Source: Gemmatimonadota bacterium
Lineage (GTDB): Bacteria > Gemmatimonadota > Gemmatimonadetes > Gemmatimonadales > GWC2-71-9
Length of the DNA stretch: 64,000 bases
Reading direction: 5' to 3'
Assembly: GCA_009692115.1 (NCBI GenBank)
Contig: SHZU01000009.1
Span: forward strand, 1 to 64,000
Shown: one piece after another, positions 1-64,000 of the stretch
Numbering within the stretch: the stretch's first letter is position 1
How the letters are laid out: every line of letters begins with the position of its first letter
The notes under the pieces: generated by a model
Databases searched by the model: none
The model's input: only the letters and a program-made list of their open reading frames with translations
What the model was told of the DNA's origin: nothing
Made by a program: the position numbers and the translations under genes

Positions 1-150
1 GCCGGGGTGGAGATGGTGATGCCGGGGGACAACATCCAGATGAAGATTGATTTGATCACGCCGATCGCGATGGATGAGGGGTTGCGGTTCGCGATTCGTG
101 AGGGCGGCCGGACGGTGGGCGCCGGCGTCGTTACCAAGATTCTGAAGTAA
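1..150 (+). CDS. tuf: Elongation factor Tu, C-terminal end (partial)
   Basis: The window opens inside this gene; 49 codons and a TAA stop remain. The visible residues are the end of the third beta-barrel domain of EF-Tu, including the MPGDN motif, the [14 protein letters not shown] segment and the terminal VTKILK. EF-Tu brings aminoacyl-tRNA to the ribosome as a GTP complex. It lies 23 bp upstream of rpsJ, the usual tuf-rpsJ order at the head of an S10 operon. The GTPase domain is outside the window. Confidence 0.96.
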
Positions 151-173
151 CGCGGCGGACAGAAGGAGATTGT

Positions 174-482
174 ATGGCCAGTAAGATTCGTATCCGTCTC
201 AAGGCGTTTGATCACGCGGTATTGGATCAGGCTGCTGCTGACATCGTTCGCTCGGTCGAAAAGACCGGCGCGCAGGTCTCAGGGCCGATCCCGCTGCCGA
301 GCAAGATCCAACGGTGGACGGTACTTCGGAGTCCGCATATCGATAAGAAGAGCCGGGAGCAGTTCGAGCTCCGGACCCATAAGCGGCTCTTGGACATCAA
401 CGACTCTCGTCCTCAAACGATGGACGCGTTGACCAAGCTCGATTTGCCGGCTGGCGTCGACGTCGAAATCAAGGTTGAGTAG
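174..482 (+). CDS. rpsJ: 30S ribosomal protein S10
   Basis: The 102-residue product matches the normal S10 length and shows the family core [10 protein letters not shown] near the start, [24 protein letters not shown]-type sequence in the middle and an acidic/hydrophobic end. S10 sits in the 30S head and also serves as NusE in antitermination complexes. An AAGGAG ribosome binding site at 163-168 fixes the ATG start. It heads the ribosomal run, with rplC starting 4 bp after its stop. Confidence 0.98.
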
Positions 483-486
483 CACG

Positions 487-1110
487 ATGACGGATGGATT
501 GATTGGACGCAAAGTGGGGATGACCCGGGTGTTTCTTGACGGTGGCACCTCGGTGCCGGTGACCGTTATCGAAGCCGGCCCGTGTCGGGTCCTCCAGGTT
601 CGCGGGAGCGGCGTGCAGCTTGGCTTCGGTCAGAAGCGGGCGCAGCGGACTCTCAAGGCAGAGTTGGGGCACGCCAAGGCGGCGGGTCTCGATGCGGCGC
701 CGAGCGTGGTGCGGACGTTCGAGTTGAACGGTGACGCCCCGAAGCCTGGTGATACCGTGACCGTCGGCATGTTCGCGGCTGGTGAGACCGTCAAGGTCAC
801 CGGTCAGTCGAAGGGCCGCGGATTCCAGGGCGTCGTGCACCGGTACGGGATCGGTGGCGGGCCCGGGTCGCACGGTAACACGCGGCACCGGAAGCCTGGC
901 TCGGTCGGCGCCGGCACCGATCCGTCGCGCGTCATCAAGGGCAAGCGGATGCCCGGTCACATGGGCGACCGCCGTCACACCGAACTCGGCCTCCAGGTCG
1001 TTCGGATCGATGCCGAGCGTAATCTGCTGTTCGTGCGGGGAGCGGTCCCGGGAGCGAAGAACGGGATCGTGACCGTGGCGAAGCAGGGAGGGAGAAGCCG
1101 TCATGATTGA
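487..1110 (+). CDS. rplC: 50S ribosomal protein L3
   Basis: The start is placed at ATG 487, giving 207 residues that begin MTDGLIGRKVGMTR, the L3 N-terminal signature. A TTG four codons upstream is possible but would overlap the rpsJ stop. The loop with GPGSHGN and the KGKRMPGHMG segment reaches towards the peptidyl-transferase centre and is intact. The 3' end overlaps rplD by 8 bp, implying translational coupling. Confidence 0.97.
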   Translation: MTDGLIGRKVGMTRVFLDGGTSVPVTVIEAGPCRVLQVRGSGVQLGFGQKRAQRTLKAELGHAKAAGLDAAPSVVRTFELNGDAPKPGDTVTVGMFAAGETVKVTGQSKGRGFQGVVHRYGIGGGPGSHGNTRHRKPGSVGAGTDPSRVIKGKRMPGHMGDRRHTELGLQVVRIDAERNLLFVRGAVPGAKNGIVTVAKQGGRSRHD

Positions 1111-1906
1111 GGCCCCGTTGTTTCAACCGAACGGGAAGCCGAGCGGAAGCGTTGCGCTCCCGGCTGACTATTTCGACGGCACGGTCAACGAGCCGGTGAT
1201 GCACCAAGCGGTGAAGGCCTTTTTGGCCAATCAGCGCCAGGGCACTCACGCGACCAAGACTCGCCGGTGGGTTACGGGTGGTAACCAGAAGCCGTGGAAA
1301 CAAAAGGGCACCGGCCGCGCCCGAGCCGGTTCGACGCGGTCGCCGTTGTGGCCCGGCGGCGGCACGGTGTTCGGTCCGCACCCGCGCGATTACACCCAGG
1401 ATATTCCCAAGAAGGTCCGGCAGTTAGCTCGGCGCTCGTCGCTGAACGCCCGGGCCCGCGAGGGGTTCCTGTCCCTGGTCGAGAGTCTCGACTTCAGCGG
1501 TCCGAAGACGGCCCAGTTGGCGGCGCTACTCAAGGCGATGGGGTTGACCGGCAAGAAGGTGTTGCTGCTGACCCACGGGATCAAGAAAAACGTCTACTTG
1601 AGCGGGCGGAACATTCCGCTGCTCGAGGTGATGCCATACGGCGACGTCGCGACCTACAACGTCCTGTGGTCGGATGCCGTGGTGGTTGAGCGCGGCGCCT
1701 TGACCGGCGAAGCGATCGAGTCCGAGGCTGCCGACACGGATGCGGCACCGAAGAAGAAGACCGCGGTCAAAGCGCCGAAGGCCCCAAAGGCCCCAAAAGC
1801 CGAGAAGGCTACCAAAGCGCCGGCCGTGAAAAAGACGGCCAAGCCGGCCGCCGAAAAGAAGGCGCGGGCCAAGAAGGCCGCGCCCAAGCCGAAGGACGGT
1901 AAATAA
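1103..1906 (+). CDS. rplD: 50S ribosomal protein L4 with long basic C-terminal tail
   Basis: Residues 1 to about 205 are a standard L4 with the exit-tunnel loop (RRWVTGGNQKPWKQKGTGRAR). In many bacteria L4 also represses its own operon. The remaining roughly 60 residues are a low-complexity tail of Lys, Ala and Pro with a repeated KAP unit, making the protein 267 residues against about 200-210 normally. The tail stays in frame up to the stop overlapping rplW, so it is a real extension and not a misread. Its role is unknown; surface rRNA contact is a guess. Confidence 0.96.
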   Translation: MIEAPLFQPNGKPSGSVALPADYFDGTVNEPVMHQAVKAFLANQRQGTHATKTRRWVTGGNQKPWKQKGTGRARAGSTRSPLWPGGGTVFGPHPRDYTQDIPKKVRQLARRSSLNARAREGFLSLVESLDFSGPKTAQLAALLKAMGLTGKKVLLLTHGIKKNVYLSGRNIPLLEVMPYGDVATYNVLWSDAVVVERGALTGEAIESEAADTDAAPKKKTAVKAPKAPKAPKAEKATKAPAVKKTAKPAAEKKARAKKAAPKPKDGK

Positions 1907-2193
1907 TGGCTGCCCTGCATGATGTGGTGGTGAAGCCGTTGATCACCGAGAAGAGCTCGGCGGCGTATCAGAACCGGAAGGAATACGCCTTCCAGGTAGC
2001 GACGCGGGCGACAAAGCGGGATGTCAAAGCGGCGTTGGAGAAGCTCTTCGGCGTGACGGTGACCAGGGTCCGGACCATGCAGATGCGCCGGATCGAAGTC
2101 ACCCGCGGGCGGACCCGGGGCAAGACCGAGGCCTGGAAGAAGGCCTTGGTGACTCTGAAGGACGGCGACTCAATCGCCGTGTTCGAGGGCTAA
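1906..2193 (+). CDS. rplW: 50S ribosomal protein L23
   Basis: A 95-residue L23 with the N-terminal [12 protein letters not shown] signature and the C-terminal [16 protein letters not shown] segment that packs on 23S rRNA. L23 lies at the exit tunnel mouth and is the main docking site for trigger factor and SRP. The start overlaps the last base of the rplD stop, so the two are coupled. Confidence 0.97.
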
Positions 2194-2194
2194 C

Positions 2195-3043
2195 ATGGCC
2201 AATCGTCAATATCGTCCGACATCCGCCGGGACCCGGTTCCGGTCGGTGTCCGATTTCGCGGAGATCACGCGCGATACGCCGGAAAAGTCGCTGCTCACCC
2301 CCCTTCGGAAGACGGGTGGCCGGAACAACAAGGGCCACGTCACGATGCGGGCGATCGGTGGCGGGCACCGGCAGCACTACCGGATCATCGACTTCAAGCG
2401 GAACAAGTTCGGGATTCCGGCCAAGGTTGCGCACATCGAATACGACCCGAACCGCACCGCCAGGATTGCGTTGCTCTTCTACGCTGATGGCGAGAAGCGA
2501 TACATCCTCCACCCGGTCGGCCTGAAGCAGGGTGACACGGTGTTGAGCGGGCCGGGGACCGATGCCCGGAACGGCAACGCCCTGCCGCTGGGTGAAATCC
2601 CGTTGGGTACCAACGTGCATAACATTGAGCTCAAGATCGGCAAGGGTGGCTCGATCGCGCGGAGCGCGGGTCAGTACGCCCAAGTGATGGCGCGGGAAGG
2701 CCAATACGTGACGCTCAAGTTGAAGTCCGGCGAAACCCGGCTCGTCAACGGACGTTGCCTGGCCACGATCGGCGAAGTGGGCAACTCCGAGCACGAGTTG
2801 TTGTCGCGCGGCAAGGCCGGCAAGACCCGGTGGTTGGGCCGCCGTGGCAAAGTCCGTGGTGTCGCGAAGAATCCGGTCGACCACCCGCTGGGTGGTGGTG
2901 AAGGGAAGAGCTCGGGTGGACGTCCGCCGGTTTCGCCGTGGGGTAAGGCCGAAGGCGTCAAGACCAGGCTTCCGAAGAAGGCCACGAATCGACTGATTAT
3001 CCGCGGCCGCAAGCGTGGTAAGGCGACCGGCGGGGGGAACTGA
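2195..3043 (+). CDS. rplB: 50S ribosomal protein L2
   Basis: The 282-residue product has usual L2 length. It contains the RNA-binding part ([20 protein letters not shown]) and the C-terminal [13 protein letters not shown] loop, whose histidine is conserved near the peptidyl-transferase centre. It starts 1 bp after the rplW stop and is followed by rpsS 3 bp later. Confidence 0.98.
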
Positions 3044-3046
3044 TCC

Positions 3047-3337
3047 ATGGGACGGAGCGTCAAGAAGGGACCGTACGTTCAGGAGGCCTTGCTCAAGAAG
3101 GTCCAAGTCCTGACCGGGAAGAACACGAAGCAGGTCGTGAAGACCTGGAGCCGGGCGAGCACCATTCTCCCCGAGTTCGTGGGCCACACGTTCGCGGTGC
3201 ACAACGGCAACAAGTTCGTGCCGGTGCATGTCACCGAGAACATGGTGGGTCACAAGCTCGGTGAGTTCTCGCCGACTCGGATCTTCAAGGGCCACAGCGG
3301 CAAGATGGTAGCCGACAAGAAGGCGAAGCCGGAGTGA
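3047..3337 (+). CDS. rpsS: 30S ribosomal protein S19
   Basis: A 96-residue S19 beginning [11 protein letters not shown], with the conserved [22 protein letters not shown] core that contacts 16S rRNA and S13 in the head of the small subunit. The 3' end runs directly into rplV, whose ATG lies 2 bp after the stop. Confidence 0.98.
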
Positions 3338-3339
3338 TC

Positions 3340-3693
3340 ATGACTCTTGGACACGCAATTCAGCGCAACGTTCGCCAAAGCCCGCGGAAGATGCGGCTGG
3401 TGATCGACCTGATCCGGGGTAAGGACGTCAACGAGGCGTTGGCGATCCTCAAGTTCAACAAGCGAAACGCGGCCAAGCAGATCGCGAAGACGCTCAAGAG
3501 CGCCGTTTCCAACGCCGAGCAGAAGGCGATGGCCGGGAACGAGCGGTTCGACGCCGACGAACTGATGGTCGCCAAGGCGATCGTCAATGGCGGTTCGCCG
3601 CTGAAACGGATTCACGCCGCGGCCCAGGGCCGGGCGACGCCGATCAAGAAGCGGACGAGCCACGTTGAGATCCACGTTCGGAGCAAGGAGTAG
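3340..3693 (+). CDS. rplV: 50S ribosomal protein L22
   Basis: The start is set at ATG 3340 (117 residues, MTLGHAIQRNVRQSPRKMR); a GTG six bases upstream would overlap the rpsS stop. L22 lines the nascent peptide tunnel with L4 through its extended hairpin, here RIHAAAQGRATPIKKRTSHVE, the region where macrolide-resistance changes occur in other bacteria. No unusual change is seen. Confidence 0.97.
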   Translation: MTLGHAIQRNVRQSPRKMRLVIDLIRGKDVNEALAILKFNKRNAAKQIAKTLKSAVSNAEQKAMAGNERFDADELMVAKAIVNGGSPLKRIHAAAQGRATPIKKRTSHVEIHVRSKE

Positions 3694-3696
3694 TCG

Positions 3697-4356
3697 ATGG
3701 GTCAGAAAACCAATCCGATCGGGTTCCGGCTCGGGATCGTCAAGCCGTGGGTTTCCCGATGGTACGCGACCAAGGAAATGCCGGCGCTCCTCAAGGAAGA
3801 CGAGCTGATCCGGAAGTACTTGCTGACGCGGCTCGGTCATGCGGCCATCGCCGAGATCCATATCGAGCGCCGTCCTGGGAAAGTGACCGTGACGGTCCAC
3901 ACTGGGCGTCCGGGCGTCGTCATCGGGAAGAAGGGCACCGAAGTCGACAAGCTCCGTGACGAACTCGCGCAGCTCACGTCGAAGGAAGCGGCGATCAACG
4001 TCGAGGAGATCAAGCACCCCGAGACGTCATCGCAGTTGGTGGCCGACAACATCGGGCATCAGTTGATCCAGCGGATCTCCTTCCGGCGGGCGATGAAGCG
4101 GGCGGTCCAGGGCGCGATGCGGATGGGGGCCTTGGGGATCAAGGTCCGCGTCTCCGGTCGGTTGGGCGGGGCGGAAATCGCGCGGACCGAGGGGTATCAC
4201 GAGGGTCGGGTTCCGCTGCATACGCTGCGGGCCGATATCGACTACGCGACGAGCACGGCCAAGACGACCTACGGCACCATCGGGATCAAGGTGTGGATTT
4301 TCCGTGGCGAGGTAGTCGAAGACGTGACCGGCAAGACGTACAGCACGGGAGCCTAA
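3697..4356 (+). CDS. rpsC: 30S ribosomal protein S3
   Basis: A 219-residue S3 beginning [13 protein letters not shown]. The KH domain has its GxxG loop in [14 protein letters not shown], and the C-terminal domain has the conserved [13 protein letters not shown] and [12 protein letters not shown] segments. S3 lies at the mRNA entry channel with S4 and S5. Spacing to its neighbours is 3 bp on each side. Confidence 0.98.
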
Positions 4357-4359
4357 CCA

Positions 4360-4773
4360 ATGCTTGCGCCGAAGCGGATCAAATTCCGCAAGCAATTCAA
4401 GGGGAAGATGCGAGGCTTGGCCTTGCGGGGTAACACCGTGGCGTTCGGGGATTTTGCCCTGGCCGCGATGGAGCCGGGCTGGGTTTCGAACCGCCAGATC
4501 GAGGCCTCGCGGATCGCGATTTCTCGAGCCATGAAGCGGAGCGGCAAGATGTGGATCCGGGTGTTCCCGGACAAGCCGATTACCAAGAAGCCGGCCGAGA
4601 CCCGAATGGGTAAGGGTAAGGGTAACCCGGAAGGCTGGGTGGCGGTGGTCAAGCCGGCCCGGATTCTGTTCGAGGTCGAGGGAGTGACCGAGCTGGTGGC
4701 ACGCCAGGCCTTTGCGTTGGCGGCGGCCAAGTTGCCGGTCAAGACTCGGTTCGTGAAGCGGGAGGAGCACTAA
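4360..4773 (+). CDS. rplP: 50S ribosomal protein L16
   Basis: A 137-residue L16 with the family start [15 protein letters not shown], the GRMKG-related segment [19 protein letters not shown] that reaches the A-site tRNA elbow, and a normal C-terminus. The stop abuts the rpmC ATG with no spacer. Confidence 0.97.
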
Positions 4774-4971
4774 ATGAAGGCGCTCAAAGCGGCCGAGCTC
4801 GCCGAGTTGACGGTCGAGGAGCTCAACGCGAAGCTCGGCGAGATCGAGGAAGAGCAGTTCCGGCTCCGGTTCCGAACGGCGACCGAAGCCGTCGAGAATC
4901 AGATCCAGTTCCGAACCCGTCGGCGTGACATTGCCCGGATCAAGACGGTTTTGCGGCAGAAGGAAGGTTGA
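4774..4971 (+). CDS. rpmC: 50S ribosomal protein L29
   Basis: A 65-residue two-helix L29 with the conserved LRFRTATEAVENQIQFRTRRR stretch. L29 sits at the tunnel exit beside L23. It is joined without a gap to rplP, and rpsQ starts 2 bp after its stop. Confidence 0.96.
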   Translation: MKALKAAELAELTVEELNAKLGEIEEEQFRLRFRTATEAVENQIQFRTRRRDIARIKTVLRQKEG

Positions 4972-4973
4972 GA

Positions 4974-5243
4974 ATGACGGAAGCGACCGCGGCACCTCGG
5001 AACCGGCGGAAGGGTCGGACCGGCGTGGTGAAGAGCGACAAGATGACGAAGACCGTGACCGTAATGATGGAGCGGCGGTTTGCCCATCCGGTGTACGGGA
5101 AGCGGATTACCCGGCAGAAGACGATCAAGGCCCGGAACGATCTCGGGGCGAAGACCGGCGACACTGTTCGGGTGATGGAAACCCGTCCGCTGGCGAAGAC
5201 TGTGCGCTGGCGCGTGACTGAGATCGTGGAGAAGGCGAAGTAG
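4974..5243 (+). CDS. rpsQ: 30S ribosomal protein S17
   Basis: The start is taken at ATG 4974 (89 residues); a TTG two codons earlier lies inside the rpmC stop. The OB-fold core GVVKSDKMTKTVTVMMERR and the KRITRQKTIKAR segment are typical. S17 binds the 5' domain of 16S rRNA early in assembly. Confidence 0.96.
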   Translation: MTEATAAPRNRRKGRTGVVKSDKMTKTVTVMMERRFAHPVYGKRITRQKTIKARNDLGAKTGDTVRVMETRPLAKTVRWRVTEIVEKAK

Positions 5244-5252
5244 GGAGGCCAA

Positions 5253-5621
5253 ATGGTTCAGCAAGAGACGATACTTCGAGTCGCGGACAACAGCGGGGCC
5301 CGCAAGGCCCTCGTGATCCGCGTGTTGGGCGGCTCCAAGCGCCGCTATGCCGGGCTCGGTGACGTGGTGATCGTGGCCATCAAGGACGCGATTCCCACCG
5401 GCCAGGTGAAGAAGGGGGACGTCGCGCGAGCGGTGGTCGTCCGAGTGGTGAAGGAGACCCGTCGCAAGGACGGTTCCTACATCCGCTTCGATGAGAACGC
5501 GGTCGTGCTCATCAATGATCAGGGCGAACCGCGAGCGACCCGAATTTTCGGGCCGGTTGCCCGGGAGCTGCGCGATAAGCGATACATGAAGATCGTATCG
5601 TTGGCGCCGGAGGTCATCTAA
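5253..5621 (+). CDS. rplN: 50S ribosomal protein L14
   Basis: The product has the standard 122 residues, starting [18 protein letters not shown] and containing the [13 protein letters not shown] and [11 protein letters not shown] signatures. L14 forms an intersubunit bridge with 16S rRNA and is the binding site of the silencing factor RsfS. Nothing unusual is seen. Confidence 0.98.
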
Positions 5622-5623
5622 CC

Positions 5624-6010
5624 ATGCGGATTCTGAAACACCGGAAGGCCCGTCGGAAGGTCGGACCGGGTCCTGTGGTCCGAGTCTCGATGCCGATCAC
5701 CAAGGGCGATATGGTCCAGGTGATCTCGGGCGCCAACAAGGGCAAGCGGGCCCGGGTGCTGCGAGTGCATCTCAAGACCGGCCGGGTCACCCTCGAGGGC
5801 CTGAATATGGTCAAGCGCCACCTTCGGGCGACGACCCCCAACGGGCAGTCGGGAATTGTAGAGCGTCCGGCGCCGATCCATCATTCCAATATGATGTTGA
5901 TCGATCCCAAAACGGGCGAGCCGACCCGGGTTCGGCGGAAGCGGGACCAGGACGGCACCGTTGAGCGGATCGCCGTGAAGTCCGGGCAGTCGATTGTGAG
6001 GAACCGGTAA
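5624..6010 (+). CDS. rplX: 50S ribosomal protein L24
   Basis: A 128-residue L24, about 20 residues longer than the common form because of a basic N-terminal stretch ([17 protein letters not shown]). The KOW motif follows in [21 protein letters not shown]24 is a primary assembly protein of the large subunit. The start lies 2 bp after rplN. Confidence 0.96.
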
Positions 6011-6012
6011 CG

Positions 6013-6696
6013 ATGGCTGAAGCGAAAGCAACCAAGCCCGCGAAGACGCCCAAGGGCGGCCCGCCGGCGAAGACCAGCAAGCGCGCGAAGGCGCCGCAAG
6101 GGGCCACCGATCCGGCGCCGAAGGTGGCGGTCGGCGTTCCCCGGCTGTTGACGTTCTACCTGGACACGGTCCGGGAGCGTCTGAAGCAGCAATTCGGTCT
6201 GACTAACCCGATGCAGATTCCGCGGATCGTCAAGATCGTGCTGAATGTCGGCCTCGGCGAGGCGAGCAAGAATCCGAAGGCGCTCGACGCGGTCGTCGAC
6301 GAGTTGGGGTTGATCACCGGCCAGCGGCCGGTGGTGACCCGGGCTAAGAAGGCGATCTCGAATTTCGGGCTCCGTCAGGGTGTCCCGGTCGGCGTGATGG
6401 TGACGCTCCGGGGCCCCCGGATGTTCGAGTTCTTGGATCGGTTCATCTCGCTCGCGGTGCCGAGGATCCGGGACTTCCGGGGGCTCCCGAACCGGAGCTT
6501 CGATGGAAGCGGCAACTATTCGTTCGGGATCAAGGAGCAGTTGGTGTTCCCCGAGATCGACTACGATCGGGTCGAGAAGATCCACGGGATGGACATCACC
6601 ATCGTAACGACCGCCGGCCGCGATGACCTGGCCATGGCGTTGTTAAGGGAATTCGGCTGGCCGTTCCGGGGCGAAACCCCGAAGCGGACCGTGTAA
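6013..6696 (+). CDS. rplE: 50S ribosomal protein L5 with basic N-terminal extension
   Basis: The product is 227 residues against about 180 usually. The first 45 or so are Lys/Ala/Pro-rich low-complexity sequence, and the L5 body starts near [14 protein letters not shown]. The body keeps the [17 protein letters not shown] and [18 protein letters not shown] segments. L5 contacts 5S rRNA and P-site tRNA. An internal start would remove the extension, but no Met lies at the usual place and the 2 bp spacing to rplX supports the long form. Confidence 0.95.
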
Positions 6697-6715
6697 GCGG
6701 GGGATGTAAGGAACT

Positions 6716-6901
6716 ATGGCCAAGACCTGTTGGATCGAGCGCGCAAAGCGAGTTCCGAAATTCAAGGCTCGGGCGGTTCGGCGTTGTCAGCGCTGTGGCC
6801 GGGCACGGGCGGTGTTACGCAAATTCGGCCTCTGCCGGATGTGCTTTCGAGAACTCGCGCTTCGGGGACACATCCCCGGCGTGCGCAAAGCGAGTTGGTA
6901 A
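6716..6901 (+). CDS. rpsN: 30S ribosomal protein S14, zinc-binding type Z
   Basis: The 61-residue short S14 carries a CxxC...CxxC zinc ribbon (CQRCG then CRMC) followed by [18 protein letters not shown]. This is the zinc-dependent form, as opposed to the roughly 100-residue zinc-free paralogue that some bacteria switch to under zinc limitation. It sits between rplE and rpsH, as in the spc operon. Confidence 0.97.
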
Positions 6902-6916
6902 GGGAAGGGATCGCGC

Positions 6917-7312
6917 ATGAGCATGACAGACCCTGTGGCGGATATGCTCGCCCGCATCCGCAATGCGGGTGCCGCTGGGCATCGCCGAGTGGAAGTCCCC
7001 GCATCACGGCTCAAGGCCGAGGTGGCGCGGATTCTCCACAGCAACCACTACATCGCGGATTTCAAGTTGGTCGAGGATGGTCCTCGCGGCGTCATTCGAA
7101 TCACCCTGCGCTATCATAACGAGCGCCCGGTGATCCGAGAGATGAAGCGAATGTCCACGCCCGGCCTGCGCCGCTACGTCAAGAGCCGTGAGATTCCCCG
7201 GATCAAGAACGGGCTCGGTATGGCGATCGTCTCAACCCCCAGGGGGTTGATGAGCGACCGTGATGCCAGAGCCGCGAACTTGGGCGGTGAACTCCTCGCG
7301 GTCGTCTGGTAG
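6917..7312 (+). CDS. rpsH: 30S ribosomal protein S8
   Basis: A 131-residue S8 starting MSMTDPVADMLARIRNA and ending with the STPRGLMSDRDAR signature before GGELLAVVW. S8 organises the central domain of 16S rRNA and is the spc-operon repressor in E. coli; no copy of its mRNA target could be judged here. Confidence 0.97.
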   Translation: MSMTDPVADMLARIRNAGAAGHRRVEVPASRLKAEVARILHSNHYIADFKLVEDGPRGVIRITLRYHNERPVIREMKRMSTPGLRRYVKSREIPRIKNGLGMAIVSTPRGLMSDRDARAANLGGELLAVVW

Positions 7313-7322
7313 GAGGCCCACC

Positions 7323-7862
7323 GTGTCGCGGATTGGAAAGAGATCAGTGCCGGTGCCGAAGGATGTCACCGTCCAGATCAACGGCAACTCGATTCTGGTA
7401 AAAGGTCCGAAGGGAGAACTCTCTCGGATCATTCACCCGACGATGAAGCTGGCCATGGACAACGGTGAGGTGACCGTCAGCCGGCCGAACGACGAACCGA
7501 TGCATCGGGCGTTGCACGGGCTGTCGCGGACCTTGGTGGCCAATATGGTCGAAGGCGTCTCGAAGGGCTTCGAGAAGGTCCTCGAAATCCAGGGCGTCGG
7601 CTACAAGGCCGAGGTGTCGCCCAAGGGACTCAACTTGAGCTTGGGCTTCTCGCACCCGGTGAAGTACGACGCCCCCGCCGGGATCAAGATGGTGGTGGAG
7701 AACAACACCGTCGTGAAGATCTCGGGGCCCAGCAAGGAACTGGTTGGCCAAGTCGCCGCGGACATCCGCTCGATTCGTCCGCCCGAACCCTACAAGGGCA
7801 AGGGTGTGCGCTATCAAGGCGAGCAGGTCCGCCGCAAGGCCGGCAAGACGGGAGCGAAGTAA
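7323..7862 (+). CDS. rplF: 50S ribosomal protein L6
   Basis: The start is set at GTG 7323, giving 179 residues beginning VSRIGKRSVPVPKDV, the normal L6 N-terminus; the longer frame from 7260 only reads through the end of rpsH. An AGGAGG-like site (taggaggcccacc) lies just upstream. The C-terminal ISGPSKELVGQVAADIRSIR and YKGKGVRY signatures are intact. L6 lies near the factor-binding site. Confidence 0.96.
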   Translation: MSRIGKRSVPVPKDVTVQINGNSILVKGPKGELSRIIHPTMKLAMDNGEVTVSRPNDEPMHRALHGLSRTLVANMVEGVSKGFEKVLEIQGVGYKAEVSPKGLNLSLGFSHPVKYDAPAGIKMVVENNTVVKISGPSKELVGQVAADIRSIRPPEPYKGKGVRYQGEQVRRKAGKTGAK

Positions 7863-7865
7863 CCC

Positions 7866-8237
7866 ATGCGTTCAATTCATGCACCGAAGACGCGCGAAGA
7901 GCGGCGGTATCGCCGGCACCTGCGCGTCCGGAAGAAAGTCTCCGGATCGCCCGAGCGTCCGCGCTTGGTCATTTTCCGGTCGATCAAGCACATCTATGCC
8001 CAGTTGGTGGACGACGACAAGGGCGTGGTGTTGCTGGGCGTGGCGGACCGGAGCGAAGGCATCGAGCTCGACGGGACCGGCAAGGTCGCGCGGGCCAAGG
8101 CCACGGGCAAGTTGCTCGCGTCGAAGGCCAAAGCAGCCGGGATCGCCAAGGTCGTGTTCGACCGGGCCGGTTTCCGATATCATGGGCGAGTCAAGGCGGT
8201 CGCCGACGGCGCTCGCGAAGGCGGATTGGAGTTCTAA
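7866..8237 (+). CDS. rplR: 50S ribosomal protein L18
   Basis: A 123-residue L18 with an Arg-rich N-terminus, the [19 protein letters not shown] segment and the C-terminal [25 protein letters not shown] signature. With L5 it anchors 5S rRNA in the central protuberance. The next gene starts directly after its stop. Confidence 0.97.
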
Positions 8238-8891
8238 ATGACCGAACCTGACGTGCAGCCGACAGAACCGACCGAAGCACCGGCCGAAGCGGGCCGGGGT
8301 CGGAGTCGTGGTCGCGGGGCGAGTGGTGGAGGTGGGAGCGGCCGTGGCGGCGAGCGGGGCCGGCGCGATGGTGGCCGGCGGGACCGGGAAGCGCCGAGCG
8401 AGTTCATCGAGAAAGTCGTGGACATCAATCGCGTGGCCAAGGTCGTCAAAGGCGGCCGGCGGTTCTCGTTTAACGCGCTGGTCGCGGTCGGCGACGGCAA
8501 GGGCCGGGTCGGTTTTGCCACGGGCAAGGCCAACGAAGTCTCCGAAGCCGTGCGCAAGGCGGTTGAGGCGGCCAAGCGGGCCATGACCGAAGTGCCCCGG
8601 ACCGGGACCACGATTCCGCACGAAATCCTCGGCCACCATGGCGCGGGCCGGGTGCTGCTCAAGCCGGCGGCGACCGGTACCGGCGTCATTGCCGGTGGTG
8701 CGGTCCGCGCCGTGCTCGAGTGCGTCGGGATCAGCGATATTCTCACCAAGAGCCTCGGGTCGAACAATCCGCATAACATGGTGCGGGCGACGATCGATGG
8801 GCTCCGTTCGTTGGTGTCGGCCCGGCAGGTGGCCCGGGAACGCGGGGTCGAGGTCGAGACCCTTGGGTATAAGCCGCGGCAGGAGGGGTAG
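8238..8891 (+). CDS. rpsE: 30S ribosomal protein S5 with Gly/Arg-rich N-terminal extension
   Basis: The first 50 or so of 217 residues are acidic then Gly/Arg-rich ([19 protein letters not shown]), resembling an RGG segment. The S5 body follows from [21 protein letters not shown] with the double-stranded RNA-binding fold and the [20 protein letters not shown] signature. E. coli S5 is about 166 residues. S5 helps unwind mRNA at the entry channel, so an RGG-type tail there could bind RNA; this is inference. Confidence 0.96.
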
Positions 8892-8896
8892 CAGCG

Positions 8897-9160
8897 ATGG
8901 GACGCAATCCAGCAGTCTTCCGGCAGGGACCGGTCTATTACGCCGCCACGATTCCGGCCGAAAAAGACGCGGCCCGCGTTCGGGTCAAGCAGATCCGGTC
9001 GTCGATCGGCCACAGCGAGACGATGCGCCGGACCTTGGCATCGCTCGGGTTGTTTAAACATCAGGCCGTGGTCGAAGTGGTCAACAATGCCTCGATTCGT
9101 GGCATGTTGTTCAAGGTTCGGCACATGGTCGAAGTGAGCAAGGCGGAGAACGCAGGATGA
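8897..9160 (+). CDS. rpmD: 50S ribosomal protein L30
   Basis: The core IRSSIGHSETMRRTLASLGL and VVEVVNNASIRGMLFKVRHMV is a clear L30. The protein is 87 residues against about 60, because of 20-25 extra N-terminal residues and a short C-terminal tail. It overlaps the rplO start by 4 bp (ATGA), so the two are translationally coupled. Confidence 0.95.
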   Translation: MGRNPAVFRQGPVYYAATIPAEKDAARVRVKQIRSSIGHSETMRRTLASLGLFKHQAVVEVVNNASIRGMLFKVRHMVEVSKAENAG

Positions 9161-9603
9161 CCAGCAAGATCACTCTCTCCAACCTGAAGCCGGCCAAGGG
9201 CAGCAATGTCGCGCGCCGCCGGGTTGGTCGTGGCGTCGGCAGCGGGCTTGGCAAGACGTCGGGTAAGGGTCACAAGGGTCACAAGGCCCGGACCGGCGGC
9301 TCGACCAATCCCGGGTTCGAAGGCGGCCAGATGCCGATGTACCGGCGGCTGCCCAAGCGGGGCTTTACCAACCCGTTCAAAGAGACCGCTCAGGCCGTCA
9401 ACCTTCGCAGTCTGGAGAAGGTCAGCGGCAATGAGATCACGCCTGAAACGTTGGCGGCGGCCGGTTTGATCAAGAAGGCCACCGACATCGTCAAATTGTT
9501 GGCCACAGGCGACGTCACGCGGGCCTTCACGGTTCGGGGCGTGGCACTTTCCGGGAACGCCAAGGCCAAGATCGAAGCGGCCGGCGGAAAAGTCGAGGCG
9601 TAA
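9157..9603 (+). CDS. rplO: 50S ribosomal protein L15
   Basis: A 148-residue L15 with the Gly-rich N-terminal RRVGRGVGSGLGKTSGKGHK segment threading through 23S rRNA, then FEGGQMPMYRRLPKRGF. The secY GTG begins 1 bp after its stop, the standard rplO-secY junction. Confidence 0.97.
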   Translation: MTSKITLSNLKPAKGSNVARRRVGRGVGSGLGKTSGKGHKGHKARTGGSTNPGFEGGQMPMYRRLPKRGFTNPFKETAQAVNLRSLEKVSGNEITPETLAAAGLIKKATDIVKLLATGDVTRAFTVRGVALSGNAKAKIEAAGGKVEA

Positions 9604-9604
9604 G

Positions 9605-10927
<1,323 letters not shown>

Positions 10928-10929
10928 GG

Positions 10930-10964
10930 CTCGGCACTCGGCACTCGGCGGTCGGCACTCGGGG
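10930..10964 (+). repeat. Heptad tandem repeat copy a (about 5 units)
   Basis: Five consecutive 7-bp units of the CTCGGCA/CTCGGCG type (one starts with G) lie directly after the secY stop. The same unit recurs at about nine other gene borders in the window. It runs straight into the terminator hairpin. Confidence 0.8.
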
Positions 10965-10965
10965 T

Positions 10966-10990
10966 GGGCGGAAGCCCGCCCCTTGTTTTT
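10966..10990 (+). terminator. Intrinsic terminator after secY
   Basis: A 6-bp pure GC stem (GGGCGG / CCGCCC) with the loop AAGC is followed by CTTGTTTTT. This fits a Rho-independent terminator. It separates the ribosomal-secY run from adk-map, which are usually co-transcribed with secY. Confidence 0.7.
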
Positions 10991-11005
10991 AGGAAAGGGG
11001 GGCCG

Positions 11006-11569
11006 GTGGATATTCTATTGATGGGGCCGCCTGGGGCGGGCAAGGGGACCCAAGGGGTGATTCTGGCCGAGCGGCTCGGGATTCCGAAGGTGGCCACCGG
11101 GGATTTGCTCCGGGAGGCGGTCAAGCTTGGCACTCCGCTGGGACTGAAGGCCCGGGCGGTGATGGAATCCGGGGCGTTGGTCAGCGACGACATCATTATG
11201 GGGATCGTCGGCGAAGAAATTGCCAAGCCGGCGAGTAGCCGCGGGGTCATTTTCGACGGGGTGGTCCGGACGATGCCTCAGGCGGAAGGCGTGGCCGCGC
11301 TGCTCGCCGGGCTGGGCCGGAAGATCGACCTGGTGTTGTTCTTTGATGTGACCGACGAGGAGATCCTGGCCCGGATCGCCAAGCGCCGCACCATCGAAGG
11401 CCGGGCGGATGACGACCCGACCGCCGTCCAGCGGCGACTCACCGCCTACCGCGACCAAACAGCGCCGGTGGTGGCTTGGTACGAGGCCCGGGGTGGGGTG
11501 ACGAAGATTCCGGCCGTTGGGCCGGTCGAGTCGATTGCCGCGGCTGCGGAAGCCGCGGTCGGCCGATAG
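11006..11569 (+). CDS. adk: Adenylate kinase, short-lid form
   Basis: The start is GTG 11006, six bases after the AGGAAAGGGG ribosome binding site, giving 187 residues. The P-loop is GPPGAGKGTQ at residues 7-16. The enzyme converts ATP + AMP to two ADP. The LID is short: the zinc-type or long lid of about 35 residues is replaced by about a dozen residues (KRRTIEGRADDDP), as in the small adenylate kinases. The usual DGFPR motif reads DGVVR, keeping the Arg but losing the Phe-Pro pair. It precedes map, as in many secY-adk-map clusters. Confidence 0.94.
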   Translation: MDILLMGPPGAGKGTQGVILAERLGIPKVATGDLLREAVKLGTPLGLKARAVMESGALVSDDIIMGIVGEEIAKPASSRGVIFDGVVRTMPQAEGVAALLAGLGRKIDLVLFFDVTDEEILARIAKRRTIEGRADDDPTAVQRRLTAYRDQTAPVVAWYEARGGVTKIPAVGPVESIAAAAEAAVGR

Positions 11570-11580
11570 CCCTGTCTCCC

Positions 11581-12336
11581 ATGGTCACCCTCAAATCGCC
11601 CCGTGAAATCGACACCATGGCCCGCGCCGGGGCCATCGTGTTTGCCACGCTCGAGTTGTGCCGGGGTCTCGTCAAGCCTTCGATTACCACCGAGGACCTC
11701 GACCGGGAAGCGGAGAAGTTCATCCGAAGCCACCAGGGCGCCAAGCCGTCGTTCAAAGGCCTCTACGGGTTCCCCAAGAGCCTCTGTATCTCGATCAACG
11801 AGGAAGTCGTCCACGGGATCCCGTCACCGAAGCGCCCGCTTCGGGAGGGTGGGATTGTCAGCATCGACTGCGGCGTCTGTGTTGACGGCTTCCACGCTGA
11901 TAGTGCCATTACCGTTCCGATCGGGGCGGTAGCTCCTGAAACGCTGGTCTTTCTGGAAACGACCGAGCGGGCCCTCGCCGCCGGGATCGAACAGGCTCGG
12001 CTCGGGAACCACATCGGCGACATCGGCCACGCGATCCAGGCGGTGGCCGAGGCCGGTGGTTACGGTGTGATTCGGGAATTGGTGGGGCACGGGGTTGGAA
12101 CCAAGATGCACGAGGATCCCCAGGTCCCGAACCACGGCCGGCCCAAACGGGGTGAACGGCTGCTCGAAGGGATGACCATCGCGATCGAGCCGATGATTAC
12201 CATGGGCGATTACAAGACCAAACTCCTGGCCGACAAGTGGACCGTGGTAACCGCCGACGGCTCGCTGTCGGCGCACTTCGAGCACACCGTGGCGGTCACT
12301 GCGGCCGGGCCGAGGATTCTGACCCAGGCCGGGTAG
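11581..12336 (+). CDS. map: Type I methionine aminopeptidase
   Basis: The ATG at 11581 gives 251 residues of the short class Ia form, without an N-terminal extension. It removes initiator Met from nascent proteins. All five metal ligands can be placed: Asp in SIDCGV, Asp in FHADSAIT, His in GHGVGTKMHE, Glu in AIEPM and Glu in FEHTVAV. The 3' end overlaps the convergent suhB gene by 41 bp. In many genomes infA and the alpha operon follow map; here they do not. Confidence 0.96.
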   Translation: MVTLKSPREIDTMARAGAIVFATLELCRGLVKPSITTEDLDREAEKFIRSHQGAKPSFKGLYGFPKSLCISINEEVVHGIPSPKRPLREGGIVSIDCGVCVDGFHADSAITVPIGAVAPETLVFLETTERALAAGIEQARLGNHIGDIGHAIQAVAEAGGYGVIRELVGHGVGTKMHEDPQVPNHGRPKRGERLLEGMTIAIEPMITMGDYKTKLLADKWTVVTADGSLSAHFEHTVAVTAAGPRILTQAG

Positions 12337-13129
12337 GACCGGCCGCCGAGGCCAGAGTTTCGAGCAGCCAGGCGTGGATCGAGGGATTTCCCGCGACGAC
12401 GGCGGCATGCGCGGCTCCGATGTCTCGGCCACTGAGATCAGTAACCCGCCCGCCCGCTTCCCTGGTCAGGAGCACGCCGGCCGCCATGTCCCAGGGGGCC
12501 AGCATCAGCTCCCAGAACCCGTCGAACATGCCAGCCGCCACCCAACAGAGATCGAGTGCCGCCGAGCCGGCCCGGCGAATCCCGGACGTGGCCATGGCGA
12601 TCCTGGCAAACTGGGGCTGATACGCGGCGAGGTGTTCCGGATGTTTGAACGGAAAACCGGTGCCGATCAGCGCAAATCCCGGTGAGTCGATGGCCGACAC
12701 CCCCAACCTCATGTCGTCACACCACGCTCCGTGGCCGCGGGCCGCGTGATAGAGCCGGTTCGGTCCGACATGGAGGACCACGCCCGCCTCGAGCACCCCG
12801 TCCACCTCGGCGGCAATGGACACGGCGTAGGCTGGAAAACCGTGGATGAAGTTGGTGGTGCCGTCGATGGGATCGACGATCCACGTCAGCTTGCCCCGCT
12901 GGCGTTCGGGGGAGAGTTCCTCCCCCATGACGACCGACCCGGGTTCGCCTCGAAGCAGGACCTCGGCGATGATGGACTCCGCTTCGCGGTCGCAGATCGT
13001 GACGAAGTCGTGCTGACCTTTGGGGGTCCAGACGGCCGGGTCGACCGGGCGCTCGACCTGGCGGAGGTAGTCGGAGGCCCGCGCCGCCGCGGTCGTCGCC
13101 AGCTGCGTTAAGTTCAACGAGGAGTTCAT
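12296..13129 (-). CDS. suhB: Inositol monophosphatase family protein
   Basis: The 277-residue protein has the Mg2+-dependent phosphatase signatures VMGEELS, WIVDPIDGTTNFIHGFP (the DPIDGT metal site) and WDMAAGVLLTREAGG near the C-terminus. Family members hydrolyse inositol phosphates or related sugar phosphates; SuhB of E. coli also acts in rRNA antitermination. The true substrate cannot be told from sequence. It is transcribed against map and divergently from trpS, with 66 bp between the two starts. Confidence 0.93.
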   Translation of the reverse strand: MNSSLNLTQLATTAAARASDYLRQVERPVDPAVWTPKGQHDFVTICDREAESIIAEVLLRGEPGSVVMGEELSPERQRGKLTWIVDPIDGTTNFIHGFPAYAVSIAAEVDGVLEAGVVLHVGPNRLYHAARGHGAWCDDMRLGVSAIDSPGFALIGTGFPFKHPEHLAAYQPQFARIAMATSGIRRAGSAALDLCWVAAGMFDGFWELMLAPWDMAAGVLLTREAGGRVTDLSGRDIGAAHAAVVAGNPSIHAWLLETLASAAGPTRPGSESSARPQ

Positions 13130-13195
13130 CTTGCGAGTGACCTTTCGGGTGGCTAGCTTGCTCGTTGCGTCCTGTTAAACCCGAGCGAACGAGCC

Positions 13196-14191
<996 letters not shown>

Positions 14192-14193
14192 CT

Positions 14194-15276
14194 GTGTCGG
14201 GAGTTCCGATCGAAAAGATCATCAAGGCCGCGGTGGACCGGGGGGCGTCCGATCTCCACATCAAGGCCGGTGACGTGTTCCGGGCCCGGATCGACGGCAA
14301 GTTGGTTCCGCTCACCAAGCAGCGGCTCACGCCCGACCAGACGCGGGCCGTTGCCGAGAAACTGATCGGGACCGCATTCGACCGGAGCCGGCTCGATCAG
14401 ATCACCGATCATGATTGCTCGTGGGGGCTTCCATCAGTGGGCCGGTTTCGGGTCAACCTGCTCCGCCAGCGATCGTCGTTCATGATCGTGATGCGGGTCA
14501 TTCCGTTTACGGTGCCGACGCTCGAGCACCTCGGCGTTCCCTCGGCGGTGCAGGCGCTGGCTGAGGCTCGGAGCGGCCTGGTGCTCGTGACCGGTGCCAG
14601 CGGCTCCGGCAAGAGCTCGACGGTGGCCGGGTTGTTGCACCACATGAACCAGACTCAGCAACGCCACATCGTCACGATCGAAGATCCGATCGAGTTTCTC
14701 CACCGCGATATCAGCTGTTCGGTGACCCAGCGCGAGGTTGGGATCGATACGCCGTCGGTGGCGGTCGGGATCAAGGCCGCCCTCCGCCAGGACCCGGACG
14801 TCATCGTCATCGGCGACGTGCCCGACATCCAGACCCTCGGCACGGCCATCAAGGCGGCGGAAACCGGCCGCTTGGTGATCGGCGCCATGCCGACCCCCGA
14901 CGTGGTGACGACGATCGGCCAGGTTATCGCGATGTTCCCCTCCGAGGAGCGGGAAATCGGACTGGTTCGGTTTTCAGAAGCGGTGGCGGCCATCGTGTCG
15001 CAGCGGCTCCTGCCGCGAAAGGCCGGGCCCGGGCGAATCCTCGCGACCGAGATTCTGATCGCGACGCCGGCCGTCCGCGATGCGATCAAAGACCCCGCCC
15101 GGATCATGGACGTCAAGAACTTGATGACGCGTGGGTATGGGAAGTCCGGGATGCAGACCTTTCAGCAACACGTGGCCGAGTTGGTCAAGGCCGGTGAGGT
15201 GTCCGCGCAGACCGCCCGGGCGCTTGACCCGACCGACGGTGAGAGCGCCGTGCTTGCCCCAAGGACCAAACGCTGA
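14194..15276 (+). CDS. PilT-like type IV pilus retraction ATPase with altered catalytic motifs
   Basis: The 360-residue protein has the PilT/PilB-type layout: N-terminal ASDLHIKAGD, Walker A GASGSGKSS near residue 132 and an intact Asp box (VTIEDPIEFLH). Two later motifs are changed. Walker B, normally GEMRD with the catalytic Glu, reads GDVPD. The His box, normally TLHT, reads AMPT. PilT hexamers hydrolyse ATP at the inner membrane to retract pili; these changes suggest a weakened, non-catalytic or PilU-like subunit. That reading is inference. Its GTG start sits 2 bp after trpS and its stop overlaps purA by one base. Confidence 0.85.
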   Translation: MSGVPIEKIIKAAVDRGASDLHIKAGDVFRARIDGKLVPLTKQRLTPDQTRAVAEKLIGTAFDRSRLDQITDHDCSWGLPSVGRFRVNLLRQRSSFMIVMRVIPFTVPTLEHLGVPSAVQALAEARSGLVLVTGASGSGKSSTVAGLLHHMNQTQQRHIVTIEDPIEFLHRDISCSVTQREVGIDTPSVAVGIKAALRQDPDVIVIGDVPDIQTLGTAIKAAETGRLVIGAMPTPDVVTTIGQVIAMFPSEEREIGLVRFSEAVAAIVSQRLLPRKAGPGRILATEILIATPAVRDAIKDPARIMDVKNLMTRGYGKSGMQTFQQHVAELVKAGEVSAQTARALDPTDGESAVLAPRTKR

Positions 15277-16556
15277 TGTTCGATTCCAAGTTGCGGTGCC
15301 TGGTCGTGGTCGGCTCTCAGTGGGGTGACGAGGGCAAGGGCAAGCTCGTCGACGTGCTGTCCGAAGGGGCTGACCTGGTCGTCCGCTACCAAGGCGGGGC
15401 CAATGCCGGCCATACCGTCGTCATCGGGGAGACCAAGTTCGTCCTCCGGTTGATTCCAAGCGGCATGCTCCATCAGACCACGACGTGCCTGTTAGGTAAC
15501 GGCGTCGTGATTGATCCGGAGAGCTTCTTTGCCGAACTCGATGGCTTGGAAGAACGGGGGATTTCAACCACCGGACGGATCTTGGTGTCCGATCGGGCTC
15601 ATCTGGTGCTCCCCTATCACAAACTCCTCGACTTGGCCGAGGAGCGCCGCCAGAACATCGGCACCACTAAGCGGGGGATCGGGCCCGCCTATGAGGACAA
15701 ATACGGACGGCGAGGGCTCCGGGTCGGCCTGGTTGGCGATCTGACGGCACTGGAGGCGCTGCTGCCGGCCCGGATCGAGCGAGCGAACCAATGGCTGGCC
15801 TTGGCTGGGATGACCGAGCGGGCCTCGTTGGAAGAACATGTCGCGCTCATCCGGACAATCGGGCCCCGGCTTCGGGCCCTGACGACCGACACTGGGGTCC
15901 ATCTCCAGCGCGCCCTCAAGGCCGGGAAACGGGTCCTCCTCGAAGGGGCGCAGGGATCCCTGCTGGACGTCGATCATGGGTCCTACCCGTTCGTAACCTC
16001 ATCCAACACCACCGCTGGTGGCGCCTCGGTCGGAGCCGGAATCGGGCCGACCATGATCGACGGAGTGTTGGGGGTGGTGAAAGCCTACACCACCCGGGTC
16101 GGAAACGGCCCGCTGCCCACCCTGGCGGCCGATGCCGAGGAGGCGGAACTCAGACGGGTCGGTCATGAGTTCGGGGCCGTTACGGGCCGTCCCCGCCGCT
16201 GTGGGTGGTTTGACGCGGTCGTGGCGCGCTACGCGGCCCGGGTCAACGGCCTCACCGCCCTCGCGGTGACCAAACTCGATGTGCTCGATGGATTCGACCA
16301 GATTCCGGTCGCGGTGGGCTACCAACTGGACGGCCACGCCATCGACGAGATGCCCGCCGACGTGTCCGTACTTGAGCGCCTGAAGCCGGTGTACGAGATC
16401 CTCCCAGGGTGGAGGACCTCAACGGCCGACGCCCGGACCCTGGCCGATCTCCCCGCCAACGCCCGGGCCTACCTGACCCGTCTCGAATCCCTCTCCGACA
16501 CCCCGATCCGTTACGTCAGCGTCGGTACCCGCCGCGACCAAATCATCGAGATCTAG
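15276..16556 (+). CDS. purA: Adenylosuccinate synthetase
   Basis: A 426-residue enzyme of normal length with the N-terminal GTP-binding signature GSQWGDEGKGKLVD and the QGGANAGHTVV segment. Further on are KRGIGPAYEDK and LEGAQGSLLDVDHGSYPFVTSS-type sequence. It makes adenylosuccinate from IMP, aspartate and GTP. It is coupled to the PilT-like gene by a 1-bp overlap. A heptad repeat lies right after its stop, between it and the convergent pilin operon. Confidence 0.97.
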   Translation: MFDSKLRCLVVVGSQWGDEGKGKLVDVLSEGADLVVRYQGGANAGHTVVIGETKFVLRLIPSGMLHQTTTCLLGNGVVIDPESFFAELDGLEERGISTTGRILVSDRAHLVLPYHKLLDLAEERRQNIGTTKRGIGPAYEDKYGRRGLRVGLVGDLTALEALLPARIERANQWLALAGMTERASLEEHVALIRTIGPRLRALTTDTGVHLQRALKAGKRVLLEGAQGSLLDVDHGSYPFVTSSNTTAGGASVGAGIGPTMIDGVLGVVKAYTTRVGNGPLPTLAADAEEAELRRVGHEFGAVTGRPRRCGWFDAVVARYAARVNGLTALAVTKLDVLDGFDQIPVAVGYQLDGHAIDEMPADVSVLERLKPVYEILPGWRTSTADARTLADLPANARAYLTRLESLSDTPIRYVSVGTRRDQIIEI

Positions 16557-16557
16557 C

Positions 16558-16580
16558 CGCGCCGAGCGCCGAGCGCCGAG
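16558..16580 (-). repeat. Heptad tandem repeat copy b
   Basis: About three units in the reverse orientation (GCCGAGC GCCGAGC GCCGAGT) fill the 26-bp gap between the stops of purA and the pilX-like gene. Confidence 0.75.
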
Positions 16581-16582
16581 TC

Positions 16583-18583
16583 CTACCTACTCTGCAACTC
16601 CCGATAATACCCCGCAATCGTCGTTTGAGTGAGCCAGACGGGGTCGAGTTCGTAGTACCGGCTCTCGATGTACCGGCCCGTGGTTGGGAAGTACGGGGGC
16701 GGATTCGTGGCGCCACAGATGTCATAGGCCTGGCGCTCGGCCCACCCCGATGAATTGCCGTGGCCGACCGGCCAATAGGTCCACCATTCGATCCGGCCCA
16801 AGCCCATCCCGCCGGTGACGCGAACGCAGCCAGCGGCCGCGTCGGCGCAGCGGTCGGGAAGGGTGCCGGGGATCCCGGGGCTACCCGGCCCCGTGTAAAC
16901 GGGAATGCCCGGGATATCGCCGCCCCAATTGCCGAGCATGATCATGAACATGTGGTAGTTCTCATCGGCGGGGGTGTCGTCGAAGCCGCCACGGTAGGTG
17001 CCGGTCCCCGCGACCGACCCGACATTGCGCGACCGAAACGGCACCTGCACGTTGTTGTCCTCGATCAACACGTTGGTGGCGCTAATCGCCCCGAAGATGT
17101 CACCGGTCTCACTGCAGTTGGAGCCGGGCGCCGTCCAATACTGGAAGTCGTCGGCCAACACGATGTTGCCGGTGGTCACGACGGACACCCGTCCCCTGAG
17201 TCGTCCACTCAGCGCCACGTCGCCGGCCACATAGATGACGCCCTTGAAATTCGGGTTCTTGCCAAGGGGGATCCAGTACTCGGCGTCGCCGCCGGTGGCA
17301 ATCGTATTTCGAACCGGGGTAACCGACGAGTGGGCCCCGGACCGGCGGCGAATCCACTTCCCGCCGGTCAGGACGTCGAGGTTCGCGTTCACCGTAGCCG
17401 AGTCGGCGACTAAGGTGTCCCCCGTCATCGCGGTAAACAGCCGTGGGTCTCCGCCCAAGTAGCAGCGGTGGTTGGCCGCCAGGAGCGCCGCCCGCGCCGA
17501 GTCGCGCCCGATGGCGGGCGCGAAGGCGAGGTACCGGCTCCGAGCCGACTCGAAGACCCCGACGCCGGGCCGTCCGCAATTCGGTGAAACCAAGTTGGGG
17601 TCGTCGGCCACGGTCGCCCCGACCGCCAAGGGTGGGACGGTCGGCCACCGCCGAGCGGTAACATACGCCAGCGAGCTGTCGCTGGTGTTGAGGCATTTGA
17701 AGACCCTGACGTATCCCTCGTCCCACTGAATGATGCCGTCCCGGTTCGAGTCGAGCACCTGAAAGTCAAGCCGGGTGCAGGGCCGGTTCGTGCCGGTGTT
17801 GCCGCCGGTGATGTCGTAGTCGCCCCCGGCCACATCGGCGTCCTGGGCGTACTGCTGCATGGTGCCGAACTGGGCGGCGGTCGGCCAAGCCAATACGCTC
17901 GCGCCGGTGCTCGATCCCTGAGTGAAGTTGCCGGAACCAGTGTTGGAGATGGTGCCCGTGACCGTCACCGGCCCGAAGAAGTCAACCTTGGGGGTGGTGC
18001 AACCGCCTTGCAGCTGGAGATTGTGATTGGAGTGAAACGGCCCCGCGATCGACTCCCCGCACCCGTAGACGACGCCGCCGTTACTCCACAGGTTGATCGC
18101 GACGGCAAAGCGAGACCAGGACTCCTGGGTAAACAGCCCGCGTCGTGCCGCCACGGATCCTCGGGGATCGTTGATCACCGAGACAATGCTCATGAAGTTG
18201 TTGCCGTACTGGCCCGCCGTGGCCGGCCCGCCGGTCCGCCCGCCGGTTTTCCCCGCGTACACCGATCGGGTATAGCCGGAGACGGTATTGCCTTGGGCGT
18301 CGATAATCGTGCTGGCCGGAACGATCTGGATGTAGCCGGTGTCCGGCAGGATCGTCGGGACCCGGTTGATTGAGTCTCGGGCCAACTCCAGGCCGGCGTC
18401 AGAGAGCGAATGGAGCGCGGCTTCTTTGGCCGAGAACTTAGCCGTCAGGGTGCCGCTGCCCGCGACCATGACGCCGCCGATCGCGAGCGCCGCGATGGCC
18501 AGCGTGATCAGCAGCGTCAGCACCAACGCGACGCCTCGTTCGTTCTGGACGATCGGGGTCATGGAACGCTCCTGTTGCGTCAT
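16583..18583 (-). CDS. PilX-like pilus assembly protein
   Basis: A 666-residue protein with an N-terminal GVALVLTLLITLAIAALAIGG segment that resembles the PilX/GspK prepilin helix but lacks the Glu-5 of classical prepilins. The large rest is Ser/Thr/Gly/Asn-rich, as in surface-exposed minor pilus components. It is the last gene of a four-gene minor-pilin operon and overlaps its upstream neighbour by ATGA. An alternative Met eight residues in (MTPIVQNERG) would place the helix closer to the start. The C-terminal part was not recognised. Confidence 0.75.
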   Translation of the reverse strand: MTQQERSMTPIVQNERGVALVLTLLITLAIAALAIGGVMVAGSGTLTAKFSAKEAALHSLSDAGLELARDSINRVPTILPDTGYIQIVPASTIIDAQGNTVSGYTRSVYAGKTGGRTGGPATAGQYGNNFMSIVSVINDPRGSVAARRGLFTQESWSRFAVAINLWSNGGVVYGCGESIAGPFHSNHNLQLQGGCTTPKVDFFGPVTVTGTISNTGSGNFTQGSSTGASVLAWPTAAQFGTMQQYAQDADVAGGDYDITGGNTGTNRPCTRLDFQVLDSNRDGIIQWDEGYVRVFKCLNTSDSSLAYVTARRWPTVPPLAVGATVADDPNLVSPNCGRPGVGVFESARSRYLAFAPAIGRDSARAALLAANHRCYLGGDPRLFTAMTGDTLVADSATVNANLDVLTGGKWIRRRSGAHSSVTPVRNTIATGGDAEYWIPLGKNPNFKGVIYVAGDVALSGRLRGRVSVVTTGNIVLADDFQYWTAPGSNCSETGDIFGAISATNVLIEDNNVQVPFRSRNVGSVAGTGTYRGGFDDTPADENYHMFMIMLGNWGGDIPGIPVYTGPGSPGIPGTLPDRCADAAAGCVRVTGGMGLGRIEWWTYWPVGHGNSSGWAERQAYDICGATNPPPYFPTTGRYIESRYYELDPVWLTQTTIAGYYRELQSR

Positions 18584-19752
18584 GGCGCACTCTGGGTAAC
18601 GAAGAACAACGTCGATTGGCTGGGGGTACAGTCCTGGGCCGCCACGGCAAAGTCATACGAGGCACCCGGGATCAGGCCGCCCAGGATGACGGAGTACGCC
18701 GTCGTCGTGTCGGCCCGGACCATTATCAAGGGGTCGATCCACACGGTGGCGGTGTCATCCCGCTGATAGAGGATGTACTGGCGAATGTCGTACTCGCCGC
18801 TCCCGTGATCGGGCGACCGATTCCAGGCCAGTGTGAGAACGCCGGACCCCGGTACGGTGTCCTGGGTGGCCGTGAAGGTGGTCGGCGGAAACGGCGACCG
18901 GCCGCAGACGTTCGGTGAGGGTAGGCCGTTGTTTGGGACCTGGAGCAACTGGGAGAAGTCCCGGTATCGCTCTTCGGATCCGACTTTGCCATTGGAGACC
19001 CTGATGTTGACCCGCACGGCCTTGACGCTGTCCGGCCGTACTGCGTTGGCGGTGTCGGACGAGGTGAAGGACGATTGGAGGACCAGCCGTTTGAGGGGCA
19101 ACAGCCCCCCGCTCGCGATGATCAGGGTGTCGAGGCCGGTGCCCAACCGCCGGGCCAAGAAGTACTGGATGAACGGCCGGCCCGGATACGCCAGAATGTT
19201 GCGGGCGATGTACTCGGCCGTGCCGGCGTTGGTCCGCTCCCAGAGCGCATAGTCATCGGTCCGCGAGGTGGCCGAGTCCGGCACAAACCAGAACATCTTG
19301 GTCTCGGCCGGGCTCGGCGAACCATTCCCGAGCAGGAACGTTTGCGCGGGGTAGGTGTAGGCCGTGTTCGGGATCGTTCCGGCGGTACCGACGGTCCAGG
19401 CGGTTCCGAGGGCCGCCGTCATGCTCGGATTGAAGTTCACCGCCCACCGGAAGTTGGTGGTGTCGGTTTCGAGATAGTCGCTGTTGAAGGCGATGACGTC
19501 GTCGCCCCCGTAGACCATCATCGGCTGCTGGCCGGTTACGCCCGCGCCGAGCGTCCGCACCAATCGCTCCATGTGACTCACGGTGTAGCGAGCGTTCTGG
19601 AGCAGGTCCATCTTCTCGCTGCCCTTGATGAAACTGTTGTTCTGGTTCTGAAAGAACAAGACCGTAGTGCCCATGATCATGCTGAGCACCACCAGGGTCC
19701 CCAGCAGCTCGACGAGCGAGAAGCCGGCTTGGGGCCGAGTGGGTTTCTTCAT
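18580..19752 (-). CDS. PilW-like type IV minor pilin
   Basis: The start is taken at the ATG at 19752 (390 residues, MKKPTRPQAG then FSLVELLGTLVVLSM), which gives a type III prepilin signal with cleavage after Gly and Glu at position 5. The first helix is followed by a long variable domain and then, near residue 300, a fibronectin-type-III-like stretch (VLTLAWNRSPDHGSGEYDIRQ). Minor pilins of this type prime pilus assembly. It overlaps both neighbours by 4 bp (ATGA). Confidence 0.8.
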   Translation of the reverse strand: MKKPTRPQAGFSLVELLGTLVVLSMIMGTTVLFFQNQNNSFIKGSEKMDLLQNARYTVSHMERLVRTLGAGVTGQQPMMVYGGDDVIAFNSDYLETDTTNFRWAVNFNPSMTAALGTAWTVGTAGTIPNTAYTYPAQTFLLGNGSPSPAETKMFWFVPDSATSRTDDYALWERTNAGTAEYIARNILAYPGRPFIQYFLARRLGTGLDTLIIASGGLLPLKRLVLQSSFTSSDTANAVRPDSVKAVRVNIRVSNGKVGSEERYRDFSQLLQVPNNGLPSPNVCGRSPFPPTTFTATQDTVPGSGVLTLAWNRSPDHGSGEYDIRQYILYQRDDTATVWIDPLIMVRADTTTAYSVILGGLIPGASYDFAVAAQDCTPSQSTLFFVTQSAP

Positions 19753-20144
19753 GGCCTGGCAATCACGGCAGTCAGACTGACCGTGTCCTTGACGATGGCG
19801 GTGGTGGTAAAGACCCGAACCGTGACGGTGGTCCGGTCGCGGGCGGGAGCGCCGGTTTGATCTCGGGTCACGAAGGTCCGGCGGCGAATCATCGAATAGC
19901 CGGGAAAACCGGTGGTGTCGGCGCTGGCGCCGGCGCCGTACCGAGCGGTCATGGTGGTGTAGCGAGGGTCGCCCCGGACCAACTCGATCCGCTCCTTGGC
20001 GATCGAGGTCATCGTCGACAGCATCGTGGCGTTGGCCGTGGCCTTCTGATACTTGCCCATGAACTGGCCCAGGCTGACCACCGCGATGCTCAGCAGCACC
20101 ACGGCGATCAGCACCTCGATCAGGGTGAAACCTTTGCGGTTCAT
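19749..20144 (-). CDS. PilV-like type IV minor pilin
   Basis: A short 131-residue prepilin beginning MNRKG then FTLIEVLIAVVLLSIAVVS, the cleanest class III signal in the operon with Glu-5 present. The remainder is a small beta-rich domain. It starts right after the fimT-like stop and overlaps the next gene by ATGA, so all four pilin genes should be translated from one message. Confidence 0.82.
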   Translation of the reverse strand: MNRKGFTLIEVLIAVVLLSIAVVSLGQFMGKYQKATANATMLSTMTSIAKERIELVRGDPRYTTMTARYGAGASADTTGFPGYSMIRRRTFVTRDQTGAPARDRTTVTVRVFTTTAIVKDTVSLTAVIARP

Positions 20145-20699
20145 TCAGGTCCCCTTTATCCAAGTGCTGTTCAGGTAACGGTAGATCGTGGCCCGCCCCG
20201 TGGCCCGGGCAATCTCGAGCGCCCGGGCGTCTTGGTTCGAACTCATCGCCACCCCGCGAATGGTGTTCAGGAAGATCACGCCGGCCTGGTCGGCGCTGCC
20301 GTCCCGGCGGTAAATGACCTGGGTCACTTCCTTGGTCGGGGACGGCGAGGGAAGGTCGGCCACCCCGTTTTTCTCGAAGTTGAGGCCGTCATCCAACTGC
20401 AAGACTCGGCGCCGCTCGCCCGCGGTATAGGTGTCGTCGTTGTTGGCGTCCTCATCGACGATCAGCCGGCGCTGGGCGGGGTCGATGGTCACCCGGACGT
20501 TGTGCTGGAGACTGACCGCCAGTCGCTGGGCATAGGTCATCTGGAGCGACATGTTCCGGCTTTCCGCGTTGAGCCGGTATTTCATCCAATCGAGGCGCGG
20601 GATGGCCAGCGCCGCCATGATCCCGAGGATCACGATGACCCAGAGGAGCTCGCCGAGGGAGTAGCCTCGTCGGTCGGATCGGACTGAACGAAGTTGCAT
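20145..20699 (-). CDS. FimT/GspH-like type IV minor pilin
   Basis: A 184-residue prepilin with the signal RRG then YSLGELLWVIVILGIMAALAIPR, Glu at position 5 and an Ala-rich helix typical of GspH/FimT. A strong GGAGGT site 5 bases before the ATG supports this start. It is the first gene of the operon, with a sigma-54-like promoter about 80 bp upstream. Confidence 0.83.
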   Translation of the reverse strand: MQLRSVRSDRRGYSLGELLWVIVILGIMAALAIPRLDWMKYRLNAESRNMSLQMTYAQRLAVSLQHNVRVTIDPAQRRLIVDEDANNDDTYTAGERRRVLQLDDGLNFEKNGVADLPSPSPTKEVTQVIYRRDGSADQAGVIFLNTIRGVAMSSNQDARALEIARATGRATIYRYLNSTWIKGT

Positions 20700-20779
20700 C
20701 AGGTACCTCCACGCCGGCGCCTCGGCCCGATGTCACCAGTCGACTTCGAGGGGAAGCCTGCTCTAGGGACAATGAGAGA

Positions 20780-20796
20780 AGCAAAGTCCAAGCCAG
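20780..20796 (-). promoter_or_regulatory. Candidate sigma-54 promoter of the minor-pilin operon
   Basis: On the reverse strand the sequence CTGGCTTGGACTTTGCT fits the RpoN consensus: GG at -24, GC at -12, exactly 10 bases between, with CTGGC and TTGCT flanks. It lies about 80 bp upstream of the first pilin start. RpoN/PilR control of pilin genes is known in Pseudomonas and Myxococcus. No RpoN or activator gene is in the window. Confidence 0.55.
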
Positions 20797-20995
20797 AATC
20801 GGACCCCTCTTAAGTTGTTGCCATTGCTCACGCTGTGGCATCCGTGCATCACCGTCTGGTTCCCGGCTTGCCCCGAAAAGGGCAGGTTGCCATGAGCGCA
20901 AATCGTTGCTTGCCCGCAAGTTAGGCCATCGGTACCTTTGATCTTGGCGGTGGCATTCAGCCCCGGCCGCCCTCGATCTCTGACCCTGGTTTCGC

Positions 20996-22345
20996 ATGGC
21001 CACCCCGACTGTCATGGACAAGCTCGCTTCCCTCGCCAAACGCCGCGGGTTCGTATTTCAATCCTCGGAGGTCTATGGGGGTTTGGGCTCGGTTTGGGAT
21101 TACGGACCCCTTGGGGTCGAGCTAAAACGAAATATCAAGGATCGCTGGTGGCAGGCGATGGTTCGGTCTCGGGACGATATTGAAGGCCTCGATGCGGCAA
21201 TTCTGATGCACCCGAAAGTCTGGGAGGCGTCCGGACACGTCGCCGGATTTAGCGATCCTCTAGTCGACTGCCGGACCTGCAAGGCCCGGTTCCGGGCCGA
21301 CCAGATCAGCGATGGCCAGTGTCCCCAGAAGCCGTCGAAACGACCGGGGGAGCACTCGACGTGCGACCTGACCGAGCCCCGAATGTTCAACCTGATGTTC
21401 AAGACCTTCATGGGCCCGGTCGAAGAACAAGCCTCGGTGGTGTACCTCCGGCCTGAAACGGCCCAGGGCATTTACGTCAACTACTTGAACGTGCTCAACA
21501 GCTCGCGGCAGAAAGTGCCCTTCGGCATTGCCCAGATCGGGAAGGCCTTCCGGAACGAAATTACGCCGGGGAATTTCATCTTCCGGACCCGGGAGTTCGA
21601 GCAGATGGAAATGCAGTTCTTCGTGAAACCGGGCACGGACGCCGAGTGGTTTGAACGGTGGCGGGCGCTCCGGATGGCCTGGCACCACGAGCTCGGGCTC
21701 AACCCGGCCAAGCTCCGCTGGCATGAGCATGGACCGACCGAGTTGGCGCACTATGCCAGGGCGGCCTACGACATCGAATACGAGTTTCCGTTCGGGTGGC
21801 ACGAAATCGAGGGGATTCACAATCGGACCGACTTCGACCTGAAGCGGCATCAAGAGGCCTCGGGCAAGAAGCTCGAGTACTTCGAGCATGCCACTGGCGA
21901 ACGGTTCGTTCCGTTTATCGTCGAGACCTCAGCCGGGGCCGACCGAGTGGCGCTCACGGTCATGGCCGACGCCTATCACGAGGAGATGGTGGAGGGTGAA
22001 ACCCGCGTGGTCATGCGGTTCCACCCTGCCGTTGCGCCGATCAAGGCGGCCGTTCTGCCCTTGATGAACCGGGAGCGGATGCCCGAGCAGGCGACCGAGT
22101 TGTTCAACGATCTCCGCAAGCACCTGCCGTGCTTCTACGACGACAGCGGGGCCATCGGGCGGCGGTACCGGCGGATGGATGAAGTGGGGACGCCGTTTTG
22201 CATCACGGTCGACGGCCAATCGGCGGAGGACGGTCAGGTCACCGTGCGGCACCGCGACTCGATGGCCCAGGAACGGATCGCGTTTGGCGCGGTGCTCGGG
22301 TATCTCGGCTCGGCACTCGGCGCTCGGCACTCGGCGCTCGGCTGA
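20996..22345 (+). CDS. glyQS: Glycyl-tRNA synthetase, dimeric class II type
   Basis: The 449-residue single-chain enzyme starts MATPTVMDKLASLAKRRGFVF and has YGLGSVWDYGPLG-like motif 1 sequence (VYGGLGSVWDYGP). Motif 2 includes RPETAQGIYVNYLNVL and FRNEITPGNFIFRTREFEQMEMQFF-type sequence, and there is a C-terminal anticodon domain. The last ten or so codons ([12 protein letters not shown]) are encoded by the heptad repeat, so the original C-terminus was probably replaced. An ATG six codons downstream is an alternative start; no clear ribosome binding site precedes either. Confidence 0.95.
   Translation: MATPTVMDKLASLAKRRGFVFQSSEVYGGLGSVWDYGPLGVELKRNIKDRWWQAMVRSRDDIEGLDAAILMHPKVWEASGHVAGFSDPLVDCRTCKARFRADQISDGQCPQKPSKRPGEHSTCDLTEPRMFNLMFKTFMGPVEEQASVVYLRPETAQGIYVNYLNVLNSSRQKVPFGIAQIGKAFRNEITPGNFIFRTREFEQMEMQFFVKPGTDAEWFERWRALRMAWHHELGLNPAKLRWHEHGPTELAHYARAAYDIEYEFPFGWHEIEGIHNRTDFDLKRHQEASGKKLEYFEHATGERFVPFIVETSAGADRVALTVMADAYHEEMVEGETRVVMRFHPAVAPIKAAVLPLMNRERMPEQATELFNDLRKHLPCFYDDSGAIGRRYRRMDEVGTPFCITVDGQSAEDGQVTVRHRDSMAQERIAFGAVLGYLGSALGARHSALG
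22304..22342 (+). repeat. Heptad tandem repeat copy c, inside the glyQS 3' end
   Basis: Five alternating units of CTCGGCA and CTCGGCG form the last codons of glyQS and supply its TGA stop. Because the unit is 7 bp, any change of copy number would shift the frame of the enzyme's end. Confidence 0.8.
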
Positions 22346-22349
22346 CGGC

Positions 22350-23042
22350 GTGGAGCTTTCGGGGTTTGAGGACTTGGTGCGGCGGTTGGCGGTGGATATT
22401 CCGGAGGAGTTTTTGGACGGGATCTCGGAGATTGTGGTGTCGCCGCGGACGGTGGCCCATCCGGAGCGGGAAGAGATTTTTACCCTCGGGGAGTGTATCC
22501 CGCTCCCGACCACCTCGGACGACCCGGATGCCCTGCGGAGCCGGGTGGTGCTCTACCATGGTTCCTTCCAGGCCTTGGCGCGGGACCAAGACGATTTCGA
22601 CTGGCACCACGAGGTCTGGGAAACCCTGACCCACGAGATTCGCCACCACGTGGAGTGGCGAGCCCAGGAACCCGCGCTCGAGGCGTTCGACGAGGCGACC
22701 GAACACAACTTTGCCCGGCTCGCGGGGGAGCCGTTCGATCCGACGTTCTACCGGGACGGGGAGTCGGTGCCCGGAGGCGTGTTTCGGGTCGAAGACGACT
22801 ATTTTGTCGAGGTGGAACGAGACGGGCCCGGTGGGGTGGTGCGGTTCCCGTGGGCTGGAGGGCGGTACCGGGTCGAGTTGCCGGGCGATCTCCGGCTGCC
22901 GGCCTTCCTGTCGGTGCAGGGCGTTGAGGCGCCCCCGGCCGGCGAACTCGTCCTCGTGGTGGTCCGGCCGCCGAAGCTGATGGATGTGCTTCGCACCCCG
23001 GAGGTCGATCAGCGAGAAATTTGGGCGGAAGCGGAACAGTAA
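22350..23042 (+). CDS. Predicted small zincin-type metallopeptidase
   Basis: The start is set at GTG 22350, 7 bp after the glyQS stop, giving 230 residues. The only strong motif is HEIRHHVEW near residue 95, an HExxH zinc site with an extra His, as in the compact zincin-1 (PF06262-like) family found in many actinobacteria and relatives. The N-terminal half is the zincin domain; the C-terminal 110 residues (from about GGVFRVEDDYF) look beta-rich and were not recognised. No signal peptide is seen, so it should be cytosolic. The substrate is unknown. Confidence 0.7.
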   Translation: MELSGFEDLVRRLAVDIPEEFLDGISEIVVSPRTVAHPEREEIFTLGECIPLPTTSDDPDALRSRVVLYHGSFQALARDQDDFDWHHEVWETLTHEIRHHVEWRAQEPALEAFDEATEHNFARLAGEPFDPTFYRDGESVPGGVFRVEDDYFVEVERDGPGGVVRFPWAGGRYRVELPGDLRLPAFLSVQGVEAPPAGELVLVVVRPPKLMDVLRTPEVDQREIWAEAEQ

Positions 23043-23068
23043 TGGCGGTTCTTGGAGGAGTCGAATTG

Positions 23069-24172
23069 ATGCAGATCCGTTGGCTGGTGCTGGTGGCGGC
23101 GGCAGCGTTCGCCCCGGCGGCCGTCGCGCAAGAGCAGAAGTACCGAGTCGGGGTTGTCAGCGAGTCCGGTGACATCGTGACGTGGCTGAAGCCGGTTGGT
23201 GCGACTTTGGTAGTGGACCGGGTGGTACCGGTCGGCATCATGCCGGCCGATATCGACGGCCCCCACAACATCACCGTCGCGCCGGACATGAAGTCCTATT
23301 TCATCACGATTGCCCACGGGGTGCCGTTTGGGACGCTGTGGCGGCTGGATGCCGGCAACGATTCCTTGATTGGCAAGGCCACCGTCGAGCTCTTTCCGAC
23401 CACGATCGCGATCACCCCGGACGGCGAGTTTGCGTTCGTGGCCAACTCCGACTTCCATGGCGATCGTCCGCGGGTCAATGTGGTCTCGATCGTCCACGTG
23501 CCGACGATGGCCAAGATCACCGACCTGCCGGCCTGCGATATGCCGCACGGCGTGAAGGTCAACCACGCGGGCACGTTCGCGTATGTGTCCTGCATGAACA
23601 GCGATGAAATTCTTGAAGTCGATATCGGGACCTTCGCGATCACCCGGCGGGTCAAGACCGGGAAGGGCCACGACATGAACAAAATGGCCGCCGGCCCGGC
23701 GCATGCCCAGCACCAGGCCCCGGCCACCCTCGCGGACAAAGAGTGCGCCGGCACGTTCGTGTCGGTGTCCGCGGACGACAAGACCCTGTACGTGGCCTGC
23801 AACTACGGCAACACGGTCCAGGTCTGGGATGCCGCCTCGCTGTCGTTGACGCGGGAGATTCCGGTCGGGCCCGGGGCGTACAACGTCGAACCCGCGCCGG
23901 ACGGCTCGATTGCGATCGTGACCAACAAGAAGGATCAGAGCTTCAGTATCATCGACCTCAAGACCTTGGCCGAAGTGGCCCGGATCAAGACCGCCAAGAA
24001 GATCGTCCACGGGATCGCCTTTTCCCCCGACAGCCGGTACGCGTACGTGTCGCAGGAATCGATCGGTTCGGACCCCGGGGCCATCGATGTCGTGGATTTG
24101 GCCACCCGGAAAGTCGCCAGCTCGATCGCCATCCCGGCGCAGCCGACCGGCGTCACCATCCTCAAGCTGTAA
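23069..24172 (+). CDS. Secreted YncE-type beta-propeller protein
   Basis: The start is taken at ATG 23069, nine bases after a GGAGGAG site; an ATG at 23042 overlapping the previous stop lacks one. The 367-residue product begins with a signal peptide (LVLVAAAAFAPAAVAQ). It has repeated blades of the kind ITPDGEFAFVANSD, VSADDKTLYVACNYGNTVQ and FSPDSRYAYVSQES, each a beta-propeller repeat of the YVTN/YncE class. Such proteins are periplasmic and of mostly unknown function. Several His and Met residues around MNKMAAGPAHAQHQ might bind metal; this is a guess. Confidence 0.8.
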   Translation: MQIRWLVLVAAAAFAPAAVAQEQKYRVGVVSESGDIVTWLKPVGATLVVDRVVPVGIMPADIDGPHNITVAPDMKSYFITIAHGVPFGTLWRLDAGNDSLIGKATVELFPTTIAITPDGEFAFVANSDFHGDRPRVNVVSIVHVPTMAKITDLPACDMPHGVKVNHAGTFAYVSCMNSDEILEVDIGTFAITRRVKTGKGHDMNKMAAGPAHAQHQAPATLADKECAGTFVSVSADDKTLYVACNYGNTVQVWDAASLSLTREIPVGPGAYNVEPAPDGSIAIVTNKKDQSFSIIDLKTLAEVARIKTAKKIVHGIAFSPDSRYAYVSQESIGSDPGAIDVVDLATRKVASSIAIPAQPTGVTILKL

Positions 24173-24180
24173 GAGCCGCC

Positions 24181-24444
24181 ATGGTACATGAAATCACGAC
24201 GACGCTGTCCTCCGCGGATGTGATCGCCCGGGCCAAGACGTTCTTCGCCGATCGGGTGCCCCACAACGCCGCCTATCCCGAAAAAGAGGGGCAGGGGTTC
24301 TTGACGTTGCGGGGGCAGGGCGGTGAAGAAATCGCCATCGCGATCTTCGGCAACGCCGACGGCCAGCGGGTTCGGGCGTCGACTCTGCTGTTCGACCAAG
24401 CCGTCAGCCGGTTCTTGTCGACCCTCCCGACGAATCCGCAATGA
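24181..24444 (+). CDS. Small conserved-looking protein of unknown function
   Basis: An 87-residue soluble protein starting MVHEITTTLSSADVIARAKTF with a predicted alpha-beta pattern and the segment EGQGFLTLRGQGGEEIAIAIF. No family was recognised. It starts 8 bp after the propeller gene and overlaps the ubiquitin-like gene by ATGA, so the two small proteins are coupled and may act together. Confidence 0.65.
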   Translation: MVHEITTTLSSADVIARAKTFFADRVPHNAAYPEKEGQGFLTLRGQGGEEIAIAIFGNADGQRVRASTLLFDQAVSRFLSTLPTNPQ

Positions 24445-24698
24445 ATCCGATTCCGGTTCGCGTGATGGTGCTCGACGCCTGGGATGAGATCCGCCTCGAC
24501 CTCGCCCCGACGGCGCTGGTGCGCGACCTCAAGATCCAGGCTCTCCAGGCGGCGCGGGTTCGGCGCCCGGCCGATCAATACCTCGTCAAGTTCCGGGGCG
24601 CTGAACTGGCGGAAGGACCGGAAACCATCGCCGACGCCGGGGTAGTGGCGAACGCCGGGCTGATCGTCCTCGCGAGGGCGCGATTGCCGGTCCGGTAG
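24441..24698 (+). CDS. Ubiquitin-like beta-grasp small protein
   Basis: This 85-residue protein can be laid along ubiquitin (76 residues) almost end to end. RVMVLDA and EIRLDLAP match the first beta hairpin, VRDLKIQALQAARV the helix, PADQYLVKFRGAELAEG the PPDQQRLIFAGKQLEDG region, and TIADAGVVANAGLIVLAR the SDYNIQKESTLHLVLR region. It ends in LPVR with no C-terminal Gly-Gly, so classical conjugation is unlikely; YukD/EsaB-type or scaffold roles are alternatives. The match is by eye. It is coupled to the gene before and followed 8 bp later by a deacetylase-family gene. Confidence 0.6.
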   Translation: MNPIPVRVMVLDAWDEIRLDLAPTALVRDLKIQALQAARVRRPADQYLVKFRGAELAEGPETIADAGVVANAGLIVLARARLPVR

Positions 24699-24706
24699 TT
24701 CGCCAG

Positions 24707-25609
24707 GTGGCCAGTCCGATGGGGCCCGTCTTCTTCTCCGCGGCCAGCCACGAGCATTCGGCGGGCCCCCGGCATCCGGAAAGTCCCGCCCGCCTCCGGG
24801 CCATTCTGGACCGAGTCCGGTCCCTCGATCCAGACGCGCTCCGGGAAGTGACCGGGGCCTCCTTTGATTCGCTGGAGCGGGTCCATCCGCGATCGTATCT
24901 CGACCAACTCGCGGCCACCGCGGCCGCCGGGGGTGGCCAGCTCGATCCCGATACCGGCATGAACGACCGAAGCTGGGACGCGGCGTTAGGCGCCGCCGGC
25001 GCCGCGTTGGCCGCCGTCCACTCGGCGCTCTCCGGGGTGCCCGCCTTCGCGGCGGCCCGCCCGCCAGGCCACCATGCCCTGGCCGCCGCTCCGATGGGGT
25101 TTTGTCTGCTCGGCAACGTGGTCGTCGCCGCCCGGGAGGCCCAAGCCCGGGGCGCCGGGCGGGCGCTGATCTTGGATTGGGACGTGCACCACGGCAACGG
25201 CACCCAGGCCCTGGTTGAAGCCGATCCTACGATCCGATTCCTTTCGATGCATCAGTGGCCCCACTGGCCCTTCAGTGGCGCCGCCGACGAGCGCGGCGCC
25301 GGCAATGTCTTCAATCGGCCGATGCGGGCCGGACTTCCGCCCAGCCAATATCTCGAGACCTTCTGGTCCGGCGTTGCCGTCGCCACCGAGTCGTGGCCCC
25401 CCGATGTCATTTTGGTGTCCGCCGGGTTCGACTCGATGTTTGGCGACCCCCTCGGCGGCTTTACCCTGGAGCCCGAACATTACGCCGAGTGGATTCTCCG
25501 GCTCCGGACAGCGTTTCCGGCCACGCCGCTCGCGGTCGTGCTGGAGGGTGGATATGTCCCGAGCCGTCTCGCCGATGGGGTCGTTGCGGTCGCCAAGGCG
25601 CTGGCCTGA
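24707..25609 (+). CDS. Histone deacetylase family hydrolase (AcuC/HDAC-like)
   Basis: The 300-residue protein shows the arginase/deacetylase-fold signatures: RHPESPARL near residue 22, RPPGHHA at 118-124 (the catalytic His pair), DWDVHHGNGTQ at 157-167 (zinc ligands Asp and His), SAGFDSMFGDPLGG and a C-terminal EGGY. Bacterial members remove acetyl groups from acetylpolyamines or proteins; the substrate is not evident. GTG 24707 is used; ATG 24719 four codons later is equally possible. It lies 8 bp after the ubiquitin-like gene. Confidence 0.88.
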   Translation: MASPMGPVFFSAASHEHSAGPRHPESPARLRAILDRVRSLDPDALREVTGASFDSLERVHPRSYLDQLAATAAAGGGQLDPDTGMNDRSWDAALGAAGAALAAVHSALSGVPAFAAARPPGHHALAAAPMGFCLLGNVVVAAREAQARGAGRALILDWDVHHGNGTQALVEADPTIRFLSMHQWPHWPFSGAADERGAGNVFNRPMRAGLPPSQYLETFWSGVAVATESWPPDVILVSAGFDSMFGDPLGGFTLEPEHYAEWILRLRTAFPATPLAVVLEGGYVPSRLADGVVAVAKALA

Positions 25610-25615
25610 CGACTC

Positions 25616-25644
25616 TTGGCCCGGCCGCGGCAGTGAGCTATAAT
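25616..25644 (+). promoter_or_regulatory. Candidate sigma-70 promoter of the dipeptide epimerase gene
   Basis: TTGGCC at 25616-25621 and a perfect TATAAT at 25639-25644 are 17 bp apart. The site starts 6 bp after the deacetylase stop and would give transcription beginning about 35 bp before the GTG start of the next gene. A second -10-like CTAAATT follows at 25652-25658. Confidence 0.55.
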
Positions 25645-25686
25645 CCGCAGTCTAAATTGTATACAATGCCATTCAACGAGGTTCCC

Positions 25687-26715
25687 GTGTCGAATCGCCT
25701 CCGAATTGAAGCCGAGATCCTGACCCTCAAGACCAAACACCCGTTCAAAATCGCCCGCGGCAGTCACGACACCTTTCGGACCGTCTTGGTCCGCGTTATC
25801 GACCACGACGGAATGGAAGGCTGGGGCGAGGCGACTCCGCAGCGGTTCTACGGTGAGACCTGCGAGACCGTCCTGGCCGCGCTCGATGCGTATGCGACGG
25901 TCATGCCGACCGACGCGTTCCACCTGGAAGACGCGGAGCGAGCCCTCGAAAAAGCGATGATCGGCAACAACTCAGCGCGGGCGGCGCTCTCCACGGCGCT
26001 GCATGACTTGGTCGGCAAGCGTCTCGGGGTCCCGATTTGGAAACTCTGGGGCCTCGACGCGGCGAAGGCGCCGATCTCGACCTTTACGATCGGGATCGAC
26101 ACGCCGGAGATGATCAAGAAGAAGGTCGTTGAAGCGGCGCAATATCCGGTGCTCAAGATCAAGCTTGGCCTCGACAACGACCTCGAGATTCTCCGAGCCA
26201 TTCGGGAGGTAACCGATCGGGAGCTTCGGGTCGACGCCAACTGCGGGTGGACCCGGAAACACGCGATCCGGATGTTGCCGGTGCTCGAGGAGTTCGGGGT
26301 GACGGTGCTGGAGCAGCCGTTGGTAGCCCAGGACCTCGAAGGCCTGGCCGCGGTGGCGCGAGCTTCGCGGATTCCCGTGATCGTCGACGAAAGCTGCCTC
26401 GTCGCGACGGACATTCCGCGGCTCGTCGGGCTGGTGGACGGCATCAACATCAAGTTGGCCAAGACCGGCAGCCTCCGGGAAGCGGTTCGGATGATCGCGA
26501 TTGCCCGCGCCCACCACCTGATGGTGATGGTCGGATGCATGATTGAAAGTTCGATCGGGATTACGGCCGCGGCCCAGTTCACTCCCCTGGTCGACATTGC
26601 GGATCTCGACGGCGCGGCCCTGTTGGCAGGCGACCCGTACGTCGGTGCCACCATTGCCAATGGCCAAATCGCGCTGCCCTCCAGTCCGGGGCTCGGGGTA
26701 ACCGTTCGGCCCTGA
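25687..26715 (+). CDS. L-Ala-D/L-Glu (dipeptide) epimerase, enolase superfamily
   Basis: The GTG at 25687 is preferred because ACGAGG lies 5 bp upstream; an ATG at 25666 adds seven residues but has no ribosome binding site. The 342-residue protein has the enolase-superfamily barrel with the KxK acid/base pair in LKIKLGLDND, metal ligands in VDANCGW, LEQPLV and VDESCL, a second catalytic Lys in INIKLAKTGS, and the DLDGAALLAGDP signature of dipeptide epimerases. Such enzymes epimerise L-Ala-D-Glu from murein peptides, fitting the muropeptide-recycling genes at 38-42 kb. Exact dipeptide specificity is not provable here. Confidence 0.85.
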   Translation: MSNRLRIEAEILTLKTKHPFKIARGSHDTFRTVLVRVIDHDGMEGWGEATPQRFYGETCETVLAALDAYATVMPTDAFHLEDAERALEKAMIGNNSARAALSTALHDLVGKRLGVPIWKLWGLDAAKAPISTFTIGIDTPEMIKKKVVEAAQYPVLKIKLGLDNDLEILRAIREVTDRELRVDANCGWTRKHAIRMLPVLEEFGVTVLEQPLVAQDLEGLAAVARASRIPVIVDESCLVATDIPRLVGLVDGINIKLAKTGSLREAVRMIAIARAHHLMVMVGCMIESSIGITAAAQFTPLVDIADLDGAALLAGDPYVGATIANGQIALPSSPGLGVTVRP

Positions 26716-26755
26716 TCCGCCGTTTGACCGGTCCGGGGCCGACTACATTCCGACA

Positions 26756-29170
26756 ATGTCGTCACCCCGCTTCGCTCACGTCGCCCTGCCCCTCCCGTTG
26801 GCGACACCCTACACCTACGCGATTCCCGAGATCCTCGCCGACCGGATCGTGCCCGGGGCCCGGGTGGTGGTGCCGGTTCGTCGCCGCGAACTAGTCGGGA
26901 TCGTCGTGGGGATCGACGATGCCGCTCCCGAGATGACGGCCAAAGAAGTGCTGGTGGCTCCCGACCTCGAACCGGCGTTGCCGGGTCCGCTCCTTAAGAC
27001 GGCCGAGTGGGTGGCGGGATACTACGGGGCTCCGATCGGCACCACGCTCAAGGCCATGCTTCCTGCCTCACTTTGGGGTGAGTCGGAGGTATTCCTCTCG
27101 CTTCGACGGGGTGCCCGGGTCGGGGGCGGCACGGCTGGAGCCTTGGCGGAGTGGTTGGAGCGGCGCGGGGGGCGGGCGTCGATCCGGATGGCGGAGCGGG
27201 CGCTCAAGAAGCCGCTCTGGGCCGTCGCCGACCGACTCCAGCGGGTCGACGCCCTCACGATCGAGGTCGAACCGGCCACCACCGATGGGAACCGAGCTAC
27301 GTCCCGGGTCCTCGAATTGGTGGCTCGCCTCAATTTGCTCGAGCGGGACGAGCGCTTTGCCAGGAAACCCAAACAGCGCGCCCTCTACGAAGCCTTGGAA
27401 CAGGCCGAGGGCACGCTTGGACTGGATCAGATCCGGGACCGGATCAAGGTCAGCACCAGCGTCGTTGACGGGTTGGTTGCCGGGGGTCTGGCCCGTTTGG
27501 TTGACGTGGAGCGATATCGAGATCCGTTTGCCGACCACGAGATTTCGGTTCCGCCGCCGGAACTCACCGGGCCCCAGCGGTCGGCGGTCAGTGCCATCGA
27601 GGCGGTCGCCCCCGGCGATGGGGCGTTGGTGTTCGGGGTAACCGGCAGCGGGAAGACGCTGGTCTATCTCGAGGCGATTCGCCGGGCGGTTGAATCGGGT
27701 CATGGCGCCATCGTCTTGGTGCCGGAAATCGGCCTGACGCCCCAGACGGTGGCGCGAGTGCGGGGCGTTTTCGGGGACAAGGTCGCCGTGCTCCACAGTG
27801 CCTTGTCCGATGGCGAGCGGGCTGACGCCTGGCGGGCCCTTCGCCGGGGGGAGCGCTTGGTGGCGGTCGGCCCTCGCTCCGCGGTGTTCGCGCCGATTTC
27901 TCCGCTGGGCTTCGTGGTCGTGGACGAGGAGCACGAGGCGACCTACAAGAATGGCGAGGCGCCTCGCTATCATGCCCGCGACGTGGCTCGGGTTCGGTGC
28001 CGGCTCGAAGGAGCCAAGCTGATTCTCGGCAGCGCGACGCCGAGTCTCGAAAGTGCGGCCGAGGTCGGCGCCCGATTGACGATGATTCGGTTGCCCGACC
28101 GGGTCGGCTCCCGGCCGCTTCCGCCGGTCGAGCTGATCGACATGAAGACGGCTCCCCGGATTCGGGAGATCGGGAGTGTGCCGTGGAGTGAGGTGCTCGA
28201 TGCCGCCCTTCGGCAGACCGTGGCCCGGGGCGAGCAGGCGTTGCTGCTGCTCAATCGCCGGGGATACGCCGCGTTTCTCCAATGCCCGACCTGCGGCGAA
28301 GTGAAGATGTGCCCGCACTGCAGCATCTCGCTCACGGTCCATCGTTCGCCGGCGGGGCTCAAATGCCACTACTGTGGCTACACCGCGTCCCCCGATCCGA
28401 GTTGCGACAAGTGTGGCACGGCGGTGTCGCGGGCCCGGGGGATCGGCACCCAGCAAGTGGAACAGGTGGTGGCGGAGCGGGTGCCCGGCGCCCGGATTGC
28501 CAGGATGGATCTCGATACCACGGGCACCAAGTGGTCGCACCACCGGATCCTCGACCGGGTGGGGCGGGGCGAGGTCGACATTCTGATCGGGACCCAGATG
28601 GTGGCGAAGGGGATCGACTTTCCGAATGTGACGTTGGTCGGCGTCATCGATGCCGATACCGGTCTCCATCTTCCCGACTTCCGCTCGGCGGAGCGGACCT
28701 TTCAGTTGATCACCCAGGTAGCCGGGCGGGCGGGGCGGGGGCCCAAAGGCGGCCGAGTGTTGGTCCAGACCCAGAGTCCCGAACACCCGGCGTTACGGCT
28801 GGCGAGCCACCATGACACCGAGGGGTTTTGGGCGGCTGAGGGGGCGGCTCGGAAGGACCCTCCGTATCCGCCGGAGGTGTCGTTGGTGAACATTGTCCTC
28901 TCCGGCCCGAACGAAGCGGCGGTGTCGAGGGAGGCCGCCAAGGCCGCCAACTGGGTCGTGGCGCTGGCAGAGCGCCACGCGATTCCGGTCCTCGTGCTGG
29001 GCCCGGCGCCCTGTCCGATCGAGAAGGTCAAGGACCGGTTTCGGTGGCACTTCCTGATCAAGGGGCCCGCCGAGGCGTTAGGTAGAGTGGTGCGGTATGC
29101 GGCGACCCGGCTCGATGCCGGCCGGGAGGTTCGGCTGGCCATCGATCGCGATCCGGTCAGTTTGCTCTAA
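26756..29170 (+). CDS. priA: Primosomal replication restart helicase PriA
   Basis: A full-length 804-residue PriA. The N-terminal DNA-binding domain (FAHVALPLPLATPYTY) comes first, then Walker A GVTGSGKT near residue 295 and a DEEH helicase box near 390. A zinc-binding insert follows (residues about 510-555) with eight Cys in CPTCG, CPHC, CHYCG and CDKCG, and then the C-terminal helicase lobe with GTQMVAKGIDFPNV and QVAGRAGRG. It reloads the replisome at stalled forks. It ends directly against the convergent TonB-receptor gene, with no spacer. Confidence 0.97.
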   Translation: MSSPRFAHVALPLPLATPYTYAIPEILADRIVPGARVVVPVRRRELVGIVVGIDDAAPEMTAKEVLVAPDLEPALPGPLLKTAEWVAGYYGAPIGTTLKAMLPASLWGESEVFLSLRRGARVGGGTAGALAEWLERRGGRASIRMAERALKKPLWAVADRLQRVDALTIEVEPATTDGNRATSRVLELVARLNLLERDERFARKPKQRALYEALEQAEGTLGLDQIRDRIKVSTSVVDGLVAGGLARLVDVERYRDPFADHEISVPPPELTGPQRSAVSAIEAVAPGDGALVFGVTGSGKTLVYLEAIRRAVESGHGAIVLVPEIGLTPQTVARVRGVFGDKVAVLHSALSDGERADAWRALRRGERLVAVGPRSAVFAPISPLGFVVVDEEHEATYKNGEAPRYHARDVARVRCRLEGAKLILGSATPSLESAAEVGARLTMIRLPDRVGSRPLPPVELIDMKTAPRIREIGSVPWSEVLDAALRQTVARGEQALLLLNRRGYAAFLQCPTCGEVKMCPHCSISLTVHRSPAGLKCHYCGYTASPDPSCDKCGTAVSRARGIGTQQVEQVVAERVPGARIARMDLDTTGTKWSHHRILDRVGRGEVDILIGTQMVAKGIDFPNVTLVGVIDADTGLHLPDFRSAERTFQLITQVAGRAGRGPKGGRVLVQTQSPEHPALRLASHHDTEGFWAAEGAARKDPPYPPEVSLVNIVLSGPNEAAVSREAAKAANWVVALAERHAIPVLVLGPAPCPIEKVKDRFRWHFLIKGPAEALGRVVRYAATRLDAGREVRLAIDRDPVSLL

Positions 29171-31273
29171 TCAGCCGCCCCGTCCGACGCTCAGATCGAC
29201 CCCGACATACGCCCACCGTCCCGGAGCCGGTTCGAACACCCGGCCGCCGAACCCGTTTACGGTCGCCGCGGCCACGTACCGGCGGTCAAAGAGGTTGTTG
29301 ACGGCCACGAACGGCATGATGGTGGTTCGGCCGCCGCCGGTCTTGATCGGCCAGCGACTCTGGAGCCGGACCGACGTTACCCCCGCCTTCCAGCCGTCGA
29401 TCGGAATGGTGTTGCGGTCGTCGGCAAAGAACCGGGAAATGATTTGTTGGTCCCATTCCGCGGTGAGGATCCCGACCGTGGCCGTGCCGACGGCGCGGAC
29501 GACATGGCGGGGAATGCCGGGGACCTGGCGGCCGTTGAGGGTATCAATGGCGGCGCCGTTCTTGAGCACATACCGCTGATAGGTCGCATCGGTATGGTTG
29601 TAGACGAGTTGGATAGCGTGGCCCGCCGCCCGCCGCCAAGTTGCCCCGGCCTCGAGTCCCCGAATGACGAGGCGGGCGGCATTCTCGAAGAACGCCCGCC
29701 CGTCTCGCTCCCGGGTCTGGACCAGCGCATCGCGAATCGAGGAACGGTAGAGGGCCGCCGTGATCGCGACGGCGCCCCCGGTCCGAAACCCGAGTTCCGT
29801 CGTGACGGTCCGCTGCGGGCCGAGATCTCGATTGAAGCCGATGGTGCCGTTGGACTGGTTGACCAGTTCGGTCGTGGTTGGCGTTTCGAAGGCATTGGCC
29901 AGCGACCCGTAGACCGCACCGGACCGGCCAAAAGTGTAGCTCGCGGCGAGGCTCCCGCTGCCGCTGGCCATGGTCTTGGCGCCGCTCTGATCGACGCCAT
30001 CGAGGAGATACCGGTCGGCCACCTGGAACCGGATCCGGTCGTACCGCGTCGTGCCGGTGACCGTCAGGCGTTCCGTCGGCTCGAGGTGAAGGCTCAAGAA
30101 CGGTCCGATCTCGGTCACGGCTTCCCGCTGGTCGGCTACCGTGGTGTCGGTGGACACGCCGCCCCGGGCTCGTTGATTGAGGCGGTCGTCCCGCATCGTC
30201 TGGAAGTCGGCGCCGCCCGAGAGCCGGAGGCGTGCCGACAGACGGCGCTGGAGCGCGAACCGGGCGCCGCCGGCTTTCCGATCGATGGCGCTGTAGGTCC
30301 CGACCGCCGGCCCGGCCGGGCCAGGCGGGGCGGTGGCCAGGGGATTCGCGAGGTCGCGCCAGAGGCCGAAGACCGTTGCGTCGAAGGTGTTGCCGTTGCC
30401 GTCGGCTCGGGAGACCGTGAGACCGGCTTGGTGCTGGCGGACCGACTTGTCGGCCCCGCGGAGCAGGTTGTTGGCTGCGGCGCTGTCCGGATTGAGGAGC
30501 CACTCCGCTTGAGTCAGGGCCCCGGCGTTCTCCGCCCGGGGGCTGTCGGCGAGGTAATACCGGCCTTTGACGAGCCAGCGGCCGGCGACAATGCGGTTGA
30601 CCCCCAGGCTGAGTTGGGTGGTCAGGGTGCGACTCTGTTGCCGGGCCCAGCGGGATTGGAACCGGGTGACGCCAACGCTGCCGCTCCAGAGCCCAGCCAT
30701 GCCGGATAGCTGACCGGCCACCCGGCTGGTCCCGAAGCTCCCGGCCAAGGTTCGGAGCCGGGCCGCTGCCGGCTCAGTCGGGAGTGCGGAACTCAGGGCA
30801 ATGACGCCGCCGGCCGCGTTGCCGTAGAGGGCGGAGGAGGCCCCGATCAAGACCTCGGCCCGGTCCACCAATCCCAAGTCCACGTTGGTCAACTGGCTCT
30901 GCCCGTCGGGCAGGGTTTGCGGGATCCCGTCAAGCAGGATCTTGATGCCCCGGACCCCGAAATTGCCCCGAGCCCCGGCTCCCCGGATTGCCAGCCGCTG
31001 GTCGAGCGAGGGATTGAACCGGTTGGCCACGTAGATTCCCGGCAACCTGCCTAACGTTTCGTCGAGGCCGTTCTGGAGTTGCCCGCCCCGGAATGCGGTG
31101 CTGTCGATGACGCCGAGAGCGACCGGAGCCTTCTGGCGGGTCTCGGTCCCGCGGGTGACTCGGACTTCGAGCGGGTCGAGCCGAGTGACTGGGGTTGGAT
31201 CGCGCCGACCGGACGTGTCCTGGGGCGCCGCCACCAGGGCGGCCCCCGCCAGTATTCCCATAAACCCAAGCAT
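29171..31273 (-). CDS. TonB-dependent outer membrane receptor
   Basis: The start is taken at the ATG at 31273, giving 700 residues with a short signal peptide (MLGFMGILAGAALVAAP); upstream in-frame codons lack signal features. The plug domain follows with GLDETLGRLPGIYVANRFN, LDGIPQTLPDGQSQ and GASSALYGNAAGGVI, then a 22-strand-type barrel ending RWAYVGVDLS. The plug resembles siderophore/FecA-like receptors, but no ligand can be assigned. The C-terminus ends VGRGG after the last strand and lacks a terminal aromatic residue. No tonB or ABC importer lies nearby. Confidence 0.88.
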   Translation of the reverse strand: MLGFMGILAGAALVAAPQDTSGRRDPTPVTRLDPLEVRVTRGTETRQKAPVALGVIDSTAFRGGQLQNGLDETLGRLPGIYVANRFNPSLDQRLAIRGAGARGNFGVRGIKILLDGIPQTLPDGQSQLTNVDLGLVDRAEVLIGASSALYGNAAGGVIALSSALPTEPAAARLRTLAGSFGTSRVAGQLSGMAGLWSGSVGVTRFQSRWARQQSRTLTTQLSLGVNRIVAGRWLVKGRYYLADSPRAENAGALTQAEWLLNPDSAAANNLLRGADKSVRQHQAGLTVSRADGNGNTFDATVFGLWRDLANPLATAPPGPAGPAVGTYSAIDRKAGGARFALQRRLSARLRLSGGADFQTMRDDRLNQRARGGVSTDTTVADQREAVTEIGPFLSLHLEPTERLTVTGTTRYDRIRFQVADRYLLDGVDQSGAKTMASGSGSLAASYTFGRSGAVYGSLANAFETPTTTELVNQSNGTIGFNRDLGPQRTVTTELGFRTGGAVAITAALYRSSIRDALVQTRERDGRAFFENAARLVIRGLEAGATWRRAAGHAIQLVYNHTDATYQRYVLKNGAAIDTLNGRQVPGIPRHVVRAVGTATVGILTAEWDQQIISRFFADDRNTIPIDGWKAGVTSVRLQSRWPIKTGGGRTTIMPFVAVNNLFDRRYVAAATVNGFGGRVFEPAPGRWAYVGVDLSVGRGG

Positions 31274-31291
31274 GTCCGAAGGATAGCCTGC

Positions 31292-31321
31292 TTGATACCG
31301 AGTCGGGGGGTCCCCTACTTT
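31292..31321 (+). promoter_or_regulatory. Candidate promoter of the ornithine-cyclodeaminase-like operon
   Basis: TTGATA at 31292-31297 and TACTTT at 31316-31321 are 18 bp apart, just before the ATG at 31332. The -10 matches a CTA(A/C)(A/T)TT pattern found before several other transcription units in this window. Confidence 0.45.
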
Positions 31322-31331
31322 TAGCCTCCCA

Positions 31332-32411
31332 ATGACCGGCTCCTTGCCCGATTTTGCCCGGCCCCCCTTTGTCGGGGCACCCGAAGCCACCTTCGTCCCG
31401 GCTCCGTCGGACGGCGTCATGCCGGAGGACTTCTTCACGACGTCCAACCTCCCGACCTACGTCAAGGTCGGCGCCGACTGGATCATGCCGATGAGGCCCC
31501 GGATGGATGGGGTCATCGTCCGGCGAGGCTCCGGGCTCGAGACGGTCGAACCCCGAAAAGTCGTCCGGGGCGAGATGGTAGCGGTTGGCCTTGCCGAGGA
31601 CGGATCCCAGGGGGTGGTGGTCCACGGCGAGGGATTTCTGGGCGGGGTCGCGAGCGCCAACGAGTTCCGGTTCATGTCGACCGAAGTGAGCCGGGAGCGC
31701 CCGGTCAACTACGAAGAACTCGCCGAGCGGCTCGAGGCCGAACGCCGCCGGGGCGGCTATCTCGTGTGGGTGGTCGGGCCGGCCCTGGTCCATTCCCGGG
31801 CCCGGGCCGATTTCGAGTGGTTCATCGCCAACGGGTACGTCAACGCCGTGCTGGTCGGCAACGCGGTTGCGGTTCACGATATCGAGGCCGCCATCTTCGG
31901 CACGACGCTCGGGATGACCAGCACTGGGGAGGCGGCCGCCAGCGGGCACGGTCTCCATATGCGGGCCATCAACCGAATTCGGGCCGCGGGCTCGATCGAA
32001 GCGGCGGTCGGGCAGGGGATCGTGACCAACGGGATCATGTATGCCTTGGTGACCCGGGCGATTCCCTACGTGCTGGCCGGATCGATTCGGGACGATGGTC
32101 CGTTGCCCGGGGTGGTGGCCGATTCGACCCGGGCCCAGGACGCCATGCGGGAGCACACGGTCAAGGCCACCGGGGCGGTGTTCATCGCGACGGCGTTGCA
32201 CGCCATTGCGGTCGGCAACATGCTGCCAGCTTTCCACTGCCACCGGGGCGGCCCGGAACCGCTGATGACGATTTGTGTTGACCAGACCGAGTTCGTCGTG
32301 ACGAAACTCAAAGACCGGGGCACCCACCAAGCGTATGGCGTGGTGACGAATGCCCAGGATTTCATGCATGTCTTTCGCTACTACGTGGAGAAATGTCGCC
32401 ACTTACCGTGA
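31332..32411 (+). CDS. LOR/SDH-domain (TIGR00300-type) ornithine-cyclodeaminase-like enzyme
   Basis: A 359-residue protein of the LOR/SDH bifunctional-enzyme conserved-region family. Archaeal members were reported to act as ornithine cyclodeaminases, forming proline from ornithine. The family look is in FTTSNLPTYVKVGADWI near residue 36, MDGVIVRR, then a Rossmann-like part with GNAVAVHDIEAAIFGTTLG and the C-terminal TGAVFIATALHAIAVGNMLP. It overlaps the next small gene by 19 bp and probably leads an operon through ccdA. It is unrelated to the classical mu-crystallin-type cyclodeaminase. Substrate assignment is by family only. Confidence 0.75.
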   Translation: MTGSLPDFARPPFVGAPEATFVPAPSDGVMPEDFFTTSNLPTYVKVGADWIMPMRPRMDGVIVRRGSGLETVEPRKVVRGEMVAVGLAEDGSQGVVVHGEGFLGGVASANEFRFMSTEVSRERPVNYEELAERLEAERRRGGYLVWVVGPALVHSRARADFEWFIANGYVNAVLVGNAVAVHDIEAAIFGTTLGMTSTGEAAASGHGLHMRAINRIRAAGSIEAAVGQGIVTNGIMYALVTRAIPYVLAGSIRDDGPLPGVVADSTRAQDAMREHTVKATGAVFIATALHAIAVGNMLPAFHCHRGGPEPLMTICVDQTEFVVTKLKDRGTHQAYGVVTNAQDFMHVFRYYVEKCRHLP

Positions 32412-32794
32412 CACCGTCCGGCCCGGGCATCAGCGAAGGGTGGACCCGCCTGGTCGAGGCCATCGGCCTGGCCCTCCCGGTCGCCGAGATCGATGGCGTG
32501 TGGGTTTTCAAAACGATTCGTCACCAGGCCCGCGACTTCGGGACCGCCATTCTCTCGCGGATCGACGGCGACCGGCGGCGGATCTATACCGCGAGCTTCA
32601 TCCTCACGGTCAAAGGAAAGAGCCGGGGCCAGTTCGAATCGGCCATCGCCGAGGTCGGAAGTGGCCCGCTGGAGGCGTTGGCGGAGTTGCTGGCCTTGGT
32701 CCCCAAGCGATCCGAGGACGAGGAACCGCCGACGCCGACCCCGGCCGAGCGGTGGTTCCAGAAGGAGGCGGACGTCGTTGCTGACGTCGGCTGA
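32393..32794 (+). CDS. Hypothetical protein between OCD-like enzyme and Fur-family gene
   Basis: A 133-residue soluble protein with the central segment DGVWVFKTIRHQARDFGTAILSRIDGDRRR and an acidic Pro-rich end. No family was recognised. It overlaps the upstream gene by 19 bp and the downstream Fur-family gene by 17 bp, so its expression is tied to both. Codon use is like the neighbours, which supports a real gene. Confidence 0.65.
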   Translation: MSPLTVTPSGPGISEGWTRLVEAIGLALPVAEIDGVWVFKTIRHQARDFGTAILSRIDGDRRRIYTASFILTVKGKSRGQFESAIAEVGSGPLEALAELLALVPKRSEDEEPPTPTPAERWFQKEADVVADVG

Positions 32795-33263
32795 CGGCGC
32801 GCTCCTCGTCGAGCGGTTCCGGCGGTATCTCCGGGAGCGCCGGCTTCCGGTCACCCGGCAACGGGTGCTGGTGGCGGAGGTGTTGGTCGAAAGCCGGGAT
32901 CATCCGTCGGTCGAGGTCCTCCGGCGGCGCCTGGTCGAACGCGGCGAGCATGTCGGGTTGGCCACGCTCTACCGCACGGTCGAAGCGTTGGTCCAAAGCG
33001 GCCTGGTCCGCGAGCATGACTTCGGCGAAGGATTCAAACGCTACGAACCGTCGGAAGACCGGAGCGAGCATGCTCATCTCGTGTGCCGGCGGTGCGGCGC
33101 GGTGGTCGAATTCAGCAACGACCGGCTCGAACGGATGCTCCGAATGACGGCGGATGAACACCACTTCCAGTACGAACGGCATCGGGCCGAAATCCACGGT
33201 GTCTGCGCGGCGTGCCGGGGTCGTGACTTGGGCGGGATCGCTGGCCGCCGGGAGGTCTCGTGA
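32778..33263 (+). CDS. Fur-family metalloregulator
   Basis: A TTG start at 32778 is chosen because AAGGAGG at 32762-32768 sits nine bases upstream, giving 161 residues. The winged-helix part (RQRVLVAEVLVE, HVGLATLYRTVEALVQSGLV) is followed by HAHLVCRRCGAVVEF and the second pair CAAC, the structural CxxC zinc motifs of the family. It should repress genes when bound to Fe, Zn, Mn or peroxide-sensing metal; which one cannot be told. Being next to ccdA and an OCD-like enzyme gives no clear regulon. Confidence 0.85.
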   Translation: MLTSADGALLVERFRRYLRERRLPVTRQRVLVAEVLVESRDHPSVEVLRRRLVERGEHVGLATLYRTVEALVQSGLVREHDFGEGFKRYEPSEDRSEHAHLVCRRCGAVVEFSNDRLERMLRMTADEHHFQYERHRAEIHGVCAACRGRDLGGIAGRREVS

Positions 33264-33988
33264 GCGACGCCGTCGTTCTGGGACCGGTGGTGGCCTTTCT
33301 CGGGGGGATATTGAGCTTCCTCTCCCCCTGCGTGCTGCCGCTGGTCCCGTCCTACCTCGGATTCATCACCGGTTTTACGGTGGAGGAAATGGGGAACCGT
33401 CGCCGGCTCGCGATGATCCACGCCACGCTCTTCGTCGTCGGGTTCTCGCTGGTGTTCGTGCTGCTCGGTGCCAGTGCCACGGCGTTAGGCTCCGCCCTCC
33501 GGTTCTACAAAGAGTGGATCATGCGCGGGGGCGGGATCCTGATCATTTTCTTTGGCCTGTATTGTCTGGGGATCGTCAAGCTCGGGTTCCTGACTCAAGA
33601 GAAGCGTCTCCACCTGGAGCGGAAGCCGGTCGGCTATCTCGGATCGGTCTTGGTCGGGATCGCGTTTGGGGCCGGGTGGAGTCCCTGTATCGGCCCGATC
33701 CTGGGCGGCATTTTGAGCTTGGCCGCGACTGAGGCCGACCTGTCCCGCGGGATGACGTTGCTGGTTGCTTACTCGGCCGGCTTGGCCGTCCCGTTCTTGG
33801 TGGCCGCCTACGCGGTGGAGTCGTTTCTGGACTGGTTCCAGCGGTTCCGCCGCCATCTTGGACTGGTCCAAAAAATCAGCGGGGTTCTGCTCGTTGCCGT
33901 CGGGCTGTTGATCGCCACCGGCCAGTTCACCCGCCTGGCCGGCTATCTCCAGAAACTCACGCCGGACTTTCTGCTTCGGTGGATGTAG
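33260..33988 (+). CDS. ccdA: Cytochrome c biogenesis protein CcdA
   Basis: A 242-residue six-helix membrane protein starting at GTG 33260, overlapping the Fur-family stop by 4 bp. The two redox cysteines are in LSFLSPCVLPLVPSYLG and GAGWSPCIGPILGG. It moves electrons from cytoplasmic thioredoxin to periplasmic thiol proteins such as those that mature c-type cytochromes. Its 3' end overlaps the convergent ABC exporter by 32 bp. A second, DsbD-like paralogue lies at 50.1 kb. Confidence 0.92.
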   Translation: MSDAVVLGPVVAFLGGILSFLSPCVLPLVPSYLGFITGFTVEEMGNRRRLAMIHATLFVVGFSLVFVLLGASATALGSALRFYKEWIMRGGGILIIFFGLYCLGIVKLGFLTQEKRLHLERKPVGYLGSVLVGIAFGAGWSPCIGPILGGILSLAATEADLSRGMTLLVAYSAGLAVPFLVAAYAVESFLDWFQRFRRHLGLVQKISGVLLVAVGLLIATGQFTRLAGYLQKLTPDFLLRWM

Positions 33989-35717
33989 CGGATATGTGCT
34001 CGAGTTCCGTTTCGATGACCTGGGCTCGGACCAGGTCGGCGAAGCGGCCCTCGCGCTTCTGGAGCGCGTCGTAGGTTCCCCGCTCGACAATCCTGCCATG
34101 GTCGAGCACCACGATCTCGTGCGACAACCGGACCGCCGCCGCGCGGTGCGACACCACGAGGCAGGTCTTCCCCACCAGCGCTCCTCGCAATTGATTCAAG
34201 ATCGCAGCCTCGGTTTGGGCATCGAGGGCCGACATCGCGTCATCGAGCACGACGATCGGCGGGTCTTTGGCGAGCGCCCGGGCGATGGCAGCCCGCTGCT
34301 TCTGGCCGCCCGATAGATTGATGCCCCGCTCGCCCAGCATGGTGTCGGCTGGTACCTCGAGCTCGGCCACCCGGGCCGCGCGCTCAAAGCGCCCCTCGTC
34401 GGGGAGCCCGAGCAGGACATTGGCGCGGAGGGTATCGCTAAACAAGAACGTCTCCTGCGGCACGAAGCCGACCGCGTCACGAAGTTCCCGAAGGGTCAGC
34501 TGCCGGATGTCGACGCCGTCGATGGTGATCCGGCCCTGGTCGGGGTCATAGAGGCGAACCAGGAGCTCCATCAGGGCGGTCTTGCCGGCCCCGGTGCCGC
34601 CCACCACGCCTAACGATTGGCCGGCGGGGACGTCGACCGTCACATCCTGGAGCGCCCAGTCCCGGTCGGGGGCTCCGGGGTACCGAAACCAGACTCCTTC
34701 AAACCGGACGGCCCGGGCCGTCCGGTGCGGCGGCAGCCGGCGCGGGGCGGGGGGGTCGGCGATCGGATTCGGGGCCCGGAACACTTCGTTGATTCGGGAC
34801 ATTGCCGCCGAGCCCCGGAACCCGAGATTGATGGCCCAACCGAGGAACACCAGGGGCCAGATCAGCAGCGCCAAGTACACGAAGAAGCTGACGAACGTGC
34901 CGGTCGAGATGGTGCCGACCATGACCAGTCGGCCCCCGACCAGGAGCACGATGGCGGAACTGAGTCCCCCCATCAGCGACAGTGAGGGGTCGAGGGCAGC
35001 CTGGACCCGGGCCAGGACAAAATTCTTCTCGGCATATTCCCGGTTGAGCCGTGCGAAGGTGGCCGCCTCCGGCGTCTCCTGATTGTACGCCCGGACAATC
35101 CGGACTCCCGTGAGATGCTGACGGACGAACTCGCTGACCACGCCGAAATGATCCTGAATGGCCAGGGATCGTTGGTGAATCCGCCGGCCCAACCAGCCCT
35201 CCAACGCCGGGAGCGCCAGCAGCGGGACCAGCGCCAGGCCGGCCAGGGTTGGATGGACGGCAACCATGGCCGGCAGCAGAATGATGGCGCGGGTAATCGT
35301 GTCGATCACGTACATGAGCGCAGGACCGGCCACCATCCGGGCGGCCAAGAGGTCGTTGGTCGACCGGGCGATGAGATCGCCCATCGGGGTGCGATCGTAG
35401 TATGACGCCGGGAGGGCCATCAATTTCGAAAACAGATCGTTCCGAAGGTCGAACTCGACCCGGCGGCTCACGCTGTTGAGCAACTGACGCATGCCGTATC
35501 GCAGGAGGCCGCCGAGCACCGCGGCCCCGACTAGCAGGAGAGCGGCCCGCCGGGCCTGCCGGACCGGGTCGGGCCCGTCCAACGCATCGATGCCCTGAGC
35601 CAGGAATTTGGGGGCCAGGGTATTGAGCAGGTTGGACCCGATGACGCAGGCTAAGCCGGCGGCATAGGTGCCGGTGTATTTTTTGAGGTAGGGGCCAAGG
35701 GGCTTCAGTTCACGCAT
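33957..35717 (-). CDS. ABC transporter, fused permease and ATP-binding protein (exporter type)
   Basis: A 586-residue half-transporter. The N-terminal half has six membrane helices with the ABC type-1 exporter loop sequence; the ATPase from about residue 340 has Walker A GVVGGTGAGKTALMELL, signature LSGGQKQRAAIARAL, Walker B IVVLDDAMSALD and the switch His in VVSHRAAAV. It resembles MdlB/MsbA-type multidrug or lipid exporters and should work as a homodimer, since no partner gene is adjacent. The substrate is unknown. Confidence 0.9.
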   Translation of the reverse strand: MRELKPLGPYLKKYTGTYAAGLACVIGSNLLNTLAPKFLAQGIDALDGPDPVRQARRAALLLVGAAVLGGLLRYGMRQLLNSVSRRVEFDLRNDLFSKLMALPASYYDRTPMGDLIARSTNDLLAARMVAGPALMYVIDTITRAIILLPAMVAVHPTLAGLALVPLLALPALEGWLGRRIHQRSLAIQDHFGVVSEFVRQHLTGVRIVRAYNQETPEAATFARLNREYAEKNFVLARVQAALDPSLSLMGGLSSAIVLLVGGRLVMVGTISTGTFVSFFVYLALLIWPLVFLGWAINLGFRGSAAMSRINEVFRAPNPIADPPAPRRLPPHRTARAVRFEGVWFRYPGAPDRDWALQDVTVDVPAGQSLGVVGGTGAGKTALMELLVRLYDPDQGRITIDGVDIRQLTLRELRDAVGFVPQETFLFSDTLRANVLLGLPDEGRFERAARVAELEVPADTMLGERGINLSGGQKQRAAIARALAKDPPIVVLDDAMSALDAQTEAAILNQLRGALVGKTCLVVSHRAAAVRLSHEIVVLDHGRIVERGTYDALQKREGRFADLVRAQVIETELEHISATSTEAESPA

Positions 35718-35735
35718 CTAGAGGAGGAGTGAGGC

Positions 35736-36527
35736 ATGAGACCAAATCTGTGGCTGGTGGCGGCCGCCGCGGTGTTGCTGGCCGGTTGCGGCAAGAAAGA
35801 CGGGGCAGGGGCGGCCGGGCAAGACTCCACCGGTCGGGATCTCTCGCTGGCGCCGGTCGACTCCGGGGCTCCTTTGAATGATGTGGCCTAGGCGGCCGCC
35901 GAGAGCGCCTCGGTGACGGCGCCGCCGCCGCTTCAAGCCCCGCCGCCCAATCGGCCGTCCGCTGCGTCACCAGCCAAGCCGGCGTCGACCCCGCCGCCGG
36001 CCCCGGTGCTCGTCGCAGGGACCAACCTGGCAATGAGTGCCGCGATCGAGTTTTCGACCAAGCCCCACAAGGTCGGCCAGAAGGTGGCGGCCACCGTGTC
36101 GGCCGATGTGACCGACGCCAACGGCCGGGTCGTCATCCCGGCCGGTGCGACCGTGACCATGACGATCGCCGAGCTGGTGGTGTCGGAGAACAAGGACGAC
36201 AAAGGCAAGGTGGTCCTCAACGCCACCTCGGTGTCGTTCGGCGGCGCGAGTTACGATCTCGAGGGGGTGACCACCGAGGTTGAGCATACCCTGAAGGGTC
36301 GCGGGGTTCAGGCCGGTGATGCCGCCAAGGTCGGCGCTGGCGCGGCGGCGGGTGCGATCGTCGGCCGGATCCTCGGCGGCAAGAAAAAGGGAACGGTCGT
36401 CGGTGGCGTCATCGGTGCCGCCGCGGGCACCGCCGTCGCCGTCAACTCCGCCGATCGCGTCGTCGTCGTCTCGGTCGGGTCGAAGATCATCCTCAAACTC
36501 AAATCGCTGTTCGAAGCCAAGAGCTAG
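35736..36527 (+). pseudogene. Glycine-zipper lipoprotein gene interrupted by one in-frame amber codon
   Basis: A GAGGAG site precedes an ATG at 35736. The first 51 codons give a lipoprotein signal with the lipobox LLAGC (Cys-18), then TAG at 35889-35891. The same frame stays open for 212 more codons after it: a Pro-rich linker, a beta-rich domain (AMSAAIEFSTKPHKVGQK), and a glycine-zipper with GAGAAAGAIVGRILGGKKKG. Nothing else is broken, so a single CAG-to-TAG change is the simplest cause. GTG 35913 could restart translation, but the product would lack its export signal. Amber read-through or a sequencing error are alternatives. Confidence 0.8.
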
Positions 36528-36536
36528 GGCGTCCGC

Positions 36537-38240
36537 CTAGTTGCTCCCGGCCCCGCCGCCTCCGAGGCGGGGGTCGCTCGCACCAAGCCAACCGGCGGGT
36601 GTTCGAATAATCGCCTCGACGTCTCCCATGTAGCCTCGGAGTAAGATTTTGTGGCCCATCGATTCGAGCGCCTGGATCGTCTCGGGCAAGAAGCCGTCGC
36701 GCTCGAGACTGATCTGGTCCGGGAGCGACTGGTGGTGCAGGCGGGGCATGGCAAGCGCCTGCGCCAACGACATGCCATGATCGATCACATTGGAAATGAC
36801 GTGGTAAACTTGGGTGATGATCGTTGGGCCACCCGGGGTGCCGACCACCATCAAGAGGCCCCCGTCCTGATCCAGCACGATGGTTGGGGTCATGGCGGAG
36901 AGCATTCGCTTCCCGGGCCGGATTCCGTTGGCCGCGCCTTGGACCAGGCCATAATTGTTGGGCTTGCCGGGCGCGGTCGTGAAGTCATCCATCTCGTCGT
37001 TGAGGAGAAAGCCGGCCCCCAGAACGGTCACCGCGCTGCCGAAGCTGTTGTTGAGGGTGGTCGTGACGCTGACGGCCGCGCCCTCGGGGTCGACGATGGA
37101 GTAGTGGGTGGTCGAGGGGCCGTCCTTGAGCATCCGAACCCCGCTGGTCGGGGTGGCGCGGGCCGGGTCGATTTCCGTTCGCCGCCGGTCGGCGTGGGCT
37201 TGGCTGGTCATCCGGGCGATCGGATTTGTGACGAACGCCGGGTCGCCTAACGAGGCGTTCCGTTCCATGAACGCCCGTCGCATCGCTTCGGCCTCGCGGT
37301 GGAGGAGCGCCGGTGATCCGAAGGCCGGCAGCGGGTCGAAGCCTTCCATGATGTTCATGATCAGCGCAAGGGTCACCCCGCCGGACGATACCGGCGGCAT
37401 CGAGTAGACGGTGTGGCCCCGGTACCCGAACTTGAGCGGTTCCCGCCACACGGCCCGGTACCCCGCCAAGTCCCGTTTGGTGATGATCCCTCTGCCGCGC
37501 CGCATCTCGGCCACGATCAGATCGGCTACCCGGCCCCCATAGAAGCCCCGCCGCCCCGAGTTCCGGACGGCGGTGAGGGTCGAGGCCAAGTCGGGCTGGG
37601 TCCAGGTCGTTCCGGGCATCGGCGCCCGGCCACCAGGAAGAAACTGGGCTGCCGACGCCGGGAACCGGGAGAGCCGGCTCGAGTCACTCGTGATCGATCG
37701 ATGGCGGTATTCGTCGACCAGAAACCCGTGCTGGGCCAACCGAATGGCCGGTTCCACCAGCGCGGCCCACGGCAGTTTTCCGAACCGCCGATGGGCTTCG
37801 ACGAGGCCCGCGACGGCGCCGGGTACCCCCGACGCCAGGTGGCCGGTCCAACTCCGGTCGGTCGGGTTGCCGTCCGGCCCGACGAACATCAACCGGGTCG
37901 AGCGCGCCGGGGCGGTTTCCCGGTAGTCGAGCGAGAACACCGAACCGTCGGGTTGTCGGATCAGCATGAACCCACCGCCCCCGATGTTCCCGGCCTCGGG
38001 GTGAACCACCGCCAACGCAAACCCGACCGCCACGGCCGCATCGACCGCGTTCCCGCCGTGTTCGAGGATGTCTCGCCCGACCTGGCTGGCGAGCAGCGAA
38101 CCGGAGACGACCATGGCGCGGGAGCCGACGACGGTTCGGATCGAGTCCCGGAGCGGCCACCCGGGATTCAGACCCTCCTGGGCGGGCAGGCTGGCGCTCC
38201 GGAGGAGCCAGAAACCGACCAAAACGATGCCGAGTCGCAT
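36537..38240 (-). CDS. ggt: Gamma-glutamyltransferase
   Basis: A 567-residue Ntn-hydrolase precursor with a signal peptide (GIVLVGFWLLRSASLPAQ). The autocleavage site is in PSTTHYSIVDPEGAAVSVTTTLN near residue 378, whose Thr becomes the nucleophile of the small subunit. GNIGGGGFMLIRQPDG and YRETAP in the large subunit and a C-terminal GTPGGPTIITQVYHV are also typical. It cleaves gamma-glutamyl bonds such as in glutathione in the periplasm. It diverges from murQ with 74 bp between starts. Confidence 0.94.
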   Translation of the reverse strand: MRLGIVLVGFWLLRSASLPAQEGLNPGWPLRDSIRTVVGSRAMVVSGSLLASQVGRDILEHGGNAVDAAVAVGFALAVVHPEAGNIGGGGFMLIRQPDGSVFSLDYRETAPARSTRLMFVGPDGNPTDRSWTGHLASGVPGAVAGLVEAHRRFGKLPWAALVEPAIRLAQHGFLVDEYRHRSITSDSSRLSRFPASAAQFLPGGRAPMPGTTWTQPDLASTLTAVRNSGRRGFYGGRVADLIVAEMRRGRGIITKRDLAGYRAVWREPLKFGYRGHTVYSMPPVSSGGVTLALIMNIMEGFDPLPAFGSPALLHREAEAMRRAFMERNASLGDPAFVTNPIARMTSQAHADRRRTEIDPARATPTSGVRMLKDGPSTTHYSIVDPEGAAVSVTTTLNNSFGSAVTVLGAGFLLNDEMDDFTTAPGKPNNYGLVQGAANGIRPGKRMLSAMTPTIVLDQDGGLLMVVGTPGGPTIITQVYHVISNVIDHGMSLAQALAMPRLHHQSLPDQISLERDGFLPETIQALESMGHKILLRGYMGDVEAIIRTPAGWLGASDPRLGGGGAGSN

Positions 38241-38259
38241 TCCGGGAGCCTCGCGGGAG

Positions 38260-38290
38260 TTGCCATGGCTGATGGGGACCAGTCTAAATT
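38260..38290 (+). promoter_or_regulatory. Candidate promoter of murQ-anmK-nagZ
   Basis: TTGCCA at 38260-38265 and TAAATT at 38285-38290 are 19 bp apart, with the murQ ATG 25 bp after the -10. Spacing is longer than the sigma-70 optimum, so this is tentative. The -10 context CAGTCTAAATT is the same as before the dipeptide epimerase gene. Confidence 0.35.
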
Positions 38291-38314
38291 AACCAACTCC
38301 GTTCGAACGACGAC

Positions 38315-39250
38315 ATGGCCGAACCCGATCTGTCAGCACCGCCGCTCCGGCCCACCGAGCGACGCAACCCCCGCTCGGCCGATATCGATATCGCCGATCC
38401 GTTGACCCTGGTCGACATTATCAACGCGGAAGACGCCACCGTGCCGGGGCTCGTCGCCGCGTGCCGGAACGACATTGCCGCGGCGGTGACCTTGATCGAG
38501 GCGTCGTTCCGTCGGGGCGGCCGGCTCCTCTACGTCGGAGCCGGCACCAGCGGCCGGTTGGGCGTGCTTGACGCCTCGGAGTGTCCCCCGACGTTCGGGA
38601 CGGTGCCGGCCCTGGTGGTCGGCATCATCGCAGGAGGCTCCGCGGCGTTGATGAGCCCGGCGGAAGGCGCCGAGGATGACCTGGCGGCGGGCGCGGCGGC
38701 CATCGACACGCATGGGGTGTCGGACCGCGACACGGTCGTCGGCATCACGGCGAGCGGGGGCACCCCCTATGTTCGAGCGGCCTTGGGACGGGCCCGTGCC
38801 ATCGGAGCGAAGACCGTGCTGGTGGCCTGCGCCGAGCCGCCGACTGAGGTCCGAGCGAATTGCGACGTGAGCATTGTGATCGACACGGGTCCCGAGGTCG
38901 TCACGGGTTCCACTCGGATGAAGGCAGGCACGGCCACCAAGCTGGTGTTGAACACGCTCACCACAGCGTCGATGATTCGGCTGGGCAAGACCTATGGCAA
39001 TTTGATGGTGGACCTCCAGGCCTGGAGCCGGAAGTTGGTGGACCGGGGCGATCGGATCGTGATGGAAGTGACGGGTGTCGATCGCCCCGCCGCCCGGGCC
39101 GCGATCGATGCCGCCGCCGGGAGCGTCCGCGCCGCGATTGTGATGATCAAGACGGGAAACGGGTTCGAGCAAGCGATGGCCCTGCTCGCTGCCAACGACA
39201 ACCGGGTTCGCGCGGTCCTTGGCGATCCCCCACCGGTGCGAAACTCATGA
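38315..39250 (+). CDS. murQ: N-acetylmuramic acid 6-phosphate etherase
   Basis: A 311-residue SIS-fold enzyme with TERRNPRSADIDIADPL, GRLLYVGAGTSGRLGVLDASECPPTFG and TGSTRMKAGTATKLVLNTLTT-type signatures. It splits the lactyl ether of MurNAc-6-P to give GlcNAc-6-P, the last murein-specific recycling step. It overlaps anmK by 4 bp, giving an ordered murQ-anmK-nagZ operon. Confidence 0.96.
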   Translation: MAEPDLSAPPLRPTERRNPRSADIDIADPLTLVDIINAEDATVPGLVAACRNDIAAAVTLIEASFRRGGRLLYVGAGTSGRLGVLDASECPPTFGTVPALVVGIIAGGSAALMSPAEGAEDDLAAGAAAIDTHGVSDRDTVVGITASGGTPYVRAALGRARAIGAKTVLVACAEPPTEVRANCDVSIVIDTGPEVVTGSTRMKAGTATKLVLNTLTTASMIRLGKTYGNLMVDLQAWSRKLVDRGDRIVMEVTGVDRPAARAAIDAAAGSVRAAIVMIKTGNGFEQAMALLAANDNRVRAVLGDPPPVRNS

Positions 39251-40350
39251 CGGAACGACCCACGTTGGCGATCGGCTTGATGTCGGGCACGTCCCTCGAC
39301 GGGATGGATGCCGCCCTGGTCCGGTTGGCCGGGCCCACCCGCGTCGAGTTGGTGGCCTTTGCCCACCTCCCGTACACGGCGGACTTCCGCCATCAGCTCG
39401 AACATGCAATGACCCAGGGTACCACCCGGGAACTGGCGCTGCTCAACGTCGCGCTCTCGAATTGGGCGGTCGAGGCCACCCAGCAAGCGTTGGCCCTCGG
39501 ACATCGCAAGGCGTCCGAACTCGACTTCATTGCGTTTCATGGCCAGACCATCTGGCATGAGCCGCCGGCGGTCACCTGGCAACTCGGGGAACCGGCGGTC
39601 TTGGCGGAGGCGTTTGGTGTCCGGGTGGTACACAACTTCCGGACCCGAGACGTGGCCGCGGGCGGGCAGGGCGCCCCGCTGGTGCCGGTGGCCGATGTCC
39701 TCCTCTTCGGCGCCGATCATCCGCGGATCCTCCTCAATCTCGGGGGTATGGCCAACCTGACGTTCGTGCCGCATCGCGCGGAGGAGCGGGGCGCGGTGGC
39801 CTTCGACACCGGGCCCGGCATGGCCGTCGTCGACGCGGTGGCCCGCCTGGTCGATCCCGCCCTGCCGTTCGACCGGGACGGGCGGCTGGCCGCTCTGGGA
39901 GTGCCGAACCAGGCCGCACTTGCCGATCTGTTAGGCGATCCGTTCTTCGCCGCGCCACCGCCAAAGAGCACTGGCCGGGAGCGATTCGGCTCGGCCTATT
40001 CGGCCGAGTTGGCGGCTCGGGTCCCGGGCCCGGATGGCGTGGCCACGGCGGTCGAACTGACGGCCCAGAGTATTGCTCGCTCCATCGACCGGTGGGCCCC
40101 TGCCGGCACCGAGGTCCTGGTGTCCGGCGGTGGCCGGCACCATCCGGGGGTGATGGCCTCGCTCCGGCGTCACCTCGGCGCCCAACGAACCGTCCGGTTG
40201 TTCGACGACCTCTATTTTTCCGGCGATGCCAAGGAAGCGGTGGCCTTCGCGCTGCTTGGCTACCTGACGATTCACGGCCAACCCGGCAACCTGCCCGCCG
40301 CCACGGGCGCGCGGGGCCCCCGGGTGCTTGGGGCGGTGACGCCGGCATGA
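39247..40350 (+). CDS. anmK: Anhydro-N-acetylmuramic acid kinase
   Basis: ATG 39247 gives 367 residues. Signatures include GLMSGTSLDGMDAALV at the ATP site, DFIAFHGQTIWHEP, LVPVADVLLFG, RILLNLGGMANLTF and FDTGPGMAVVDA. The enzyme opens and phosphorylates 1,6-anhydro-MurNAc to MurNAc-6-P, the substrate of the adjacent MurQ. ATGA overlaps couple it to both neighbours. Confidence 0.95.
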   Translation: MTERPTLAIGLMSGTSLDGMDAALVRLAGPTRVELVAFAHLPYTADFRHQLEHAMTQGTTRELALLNVALSNWAVEATQQALALGHRKASELDFIAFHGQTIWHEPPAVTWQLGEPAVLAEAFGVRVVHNFRTRDVAAGGQGAPLVPVADVLLFGADHPRILLNLGGMANLTFVPHRAEERGAVAFDTGPGMAVVDAVARLVDPALPFDRDGRLAALGVPNQAALADLLGDPFFAAPPPKSTGRERFGSAYSAELAARVPGPDGVATAVELTAQSIARSIDRWAPAGTEVLVSGGGRHHPGVMASLRRHLGAQRTVRLFDDLYFSGDAKEAVAFALLGYLTIHGQPGNLPAATGARGPRVLGAVTPA

Positions 40351-41783
40351 GTGCCGCCCGGTTGGTCATGCCGGCGATTCGGTGGCAGGCCGGTCCCGGC
40401 TTTGAGCAGGAGCGGGGTCCGATCGACCGGGCATTGGAGTTGGGGGTCGGGGGCTTCATTGTGTTCGGAGGGACCCGGGAGGCGGTTGCCCGGCTCACCG
40501 AGCGGCTCGAAGAAGATGCGGGTCGGTCGCTCTTGATTTCGGCCGACCTCGAACGCGGGGCCGGCCAGCAGGTGGCCGGGCTCACCGAACTGCCGCCGCC
40601 CCGGGCGCTCGCGTCGTTAGGCGACCTCGGGCCGACTCGGGCGGCCGGCCAGTTGACCGGCGCCGAGGCCCGTTCCGTCGGGATCAACTGGGTCCTGGGC
40701 CCGGTGGCGGATCTCGATCTGGAACCGGACAACCCGATCGTCCAGACCCGATCGTTCGGCGCCGATCCGGCCCGGGTTGCCGAGCAGGTCACCGCGTGGA
40801 TTGGTGGGGCCCACGATGCCGGGGTGTTGACCTGTGCCAAACACTTTCCCGGACACGGCCGGGCAGCGGCCGACTCCCACGACCGGTTGCCGGTGGTCAC
40901 CACCTCGGCGGCGGAACTGGAGCGCACCGATTGGGTCCCGTTTCGGGCGGCCATCGCGGCCGGTACCGACGCGATCATGACCGGTCACGTGGCGTTCCCG
41001 TCCCTGGATCCGAGCGGCCGCGCGGCCACCGGGTCCGCGCTGATTCTGGACCGGCTTCGAATCTGGATGGGGTTCGACGGACTGGTGGTGACCGACGCGA
41101 TGATCATGGAGGGTTTTTCGGCGGCCGCTGGCGCGGCGGAGGCCTCCCGAGTCGCCCTCCTTGCCGGGGTGGACCTGATGCTCTACCCCCCCGATGTGGC
41201 GGCCGTGGTCGCCGCCCTCGACGCCGCGGGCGATGACGCCGCCGGGGCCGATCGGTTGGCGGAGTCACTCCGCCGCTATGATCGGGCGCTGGCCCGGGCC
41301 ACGACCATGGCGGTCGGGCGGCCGCTCGATCGGGCGGTGGCCGGTGAGATTGCCCGCCGGTTGGTGATGGCGGGCGCCGAGCCGATGGCCCTCAAGGAAC
41401 CGTTCGAACTCATCGTCGCCGATGACGATCAGGACGGGGCCTATCCGCCCTCTCCCAATAGTTACCTCGAAGACGCGCTCCGGGCGGCGGGCCTCGCGTT
41501 AGGCGCGGGGGGGAGTCGGCTGCTGCTGGCCTTTGCCGAGCCGAGGGCCTCGAAGGGCCGGGCCGGGTTCGGACCCCGGTGCCGGAGCATCTTCGCGGAT
41601 CCAGCCACTCGGGCCGATGCGGCGGTGTTGTTCGGGCATCCCCGGCTTCGTCCGGAACTCCCCGCCGGCATTCCCGTCATTCAGGCCTGGCACCGCCAAC
41701 GCTTGATGCAGGACGCCGTGGCCGAGTGGTTGGTGGCGGGAGGGGTAACGGAAGTCGAGGCCAAGCCCCCCAGGGGCAACTAG
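40347..41783 (+). CDS. nagZ: Beta-N-acetylhexosaminidase, glycoside hydrolase family 3 (NagZ-like)
   Basis: The 478-residue product has the GH3 fold with INWVLGPVADLDLEPDNPIV, the NagZ loop signature AKHFPGHGRAAADSHDRLP holding the catalytic Asp-His pair, and the nucleophile Asp in VVTDAMIMEG. NagZ frees anhydro-MurNAc peptides from GlcNAc for the kinase encoded just upstream. It is longer than the usual 340-residue NagZ: after about residue 335 there is an extra 140-residue C-terminal domain of unknown role. No signal peptide is seen, fitting cytosolic recycling. Its stop overlaps the convergent FHA-protease gene. Confidence 0.9.
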   Translation: MSAARLVMPAIRWQAGPGFEQERGPIDRALELGVGGFIVFGGTREAVARLTERLEEDAGRSLLISADLERGAGQQVAGLTELPPPRALASLGDLGPTRAAGQLTGAEARSVGINWVLGPVADLDLEPDNPIVQTRSFGADPARVAEQVTAWIGGAHDAGVLTCAKHFPGHGRAAADSHDRLPVVTTSAAELERTDWVPFRAAIAAGTDAIMTGHVAFPSLDPSGRAATGSALILDRLRIWMGFDGLVVTDAMIMEGFSAAAGAAEASRVALLAGVDLMLYPPDVAAVVAALDAAGDDAAGADRLAESLRRYDRALARATTMAVGRPLDRAVAGEIARRLVMAGAEPMALKEPFELIVADDDQDGAYPPSPNSYLEDALRAAGLALGAGGSRLLLAFAEPRASKGRAGFGPRCRSIFADPATRADAAVLFGHPRLRPELPAGIPVIQAWHRQRLMQDAVAEWLVAGGVTEVEAKPPRGN

Positions 41784-43141
41784 GGCCGGAGCAGCGCCGC
41801 GAGGTGGCGGGCCGGCACCGCGATCAATCGCTGAGTCGCCAGCCGACCCCCACCCGAAACCAGTCCGACGACCGTTCCGTTTGGGGCAAAGATCGGGCTG
41901 CCGCTTGATCCGTGGGTCCCATAGCCGTCCACGCTCAGCAGATCGGGACCGAACTCGGTGATCGTTCCGGTCGCCGAGGTGGCGGCGGTCCCGGTCGTTC
42001 GCCAGTCGCCTAACGAATCAAGCCCGAAGGGAAACCCGGTGATGGCCACCGGGTCGCCGACCTTGGCGGAATCGGAGAGCCTCGCCACCACCAGTCTGCC
42101 GCCCCGAATCCAGGCGGCCACGACCGCCACATCCGCGCTATCGTGCCGCCGGACCATTCGGGCTTGAAACGCCTGGCCGGTGCCGTTGAAGATCACGGCA
42201 ATGCGGGTGGCCGGACTATCAAGCGAATCTTCCACCAAATGACGGGCGGTGGCGACCCAGACGGTGTCGCCCTGCCGCCGGATCCCGAATCCGGTTCCGG
42301 AGGTGACCCGGCCGCTCCCGAACTCCGCGACGATCACCGCCACGGCGCCGCTGCTGGCCCGGGCCGCGGCCGCGGGGTCGAGCGCGGCGGCGTTGAGGAG
42401 TGCTTCGTGCCGGCCGGTGGCCGCGGCAAGGGTCCGGGTCACCGAGTCGAGTGCGGCTCCGGATACCCGCTCCGACGTGATCCGTTGTTTCAGGGAGTCG
42501 ATTCCTCGTCGAGCGTCCGACAGCGCCGTCGTGAGGCCGGCGATCGGCCCGGTGGCTTGCTCCATCCGCGCCAAGAGGCCGTCGACCCGGGCCAGCAGGG
42601 TCGACCGTTCCTGCTCGAGCTCCTGCCGCAGTTGGTACGACTGCCAGGCCATTAACCCACCGGCGCCGCCGGCCACGACCACCGCCACCGCGGCGATCCA
42701 TCGCCACGGCTTGGTCTGACGAACGACCTCGGCCCGGATCCGCTCGATCGTTCGGCCGGAGGGGCGGATGATGTCCGAGGCCGGGGCCGGATTGGCGACC
42801 GCCGGTCGGATCCGGGACCCGGCCGGGAGGGTGGCCACGAGGGTGAATTCGATTGTCGGACCGGTTGGTCCAAATTGGAGGATGTCGTTCGGCTCGAGCG
42901 GCCGGTCGCCCCGGACCCGCTTGCTGTTCAGATAGGTGCCATTGGTGCTGCCGAGGTCCCGAACCAGGAAGCCGCCGCCTTGCCTGAACACCGCGGCGTG
43001 CCGGACGGAGACTCGGATCTCGTCGGTGGCGTCGAAGGGAAGGTCGGATGAAGGATGGCGGCCGATGGTGGCAAAGTCGTGCGGCACGACCACGGTCTCG
43101 CCCTGCCGGGGCCCGTCACGGTATCGGAAGTGGGCGTACAT
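41780..43141 (-). CDS. Membrane-anchored FHA-domain trypsin-like serine protease
   Basis: A 453-residue protein in three parts. An FHA phosphothreonine-binding domain fills residues 1 to about 105 (TIGRHPSSDLPF, SVRHAAVFRQGG, LRDLGSTNGTYLNSK-like sequence). One membrane helix lies near residue 145-165 (WIAAVAVVVAGGAGGLMAW), followed by a Leu/Arg-rich coil. The C-terminal trypsin-like domain has His in VATARHLVED, Asp in SADVAVV and Ser in GSSGSPIF. The FHA head should be cytosolic and read kinase marks, with the protease outside. It is 12 bp downstream of the phosphatase gene. Confidence 0.85.
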   Translation of the reverse strand: MYAHFRYRDGPRQGETVVVPHDFATIGRHPSSDLPFDATDEIRVSVRHAAVFRQGGGFLVRDLGSTNGTYLNSKRVRGDRPLEPNDILQFGPTGPTIEFTLVATLPAGSRIRPAVANPAPASDIIRPSGRTIERIRAEVVRQTKPWRWIAAVAVVVAGGAGGLMAWQSYQLRQELEQERSTLLARVDGLLARMEQATGPIAGLTTALSDARRGIDSLKQRITSERVSGAALDSVTRTLAAATGRHEALLNAAALDPAAAARASSGAVAVIVAEFGSGRVTSGTGFGIRRQGDTVWVATARHLVEDSLDSPATRIAVIFNGTGQAFQARMVRRHDSADVAVVAAWIRGGRLVVARLSDSAKVGDPVAITGFPFGLDSLGDWRTTGTAATSATGTITEFGPDLLSVDGYGTHGSSGSPIFAPNGTVVGLVSGGGRLATQRLIAVPARHLAALLRP

Positions 43142-43153
43142 GGACGCCTAACG

Positions 43154-44209
43154 TTACGGGGTCAGGAGGAAGAGGGCAAGCAGGATCAGAAGGATGCCGA
43201 TCCCGACCGCGGCCATCACGACCGGGGACCCGGTGCGCCGGACGACCGGGTCGATCGCGGTCTCGGCCGGATCGTTGGCCGGCGGAAGGTCGTCGGCCGG
43301 GGGCTCGACCGCCGCGACTTCGCCCGGGGCTTCCGCGTCCGGCACGGGGTACGCGTGGTAGCCGAGGTCGGCCACGCCATCGGGCTCGGCCAGGCCCGGA
43401 CCCTCGAAGCGAACCGCGACGACCGTGATGTTGTCCGGGCCGCCGCGTTCATTGGCCATGCCGATGAGCCGGCTTCCGATGGCCTGAACGTCCGGCTGCC
43501 CGGTGGCCACTGCGGCGATCTCGTCGCGCTTCACGAGCCCCGAGAGGCCGTCGGAGCAGAGGATGAGTAAGTCGCCGCGCCGGATGTCTTGGTAGGTGAC
43601 GTCAACGCGGACCGTGGCGTCCGGTCCCAGTGCCTGCAGGATGATGTTCCGCCGCTCGCTCTGGGCAGCCTGCTCCTCGGTCAGCTCGCCGGCGTCGATC
43701 AGCCGTTGAATCAGCGATTGGTCTTTGGTGAGCTGGACCGCCAAACCCTGGCGAACCAAGTAGGCGCGGCTGTCTCCCACCTGCGCCAAATGGAGCCGTC
43801 CGCCAAACACGCCGACGACGGTGGCGGTGGTTCCCATCCCCCGGGAGTCGGGATGTTCGAGCGCATACCGGTAAATCCGCTCGTTGGCGACTTCCACCGC
43901 TTCCCTGAGGTGCCTGGTAAAGTCATCGGGGGAGTCGGTGCCCGACGCGGTCCAGGTCGAGCGGAGATGCTGGAACACCGCGTCGGCCGCCATGGCGCTC
44001 GCAATTTCACCGGCCGCCGCGCCGCCCATGCCGTCGGCGACGAGAAACAGCGACCCCTTCGGACCCACCGTGGCGGTGCCGCCATCGAGAAAGTCGGTGG
44101 TGCCTTTCGTCAGGTCGGCGACCAGGAACGTGTCCTCGTTGTGATCTCGGGTCCGGCCCACGTCGGTCTGAGCCGAAACCCGGACGATCACATTACGGTT
44201 GGCCCTCAT
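43154..44209 (-). CDS. PP2C-family serine/threonine phosphatase with C-terminal membrane anchor
   Basis: A 351-residue protein with PP2C motifs in order: DVGRTRDHNEDTFLVAD, FLVADGMGGAAAGEIAS, VGDSRAYLVRQG, LILCSDGLSGLV and GGPDNITVVAVRF, including all metal-binding Asp residues. A Pro/Glu-rich linker and one membrane helix (VVMAAVGIGILLILLALFLLTP region) close the protein. It removes phosphates set by Hanks-type kinases. It starts with ATGA overlap on a decayed kinase gene, its presumed former partner. Confidence 0.92.
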   Translation of the reverse strand: MRANRNVIVRVSAQTDVGRTRDHNEDTFLVADLTKGTTDFLDGGTATVGPKGSLFLVADGMGGAAAGEIASAMAADAVFQHLRSTWTASGTDSPDDFTRHLREAVEVANERIYRYALEHPDSRGMGTTATVVGVFGGRLHLAQVGDSRAYLVRQGLAVQLTKDQSLIQRLIDAGELTEEQAAQSERRNIILQALGPDATVRVDVTYQDIRRGDLLILCSDGLSGLVKRDEIAAVATGQPDVQAIGSRLIGMANERGGPDNITVVAVRFEGPGLAEPDGVADLGYHAYPVPDAEAPGEVAAVEPPADDLPPANDPAETAIDPVVRRTGSPVVMAAVGIGILLILLALFLLTP

Positions 44210-44945
44210 GGGACATCCTTATAATTCTGAGCCAGCAGGCGGTCACAGCTGGTCAGCCGGTAGAGGCCGCAGGTGGGTCGCACCGCGGTGGCGGCTTCGG
44301 CCCGTTGGTCCGTGTCGGCGAGGTGCAGCGCGGTGAGCACTCCCATCTCGGCCCGCAGAGCATCACCATACTTGGCCGAGCGGGCAACCGCCACGGCCTC
44401 GGCATGCCCGCGCCGGCTCCGGGATGGCCCGCGACGGGGCCCCTGGGGGCGGAGCGACCTGGCCTGCCGAATCGGACGGAGGTGCCGCATTGCCGGCTGC
44501 CTGGGAACTCGGCGGGCTCGGGGCCGGGATGGCCGGACTCACTGCCGGTCCGCCGGACGTTCGCCACACCAGCAAGGCCGCGCCCACGAGTGCCAGTCCG
44601 CCCCCCGCTCCAACCGCCCCCCGCCACGACCGGGCTTTCGACGCCACCACCTCGGTCCGGGGCAGGGAGGGTTCGGTTTCGAAACCGTCGGGCGCGAGCG
44701 CCGCGGCGGCGGCATCCGCAAAGGGCAAGGAACCGGTGAGCATCCGAAGGAACAGCACCGCCAGCGAGTACTGATCGCTGCGCCGGTCAATTTCGTCGCT
44801 CGAGAGCTGCTCGGGACTCATGCATGCCGGCGTCCCGACCACGAGGCCGGTCCGGGTCACCCGTTGGGCGCCGTCTCCGGTGCCGACCTTCGCGATCTCC
44901 AAATCAACCACCTTGACCGTATCTTTGCCATCCCCATTGTTTGCG
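44206..44945 (-). pseudogene. Remnant of a Hanks-type serine/threonine kinase gene
   Basis: The reverse strand keeps only the C-lobe of a kinase: VKVVDLEIAK (normally VDFGIAK, so the metal-binding DFG reads DLE), the activation segment VVGTPACMSPEQLSSDEID, and DQYSLAVLFLRMLTGSLPF. A Pro/Ala linker and a membrane helix (GGGLALVGAALLVW) follow. The N-lobe with the VAIK Lys and the HRD catalytic Asp is gone. A second frameshift near 44400 moves the last part to another frame, ending RLLAQNYKDVP with its stop overlapping the phosphatase start. It cannot be an active kinase. Confidence 0.75.
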
Positions 44946-45294
44946 ACCGATAGTGGCGGGTCGGTACCCGAGGGCACCCGGCGGGTCCGGCTTCGGGCGG
45001 TGGCGTGGGATTCCCTGGGCGTGCCGGCGGTGGTGGTCGACACGGTCATCACCGGCACCGTGTCGGACGACCGGGCCGGGTCGGTCCCAACCGAAGCCCG
45101 AGTTCGGGTTCGTTCGGTGCGCTCCGACGGTAAGGTGGACTCATGGCGCGGGTGGCCGGGTCCGATTGGCGCTTGCCTTGCCGCTTCGGAAACTCAGGGT
45201 CGGGCTCCAGGAGGTCGAGGTCGGGATCGTGGATGGGGTTCGGGAGGTGTCGCGACGGGTGGTCCGGTTCGTGGTGACGGACGACGAAAAGTGA
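44946..45294 (+). pseudogene. C-terminal fragment of an unidentified gene with one frameshift
   Basis: Opposite in strand to the kinase remnant and abutting it, high-GC3 coding sequence reads TDSGGSVPEGTRRVRLRAVA and onward to SVRSDGKVDS near 45143. One extra base there shifts it to the frame reading GRVRLALALPLRKLRVGLQE and ending RFVVTDDEK, then TGA at 45292-45294. No start codon or ribosome binding site fits. It looks like the tail of a larger beta-rich protein brought here by the rearrangement that removed the kinase N-lobe. Confidence 0.45.
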
Positions 45295-45355
45295 CTCGAT
45301 CAGATTTGTGATGTGAATACGCCTTAGTGCCGTCGTTCCTTGAGTTTGCAGCATA

Positions 45356-45384
45356 TTGTGCTCAACTCGAAAACCCCCTACTTT
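45356..45384 (+). promoter_or_regulatory. Candidate promoter of the ribonucleotide reductase gene
   Basis: TTGTGC at 45356-45361 and TACTTT at 45379-45384 are 17 bp apart. The -10 falls in CCCCCTACTTTA, very similar to CCCCTACTTTT before the OCD-like operon. The implied leader is about 100 nt long and contains the dyad at 45396-45422. Confidence 0.4.
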
Positions 45385-45395
45385 ATTCCTCCCGC

Positions 45396-45422
45396 CTTCA
45401 GTCTCAACGGTTGAAACTGAAG
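45396..45422. promoter_or_regulatory. 27-bp dyad in the nrdJ leader
   Basis: CTTCAGT and ACTGAAG form perfect 7-bp arms around a central CAACGGTTG, itself a palindrome. No T run follows, so it is not a terminator. It lies just after the likely transcription start of the ribonucleotide reductase gene and could be a repressor operator or an RNA hairpin. It does not match the NrdR box as I know it. Confidence 0.5.
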
Positions 45423-45490
45423 TGCGGGACAACTTGAGAAGTTCCACTCGTTCTCTTAGCAACCACAACTCAAGCCGTCGAGGGTTGCCC

Positions 45491-48040
45491 ATGGGTTCTG
45501 CCACGCCACGGGTTCCGCTACAACTGTCGCCCAACGCCATGACGGTCCTGGAAAAGCGCTACTTGATCCGGGACGAATTGGGCCAGCCGGCGGAACCCGC
45601 TGAAGAACTTTTCTGGCGTGTTGCCAGGACCATCGCGACTGCCGATCGGGGCTACGGGGCGTCGGATGGCGCCGTCGAAGAGCTGGCCGATGCGTTCTAC
45701 GAACTGATGGCCAAACGGTTGTTCATGCCGAACTCCCCCACGCTGATGAATGCCGGGCGTCCGCTCGGTCAGCTCTCGGCGTGCTTCGTCCTCCCGGTCG
45801 ATGACGCGCTCTCCAATGGGAAGAGCGGCATCTACGATACCTTGACCGCGATGGCGCTGGTCCATCAGTCGGGCGGCGGCACCGGCTTCAGCTTTTCGAA
45901 GCTCCGGCCCAAGAACGACATTGTCCGCTCGACCATGGGCGTAGCCTCCGGGCCGGTGTCGTTCATGACCTTGTTCGACGCCTCAACCGACGTGGTCAAA
46001 CAGGGCGGCACCCGCCGGGGAGCCAACATGGGCATCCTCCGGGTCGATCATCCGGACGTCATGGATTTCGTCACCTGTAAGGACGACACCACCAAGGTCA
46101 CCAATTTCAATATCTCGGTGGCCGTCACCGATGCCTTCATGAAGGCCGTCGAGTTGGATGAGGAGTACGAGCTCTTCCACCCGGCTACCCGCAAGCTGGC
46201 CGGCAAGCTCAGCGCCCGCACCGTCTGGAATCGGATCATTCACGGCGCCTGGAAGACCGGCGAGCCCGGGGTGTTCTTCATTGACCGGGCCAACCACTAC
46301 AACCCGGTGCCGCACCTCGGATTGTACGAAGCCACCAATCCCTGCGGCGAGCAGCCGTTGCTGCCGTATGACGTCTGCAATCTCGGTTCGGTCAACCTGG
46401 CCGAGTTCGTGGCCGACGACGATCTCGACTGGGTGGAGCTCCGCCGGGTGGTGCATCTCTGCACCCATTTCCTCGAAAACGTAATCGACGCCAACCACTA
46501 CCCGCTGCCGGACATCACCGCGCTGGCCCAAAAAATCCGCCGGATCGGTCTTGGCGTCATGGGGCTCGCCGATGTCTTTGTCCGGCTCGGATTGCCCTAC
46601 GACTCGGCCGAAGCGGTCGAGTTGGGCCGGAAGATTCAGCGCTTCATCGACAACGAGGCCAAGGTCGAGTCCGAGCGGCTGGCCGCCATGCGCGGCGCGT
46701 TCCCGGAATGGGAGCGGAGCATCTGGGGTCCGGATGCCACCTGCGCTCGCGACCACGACGGCAAGCGAATTCGGCCGATGCGCCGGTTGCGCAACTGCAA
46801 CGTCACCACCGTTGCCCCGACCGGCACGATCTCGATCATTGCCGGCTGCAGTTCCGGCATTGAGCCGCTGTTTGCCGTCGCCTTCATGCGGAATCAGGCC
46901 GGCGTCCTGATGCCCGACGTGAACGAAGACTTCGTGGCCATCGCCAAGCGAGAGGGTTGGCACACCGACGAATTGCTCCGACGGGTGGCCGAGACCGGTC
47001 ATGCCCGCCACCCGGAAGTGCCCGAGAAGTGGCAGCGGGTATTCATTACCGCCAACGACATCGGGGCCGAGTGGCATGTCAGGATGCAGGCCGCGTTCCA
47101 GGAAGCCAATGACAGTGCCATTTCCAAGACCGTCAATTTTGCGAATCACGCCTCCGAAGCCGAGGTGGCGCAGATCTATCGGATGGCGTTCGAACTTGGC
47201 TGCAAGGGTGTGACCGTCTATCGCGACGGGAGCCGCGACATGCAGGTGCTCTCCTCCGGCTCCACCGCGAAGAAAGTTCAGGAGGACGCCACCAAGTCCG
47301 GTAAAGCTCAAGCCCGCGGCGATCTCAACGCCATGATGCTGACGGCCGAACAACCGGCGGCCACCGCGGTCGTCAACCTCGGTGGCCCGCGGATCGACAG
47401 CGCCGACCTCCATGGTGAACTCGCGGAAATCCGAGCGGAAAACGACCGGCTTCGGAAACTGGTGCACGAGCTCGAGTCCGAGAATCTCCAACGGCGCCAA
47501 AAACGGTCTCGGCCGGAGTTGCTCAAAGGCTCGGTCCGCCGAATCGAAACGCCCCTCGGCACCCTTTACGTCACCCTGACCGAGGACGACAAGAATCAGC
47601 CGTTCGAGGTCTTCATGAGCCTCGGAAAAGCGGGCGGCGCCCTGATGGCCGACGTCGAAGCACTCGGCCGGCTGATTTCGTTGGCCCTCCGGTCGGGCAT
47701 TCCGATCAAGGAAATCCATCGTCAGCTCCGGGGCATCAGCTCCGACCGGACGATGGGCCTCGGCGCCAACAAGGTAATGTCCGTGCCCGATGCCGTCGGG
47801 ATTGCGCTCGAACGCTGGATGCAGGAAAAACAGGGCATTCAACAGGAGTTGCTCCCGGGGCCGGCCGCCGGCTCGATGGCGGAGCCGGTCAGTCAGTCCG
47901 TCGTCGTCGGCAACGAGCAGATGTCGCTGGGAGGAATGCCCCAGACGTTGGCTGGTTCCTGCCCGGACTGCGGGTCGCAACTCGAGTATGCCGAGGGGTG
48001 CGCGAAGTGCCATGTCTGCGGCTTTAGTGAATGCGGCTGA
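45491..48040 (+). CDS. nrdJ: Adenosylcobalamin-dependent (class II) ribonucleotide reductase
   Basis: The start is placed at ATG 45491 (849 residues, MGSATPRVPLQLSP); the frame is open upstream to 45356 but that part falls in the leader. It makes deoxyribonucleotides using B12. Typical segments are MPNSPTLMNAGRPLGQLSAC, GSGG-like HQSGGGTGFSFSKLRP, the active-site loop NPCGEQPLLPYDVCNLGSVNL near residue 283, and NCNVTTVAPTGTISIIAG. An unusually charged coil lies near residue 640-680. The C-terminal zinc ribbon with CPDCG, CAKCHVCG and SEC supplies the redox-exchange Cys pair. No class I genes are in the window. Confidence 0.95.
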   Translation: MGSATPRVPLQLSPNAMTVLEKRYLIRDELGQPAEPAEELFWRVARTIATADRGYGASDGAVEELADAFYELMAKRLFMPNSPTLMNAGRPLGQLSACFVLPVDDALSNGKSGIYDTLTAMALVHQSGGGTGFSFSKLRPKNDIVRSTMGVASGPVSFMTLFDASTDVVKQGGTRRGANMGILRVDHPDVMDFVTCKDDTTKVTNFNISVAVTDAFMKAVELDEEYELFHPATRKLAGKLSARTVWNRIIHGAWKTGEPGVFFIDRANHYNPVPHLGLYEATNPCGEQPLLPYDVCNLGSVNLAEFVADDDLDWVELRRVVHLCTHFLENVIDANHYPLPDITALAQKIRRIGLGVMGLADVFVRLGLPYDSAEAVELGRKIQRFIDNEAKVESERLAAMRGAFPEWERSIWGPDATCARDHDGKRIRPMRRLRNCNVTTVAPTGTISIIAGCSSGIEPLFAVAFMRNQAGVLMPDVNEDFVAIAKREGWHTDELLRRVAETGHARHPEVPEKWQRVFITANDIGAEWHVRMQAAFQEANDSAISKTVNFANHASEAEVAQIYRMAFELGCKGVTVYRDGSRDMQVLSSGSTAKKVQEDATKSGKAQARGDLNAMMLTAEQPAATAVVNLGGPRIDSADLHGELAEIRAENDRLRKLVHELESENLQRRQKRSRPELLKGSVRRIETPLGTLYVTLTEDDKNQPFEVFMSLGKAGGALMADVEALGRLISLALRSGIPIKEIHRQLRGISSDRTMGLGANKVMSVPDAVGIALERWMQEKQGIQQELLPGPAAGSMAEPVSQSVVVGNEQMSLGGMPQTLAGSCPDCGSQLEYAEGCAKCHVCGFSECG

Positions 48041-48075
48041 AGCCGGCCGATCTAGACGCCGGATCCGATCGATAA

Positions 48076-48528
48076 TACGCCGCCCGCGGATCCGACGAAG
48101 AACGGGCCATCGTCCAACGGCATCCGATCGACGGTGCCCGGCTGATTCTCGAGCGGGAACGGGGGCTCGGTCTGGCCGCGGTGGTGGCGTACGAGCATCA
48201 TATCTTCCTGAACGGCGAGGGATATCCCGCGATGCGGTTCCCCCGGGCCTGCCACTATGCCAGCCGAATCGTTCATGCCTGCGACATCTACGACACCCTC
48301 TGTCCCGACTGGCCCTATCGCCAGGCATGGGAGCCCGAACAGGCGCTGACCTACCTCTTCGAGCAGGCCGGACGGGAGCTCGACCCCGAGATCGTCCGGG
48401 CCTTTTCCGAGATGGTCACGGAGGTCCTGGTTCAGCGCCTAGATGCCGGGTCCCCCCGAACGGAGGACCCAGTCGAACCGGCCCTGCCTCCGACCACTTG
48501 TGCAACGCCGCCAATGGCGCGAGCGTAA
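48076..48528 (+). pseudogene. Truncated HD-GYP domain gene (C-terminal half only)
   Basis: The frame opens after a TAA at 48073 and reads DEERAIVQRHPIDGARLILE, then AYEHHIFLNGEGYP, SRIVHACDIYDTLCPDWPYR and AGRELDPEIVRAFSEM. These are the later motifs of an HD-GYP cyclic-di-GMP phosphodiesterase: HHE-like (HHI), GYP and the DxYDAL-type box. The N-terminal HD signature with its LHDIGK metal ligands is missing, and the upstream DNA is nrdJ. Translation from GTG/ATG codons near 48181 could yield about 115 residues, but not an active enzyme. Confidence 0.65.
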
Positions 48529-48586
48529 CACCCTCGCTGGGCCCGCCGACCTCCGGCACCCGAGCGATCCGCTACCCTCACGAGTG

Positions 48587-48865
48587 ATGGAGTTGACCAA
48601 CCCGATGGCTGACGAAAACGAGACCCCGATCGCGCCCGCCCGCGTGGCCCAAGAACTCAAGGCGCTGAGCGATGGGCGGAAGGCCGGCAAATTCAATGAG
48701 AACGAGTACGAGCACCGGTTCTCCCGGATGATCTCCGAACTCCGCGACCGGCGGATTTCCGGAACCAGGGCTGAGATCATGGCCACCCTGACGCCCCTCA
48801 AGGTCGACGGCACGGTGACGGACACTGATTGGATGCGGCTGGTCAAGCAACTCGGGCTGGCTTGA
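48587..48865 (+). CDS. Small hypothetical protein before ispG
   Basis: A 92-residue, highly charged, probably all-helical protein with [21 protein letters not shown] in the middle and ending RLVKQLGLA. The start at 48587 is preceded by a weak site; a Met six codons later (MADENETP) is an alternative. No family was recognised. It ends 19 bp before ispG and may be co-transcribed with it. Confidence 0.6.
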
Positions 48866-48884
48866 TCCTTTCGTAGGTCGCCCA

Positions 48885-50126
48885 ATGGCCATTGCCTCCC
48901 GCCGAGTCACCCCGACCGTCGTTATCGGCGGGGCGCCGGTTGGCTCCGCCCATCCCGTCATGGTTCAGTCCATGACCAACACCGACACTGCCGACGTCCT
49001 GGCCACCGTCCGGCAAGTTGCCGTGCTGGCCCGGGCCGGGAGTGAGGTCGTTCGGGTCACGGTCAACAACGACGAGGCGGCGGCCGCGATCCCGGCGATC
49101 GTCGAGGAGCTCGACCGGCTGGGGCTCGCCGTGCCGATCGTCGGTGATTTCCACTACAACGGCCACCTGCTGCTGACCCGGTATCCGGCATGTGCGCGGG
49201 CCTTGGCCAAGTACCGGATCAATCCCGGCAACGTCGGCGGCAAGCGCCACGACGAACATTTCCAGGCCATCATCGACGTTGCCCTCGCCAACGACAAGCC
49301 GGTCCGGATCGGGGTCAACTGGGGCTCCCTCGATCAGCAGCTCCTGACTCAATTGATGGATGAGAACGCCGCCCGGCCCGACCCGCTCGAGGCTCGCGAC
49401 GTGACCATGAATGCGATGGTCGAAAGCGCGGTGCGTTCCGCGGCCCAGGCCGAGTCACTCGGGATGGCGCACGACCGGATCATCCTGTCAGCCAAGGTCT
49501 CCGGGGTTCAGGATCTCATCGACGTGTACCGAATGCTGGCCGCCCGGTCGGACTACCCGCTCCATCTCGGCTTGACCGAAGCCGGCCTCGGCATGAAGGG
49601 TATCGTGGCCAGTACCGCCGGCCTCGCCGTCCTCCTGCAGGAGGGCATCGGTGATACCATCCGGGTGTCGTTGACTCCGGCCCCCGGCGGCGACCGGGCC
49701 GAAGAGGTCCGGGTGGCCCAGCAGATTCTCCAATCGTTAGGTCTCCGGAGCTTTCTGCCCCAGGTCACCAGCTGCCCCGGCTGCGGCCGCACCACCAGCA
49801 CCTTCTTCCAGTCGATGGCCCAGGAAATTCAAGACTACCTCCGCGACCAAATGCCGGCGTGGAAAACCACCCGACCGGGCGTCGAAACGATGAAGGTGGC
49901 GGTCATGGGGTGCATCGTGAACGGCCCCGGCGAGTCCAAACACGCCAACATCGGGATCTCCCTCCCCGGCACCGCCGAGGACCCCCGAGCCCCGGTCTTC
50001 GTCGACGGCGCCCTCCGGAAGACCCTGAAAGGCGATGCGATCGTCGCCGAGTTCCTCGCCATCCTCGACGACTACGTCGCCACCCGCTTCCCGCCGAGTG
50101 CCGAGTGCCGAGCGCCGAATTCCTAG
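48885..50126 (+). CDS. ispG: (E)-4-hydroxy-3-methylbut-2-enyl diphosphate synthase
   Basis: A 413-residue enzyme of the MEP isoprenoid pathway that converts MEcPP to HMBPP with a 4Fe-4S cluster. The N-terminal barrel shows [14 protein letters not shown] and the segment [10 protein letters not shown]. The cluster ligands lie in [11 protein letters not shown] and [21 protein letters not shown]. The last residues ([11 protein letters not shown]) come from a heptad-repeat block and are not family sequence. Its 3' end overlaps the next gene by 22 bp. Confidence 0.96.
50092..50122 (-). repeat. Heptad tandem repeat copy d, at the ispG/ccdA-like junction
   Basis: Reverse-orientation units (GCCGAGT, GCCGAGT, GCCGAGC, GCCGAAT) encode the C-terminus of IspG in one frame and the GTG start and first residues of the next gene in another. 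Confidence 0.8.
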
Positions 50127-50797
50127 GCAGCCCCCTCACCGCGCTCCCGCTGCTCTTCGGCGCCGGCCTGGTCACCAGCCTGACTCCCTGCATTTATCCG
50201 ATGATTCCGATCACGGCTGGGGTTTTGGGCGGCGCCGGTGCCGTTGGACGGTCGCGGGGCCGAACCGTGGTCATGAGTCTGGTCTATGCGCTCGGCTTGG
50301 CCACCGTCTATGCGTCGCTCGGCCTGATAGCAGGCCTGACCGGAACCCTCTTCGGGACCATCAGCTCGAACCCGTGGGCCTACTTTGCGATGGGCAATCT
50401 CCTGCTGCTGGCCGGCCTCGCCATGCTCGACGCGATTCCGATCCTGGTACCGGAGCGATTCTTGACCTGGGCCGGCCGGTTCGGAAGCCAATCGTTAGGT
50501 GCGGTGTTTCTGATGGGCGCCACGTCCGGACTGGTGGCGGCGCCCTGCGGGGCCCCCGCGTTTGCCGCCGTCCTGACCTTCGTCGGCGCCACTCAGAGTG
50601 CCGGGCTTGGGTTCCTGTATCTTTTCGTGTTCAGTCTGGGGATGACGGCGCTGCTGATCGGGATCGGGATTTTTTCCGGCACGGTGGCGGCGCTACCGAA
50701 GCCGGGGCGGTGGACTGGGTGGATCAAATGGGCCGCGGGCGTCTTGATGCTCGCGATGGCCGAATACTACTTCGTCAAGATGGGGCAGGTGATATGA
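50105..50797 (+). CDS. CcdA/DsbD-like thiol-disulfide transmembrane protein
   Basis: The only usable start in this frame is GTG 50105, inside the heptad repeat, giving 230 residues that begin [11 protein letters not shown]. Several membrane helices follow with redox cysteines in [21 protein letters not shown] and [17 protein letters not shown], as in the membrane part of DsbD. It should pass electrons to the thioredoxin-like protein encoded next, with which it overlaps by ATGA. The repeat has supplied its translation start, so the original N-terminus may be lost. Confidence 0.85.
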
Positions 50798-51300
50798 GCT
50801 CGGCACTCGGCAGGTGCGGGTTGATCGTTCTGGGGGTGGGGTTCGGGGGGCCGGTGGCGGCGCAGTTTGATGCGGGGATTCCGATCGGGACCAAGGCGCC
50901 GGTCATTGCGGTCAATGGAATGGACGGGAAGCCGGTTGATCTTGGGGCCTGGGTGGGCAAGCAGCCGGTGCTGATCGAGTTCTGGGCCACGTGGTGCTCG
51001 GTTTGTCAGGACCTGTTGCCGGAGCTTGAGGCGGTTCGGACACGATATGGTGACCGGGTTCAGATGATTGGGGTCAACGTCACGGTCAACGACTCCCGCG
51101 ACCGGGTCCGCCGGTATTTGGGGGTCCACAAGCCGCCGTTCCTGGCCCTCTATGACGACACCGGGGTCAGTAGTCGGGCCTTCGACGTCCCAATCACCTC
51201 CTATATTGTGGTCCTCGACGCCAAGGGCACAGTGGTCTACACCGGCTCCGGCTCGGACCAAGACCTGGTGGCCGCAGTGGCCAAGGCCATCCCCCGATGA
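50794..51300 (+). CDS. TlpA-like periplasmic thioredoxin
   Basis: A 168-residue thioredoxin-fold protein with an N-terminal signal ending in GGPVAAQ and the active site WATWCSVCQ near residue 67-75. GTKAPVIAVNGMDGKPVDL and a cis-Pro in VPITSYIVVLDAKG complete the TlpA/ResA pattern. It probably receives electrons from the CcdA/DsbD-like protein and reduces periplasmic thiols. Codons 2-7 (SSALGR) are formed by a heptad-repeat block, so the signal peptide start was remodelled. Confidence 0.88.
   Translation: MSSALGRCGLIVLGVGFGGPVAAQFDAGIPIGTKAPVIAVNGMDGKPVDLGAWVGKQPVLIEFWATWCSVCQDLLPELEAVRTRYGDRVQMIGVNVTVNDSRDRVRRYLGVHKPPFLALYDDTGVSSRAFDVPITSYIVVLDAKGTVVYTGSGSDQDLVAAVAKAIPR
50797..50812 (+). 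repeat. Heptad tandem repeat copy e (short)
   Basis: About two units (GCTCGGCACTCGGCAG) form codons 2-6 of the TlpA-like gene, immediately after its ATG. Confidence 0.6.
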
Positions 51301-51838
51301 AGTCCGTCATGTGGCTGGTCGCCGCCCTGATCTGCCTGCCTTCCGCGGCCCAGTCGCAGGAACCGATCCGCGCCAAACTGATGGGCGCCCCCCGTCCCGG
51401 CCGCCCCGCCCCCGCCATCGTTCTCCCCTATCCCATATCCCACCCCCAATGCCGAGCGCCGAGTTCCGAAGCACCAGCGAACTCGGCCGGGTCGTGGTCC
51501 TCGCCTTTGGCGGGCGGCCCGAACCCGCCCTTCGGATCGACTGGGCCGCGCTCGCGAGGCGGGCCGACTCGCTCAAGAGCCCGCGGATCGTTCTGGTCGG
51601 GGTGGCGCGAGCCGGGATGTCTGAGGTTCAAGGGCTGAGCGGGTCTCTGGGCGGGTCGCTCAAAGTCCTGACGGACAGTGGGGGCCGGGTCCATCGCCAA
51701 TTCGGCGTCAGCGACCGGGATCTGGGCTGGACGATCGTGGTCGCGGCGGACGACGGGACCTTGGTAGCCTTGGAGCGGTTCGCCACCATGGCCGACGGCA
51801 AATGGTGGTTAGCCGTGGCCGGGGCGATCGCCCGGTGA
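51297..51838 (+). pseudogene. Thioredoxin-fold gene disrupted at a heptad repeat
   Basis: ATG 51297 overlaps the TlpA-like stop and gives a signal peptide (MWLVAALICLPSAAQSQ), then GRPAPAIVLPYP, the usual start of a TlpA/peroxiredoxin domain. At 51449-51466 a heptad-repeat block occurs and the matching domain continues in a different frame: SELGRVVVLAFGGRPEPALR through LGWTIVVAADDGTL to VAGAIAR and a TGA at 51838. The two halves belong together but are out of register. The domain lacks a CxxC even if restored. An independent start at ATG 51449 has no ribosome binding site. Confidence 0.6.
51449..51466 (-). repeat. Heptad tandem repeat copy f, at a gene break
   Basis: ATGCCGAGCGCCGAGTTC carries about two reverse-orientation units preceded by a C-rich CCCATATCCCACCCCC stretch. 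It coincides with the frame break in the thioredoxin-fold gene. Confidence 0.6.
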
Positions 51839-52456
51839 GTTACGGCTCCTGTTCGGGGCCAGGGGCCAGTGACGCAATTTCGGGCTGGCGAACCTCCTCA
51901 AGTCCTTGCGGTCAGGTCTCCGGCCCGCTGGCGGCGGTGCCGGTCGATTCCGCGACCCAGCCCGCAACGATGCGAGAATCAGCAACTTGCGCTGCCCCAA
52001 TCAGTTCCGGCACGGTGGTTGCTCGGCGAGCGGCCGAGGCCCTGACGGGTTCGACCGAAGTTGCACGGTTTTGAATCACCGGAGATGGTTGATCGGCCCC
52101 GGAGGGTCCAACCCAAGGATGGAACAAGGTTTAGGTATTGACCTGAAGGCGAGCAATGGCTAACTTGATACGTTATTTTCCAGTCGGGTCACTCGGTTGT
52201 CCTGGGCTGATGGGTTGGGTTTTCGGGGTTTTTGCCCGAAGCCGGAACTCCTCGGCATTGACATCATGAGGCCCCGGACCAGGGCGGCGAGACCGGGAAG
52301 TCGGCGGCGAGGGCGGCGCGAATGTGCGCTGGCTCACAGCGGCCGAATGGTCTTGCCGCTATCGTAGTGTCGAAGCAGTGGATTCAGGTGGGTTGCAGAG
52401 TATTGCAGGCACACGGGTTTTTGTCCTCGCAGGTTCATCGATCATAGGGGGAGTGA
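51839..52456. other. 618-bp intergenic region without a supported gene
   Basis: Several short open frames exist on both strands (for example 51912-52127 reverse and 52324-52524 forward), but none has family sequence, a ribosome binding site or consistent codon bias. TTCGGG and CCCGAA at 52222-52240 could form a small hairpin with a T-rich loop. An AGGGGGAGTG site just before 52457 serves the next gene. The promoter of that large lipoprotein gene must lie here but could not be placed. Confidence 0.6.
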
Positions 52457-55400
52457 ATGAACAAGCTTTACCGTTCCTTGTTGCTGACCGGCAGCCTCGC
52501 CGCGGTTCTGGCTGGTTGTGGTGACGATGTCACCATCACCGCGCCGCCGCCGCCGCCGCCGCCGACGCCGCCGCCCGCCCCGACGGTCCGCTCGATCACC
52601 GTCGGTCCTGACGGCGCGTCGGTCACCGTTGGCGCCACGTTGAACATGACTGCGGCCGTCAACGCCGATGCCGGCGTGGCCACCACGGTCACCTGGACCT
52701 CCAGCGACGCCACCAAGGCGTCCGTCAGTGCCACGGGCGTCGTCACAGGCGTCGCGGTTGGCGCCGTCGGGGTCCGGGCTTGCTCCACGGTCAACACGTC
52801 GGTCTGCGGTGTCGCGACCGTCACCGTGGTGGCCTCCCCGGTTGCCGTGGTCACCGATGTGACCGTGACGCCGTCGGCCGCGACCCTCGTCATCGGCCAG
52901 CAGATCACCGCCACCGCGACCGTCCAGGGCACCAACAGCCCGTCGCAGGCCGTGACCTGGTCCTCGCTCGCTTCGAGCATCGCCACGGTTACCGCGGGCG
53001 GCGTCGTGACCGGCGTGGCAACCGGTGTTGCCGTCATCAAGGCAACCTCGAACGCGAACTCGTCGATCGCCGGCACCCTGTCGGTGACGGTCGCCACGCC
53101 GCAGCCCGCGACGATCTCGATCCAGTCGATCACCACCGGCGGCCTCAACACCCCGGTTACCCTCAGCTCCGTCAGCGGCCAGATTGAAGTCACTCTGAAC
53201 GTCGACAACGGCGCGTACACGATCACCAAGGCCCAGGTTTTGGTCAACGGCGCTACCGTCCTCGCCGAGCAGACCTTCGCTTCTGGATCGGCCAACGCGG
53301 CGCCGGAAGCGGCCCCGTCGACGATCGTGCTGAGCGTGAACACCCGGCAGGTTAAGCTCGTCAGCGACAAACCTGTGCCGCTCGTCTTCAACGGCCCGAA
53401 CTCGATCACCGCCCGGATCTACGTGGAGGGCATCACGGCTCCGATTTCGTCGGCCGCGGCCACCGCCACCTTCCGGAACAAGGACGCGTTCACGGAAGGG
53501 TCGGACCCGGTCCTGACCCCGCTGTCGACGACCCCGTCCGCCGCGGACACCGCCGACGACGGGAGCGATATCACGTGGTACACGGGCAACGTCGAGTGGA
53601 CGGGTGGACCGAACTACGTCTCATTCTTCCCGCGGACCCCGACAATCGAGGCTTTCTCGAACAACTGTGGTTCGGATGGCAGCAATCTGACCGGCACTCA
53701 CTTGACCGGCTACGCCCTCGGCGGGGAGTTCGATTGCGAGGGCGAGGATGCCTTCGAGGACGCCGTCTCGATCGATAGCTTCCACGTGACAAAGGGCACC
53801 GACCCGACCGTTCCCGGTGACGTCGTTTATGTCGCGCACGAAGTCGGTGAGACCGAGTTGGTTGGTTCTGCGTACACGGTCGACGGCACCTCGCGGTACA
53901 ACCTGGTCAGCGAAGGGTCGCTCGCCTACGGCGACACCGTCTACATCGACCTCAAGGCGCCGACCGTCACAGCGGCCCAGGTGCGGTTCAACGCCGGCGC
54001 CGATTATAAGTGGATCAAAGCATCGTACGACTTCGTTAACGCGTTCGCCTCGTTTACGGATGGCGGCTCTGGCGCGAAGGCATCGACCAGGAAGGCCTTC
54101 GCTGGCGCCGCCGCCATTGACGTCATGGATGACTGCGACCTGGCGACCACCGCGGTCTCCACGGGCGCTGACCTTGCCGAGACCGCGACGTCGGACGATG
54201 AGTCCGGCTACTCCATCTGCATCCAAGGGGCGGACAGCCTTGGGAACACCTCGGAGCTCATTCCCGGCCTCGCCTTCTTTGGCGTCGACAAGACTGCGCC
54301 GACCGCCCGGTACGTGACCTCCGCGAGCCCGGCGACGTCCGGTTCCATCTCGACGGGAACCGACACCGCGGACACCAGGATCTACAAAATTGGGTCCACC
54401 CACACCACCGCCAACATATTCGCCATTGAGGCGATCGACGGCAGGTCCGGCTTCCACCAGGGCAGCGCCGTCGTGGGCTTCCCGACGACCATGGCCCGGA
54501 CTCGCCTCAACACCGCCGCCGCCGCCGCGACCACCTGTACGGTGGGCAATGCGACGCTGCCGACCGTGCTGGCCGACAGCTACATCCGGTCGGTCGAAGC
54601 CGACGCGAACTGCAGCGACAATGCGGCCACGACGCTGGGCTACTACACCTGGTCGGGGTATGTGACCGACCGTGCCGGCAACGTGAGCAGCACCTTTACC
54701 CGGGAATTCGCCAAGGACGACCTGGCGCGGCCCAACATCACCGCCCTCGCGCTGGGCCAGGCGACCCTTACGCCGGGCGCGGCGGCCATCTTCAAGGTCT
54801 GGGGCTCGGATGACCTCGAAGTCATCGAGGGCAGCCTCCTCGTCAATTACGACAACGACAACGACGGGACTGTTGAGCATTCCATCCGCTATCCGTACTC
54901 GTTGTTCCCGATTGGGACACGGTGGAACGCTAGCCTCACCACGACTATTACCGGCTCGGAGCTGACGATTGCGTCCCTGATCGGGCGGGTCGACTCGGTG
55001 GACGTAACCGATAGCCTCCCGTTCGCCCTTGCCAGCTACGCGACTGGCGGGAAGGCCGCGCCGGACTCGGTGTATGCCAACCTGCGTGACGTGGGCTCTC
55101 AGGTGGACGCCACCCCGATCGGCATCGCCCTCGACTCGCTGACGCAGTTCTCGGCGAAAACGGTGGCGGCTTGGCAGCTCACCTCGGGCATCTTCGATGC
55201 TGCTTCTAATCGCACCTGGTCGGGTGTGGTTAGTGGCGACAATCTCGTCGCGACGCAGAGGACGGGCCTCGGCGTCACCGCAGCGTACTTCACTTCCGTG
55301 ACCCTCTACGGTGTCCTCAGCGGTGAGCTGGTGAACTGCGGTTCGATGGGCACGGCGACCATGGCGGACAACGGTGTCTACCGCACCTGGCAGTACTCGG

Positions 55401-55510
55401 TCGCTGAACCGGAGGACGGCGATGACTGCTACGGCGCCACTGACTGGTACGTCGGCGGTGTGAAGGGCAACGCCGTTCTCCTGTCGGTACTCTTCTCGGA
55501 TCCAAGCTAA
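52457..55510 (+). CDS. Large BIG2-domain surface lipoprotein
   Basis: A 1017-residue lipoprotein with lipobox LAGC (Cys-21), a run of Pro (ITAPPPPPPPTPPPAP) and then two bacterial Ig-like (BIG2) repeats at about 44-125 and 130-215, each with the pattern VTWTSSDATKASVSATGVVTG. A long Asp/Thr/Ser-rich part follows with calcium-site-like turns such as NYDNDNDGTVEH near residue 796. Few Cys occur and the codon use is smoother than in neighbours. It is probably an exposed outer-surface protein. It is a single-gene unit ended by a strong terminator. Confidence 0.85.
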   Translation: MNKLYRSLLLTGSLAAVLAGCGDDVTITAPPPPPPPTPPPAPTVRSITVGPDGASVTVGATLNMTAAVNADAGVATTVTWTSSDATKASVSATGVVTGVAVGAVGVRACSTVNTSVCGVATVTVVASPVAVVTDVTVTPSAATLVIGQQITATATVQGTNSPSQAVTWSSLASSIATVTAGGVVTGVATGVAVIKATSNANSSIAGTLSVTVATPQPATISIQSITTGGLNTPVTLSSVSGQIEVTLNVDNGAYTITKAQVLVNGATVLAEQTFASGSANAAPEAAPSTIVLSVNTRQVKLVSDKPVPLVFNGPNSITARIYVEGITAPISSAAATATFRNKDAFTEGSDPVLTPLSTTPSAADTADDGSDITWYTGNVEWTGGPNYVSFFPRTPTIEAFSNNCGSDGSNLTGTHLTGYALGGEFDCEGEDAFEDAVSIDSFHVTKGTDPTVPGDVVYVAHEVGETELVGSAYTVDGTSRYNLVSEGSLAYGDTVYIDLKAPTVTAAQVRFNAGADYKWIKASYDFVNAFASFTDGGSGAKASTRKAFAGAAAIDVMDDCDLATTAVSTGADLAETATSDDESGYSICIQGADSLGNTSELIPGLAFFGVDKTAPTARYVTSASPATSGSISTGTDTADTRIYKIGSTHTTANIFAIEAIDGRSGFHQGSAVVGFPTTMARTRLNTAAAAATTCTVGNATLPTVLADSYIRSVEADANCSDNAATTLGYYTWSGYVTDRAGNVSSTFTREFAKDDLARPNITALALGQATLTPGAAAIFKVWGSDDLEVIEGSLLVNYDNDNDGTVEHSIRYPYSLFPIGTRWNASLTTTITGSELTIASLIGRVDSVDVTDSLPFALASYATGGKAAPDSVYANLRDVGSQVDATPIGIALDSLTQFSAKTVAAWQLTSGIFDAASNRTWSGVVSGDNLVATQRTGLGVTAAYFTSVTLYGVLSGELVNCGSMGTATMADNGVYRTWQYSVAEPEDGDDCYGATDWYVGGVKGNAVLLSVLFSDPS

Positions 55511-55532
55511 TAACCGATCAGGGCAGTGTTGT

Positions 55533-55570
55533 GAGCGGGCCCCCGTCGAAAGGCGGGGGCTCGTCTTTTT
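55533..55570 (+). terminator. Intrinsic terminator of the BIG2 lipoprotein gene
   Basis: Arms GCCCCCG and CGGGGGC around a short TCGAAAGG loop are followed by TCGTCTTTTT. It begins 23 bp after the lipoprotein stop. Confidence 0.75.
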
Positions 55571-55620
55571 CGGGGGGATCGGGATATTTGAGGCCCCGCG
55601 TTGTCCCGATCTCCCTCAAC

Positions 55621-55654
55621 GAAGCGGCCCCGCCGTACCGGGCGGGGCCGCTTC
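55621..55654 (-). terminator. Perfect 14-bp GC hairpin downstream of reverse-strand genes
   Basis: GAAGCGGCCCCGCC and its exact complement flank a GTACCG loop. It lies 21 bp past the stop of the reverse-strand remnant and probably ended its transcript, though no T run follows on either strand. Confidence 0.5.
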
Positions 55655-55675
55655 GTCAGGTCATGGTGTTCGGGG

Positions 55676-56392
55676 TCAGACGTTGACGGCCCCACGGGAG
55701 AACCAGGCCCCGAAATACTGCGAGATGGCGGCCGGCCTGGCCGGCTGGGCTGCCGTGGCGGCGGACCCCATCCAGAGGTAGGTCAGCAGGGTCCCGAGGC
55801 CTTCAGGGGTGTTCGGGACGAACCCGCGGTTCACCGCATCGAGGAAGAGGCGTCCCTCGGGCCCGATATCGGACACCCCGTTGGCCGCCGGGTCCGGGTA
55901 CTGCGCGAACTTGGCCCTCAGCGACTCGTCCACCGAGGGTTTGGGGGAGAGGGTCGGTTGGTTGCCATCGGATATGGTGGCGGAGTCGGGAACGGCCGGG
56001 GCCCCGCTGTCGATGGATGCCGACGGGCTGGCCTCGGGTCTGGCGGCGAGTTCGAGCTTCCGGGTGACCACGGACTCCAGGGTCTCGCCGATGTCGATCT
56101 GAACCTGGTCGATCGGCAGATCGAGGGCTGGCTGGTCGGGCCGCCGGAAACCCCGTCAGCGTCGCTCTGGGGCGTCAGGCCAGCTGCGGGGTGGTGTTTG
56201 CGCCGCCGCCGAATGACGCCCCAGAGGGCCGAATGGCGCGATCGAGGGGTCGGTTCCAGCCGCATCCTCGAGGGTCTGCGCGAACGTCCGCGTGCCGGAC
56301 TGAGTTTCCGTAACCGGCACGGCTGGCCGGGAACGGTTTACCGGGCTGATTCCCGGTGACAGGATGGAATTCAGCGTTCTCAAGATGTCCAT
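55676..56392 (-). pseudogene. Decayed gene of unknown function with several frameshifts
   Basis: A start with a G-rich ribosome binding site is present at 56392 (MDILRTLNSILSPGISPVNR). High-GC3 coding then moves between frames: to about 56225 in frame one (ending GTDPSIA), then GASFGGGANTTPQL, then GLTPQSDADGVSGGPTSQ, then from about 56125 ALDLPIDQVQIDIGETLES through to SQYFGAWFSRGAVNV at 55676. Each stop between frames needs a 1-2 base change to fix. The last 131 codons alone form an open frame from GTG 56071. No family was recognised. Confidence 0.5.
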
Positions 56393-56514
56393 GTCGTTTC
56401 CCCCCCCAACCACTTGGCGGCTGGATGAGCGTTTCGGCCCCGACGCGGGGCCGATGGTAGCGGGGGTGCAGGTGCACCCCGGGGGCCCCGGCCCCGGCAT
56501 TTGTAGGTCGAGGC

Positions 56515-56640
56515 CTACATGTTCCAAGTAAACCGGCCCCAGATATCGGACCGGTCCGCGATGAAGCCGCGAATTGGGTAGAGCGCCTGAATGACGAGGT
56601 ACCCGGCGATCAGCGGGTTGACGAACCATGAGGGGCGCAT
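56515..56640 (-). pseudogene. Short fragment resembling an HTTM membrane protein
   Basis: Forty-one codons from ATG 56640 read FVNPLIAGYLVIQALYPIRG then WGRFTWNM and stop. The pattern of a membrane helix followed by PIR and a Trp-Arg-Phe-Trp-Met cluster resembles the HTTM/vitamin-K-carboxylase-like family, of which only this bit is left. The assignment is weak and by eye. Confidence 0.35.
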
Positions 56641-56641
56641 G

Positions 56642-57016
56642 CTATGCTGGGAGGAGCTTGATGCCGGCATAGGGTCGGAAGGCCGGGTCTCGAGTGACAA
56701 TGGTGAGGTGGTCGGTCCGGGCCTGGGCAATCAGGAGGCGATCGAACGGGTCTCGGTGGTGCCAGGGCAGGTGGGCTACTTCGGCGGCGTGGCGGAGATG
56801 GATCGGGAGTTCTTCGAAGTGGTTTTCGAGGAGGGCTTCGGCCACGGTGCGTTTCGTGACCGGGCGGCCGAGCGAGGTCTTGATGGCGATTTCCCAGCCG
56901 GTGGCCGAGCTGACGAAGACTTGATCGGCGTCCCGGATGGCCCGGGAGGCCTCGGGTTTGAGGCGGGCCCCCTCGTCCCACCAGATCAGGACGTGGGTAT
57001 CGAGGAGGAGCCTCAC
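56642..57016 (-). CDS. PIN-domain toxin (VapC-like)
   Basis: A 124-residue PIN-fold nuclease with LLLDTHVLIWW (first catalytic Asp), the WEIAIKTSLGR segment (conserved Glu) and DPFDRLLIAQA (third acidic site). This order fits plasmid- or chromosome-borne VapC toxins that cut RNA. It overlaps the antitoxin gene by ATGA and is downstream of it, the usual order. Confidence 0.9.
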   Translation of the reverse strand: MRLLLDTHVLIWWDEGARLKPEASRAIRDADQVFVSSATGWEIAIKTSLGRPVTKRTVAEALLENHFEELPIHLRHAAEVAHLPWHHRDPFDRLLIAQARTDHLTIVTRDPAFRPYAGIKLLPA

Positions 57017-57285
57017 TTGGGTTCGAAGTCGGCCTGGACTTCGGGCGGAAGTGGATCATCGAAATCGTCCCCGACGAGCCAGGAACCGTGGCCGCGACCG
57101 GGCGTCCGGACCGGGCGGGCCGGCATGCCAACAAGGCGGGCCATCGGCTTACCCGATTTCATGATCACGATTTCTTCGCCGGCTGAGGCCAACTCCACCA
57201 GTTCGGACAGGTGGGTCTTGGCCTCGTAGAGGCTCATCGGTTCGCGGACGTACCAGACTTTGGTTTCCACCGGATCCGTTTTCAT
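57013..57285 (-). CDS. Phd/YefM-type antitoxin
   Basis: A 90-residue antitoxin with MSLYEAKTHLSELVELASAGEEIVI, the Phd/YefM DNA-binding N-terminal fold, and a C-terminal tail that would wrap the toxin. The start at 57285 adds 16 residues before MSLYEAK; a -10 sequence ends only 7 bp before this ATG, so the message may be leaderless, or translation may start at Met-17. It should bind the palindrome at 57303-57319 and repress its own pair. Confidence 0.87.
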   Translation of the reverse strand: MKTDPVETKVWYVREPMSLYEAKTHLSELVELASAGEEIVIMKSGKPMARLVGMPARPVRTPGRGHGSWLVGDDFDDPLPPEVQADFEPK

Positions 57286-57292
57286 GGACCCA

Positions 57293-57319
57293 ATTATCGG
57301 TGTTGACCAATGTGGTCAA
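57293..57319 (-). promoter_or_regulatory. Promoter and operator of the toxin-antitoxin pair
   Basis: On the reverse strand TTGACC (57314-57319) and GATAAT (57293-57298) are 15 bp apart. The -35 is one arm of a perfect palindrome, TTGACC-AATGT-GGTCAA at 57303-57319, which fits autorepression by the Phd/YefM-type antitoxin. Confidence 0.6.
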
Positions 57320-57322
57320 GTA

Positions 57323-58690
57323 TCAGGCGACGTCCGGCGGCAGACCGGTACCGGCTGCCATCGACCCCTCCTTGGGAAAACCAGGCCGACCCATCGCGGC
57401 GAAGGTCAGGCGCTTGCCGAGCTCGACCCCGGGCTGGTCGAACGGGTTGACCCCGTACCAGGCCCCGGCAAATCCGGTGGCCAACTGCATGAACATGATC
57501 AGCTCGCCGAGGACATCGGCGTCGAGCCGGGGCACCTCGATGGTGGCGTTCATCCGGCCCATCCGGGCCAGGGCCGCCGAGGTGGCCTCCTGTTCGGCGT
57601 GGAGCAGCTCGCCGAGGGAGTGGCCCTGGAGGTAGGCCATTTCTTCGGGCAAGTCCGGACGGTGGGGAATTCGAATGTCCTCGCCGGGGGCTTCGATCCG
57701 AATGAAGGTGACGACCTTGTCGAACGGGCCCTCCATGAAGAGCTGGACCTGGCTGTGCTGGTCGGAGGCCCCGACCGCGCCTAACGGAGTCGGGCCGGCA
57801 AAGACCGGCTGGCCCCGCCGGTCGACCCGTTTGCCGAGGCTCTCGGCCCAGAGCTGGACGAACCAGGCGCCGAAGTCGCGGAGCCGGTCGCTGTAGGGCA
57901 TCAGGACGTGGATTTTCGCGCCGAGCCAGGCATCGGCGGCCCAGAGCAGGCCGGCGTACAGGGCCGCCGGGTTCTTGAGGAGGTCGGTCTCAGTACCCTT
58001 CTCGAGGGCTCGGTCGGCGCCTCGAATCAGGCCCTCGATGTCGATCCCGACCAAGGCCGCCGGCAACAGACCGACCGCCGTCAGCACGCTGAACCGTCCC
58101 CCAACCTCCGGCGGCACCTCGAGCGCCGCGATTCCCTCCCGGGTGGCGAGTTCCCGGAGCGGCCCCTCGGTCGGATCCGTCGTAAACGCCAAGTGCCGAA
58201 CCGCCGCGTCCGGCCCGAGCGCCTGATCGAGCCAGCCCCGCACCACGAGGTACTGCGCCAGCGTCTCCGCCGTCCCCCCCGACTTACTGATCACGTTGAC
58301 AAACACCCGCCGCGGATCAATCCGCCGAAGCGCCGCCGCCATCGACGTCGGATCGACATTTTCGAGCACCGTAATCCGCGGAAAATACTCCCGCGCCTCA
58401 TCATCTAACTCATTCCACGCCGGCGCCCGAAGCGCCGTCACTAACGCCCGCGTGCCGAGTGCCGAGCCCCCAATGCCGAGCACAAGGATATGGTCGTACG
58501 CCTGGCCCATGCCCTCGGCGAATCGCCGGATGCCGGCGACCACGTCGGCTTGTTGGCCCAGCCCATAGAAACCGTATTCGCCTTGGCTTCGTCGGGTCTC
58601 AACTTCGGCGAGCACCCCGCCGAACCGTTGCGTCAACTCGGCCACCCGGTTTCGACCGAGCCCGTGTTGCCCGTCGAGCTTGTCGCTCAA
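57323..58690 (-). CDS. pgi: Glucose-6-phosphate isomerase
   Basis: The 455-residue short-form enzyme has LVLGIGGSALGTRALVTAL, VNVISKSGGTAETLAQYLVV, the catalytic Glu region and EKGTETDLLKNPAALYAGLL. It interconverts glucose-6-P and fructose-6-P. The start is uncertain: TTG 58690 is the only standard codon, but the in-frame codons before it (IKLHYGRI) look like family sequence and overlap the stop of the upstream MBL gene. It is probably co-transcribed with that gene and pyk. Confidence 0.94.
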   Translation of the reverse strand: MSDKLDGQHGLGRNRVAELTQRFGGVLAEVETRRSQGEYGFYGLGQQADVVAGIRRFAEGMGQAYDHILVLGIGGSALGTRALVTALRAPAWNELDDEAREYFPRITVLENVDPTSMAAALRRIDPRRVFVNVISKSGGTAETLAQYLVVRGWLDQALGPDAAVRHLAFTTDPTEGPLRELATREGIAALEVPPEVGGRFSVLTAVGLLPAALVGIDIEGLIRGADRALEKGTETDLLKNPAALYAGLLWAADAWLGAKIHVLMPYSDRLRDFGAWFVQLWAESLGKRVDRRGQPVFAGPTPLGAVGASDQHSQVQLFMEGPFDKVVTFIRIEAPGEDIRIPHRPDLPEEMAYLQGHSLGELLHAEQEATSAALARMGRMNATIEVPRLDADVLGELIMFMQLATGFAGAWYGVNPFDQPGVELGKRLTFAAMGRPGFPKEGSMAAGTGLPPDVA

Positions 58691-58710
58691 GATCCGACCG
58701 TAGTGAAGTT

Positions 58711-59490
58711 TTATGGGGCAATCTCCAGAGTAAGCCCGTCGTAACCTGGTTCAATTCCCGCTGGCAGGGAAGCGGCCAGCTCGGCGTGGCCGGTTTCGTG
58801 AGTCAAATGGGTCAGGTACGTCCGCTTGGCCCCGATCGCTTCCGCGGCCGCGATCGCCTCGGGAATGCTCTGGTGGGTGGGATGCTCTCGCCACCAGAGC
58901 GCATTCAGCACCAGCACGTCGAGGCCGGCCAGGGCCGCTCGGGCCGCCGCCGGCACGGATTTGACGTCGGTGAGGTAAGCCATCCGGCCCACTCGAAAGC
59001 CGAGGACTTCGACCCGGCCGTGGGCAAACGGCAACGGCAAGACCTCGACGCCGGCTGCCGTGAACGCCCGCCCGGGCGTGATCGTTTCGAGCGCCAACCG
59101 CGGTTTCGAGGTGCCGGGGATCGGCACCATGCCGTCGTCGAAGATGTAGCGGTACGACTGCCGGAGCAACGCCGCGGTCGTTTCGTTGGCGTAGACCGGC
59201 AGCGGGCTCCGGTGTTGCAGCGAAAAGATCCTCAGGTCGTCGATGCCCGCCACGTGGTCGGCATGTTCGTGGGTGAAGAGCACGGCCGCAATGTCGGCCA
59301 CCCCAGCGCCTAACAATTCGACTCGAACTTCCGGGGGCGTGTCGATCAGGATGTTGCCGCCGGCCGTCTCGATCAGCGCGGCGGTCCGATGGCGGCGGTC
59401 GCGCGGATCGGTCGAGCGGCAGACGGCGCACCGGCAGCCGATCTGCGGAACCCCGAAGGAGGTGCCCGTCCCGAGAAGCGTGAGCCGCAT
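58711..59490 (-). CDS. MBL-fold metallohydrolase (PhnP-like)
   Basis: A 259-residue metallo-beta-lactamase-fold enzyme starting MRLTLLGTGTSFGVPQIGC with a CRCAVC zinc knuckle as in PhnP, then the THEHADHVAGIDDLR metal site and further His/Asp ligands (MAYLTDVK). The family includes cyclic phosphodiesterases; the true substrate is unknown. It starts 10 bp downstream of the pyk stop and ends just before pgi. Confidence 0.85.
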   Translation of the reverse strand: MRLTLLGTGTSFGVPQIGCRCAVCRSTDPRDRRHRTAALIETAGGNILIDTPPEVRVELLGAGVADIAAVLFTHEHADHVAGIDDLRIFSLQHRSPLPVYANETTAALLRQSYRYIFDDGMVPIPGTSKPRLALETITPGRAFTAAGVEVLPLPFAHGRVEVLGFRVGRMAYLTDVKSVPAAARAALAGLDVLVLNALWWREHPTHQSIPEAIAAAEAIGAKRTYLTHLTHETGHAELAASLPAGIEPGYDGLTLEIAP

Positions 59491-59500
59491 CGAAACCCGG

Positions 59501-60937
59501 CTACACCGTTTCGATGCGGAGGAGGTTGGTGGTGCCCGCCAGGTCGAACGGCACGCCGGCGGTCACGACGAACCGGTCGCCGGGCCAGGCCAGGCCCTTC
59601 TTGACGATGATCTCTCGGGTCACGGCCAGCATGGCTTCGTAGTCGGGGCGGCGTTCGACGACCGCCGGAATGACGCCCCAGATCAGGGCCAGCCGGCGGT
59701 AGGTATCGGCTTCGGGGGTCACGGCCAGGATCGGCGTCAACGGCCGGTACGACGCGATGGTCCGGGCCGTGAAGCCGCTGCTCGTGAGGCAGACGATCAG
59801 CGGGACCTTGAGCAGCTCGGCCGCGGCGCAGACCGCCACGGCGATGGCGTCTTCGGTTCGGGCGGTCACGTGGGGCTGGTTGAGCTGAGCGATCGATGCT
59901 TGCCAGACGGAGGCATGGTCGTCGCCGTCCTGCCGGTGCGACTCGACCTCGCGGGCAATTTGGTCCATGGCCAAGACGGCTTCGAGCGGATAACTGCCGA
60001 CGGCGGTCTCGGCGGAGAGCATGACCGCGTCGGTGCCGTCGAGAATGGCGTTGGCCACGTCGGAAACTTCGGCCCGGGTGGGCCGCGGGGCCTTGATCAT
60101 CGACTCGAGCATTTGGGTGGCGGTGATCACGGGCTTGCCGTGCCGGTTGGCCTCCCGGATCAGTTTCTTCTGGACCAGCGGGACCTGTTCGAACGGGAGC
60201 TCGACGCCGAGATCGCCCCGGGCCACCATAATGCCGTCAGCGGCGTCGAGAATGGCGGTCAGGTGCTGGAGCGCGGTGTCCTTCTCGATTTTGGCGATCA
60301 GTTTGACGTGCTTCGGCACCAGGCGACGGAGGCCTTCGATATCCTGGGGGCGGCGGACGAAACTCATGCCGAGGTAATCGGCGCCGAGCTCAGTGGCGTG
60401 GATCGCATCCTCGCGATCTTTGTCCGTCAGCGCCGGCGCCGACACTTCGACGCCCGGAAGGTTCATGCCCTTGTTCGATTTGAGCATGCCGCCGTACCGC
60501 ACCGAGGCGTGGACTTTGTCGCCGATGACACTGGTGACATCGAGGGCGAGCAGGCCGTCATCGAGGAGGATCCGGGTTCCGGACCGGACGTCGGCGGCCA
60601 ACTCGCGGTAGGTCGTCGGAATCTCGTTCGGGGCCGCGACGTCTTCGGGCGCGAAGACCACCGATTGCCCGAAGGTCAGTTGAATCGGCTCCGCGAGGTC
60701 GCCGATCCGAATGCGGGGACCTTGAAGGTCGACCAAGATGGCCGACGCCTTGTCTCGCTGGCGCTGGATTTCTTTGAGATCGGCAATCCACCGACCGCGG
60801 ATCTCCGGGGTGCCGTGGGATGAATTCACCCGGACGACATCGACCCCGGTATCGAGCATGGCGCGCATTTGGTCCGGCTGTTCCCAGGCGGGTCCCAGGG
60901 TGGCGACGATCTTGGTTCGACGGCTTTCTCTCGGCAT
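59501..60937 (-). CDS. pyk: Pyruvate kinase
   Basis: The start is taken at ATG 60937 (478 residues, MPRESRRTKIVATLGP); the longer frame to 61006 only reads into a heptad repeat. Visible are VDVVRVNSSHGTPE, LIAKIEKDTALQHL (catalytic Lys), DGIMVARGDLGVELP and KPVITATQMLESMIKAPRPTRAEVSDVANA-type sequence. It makes ATP and pyruvate from PEP. It is the first gene of a reverse-strand unit pyk-MBL-pgi, divergent from the aldolase gene at 61.4 kb. Confidence 0.96.
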   Translation of the reverse strand: MPRESRRTKIVATLGPAWEQPDQMRAMLDTGVDVVRVNSSHGTPEIRGRWIADLKEIQRQRDKASAILVDLQGPRIRIGDLAEPIQLTFGQSVVFAPEDVAAPNEIPTTYRELAADVRSGTRILLDDGLLALDVTSVIGDKVHASVRYGGMLKSNKGMNLPGVEVSAPALTDKDREDAIHATELGADYLGMSFVRRPQDIEGLRRLVPKHVKLIAKIEKDTALQHLTAILDAADGIMVARGDLGVELPFEQVPLVQKKLIREANRHGKPVITATQMLESMIKAPRPTRAEVSDVANAILDGTDAVMLSAETAVGSYPLEAVLAMDQIAREVESHRQDGDDHASVWQASIAQLNQPHVTARTEDAIAVAVCAAAELLKVPLIVCLTSSGFTARTIASYRPLTPILAVTPEADTYRRLALIWGVIPAVVERRPDYEAMLAVTREIIVKKGLAWPGDRFVVTAGVPFDLAGTTNLLRIETV

Positions 60938-60941
60938 TGAT

Positions 60942-60970
60942 CTCGGCACTCGGCGCTCGGCGCTCGGCTG
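60942..60970 (+). repeat. Heptad tandem repeat copy h, just upstream of pyk
   Basis: Four units (CTCGGCA, CTCGGCG, CTCGGCG, CTCGGCT) begin 5 bp before the pyk ATG, in the position where its ribosome binding site should lie. Confidence 0.8.
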
Positions 60971-61453
60971 TGGTGGAGGGCTCGTCGGTCGAGATGTGGA
61001 AACCACAGATCGACCAGTGTGTTGATTGTAAGCGCTTATATCATAATGACATAAGCTTTCGAATCAAACTGGCTATCCACAAAGTGTGGCGGTCGATTTT
61101 GGGCCGATTGAGAGGGATAATATCCCTGTACAGTTATGTGGAATTTCCTGGTTCTCCACATCGGGGTTTTTCGCGGGTTCGATCGGGTGAGGTTCAAAGT
61201 GTTCGCTGGTAACGGGATCGGGCCGGTCGGGGCAATCCACAGAATTGGGTTTCTTTTGACCGGCGCTCCACAATCCATGCACATAACGACGTTATGTGGA
61301 CAACCGAGCGGGGCTTGACTTTTTTTCGGCTCTTGCAATGGTCCCTGACCGTTGCGTGACGATGGGTTCGGCCCCGGTCGGCCGGGTCGGCCTTACCTGG
61401 CTCGTTTCGGCAGGCTAAATTGTTGATCAGGCAACTACTTACGGATTCTCGGC
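60971..61453. other. AT-rich divergent intergenic region with DnaA-box-like sites
   Basis: This 483-bp stretch between pyk and the aldolase gene is much lower in GC than the rest. Near-consensus DnaA boxes with one mismatch to TTATCCACA occur at 61073-61081 (CTATCCACA), 61152-61160 (TTCTCCACA) and 61295-61303 reverse (TTGTCCACA), with weaker ones near 60994, 61233 and 61266. GTTATGTGGA occurs twice (61133, 61291), the second in an 8-3-8 palindrome at 61280-61298. An AT-rich run lies at 61021-61070. No gene is supported here. Confidence 0.5.
61393..61421 (+). promoter_or_regulatory. Candidate promoter of the aldolase gene
   Basis: TTACCT at 61393-61398 and TAAATT at 61416-61421 are 17 bp apart, 33 bp before the ATG at 61454. 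The CTAAATT -10 matches the pattern seen before other transcription units here. Confidence 0.45.
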
Positions 61454-62872
61454 ATGACCCTCGAACAGCGGCAGCAGGTGGCGGCAGACTACGGACCGGC
61501 GGTCCGGGTAACGGCGATCGGTGTGACGGTGACGGATCCCGCCGTGTTGCGGTCGTCGGCGACCGACCAAGTCGTGTGGTTGGCGGTGTTTGGGACCCCC
61601 GCGGAACAGGAAGCGGCTCGCTGGCTGCTCTGGGAGATCGGCCAGGCGGTTGGAGTGATGCCGGCATCGATTCAGGATCTCTATACCGCTCGGGGCCGGG
61701 GCGAGTGCGGTGGGTTTACCGTCCCGGCCATCAACGTGCGGATGATGGCGTACGATACGGCCCGGGCGGTGTTCCGCGCCGCGATCAAAGCCAATGGCGG
61801 CGCCATTCTGCTCGAGATTGCCCGATCGGAGATCGCCTACACCGAGCAGCGGCCGGCGGAGTATGTCGCGGTGATGATCGGCGCGGCGCTTCGGGAGGGC
61901 TACCGGCTCCCGATCTTCATCCAAGGCGACCACTGCCAGGTCAACGCCAAGAAATATCAATCCGATCCGGAGGGCGAGGTCGGCGAGGTCAAGAAGTTGA
62001 TTGCCGAGGAAGTCGGCGCCGGCTTCTTTAACATCGACGTCGACACCTCGACGCTGGTCGATCTGTCCCGCCCGACGCTCGACGAACAACAGCGCGACAA
62101 CTACCAGCGGGCGGTCGAGATCACGGCGTTCATTCGCGGGCTCGAGCCGAAGGGCGTGACGGTCTCGATCGGGGCGGAAATCGGCGAAGTCGGGCATAAG
62201 AACAGCACGGTGGAAGAGCTCCATGCGTTCATGCAGGGGTACAACCGGGCATTGGCCTCCCGGGGCAAGGGGTTGACCGGCATCAGTAAGATCTCGGTGC
62301 AAACGGGGACGTCGCACGGCGGGGTGGTGTTACCGGACGGCTCGATGGCCGACGTGAAGCTCGACTTGGCCGCCCTGGAGGCCCTCTCGACCGCGGCCCG
62401 GCAGTACGGGATGGCGGGGGCGGTGCAGCACGGCGCTAGCACGTTGCCGCAGGGCGCCTTCGGGAATTTTCCGCGGATCGAAACCGCCGAGATCCACTTG
62501 GCCACCAACTTCCAAAGCATGGTCTTCGATCATCCCGCGCTGCCGGGTGACCTTCGGCAGTTGGCCTACGGCTGGCTCGACCAGCATGCCACCAGCGAGA
62601 AGAAACCGGACGATACGCCCGAGCAGTTCTACTATCGGGCCCGGAAGCGGGCGATCGGGCCGTTCAAGAAGGAGTGCTGGTCGCTGCCCGAGACGGTCCG
62701 CTCGGCGATTGCGGCCGACCTGGAGAAAATGTTCAGCTTCCTGTTTACGCAACTTGGGGTGACCGGGACGGCTGATGTGGTTCGGAAGTACGTCCAGCCG
62801 GTTCGGTTGGGCCATGGCGACTTGACCAAACCGGCCGTCCGGGCGGTTGATGACGCCGACGCGGGGGAATGA
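61454..62872 (+). CDS. Class II fructose-bisphosphate aldolase family protein
   Basis: A 472-residue zinc-dependent aldolase-fold enzyme. The N-terminal 80 residues are an extra domain; the barrel starts at GGFTVPAINVRMMAYD. Metal and substrate segments are LPIFIQGDHCQV, NIDVDTSTLVDL, VSIGAEIGEVGHKN, VQTGTSHGGVV and MAGAVQHGASTLPQ. It is longer and more divergent than the common Fba, and so may prefer a related sugar bisphosphate; with pyk and pgi next door, a glycolytic role is likely. A promoter candidate lies 33 bp upstream. Confidence 0.85.
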   Translation: MTLEQRQQVAADYGPAVRVTAIGVTVTDPAVLRSSATDQVVWLAVFGTPAEQEAARWLLWEIGQAVGVMPASIQDLYTARGRGECGGFTVPAINVRMMAYDTARAVFRAAIKANGGAILLEIARSEIAYTEQRPAEYVAVMIGAALREGYRLPIFIQGDHCQVNAKKYQSDPEGEVGEVKKLIAEEVGAGFFNIDVDTSTLVDLSRPTLDEQQRDNYQRAVEITAFIRGLEPKGVTVSIGAEIGEVGHKNSTVEELHAFMQGYNRALASRGKGLTGISKISVQTGTSHGGVVLPDGSMADVKLDLAALEALSTAARQYGMAGAVQHGASTLPQGAFGNFPRIETAEIHLATNFQSMVFDHPALPGDLRQLAYGWLDQHATSEKKPDDTPEQFYYRARKRAIGPFKKECWSLPETVRSAIAADLEKMFSFLFTQLGVTGTADVVRKYVQPVRLGHGDLTKPAVRAVDDADAGE

Positions 62873-62932
62873 CGATGGTGTTCTTGCTTGGGGGGTGGTG
62901 GCCGAGATCTGGGAACTCCGGGAGATGCAGGT

Positions 62933-62953
62933 CTCGGCACTCGGCGCTCGGCG
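62933..62953 (+). repeat. Heptad tandem repeat copy i
   Basis: Three units (CTCGGCA, CTCGGCG, CTCGGCG) lie in the gap after the aldolase gene and are followed by a G-rich stretch (GGGTAGCGGGTAAGGGG). Confidence 0.75.
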
Positions 62954-63095
62954 GGTAGCGGGTAAGGGGGGGTGGGGGTATTTTGACGGGCCTCCAGGTC
63001 CGAAGGATGCTGGCGCGCGAACCGCGTCAGGACCTTGCCGGTAGCAGCGCTAAGCGATGTCCAGTATTGCTTCGGGGTGCCTGGGGGCACTTTTT

Positions 63096-63115
63096 CTCGG
63101 CACTCGGCACTCGGG
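63096..63115 (+). repeat. Heptad tandem repeat copy j, left flank of the S23-like gene
   Basis: CTCGGCACTCGGCACTCGGG runs into GGGTTAGGGTGGGGGG, which supplies the TAA stop and last codons of the reverse-strand four-helix-bundle gene. With copy k it forms an inverted pair around that gene. Confidence 0.75.
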
Positions 63116-63117
63116 GG

Positions 63118-63432
63118 TTAGGGTGGGGGGATGGCGTGGAGGAGCCGGTTGAGGCTGCGGCCGGATCCCAACTTCATCATGGCGGCTAGGCGGAGTTGGG
63201 TGTCCATCTCGGCCACTGATCCCATCGCGATTCTGAGGTAGCGGAGGTACTCTTTGGTGCCCCCGCGGCCGTAGCCTTCGGCGATGTTCGAGGGGATCGA
63301 GATCGAGGTCCGCCGGAGCTCCCGGCCGAGCACCTCGGTTGGCGGCCAGGTTGCCGTGGTTGCGTGCACCGCCCGCGCCAACTCCATACTCAGTGGCCAC
63401 GTTCTCAAATCCCGATAACTCCGAATCGCCAC
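63118..63432 (-). CDS. Four-helix-bundle protein of the S23/IVP family
   Basis: A 104-residue protein from GTG 63432 with SYRDLRTWPLSMELARAVHA, then SIPSNIAEGYGRGGTKEYLR and AEMDTQLRLA. These are the marks of the family first known from intervening sequences inside 23S rRNA genes; the same fold is used by Avd of diversity-generating retroelements. Here it is free-standing, flanked on both sides by heptad repeats in inverted orientation, and it ends within one of them. It lies opposite in strand to its neighbours, just before dnaX. Function unknown. Confidence 0.85.
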   Translation of the reverse strand: MAIRSYRDLRTWPLSMELARAVHATTATWPPTEVLGRELRRTSISIPSNIAEGYGRGGTKEYLRYLRIAMGSVAEMDTQLRLAAMMKLGSGRSLNRLLHAIPPP

Positions 63433-63496
63433 CCGTTCCCTCCCATTTTCTCAGGTCCCCGCCAATCCTATCCCCACCCCATCAACCCAATGTCAA

Positions 63497-63524
63497 CGCC
63501 GAGTGCCGAGCGCCGAGTGCCGAG
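63497..63524 (-). repeat. Heptad tandem repeat copy k, right flank of the S23-like gene
   Basis: Four reverse-orientation units (GCCGAGT, GCCGAGC, GCCGAGT, GCCGAG) preceded by CCTATCCCCACCCC lie 65 bp before the S23-like start and end 14 bp before the dnaX ATG. Confidence 0.8.
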
Positions 63525-63538
63525 ATTATCTTCCTGCC

Positions 63539-64000
63539 ATGATCGCCCTCGCCCGGAAGTACCGTCCCCGCCGCTTTGCCGACCTCCTCGTGCAGGATCA
63601 TGTGGCGGCCGCGTTGCGGGGTGCGATCTCCAAGGGCCGAGTCGGCCATGGGTACCTGTTGACGGGTCCGCGGGGGGTTGGCAAGACGACGGCGGCGCGG
63701 ATCTTGGCGATGGCGCTCAATTGCGAGCGGCAAGATGTGAAGGCCAGGACCGGCGAACCGTGCGGCGAATGTGACACCTGCCAGCGGATCTGGAGTGGGT
63801 CGGCCAACCTTGATGTGATCGAGATCGACGCGGCGAGCCATCGGAGCGTGGACGACGCCCGCGATCTTCGGGAGCGGGCCATGTATGCGGCGTCCCAGGA
63901 GGATCGCTACAAGGTTTACATCGTCGACGAAGCGCACATGCTGACCCGGGAGGCCTGGAACGCGCTCCTCAAGATCCTCGAGGAGCCGCCGCCGCGGGTC
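63539..64000 (+). CDS. dnaX: DNA polymerase III subunit gamma/tau, N-terminal part (partial)
   Basis: The gene starts at ATG 63539 and runs off the window after 154 codons. ALARKYRPRRFADLL is the DnaX N-terminus, the P-loop is GPRGVGKTTAAR, a zinc module has CGECDTC with an upstream Cys in LNCERQ, and the Walker B is VYIVDEAHMLTREAWNALLK. It is the ATPase of the clamp loader. The region where its ribosome binding site should be is occupied by heptad repeat k; none is visible. Confidence 0.96.
   Translation, partial: MIALARKYRPRRFADLLVQDHVAAALRGAISKGRVGHGYLLTGPRGVGKTTAARILAMALNCERQDVKARTGEPCGECDTCQRIWSGSANLDVIEIDAASHRSVDDARDLRERAMYAASQEDRYKVYIVDEAHMLTREAWNALLKILEEPPPRV

Follow-up and report, generated by a model that had tools for sequence, protein, structure and literature searches.

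The DNA under study, a stretch of 64,000 nucleotides (the window) from the 3.12-Mb genome G000, contains a gap between a pyruvate kinase gene (pyk) and a class II fructose-bisphosphate aldolase gene (fba), in which DnaA-like boxes are crowded together. The original prediction proposed that this gap was either a replication origin or a DnaA-controlled site, with another repressor as an alternative. It was asked whether the cluster is real, where the origin of this chromosome lies and what an array of boxes might do beside pyk. The off-origin DnaA-box control sites described in the available portions of the literature belong to E. coli and B. subtilis, and the present array comes from a lineage related to Gemmatimonadota. 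Its architecture can be defined with base-pair precision, and it adjoins the pyruvate kinase gene. If DnaA binds there, the array would offer a small cis-acting target for testing a link between carbon metabolism and initiation.

The box cluster in the pyk/fba gap

The genes flanking the gap were found to diverge, as predicted, and a dnaX-like frame starts at 63503, about 2 kb off. Beyond pyk, an MBL-fold gene and then pgi follow. The closest named relatives of the fba aldolase were Gemmatimonadota metagenome-assembled genomes. The GC content of the gap was 54% versus 65.5% for the 64-kb window.

The canonical DnaA box is TTATCCACA. Three boxes with one mismatch to it, announced in the original prediction, were recovered (61073, 61152 and 61295), as were weaker boxes with two mismatches (60995, 61233 and 61421), the 8-3-8 palindrome and the two copies of GTTATGTGGA (61133-61142 and 61291-61300). 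Of the four boxes in the 64-kb window that differ from TTATCCACA at no more than one position, three lay within the gap and the remaining one at 7032. The TCCACA core was present in seven copies in the gap out of 16 in the window, and four of the seven (60995, 61137, 61233 and 61264) had not been listed before. The features are collected in Table 1.

When the gap was subjected to 5000 dinucleotide shuffles, the TCCACA core occurred 0.25 times on average and three times at most, with seven or more copies reached in 0/5000. The Poisson probability of seven cores at the window's own rate was 2e-12. A similar box density in many AT-rich gaps had been named as an outcome that would speak against the prediction. 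Nothing similar was observed: each of 157 other overlapping 514-bp stretches with at most 56% GC, taken from contig C9 and from 186 kb of contig C5, contained no TCCACA core or a single one, and the density of the pyk/fba gap was exceptional among them. The gap was also the densest box cluster in the 360 kb examined of the 3.12-Mb genome. The DnaA-box cluster in the gap is real, and with its seven cores the gap possesses one of the features by which an oriC is recognized.

Table 1. Coordinates of the features in the window and of the dnaA-dnaN spacer in the same genome.
Feature	Position	Strand	Remark
pyk, pyruvate kinase	59501..60937	-	PF00224, PF02887; start codon at 60937
Divergent pyk/fba gap with DnaA-box array	60938..61453	.	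516 bp, 54% GC
DnaA-like box GTTTCCACA, pyk-proximal	60995..61003	-	in likely pyk leader or promoter
Two overlapping predicted pyk promoters, TTGATT-16-TATGAT and ATGTCA-16-TACAAT	61025..61067	-	consensus matches only
DnaA box CTATCCACA	61073..61081	+	one mismatch; immediately upstream of predicted pyk -35
Conserved array core (model R1)	61127..61310	+	one match in G000, E 3.6e-30 (window in training set)
Box A1, AATTCCACA	61137..61145	-	A1-B2 spacing in arrays
Box A2, TTCTCCACA	61152..61160	+	one mismatch; A1-A2 core interval 18 bp
Weak box CAATCCACA, A-B interval	61233..61241	+	in relatives often TCAACA
Box B1, CGCTCCACA	61264..61272	+	A2-B1 core interval 112 bp
Palindrome 8-3-8, CACATAAC-GAC-GTTATGTG	61280..61298	.	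in core alignment common to window and L006 only
Box B2, TTGTCCACA	61295..61303	-	one mismatch; B1-B2 core interval 28 bp
fba, class II fructose-bisphosphate aldolase	61454..62872	+	PF01116
dnaA-dnaN spacer, AT-rich run and CTA-like triplets	G000:C5:75457-75688 (L002:9457-9688)		likely oriC

Position of the replication origin

The genome of the window gave one DnaA-ATPase match, on contig C5. The N-terminal and helix-turn-helix domains of DnaA were present in this protein as well, and its gene adjoins dnaN, with yidC on the other side. The proposed check by GC skew was carried out on 360 kb of the 3.12-Mb genome, and the minimum was located away from the gap: on C5 (186 kb examined) the cumulative skew was lowest at 75,973, inside dnaA. 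On C9, the contig of the window, the cumulative skew kept climbing from the left end as far as 132.5 kb, the skew was positive on both sides of the gap, and the minus-to-plus switch expected of an oriC was absent at 61 kb. In the relative G010, contig C8 was sampled at 20 stretches: the skew was mostly negative before about 650 kb, positive at 660-740 kb and mixed farther out, with dnaA at 672 kb. The skew was about zero on the array contig of that genome (C6) and on G028:C7, and these two contigs were hence uninformative on the origin.

A separate feature of C9 was recorded at G000:C9:110000-154138, where the skew drops from positive to about zero and the cumulative maximum is reached at 132.5 kb. 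This fall possibly marks the direction of the terminus.

The dnaA-dnaN spacer was compared in 13 genomes of the family and two of a second family. A run of CTA-like triplets followed by AT-rich sequence was found in 15/15 of them, the run being imperfect in G011. The DnaA-trio pattern TCTACNACTACTAC had a single exact copy in G000, at C5:75,530, within the dnaA-dnaN spacer, 430 bp from the skew minimum. A DnaA-trio layout matching these spacers is described in the available part of PMC8235120, according to which some origins have no trios. Five trio strings were looked for in the pyk/fba gap and none was found; an AT-rich stretch was present there, but not the unwinding element.

Based on the skew minimum at dnaA within the 360 kb examined, the absence of a switch on C9 and the trio in the dnaA-dnaN spacer, an origin at the gap was set aside, and the gap is probably not the oriC. 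The assignment of oriC to the dnaA-dnaN spacer is well supported, and the likely origin of the lineage is placed with it. The opposite assignment, with the gap as the oriC or as a second, active origin and not the dnaA locus, could draw on the density, order and conservation of the boxes in an AT-rich gap, on the few canonical boxes of the G000 dnaA region (only TGATCCACA and TTTTCCACA) and on a skew that increases on the right-hand side of the gap, from 0.019 to 0.084 per 10 kb. It is nevertheless highly improbable, since the skew does not change sign at the gap, the sampled skew of G010 flips close to dnaA, the trio-like run recurs in every spacer compared and the array is absent from many relatives.

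The probable DnaA box of the lineage

Upstream of dnaA, TTTTCCACA was located directly 3' of TTGAC in 12 of 13 family genomes, the exception being G011. TTGAC is a likely -35 element, and TTTTCCACA was interpreted as an autoregulatory DnaA box. Owing to this recurrence TTTTCCACA was taken as the DnaA box of the lineage. The same site was the most frequent one in the 21 arrays compared (25 of 108 cores), and TTTTCCACA and TTATCCACA were the two commonest forms. The TT prefix that turns a core into TTNTCCACA was carried by 44/108 array cores versus 8/251 cores from background contigs (p = 8e-19, inflated by the relatedness of the sequences), and by only two of the seven cores of the window.

The boxes might instead belong to another DNA-binding protein, for example a regulator of glycolysis with a motif resembling the DnaA box. 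Such an owner would suit the 64 of 108 array cores without the TT prefix and the glycolytic neighbour genes. Against it stand the leading array site, which is also the box upstream of dnaA, and the rank of TTTTCCACA and TTATCCACA among the array forms, and it was judged improbable.

Conservation and internal geometry

A sequence-only model of the array core (R1) was built from seven sequences, its training set including at least G000 and G119 (G119:C3, identical to L007). At E<1e-3 the model matched 14 of 61 family genomes, at one place in each. Ten further family genomes gave weak matches only (E 0.04 to 0.7) and were left out of the count. Outside the family, R1 had no match in 13 genomes of the order and class, a weak result as the search held no known positive. 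A relationship to plasmids was also considered and rejected, positions 60900-61500 having no match in the plasmid collection.

For the comparison of 21 arrays, G119 and G138 were used in place of their duplicate contigs L007 and L056, and G161 was read via L019. The sequence L008, which shares its boxes with G163, shows four cores ahead of pyk and no R1 match and was kept outside the 21. L022, a contig-end piece only, was left out. Counted as raw boxes, the same-strand boxes A1 and B2 were 158 bp apart in 13 arrays and 157 bp apart in five; one of the two boxes was missing in the arrays of G119, G129 and G086. At 10.5 bp per helical turn, the spacing of 157-158 bp corresponds to about 15 turns. 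The inner intervals of the window recurred as well: 18 bp (A1-A2) in 9/21 arrays, 112 bp (A2-B1) in 7/21 and 28 bp (B1-B2) in 12/21. Since R1 favours its own spacing, this conservation is partly biased. A core near the position of the box at 60995 was present in most of the 21 arrays. In 13 genomes with adjacent pyk, the distance from A1 to the pyk start (set by homology) ranged from 205 to 386 bp. The array geometry is fixed inside and loose outside. The arrangement of boxes expected to be conserved in an off-origin control site is seen in 18 of 21 arrays, at 157 or 158 bp, within one clade only.

Two further candidates were not retained. Box pairs detected by exact pattern in G158, G127, G017 and G011 were not considered homologues, because they had at most four cores per 500 bp and no R1 match. 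The palindrome was dismissed as a conserved unit; in the seven-row core alignment it was common to the window and L006 only.

Gene neighbourhood and distribution among relatives

In G152, the array, pyk, the MBL-fold gene, pgi and fba follow in this order and all genes point in the same direction. In the window, fba diverges from pyk, the MBL-fold gene and pgi, and the array lies in between. Comparing the two orders, that of the window appears to have resulted from an inversion of the segment array-pyk-MBL-pgi. On both sides of the apparent inversion the array adjoins the 5' end of pyk or is separated from it by a single gene. G086 and G119 have an amidohydrolase gene interposed between array and pyk (the link in G119 spans two contigs), and in G129 the array is near an ispG (GcpE) gene, with pyk on another contig. 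An association of the array with fba was set aside, as pyk was the steadier neighbour. The gene names tlpA, peroxiredoxin, rpmH and rnpA are tentative.

A pyk tree was made from 42 genomes, 39 of the family and three of the second family, in which L008 was labelled as array-bearing. All 16 array-labelled genomes fell into one clade of 23 (support 100/98). Two of the other seven members had two TT-prefixed boxes, and five had none. With unlabelled rows left out, the array label required three changes on the tree; a single gain plus two losses could explain them. The array is dispensable on an evolutionary time scale, given its absence from five of the 23 genomes of its own clade and from the 13 searched outside the family. 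In three closed genomes without the array (G127, G017 and G037), the distance between dnaA and pyk amounts to roughly 0.28-0.32 of the chromosome.

In a neighbouring group of 16 genomes, the support of which (92/80) is not strong, TTTTCCACA occurs within 105 bp of pyk in five. These five array-less neighbours have it at -45, -45, -53, -57 and -103 of pyk, as an inverted pair in three.

Such findings bear on a second function, a divergent promoter at which DnaA, through its ATP form or its level, would repress or activate pyk, and fba where adjacent. Glycolytic expression would then follow the replication cycle, and titration of DnaA would be incidental. The array keeps to the 5' side of pyk whichever the gene order, and array-less neighbours have boxes close to pyk; both observations suit transcriptional control at least as well as control of initiation, and for these two reasons this function was kept under consideration. 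Further, a predicted pyk -35 is directly flanked by a one-mismatch box, another box is 63 bp before the start codon, and TTTTCCACA occurs in a similar setting in the dnaA promoter. Beside the box at 61073 two pyk promoters were predicted versus a shuffle mean of 0.3, though as consensus matches only. It fits poorly that the array-pyk interval ranges over 180 bp when the inner spacing is fixed, that another gene intervenes in G086 and G119, and that seven cores over 300 bp exceed the needs of a simple promoter switch. A promoter as the main function is possible, but on the unlikely side.

Proposed function of the array

The array carries multiple DnaA boxes on C9, away from the oriC assigned to C5. 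Its inner geometry is fixed, its distance to neighbours is variable, it occurs once per genome and it is located off the origin; hence it was read as an off-origin array comparable to datA, DARS or the DnaA-box clusters (DBCs), rather than an oriC, that would tune initiation and may also act on pyk/fba. The probability of this reading was estimated at roughly 0.55. Of the functions originally offered for the gap, a DnaA-bound control site is favoured by the box composition, the conservation and the fixed spacing, and a replication origin is disfavoured by the skew and the trio.

It was proposed that DnaA would bind boxes of two strengths, the stronger being of the TTTTCCACA/TTATCCACA type, which are kept in a fixed helical phase, and that the bound DnaA would form one compact nucleoprotein complex. 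Such a complex would reduce or alter the supply of DnaA competent for initiation, either through titration or through a different nucleotide state of the protein, and would thereby tune initiation at the dnaA-dnaN origin. Being located in the 5' region of pyk, the array may also act on transcription of pyk or fba. DnaA binding and all these effects on initiation or transcription are predictions drawn from the sequence.

A further proposal joins the two functions into a dedicated site that couples replication to central carbon metabolism, in which DnaA occupancy would set the expression of the pyk operon, and of fba in genomes where it diverges, and the array would buffer DnaA. If true, glycolysis and initiation timing would regulate each other in this clade. 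The proposal is doubtful. Pyruvate kinase was reported to control replication in B. subtilis, where, in the available text of PMC9009071, one domain of PykA inhibits initiation and another speeds forks. By analogy, this report makes a link between the array and metabolism plausible, though it is not evidence in the present lineage.

Relation to known DnaA-box systems

Off-origin DnaA-box sites that control initiation are known, as stated in the portions available of PMC5295017 and PMC4585315. Like datA, DARS1 and DARS2 of E. coli, as these sources present them in part, the array is an off-origin non-coding site with several DnaA boxes in a constrained arrangement and is conserved in relatives. 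Unlike them, it is found in a different phylum and gene neighbourhood, and the likeness is one of position and box arrangement. The B. subtilis DBCs are clusters outside the origin as well; removal of six of them led to early initiation, and the same source, in the part available, also gives these clusters no large role in initiation (PMC5295017). They number several per chromosome, whereas the array has one core per genome at E<1e-3 and a spacing conserved to within 1 bp.

DnaA-autoregulated promoters, such as that of dnaA itself, resemble the array in having boxes beside a predicted promoter, the dnaA of the lineage having TTTTCCACA after TTGAC; the array differs by its seven cores over about 300 bp and its variable gene distance. 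With a bacterial oriC of the DnaA-trio kind it shares several ordered DnaA boxes and an AT-rich gap, but it has neither trio nor skew switch and is not located at dnaA. An earlier description of a pyk-side array was not found in the open-licence literature searched. The kind of site is already known; its place beside pyk, its lineage and the spacing kept to 1 bp are new.

Other DnaA boxes and DnaA-like proteins

The perfect box TTATCCACA had one copy in the 3.12-Mb genome of the window, at C2:53891-53899 inside a frame. The same pattern read backwards had 10 copies. From this difference the perfect TTATCCACA looks avoided in G000.

An inverted TTTTCCACA pair with a core spacing of 26 bp was observed at L102:9054-9091 (G158:C1), not near pyk. 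It lies near the 3' end of a frame that we take to resemble pyruvate phosphate dikinase. A pair with the same spacing stands before pyk in G002 and G074.

Further DnaA-ATPase matches were recorded in many genomes of the phylum, three per genome being common. One of the proteins, encoded at L206:1865-3817 (G020:C4), is 650 aa long and has two tandem DnaA ATPase domains and no DnaA helix-turn-helix match. With one DnaA-ATPase match in all, G000 is without this extra tandem-ATPase DnaA-like protein.

Follow-up and report, generated by a model that had tools for sequence, protein, structure and literature searches.

Is the S23 gene that lies just upstream of dnaX an ordinary gene that happens to have repeats on either side, or do the gene and the two facing heptad arrays around it form a single unit with the arrays as its ends? 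We addressed this question in a 64,000-nt stretch of DNA (the window), which opens contig C9 of a Gemmatimonadota genome of 3.12 Mb (the host genome), using Gemmatimonadales MAGs as relatives. A sequence-only reading had earlier proposed the second alternative, a possibly mobile cassette, of which solo repeats elsewhere could be derivatives. The features of the locus are as follows.

61454-62872, plus strand: class II aldolase-family gene (fba-like), the left neighbour (PF01116, E 2e-14)
62883-62930, plus strand: remnant of a brkB/yihY-family gene, ~16 codons (tblastn 62.5% over 16 aa, E 0.17)
62933-62953, plus strand: third heptad array, left of ffs
62992-63089, plus strand: SRP RNA gene ffs (RF00169, 47.3 bits, E 6e-9)
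63096-63116, plus strand: left array of the cassette, with three CTCGGCR heptads, sequence CTCGGCACTCGGCACTCGGGG
63118-63432, minus strand: S23/IVP four-helix-bundle gene, 104 aa (PF05635, E 5e-22; TIGR02436, E 3.5e-20)
63433-63496, minus strand: leader, from the upstream array to the S23 start, with the C-rich (plus-strand) inner flank
63497-63524, minus strand: right heptad array, four units, inverted relative to the left array
63539-64000, plus strand: start of dnaX, the right neighbour, which continues past the window (TIGR02397, E 3e-66)

We observed the following. The left and right arrays form a 20-nt inverted repeat of 95%; with the G-rich and C-rich inner flanks included, it spans 44 nt at 77%. 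The bracketing of the S23 gene by a forward (63096) and a reverse (63497) repeat with such flanks, noticed by the sequence-only reading, was confirmed, and S23 indeed lies antisense to its neighbours (S23 on the minus strand, the aldolase gene and dnaX on the plus strand). Some details of that reading required correction. It had placed S23 between the aldolase gene and dnaX, but ffs, which it overlooked and which is the sole Rfam match in 62700-63700, intervenes, and S23 is located between ffs and dnaX. Beside the two arrays of the bracket there is a third, at 62933-62953. The S23 stop codon is a TAA at 63118-63120 that abuts the left array; the same array also abuts the T-run that follows ffs (63091-63095). 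The S23 start is a GTG behind a GGGAGG ribosome-binding-like stretch. In computed folds, the 430-nt cassette transcript pairs end to end (hairpin z -4.3). In profile searches the cassette gene matched the S23 domain alone, and a transposase with a known catalytic motif was not found in it. Another gene of the window, at 50821-51300, likewise sits between facing arrays.

The S23 protein scored 78.5 bits against PF05635 (cut-off 33.8) and 72.2 bits against TIGR02436 (cut-off 24), with most of the domain covered. Its AlphaFold model (pLDDT 96.3) is a four-helix bundle with a short fourth helix. In the alignment, ~16 residues are missing before helix 4 relative to most S23 members, which suggests an internal loss at this place, and the window copy may be inactive, though it folds well in silico. 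The nearest solved structure was 2gsc (XCC0516 of Xanthomonas campestris; TM 0.89), followed by 2rld, also of the S23 family, and weakly by Avd; the predicted bundle is close to structures that were solved with five chains. Related S23 pairs have a dN/dS of ~0.1-0.2, indicating that these proteins are maintained under purifying selection. Phage records searched with the 2gsc sequence gave no match. To our knowledge, S23/IVP proteins, whose structure has been solved since 2006 (2gsc), have no known function, and no nuclease or recombinase activity is known for S23; nor do we know of any agent for the spread of dispersed heptamer arrays in bacteria.

The heptad itself is abundant in the host. 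The window contains 32 near-matches to CTCGGCACTCGGC, compared to 6.0 expected (0 of 100 shuffles), and the 19-nt heptad pattern CTCGGCRCTCGGCRCTCGG has 178 matches in the host genome (0 for the reversed control). The latter pattern had no match in 60 relatives, five of the same genus included. A 464-kb sample of the host genome, where genes were called by a purpose-made simple hexamer model and on which the array statistics rest, yielded 46 arrays, 38 of them outside genes. Among the 23 arrays of this sample whose upstream gene has the same orientation, 16 begin 1-7 nt past the stop codon of that gene. Five arrays of the window could be read against congeners, and ordinary spacers were found there except at the array at 10930, where the S23-less congener G003 has a different heptad, AGTGAGN (L274, G003:C32:8325-8344), present once in its genome. 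The absence of the arrays from congener sites, together with the placement at stop codons, indicates that CTCGGCR arrays spread recently and insert at the 3' ends of genes; this habit of the arrays would by itself account for the contact of the S23 stop codon with one of them. Facing arrays that do not enclose an S23 gene also occur, five in 400 kb of the host genome. Two window arrays (22309-22350 and 50092-50119) run into gene 3' ends and replace C-terminal codons that are seen in congeners.

As S23 is single-copy in the host genome, our first expectation was an accidental bracket, made by a species-specific repeat around the one S23 gene. This expectation was overturned by a flank test in relatives. 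Relatives devoid of the CTCGGCR heptad have up to 14 S23 genes, and in other Gemmatimonadales inverted repeats flank S23 as well, often built from tandem units of 7 or 8 nt whose sequence varies among the copies. Among located genes with full flanks, inverted repeats scoring at least 14 were present at 59 of 82 S23 genes. Random windows from these loci reached that score in 3 of 820 cases and mismatched pairs in 38 of 6640, and the S23 flanks had an excess of lag 7. The other 23 genes are without a strong bracket, and some of the arms consist of long imperfect repeats instead of tandem units. The proposal, which stood to fall if other S23 genes of the clade lacked such flanks, survives this comparison. 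Its expectation that these genes would be bounded by the same repeats was borne out for the inverted arrays, which are regular, but not for the unit, which differs between copies and genomes.

The window cassette has a typical geometry. Its downstream arm starts at +3 nt from the S23 stop codon, as does the median arm, and its upstream arm ends 73 nt before the S23 start, the median over the 59 loci being 82 nt. On the outside, the bracket directly adjoins a stop codon at 16/59 loci on the left and at 25/59 on the right, compared to 3-4% in controls. A motif upstream of S23, AATGRTG, was considered as an end signal and discarded, as it was found at too few genes (18/83; 6/920 in controls).

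Similar brackets were found on plasmids. In a set of 14 plasmid S23 genes, thirteen cyanobacterial and one from Gemmatirosa, 11 score at least 14, and 10 of these are cyanobacterial; one locus of the set (L218) was not above its local control. The units here are, for example, TAGGGAG in Nostoc edaphicum and AGGGAAC in Nostoc sp. C052. Some cyanobacterial plasmids carry S23 (at ~1201-1569 of the extracted loci) inside cas clusters, with the order cas6, S23, cas4 in two cases and cas10, S23, cmr3 in one (L209, L215 and L216). Three S23 genes that are 72-76% identical (L169, L198 and L205) apparently represent one locus in three genera, beside a gene that looks like mnmG. Each of these three copies has an array unit of its own that is shared by its left and right arms, which seem to undergo concerted evolution.

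Next, we compared loci with and without S23. At the window locus, S23 is absent from all five congeners, and ffs adjoins dnaX in each of them (inverted relative to dnaX in G002 and G003, at L141:2057-2156 and L142:2047-2146). An arrangement that is ancestral and fixed in relatives, which would have spoken against the cassette, was accordingly not what we found, and since none of the five congeners has S23, a gain is the simpler explanation at this locus. The uninterrupted fba-dnaX junction that the sequence-only reading had suggested looking for in relatives was not found: the readable congeners (L032, L038 and L059) have the order fba-ytxH-brkB/yihY-ffs-dnaX. The ytxH and brkB/yihY genes have been lost in the host except for the ~16 codons within 62872-62930; the match of this remnant is weak by itself (E 0.17), yet it lies at the homologous place, and the intact gene in four congeners matches PF03631. 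The congener G005 has a different gene, an M14 peptidase, beside ffs. G039, which belongs to another family, has a divergent S23 gene (25% identity) beside dnaX on the other side of ffs (L195:1224-1889), and the ffs-dnaX neighbourhood has thus been occupied twice.

The flanks of six S23 loci of G032 were searched in nine congeners. Alleles without S23 consist of a short junction devoid of any array, with one exception that retains a solo arm. At L170, the empty form has convergent genes with overlapping stop codons (CTAG), while in the filled form one stop codon is followed directly by the left array and the right array extends into the other one. At L171, the insert is full-length in G032, G062 and G068; G064 and G067 have neither insert nor array, and G066 has the right-hand array alone. 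Stop codons were retained on both sides of the S23 inserts, and no constant target-site duplication was readable from these diverged congeners. This comparison, which is one of presence and absence rather than of gain and loss, supports the view that the arrays arrive with S23 at the G032 loci. Two parts of the sequence-only reading therefore hold up: the repeats as ends of a unit, given the empty alleles without arrays, and the solo repeats as derivatives, given the one solo-array allele.

We then asked whether dispersed arrays and S23 genes occur together. At the threshold used, no period-7 array was detected in 671 kb of five S23-less genomes, and six S23-bearing genomes had 43, 30, 10, 200, 10 and 0 of them per Mb. 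Two genomes, G039 and G053, have many S23 genes and few dispersed arrays. In 100 kb of G060, 19 of the 20 arrays share a 12-mer with a flank of its own S23 genes, compared to a mean of 0.35 matched against 76 S23 flanks elsewhere; two array families were present, GGCTATT with L180 and GTGACTA with L005. Arrays of GGTGTCN and GGAGTCN are confined to genera having S23 copies of that unit. Across 59 S23 genes, protein identity and unit similarity are correlated in a Mantel test that leaves out pairs with homologous flanks (r 0.18; 0 of 1000 permutations higher). Adjacency to stop codons is common to S23 cassettes and solo arrays. Facing arrays without a gene occur seven times in 100 kb of G060. 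The spacers enclosed by facing arrays that lack S23 are unrelated, and no S23 remnants were seen in them; array-only insertion is therefore needed besides deletion from cassettes.

From these data, we consider it probable that the segment 63096-63524 represents a cassette built around S23: a selfish unit of DNA, similar to an IVS, that settles at gene 3' ends, carries its arrays with it and is the source of the dispersed cognate arrays. Support for the cassette and for its derived position is good, and comparison between loci and genomes bears out, at the level of sequence, the unit structure, the presence and absence of the unit, its placement at 3' ends and the cognate dispersed arrays. The cassette would consist of a heptad array, a leader, the S23 gene and an inverted array, with a unit sequence that is particular to a cassette lineage and the genome carrying it and not to the whole S23 family. 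Arrays of this unit would spread as solo or facing copies at gene 3' ends, both by cassette decay and by array-only insertion. As to the mechanism, the inverted arrays would pair into a hairpin, as RNA or as a single strand, as the computed folds predict. S23, with its predicted four-helix bundle resembling the DGR protein Avd, would then bind the cognate array, and together with a host or trans-acting enzyme could promote the insertion of array-bearing copies beside stop codons. The preference for sites beside stop codons emerges from the comparison of loci; the parts played by S23 and by the enzyme, and mobilisation by S23, are our inference. Finally, recombination or slippage would leave solo arrays, of which one allele was seen, and alter the number of units. 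The earlier cassette interpretation, taken as a whole, is thus partly supported.

Several known systems share features with this cassette. The S23-encoding IVS in the 23S rRNA of Coxiella is 428 nt long and has a 28-bp terminal stem (PMC4990558). Like the rRNA IVS, which are regarded as selfish, the cassette has one S23 gene, a unit of ~430 nt and complementary ends that can form a stem. Unlike them, it is located between ffs and dnaX, its ends are tandem arrays of a heptad that is dispersed through the host, and its S23 gene is antisense to the neighbours; since the cassette is not in an rRNA gene, an IVS in rRNA was rejected. The RAYT/REP/REPIN systems resemble it in having a gene flanked by an inverted short repeat that is dispersed outside genes, and in the pairing of protein lineage and cognate repeat. 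However, the cassette protein is a four-helix bundle, and the repeats are tandem heptads and not single REP hairpins. As a search of the host genome for the Y1_Tnp (HUH) transposase (PF01797) gave no match and S23 is unrelated to it by profile, RAYT/REP proper was also rejected. Terminal inverted repeats, found at 59/82 S23 loci, are shared with DNA transposons, but the cassette gene has the S23 domain alone and is without a transposase catalytic motif. The fold is similar to the four-helix bundle of DGR Avd (TM 0.64-0.71 in the PDB comparison), whereas the identity is 10-14% with weak E-values. The neighbours of S23 (the aldolase gene, ffs and dnaX) include neither a reverse transcriptase nor a gene with variable repeats.

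Dispersed short tandem 7-nt arrays are known in cyanobacteria as STRR. The cassette arrays are similar to these, to the dispersed TAACTGA arrays (PMC4679880) and to the GGGNATC arrays near stop codons in Xanthomonas (PMC4692102) in being short, tandem, of 7 nt and mostly intergenic. They differ from the latter two in the sequence of the unit, and neither PMC4679880 nor PMC4692102 mentions S23. Xanthomonas, the genus with the GGGNATC arrays, also has the S23 protein of solved structure. A literature search, with preprints and most subscription journals outside it, returned no paper joining S23 and heptads and none with the CTCGGCR heptad; with this reservation, S23 and its cognate heptad arrays would be an undescribed linked system.

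We also considered rival explanations. The arrays could be host 3'-end elements, acting in termination, mRNA stability or G-rich structure and both amplified and kept by selection, with S23 as their nucleic-acid-binding regulator that is autoregulated by its own flanking copies and with nothing mobile. The position of the arrays a few nt from stop codons, with a constant orientation relative to the gene, the purifying selection on S23, the regulatory role proposed for TAACTGA arrays (PMC4679880) and the 3'-end positions of GGGNATC arrays (PMC4692102) are in line with such elements. However, the arrays do not keep their positions from one congener to the next, an S23 locus that is filled in one congener can be empty in another, and a single genome has S23 copies with different units; we regard this explanation as unlikely.

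Alternatively, the arrays may be independent, and an S23 core may insert into the centre of standing palindromic arrays, as rRNA IVS, which replace helix tips (PMC4990558), do at the tips of helices. Facing arrays without a gene do exist in both the host (five in 400 kb) and G060 (seven in 100 kb). Pre-existing palindromic arrays as targets are nevertheless disfavoured by the empty alleles, none of which had a palindromic array where they could be read at the six loci, and S23-less genomes are without such arrays; we regard this explanation as improbable. Flanking of an ordinary S23 gene by two of many dispersed arrays is hardly credible, dense as the arrays are in the host (46 in 464 kb) and despite the gene at 50821-51300 being similarly placed, as the same bracket surrounds S23 in dozens of genomes whose repeats are unrelated; chance is unlikely for the S23 family and was rejected at that level (59/82 compared to 3/820), though for the window locus viewed by itself it is conceivable.

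The reading that we favour, a selfish cassette that carries its arrays, can be extended beyond this genome in a tentative manner. It is possible, though we would not yet lean towards it, that S23/IVP proteins are the trans-acting partners of selfish elements present across phyla, whose ends are copy-specific tandem heptads, and that they generate and spread the heptamer arrays at stop codons in Gemmatimonadota, Cyanobacteria and perhaps Xanthomonas; the rRNA IVS would then be a particular instance, one that ended up within the helices of rRNA. The link would give both the S23 proteins and the heptamer arrays a testable partner, and would make the rRNA intervening sequences part of a larger group of elements residing at gene ends. 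Such elements change the C-termini of proteins and can be located within operons, for example cas, and S23 cassettes may have given rise to the 7-nt repeats that are scattered through such genomes.
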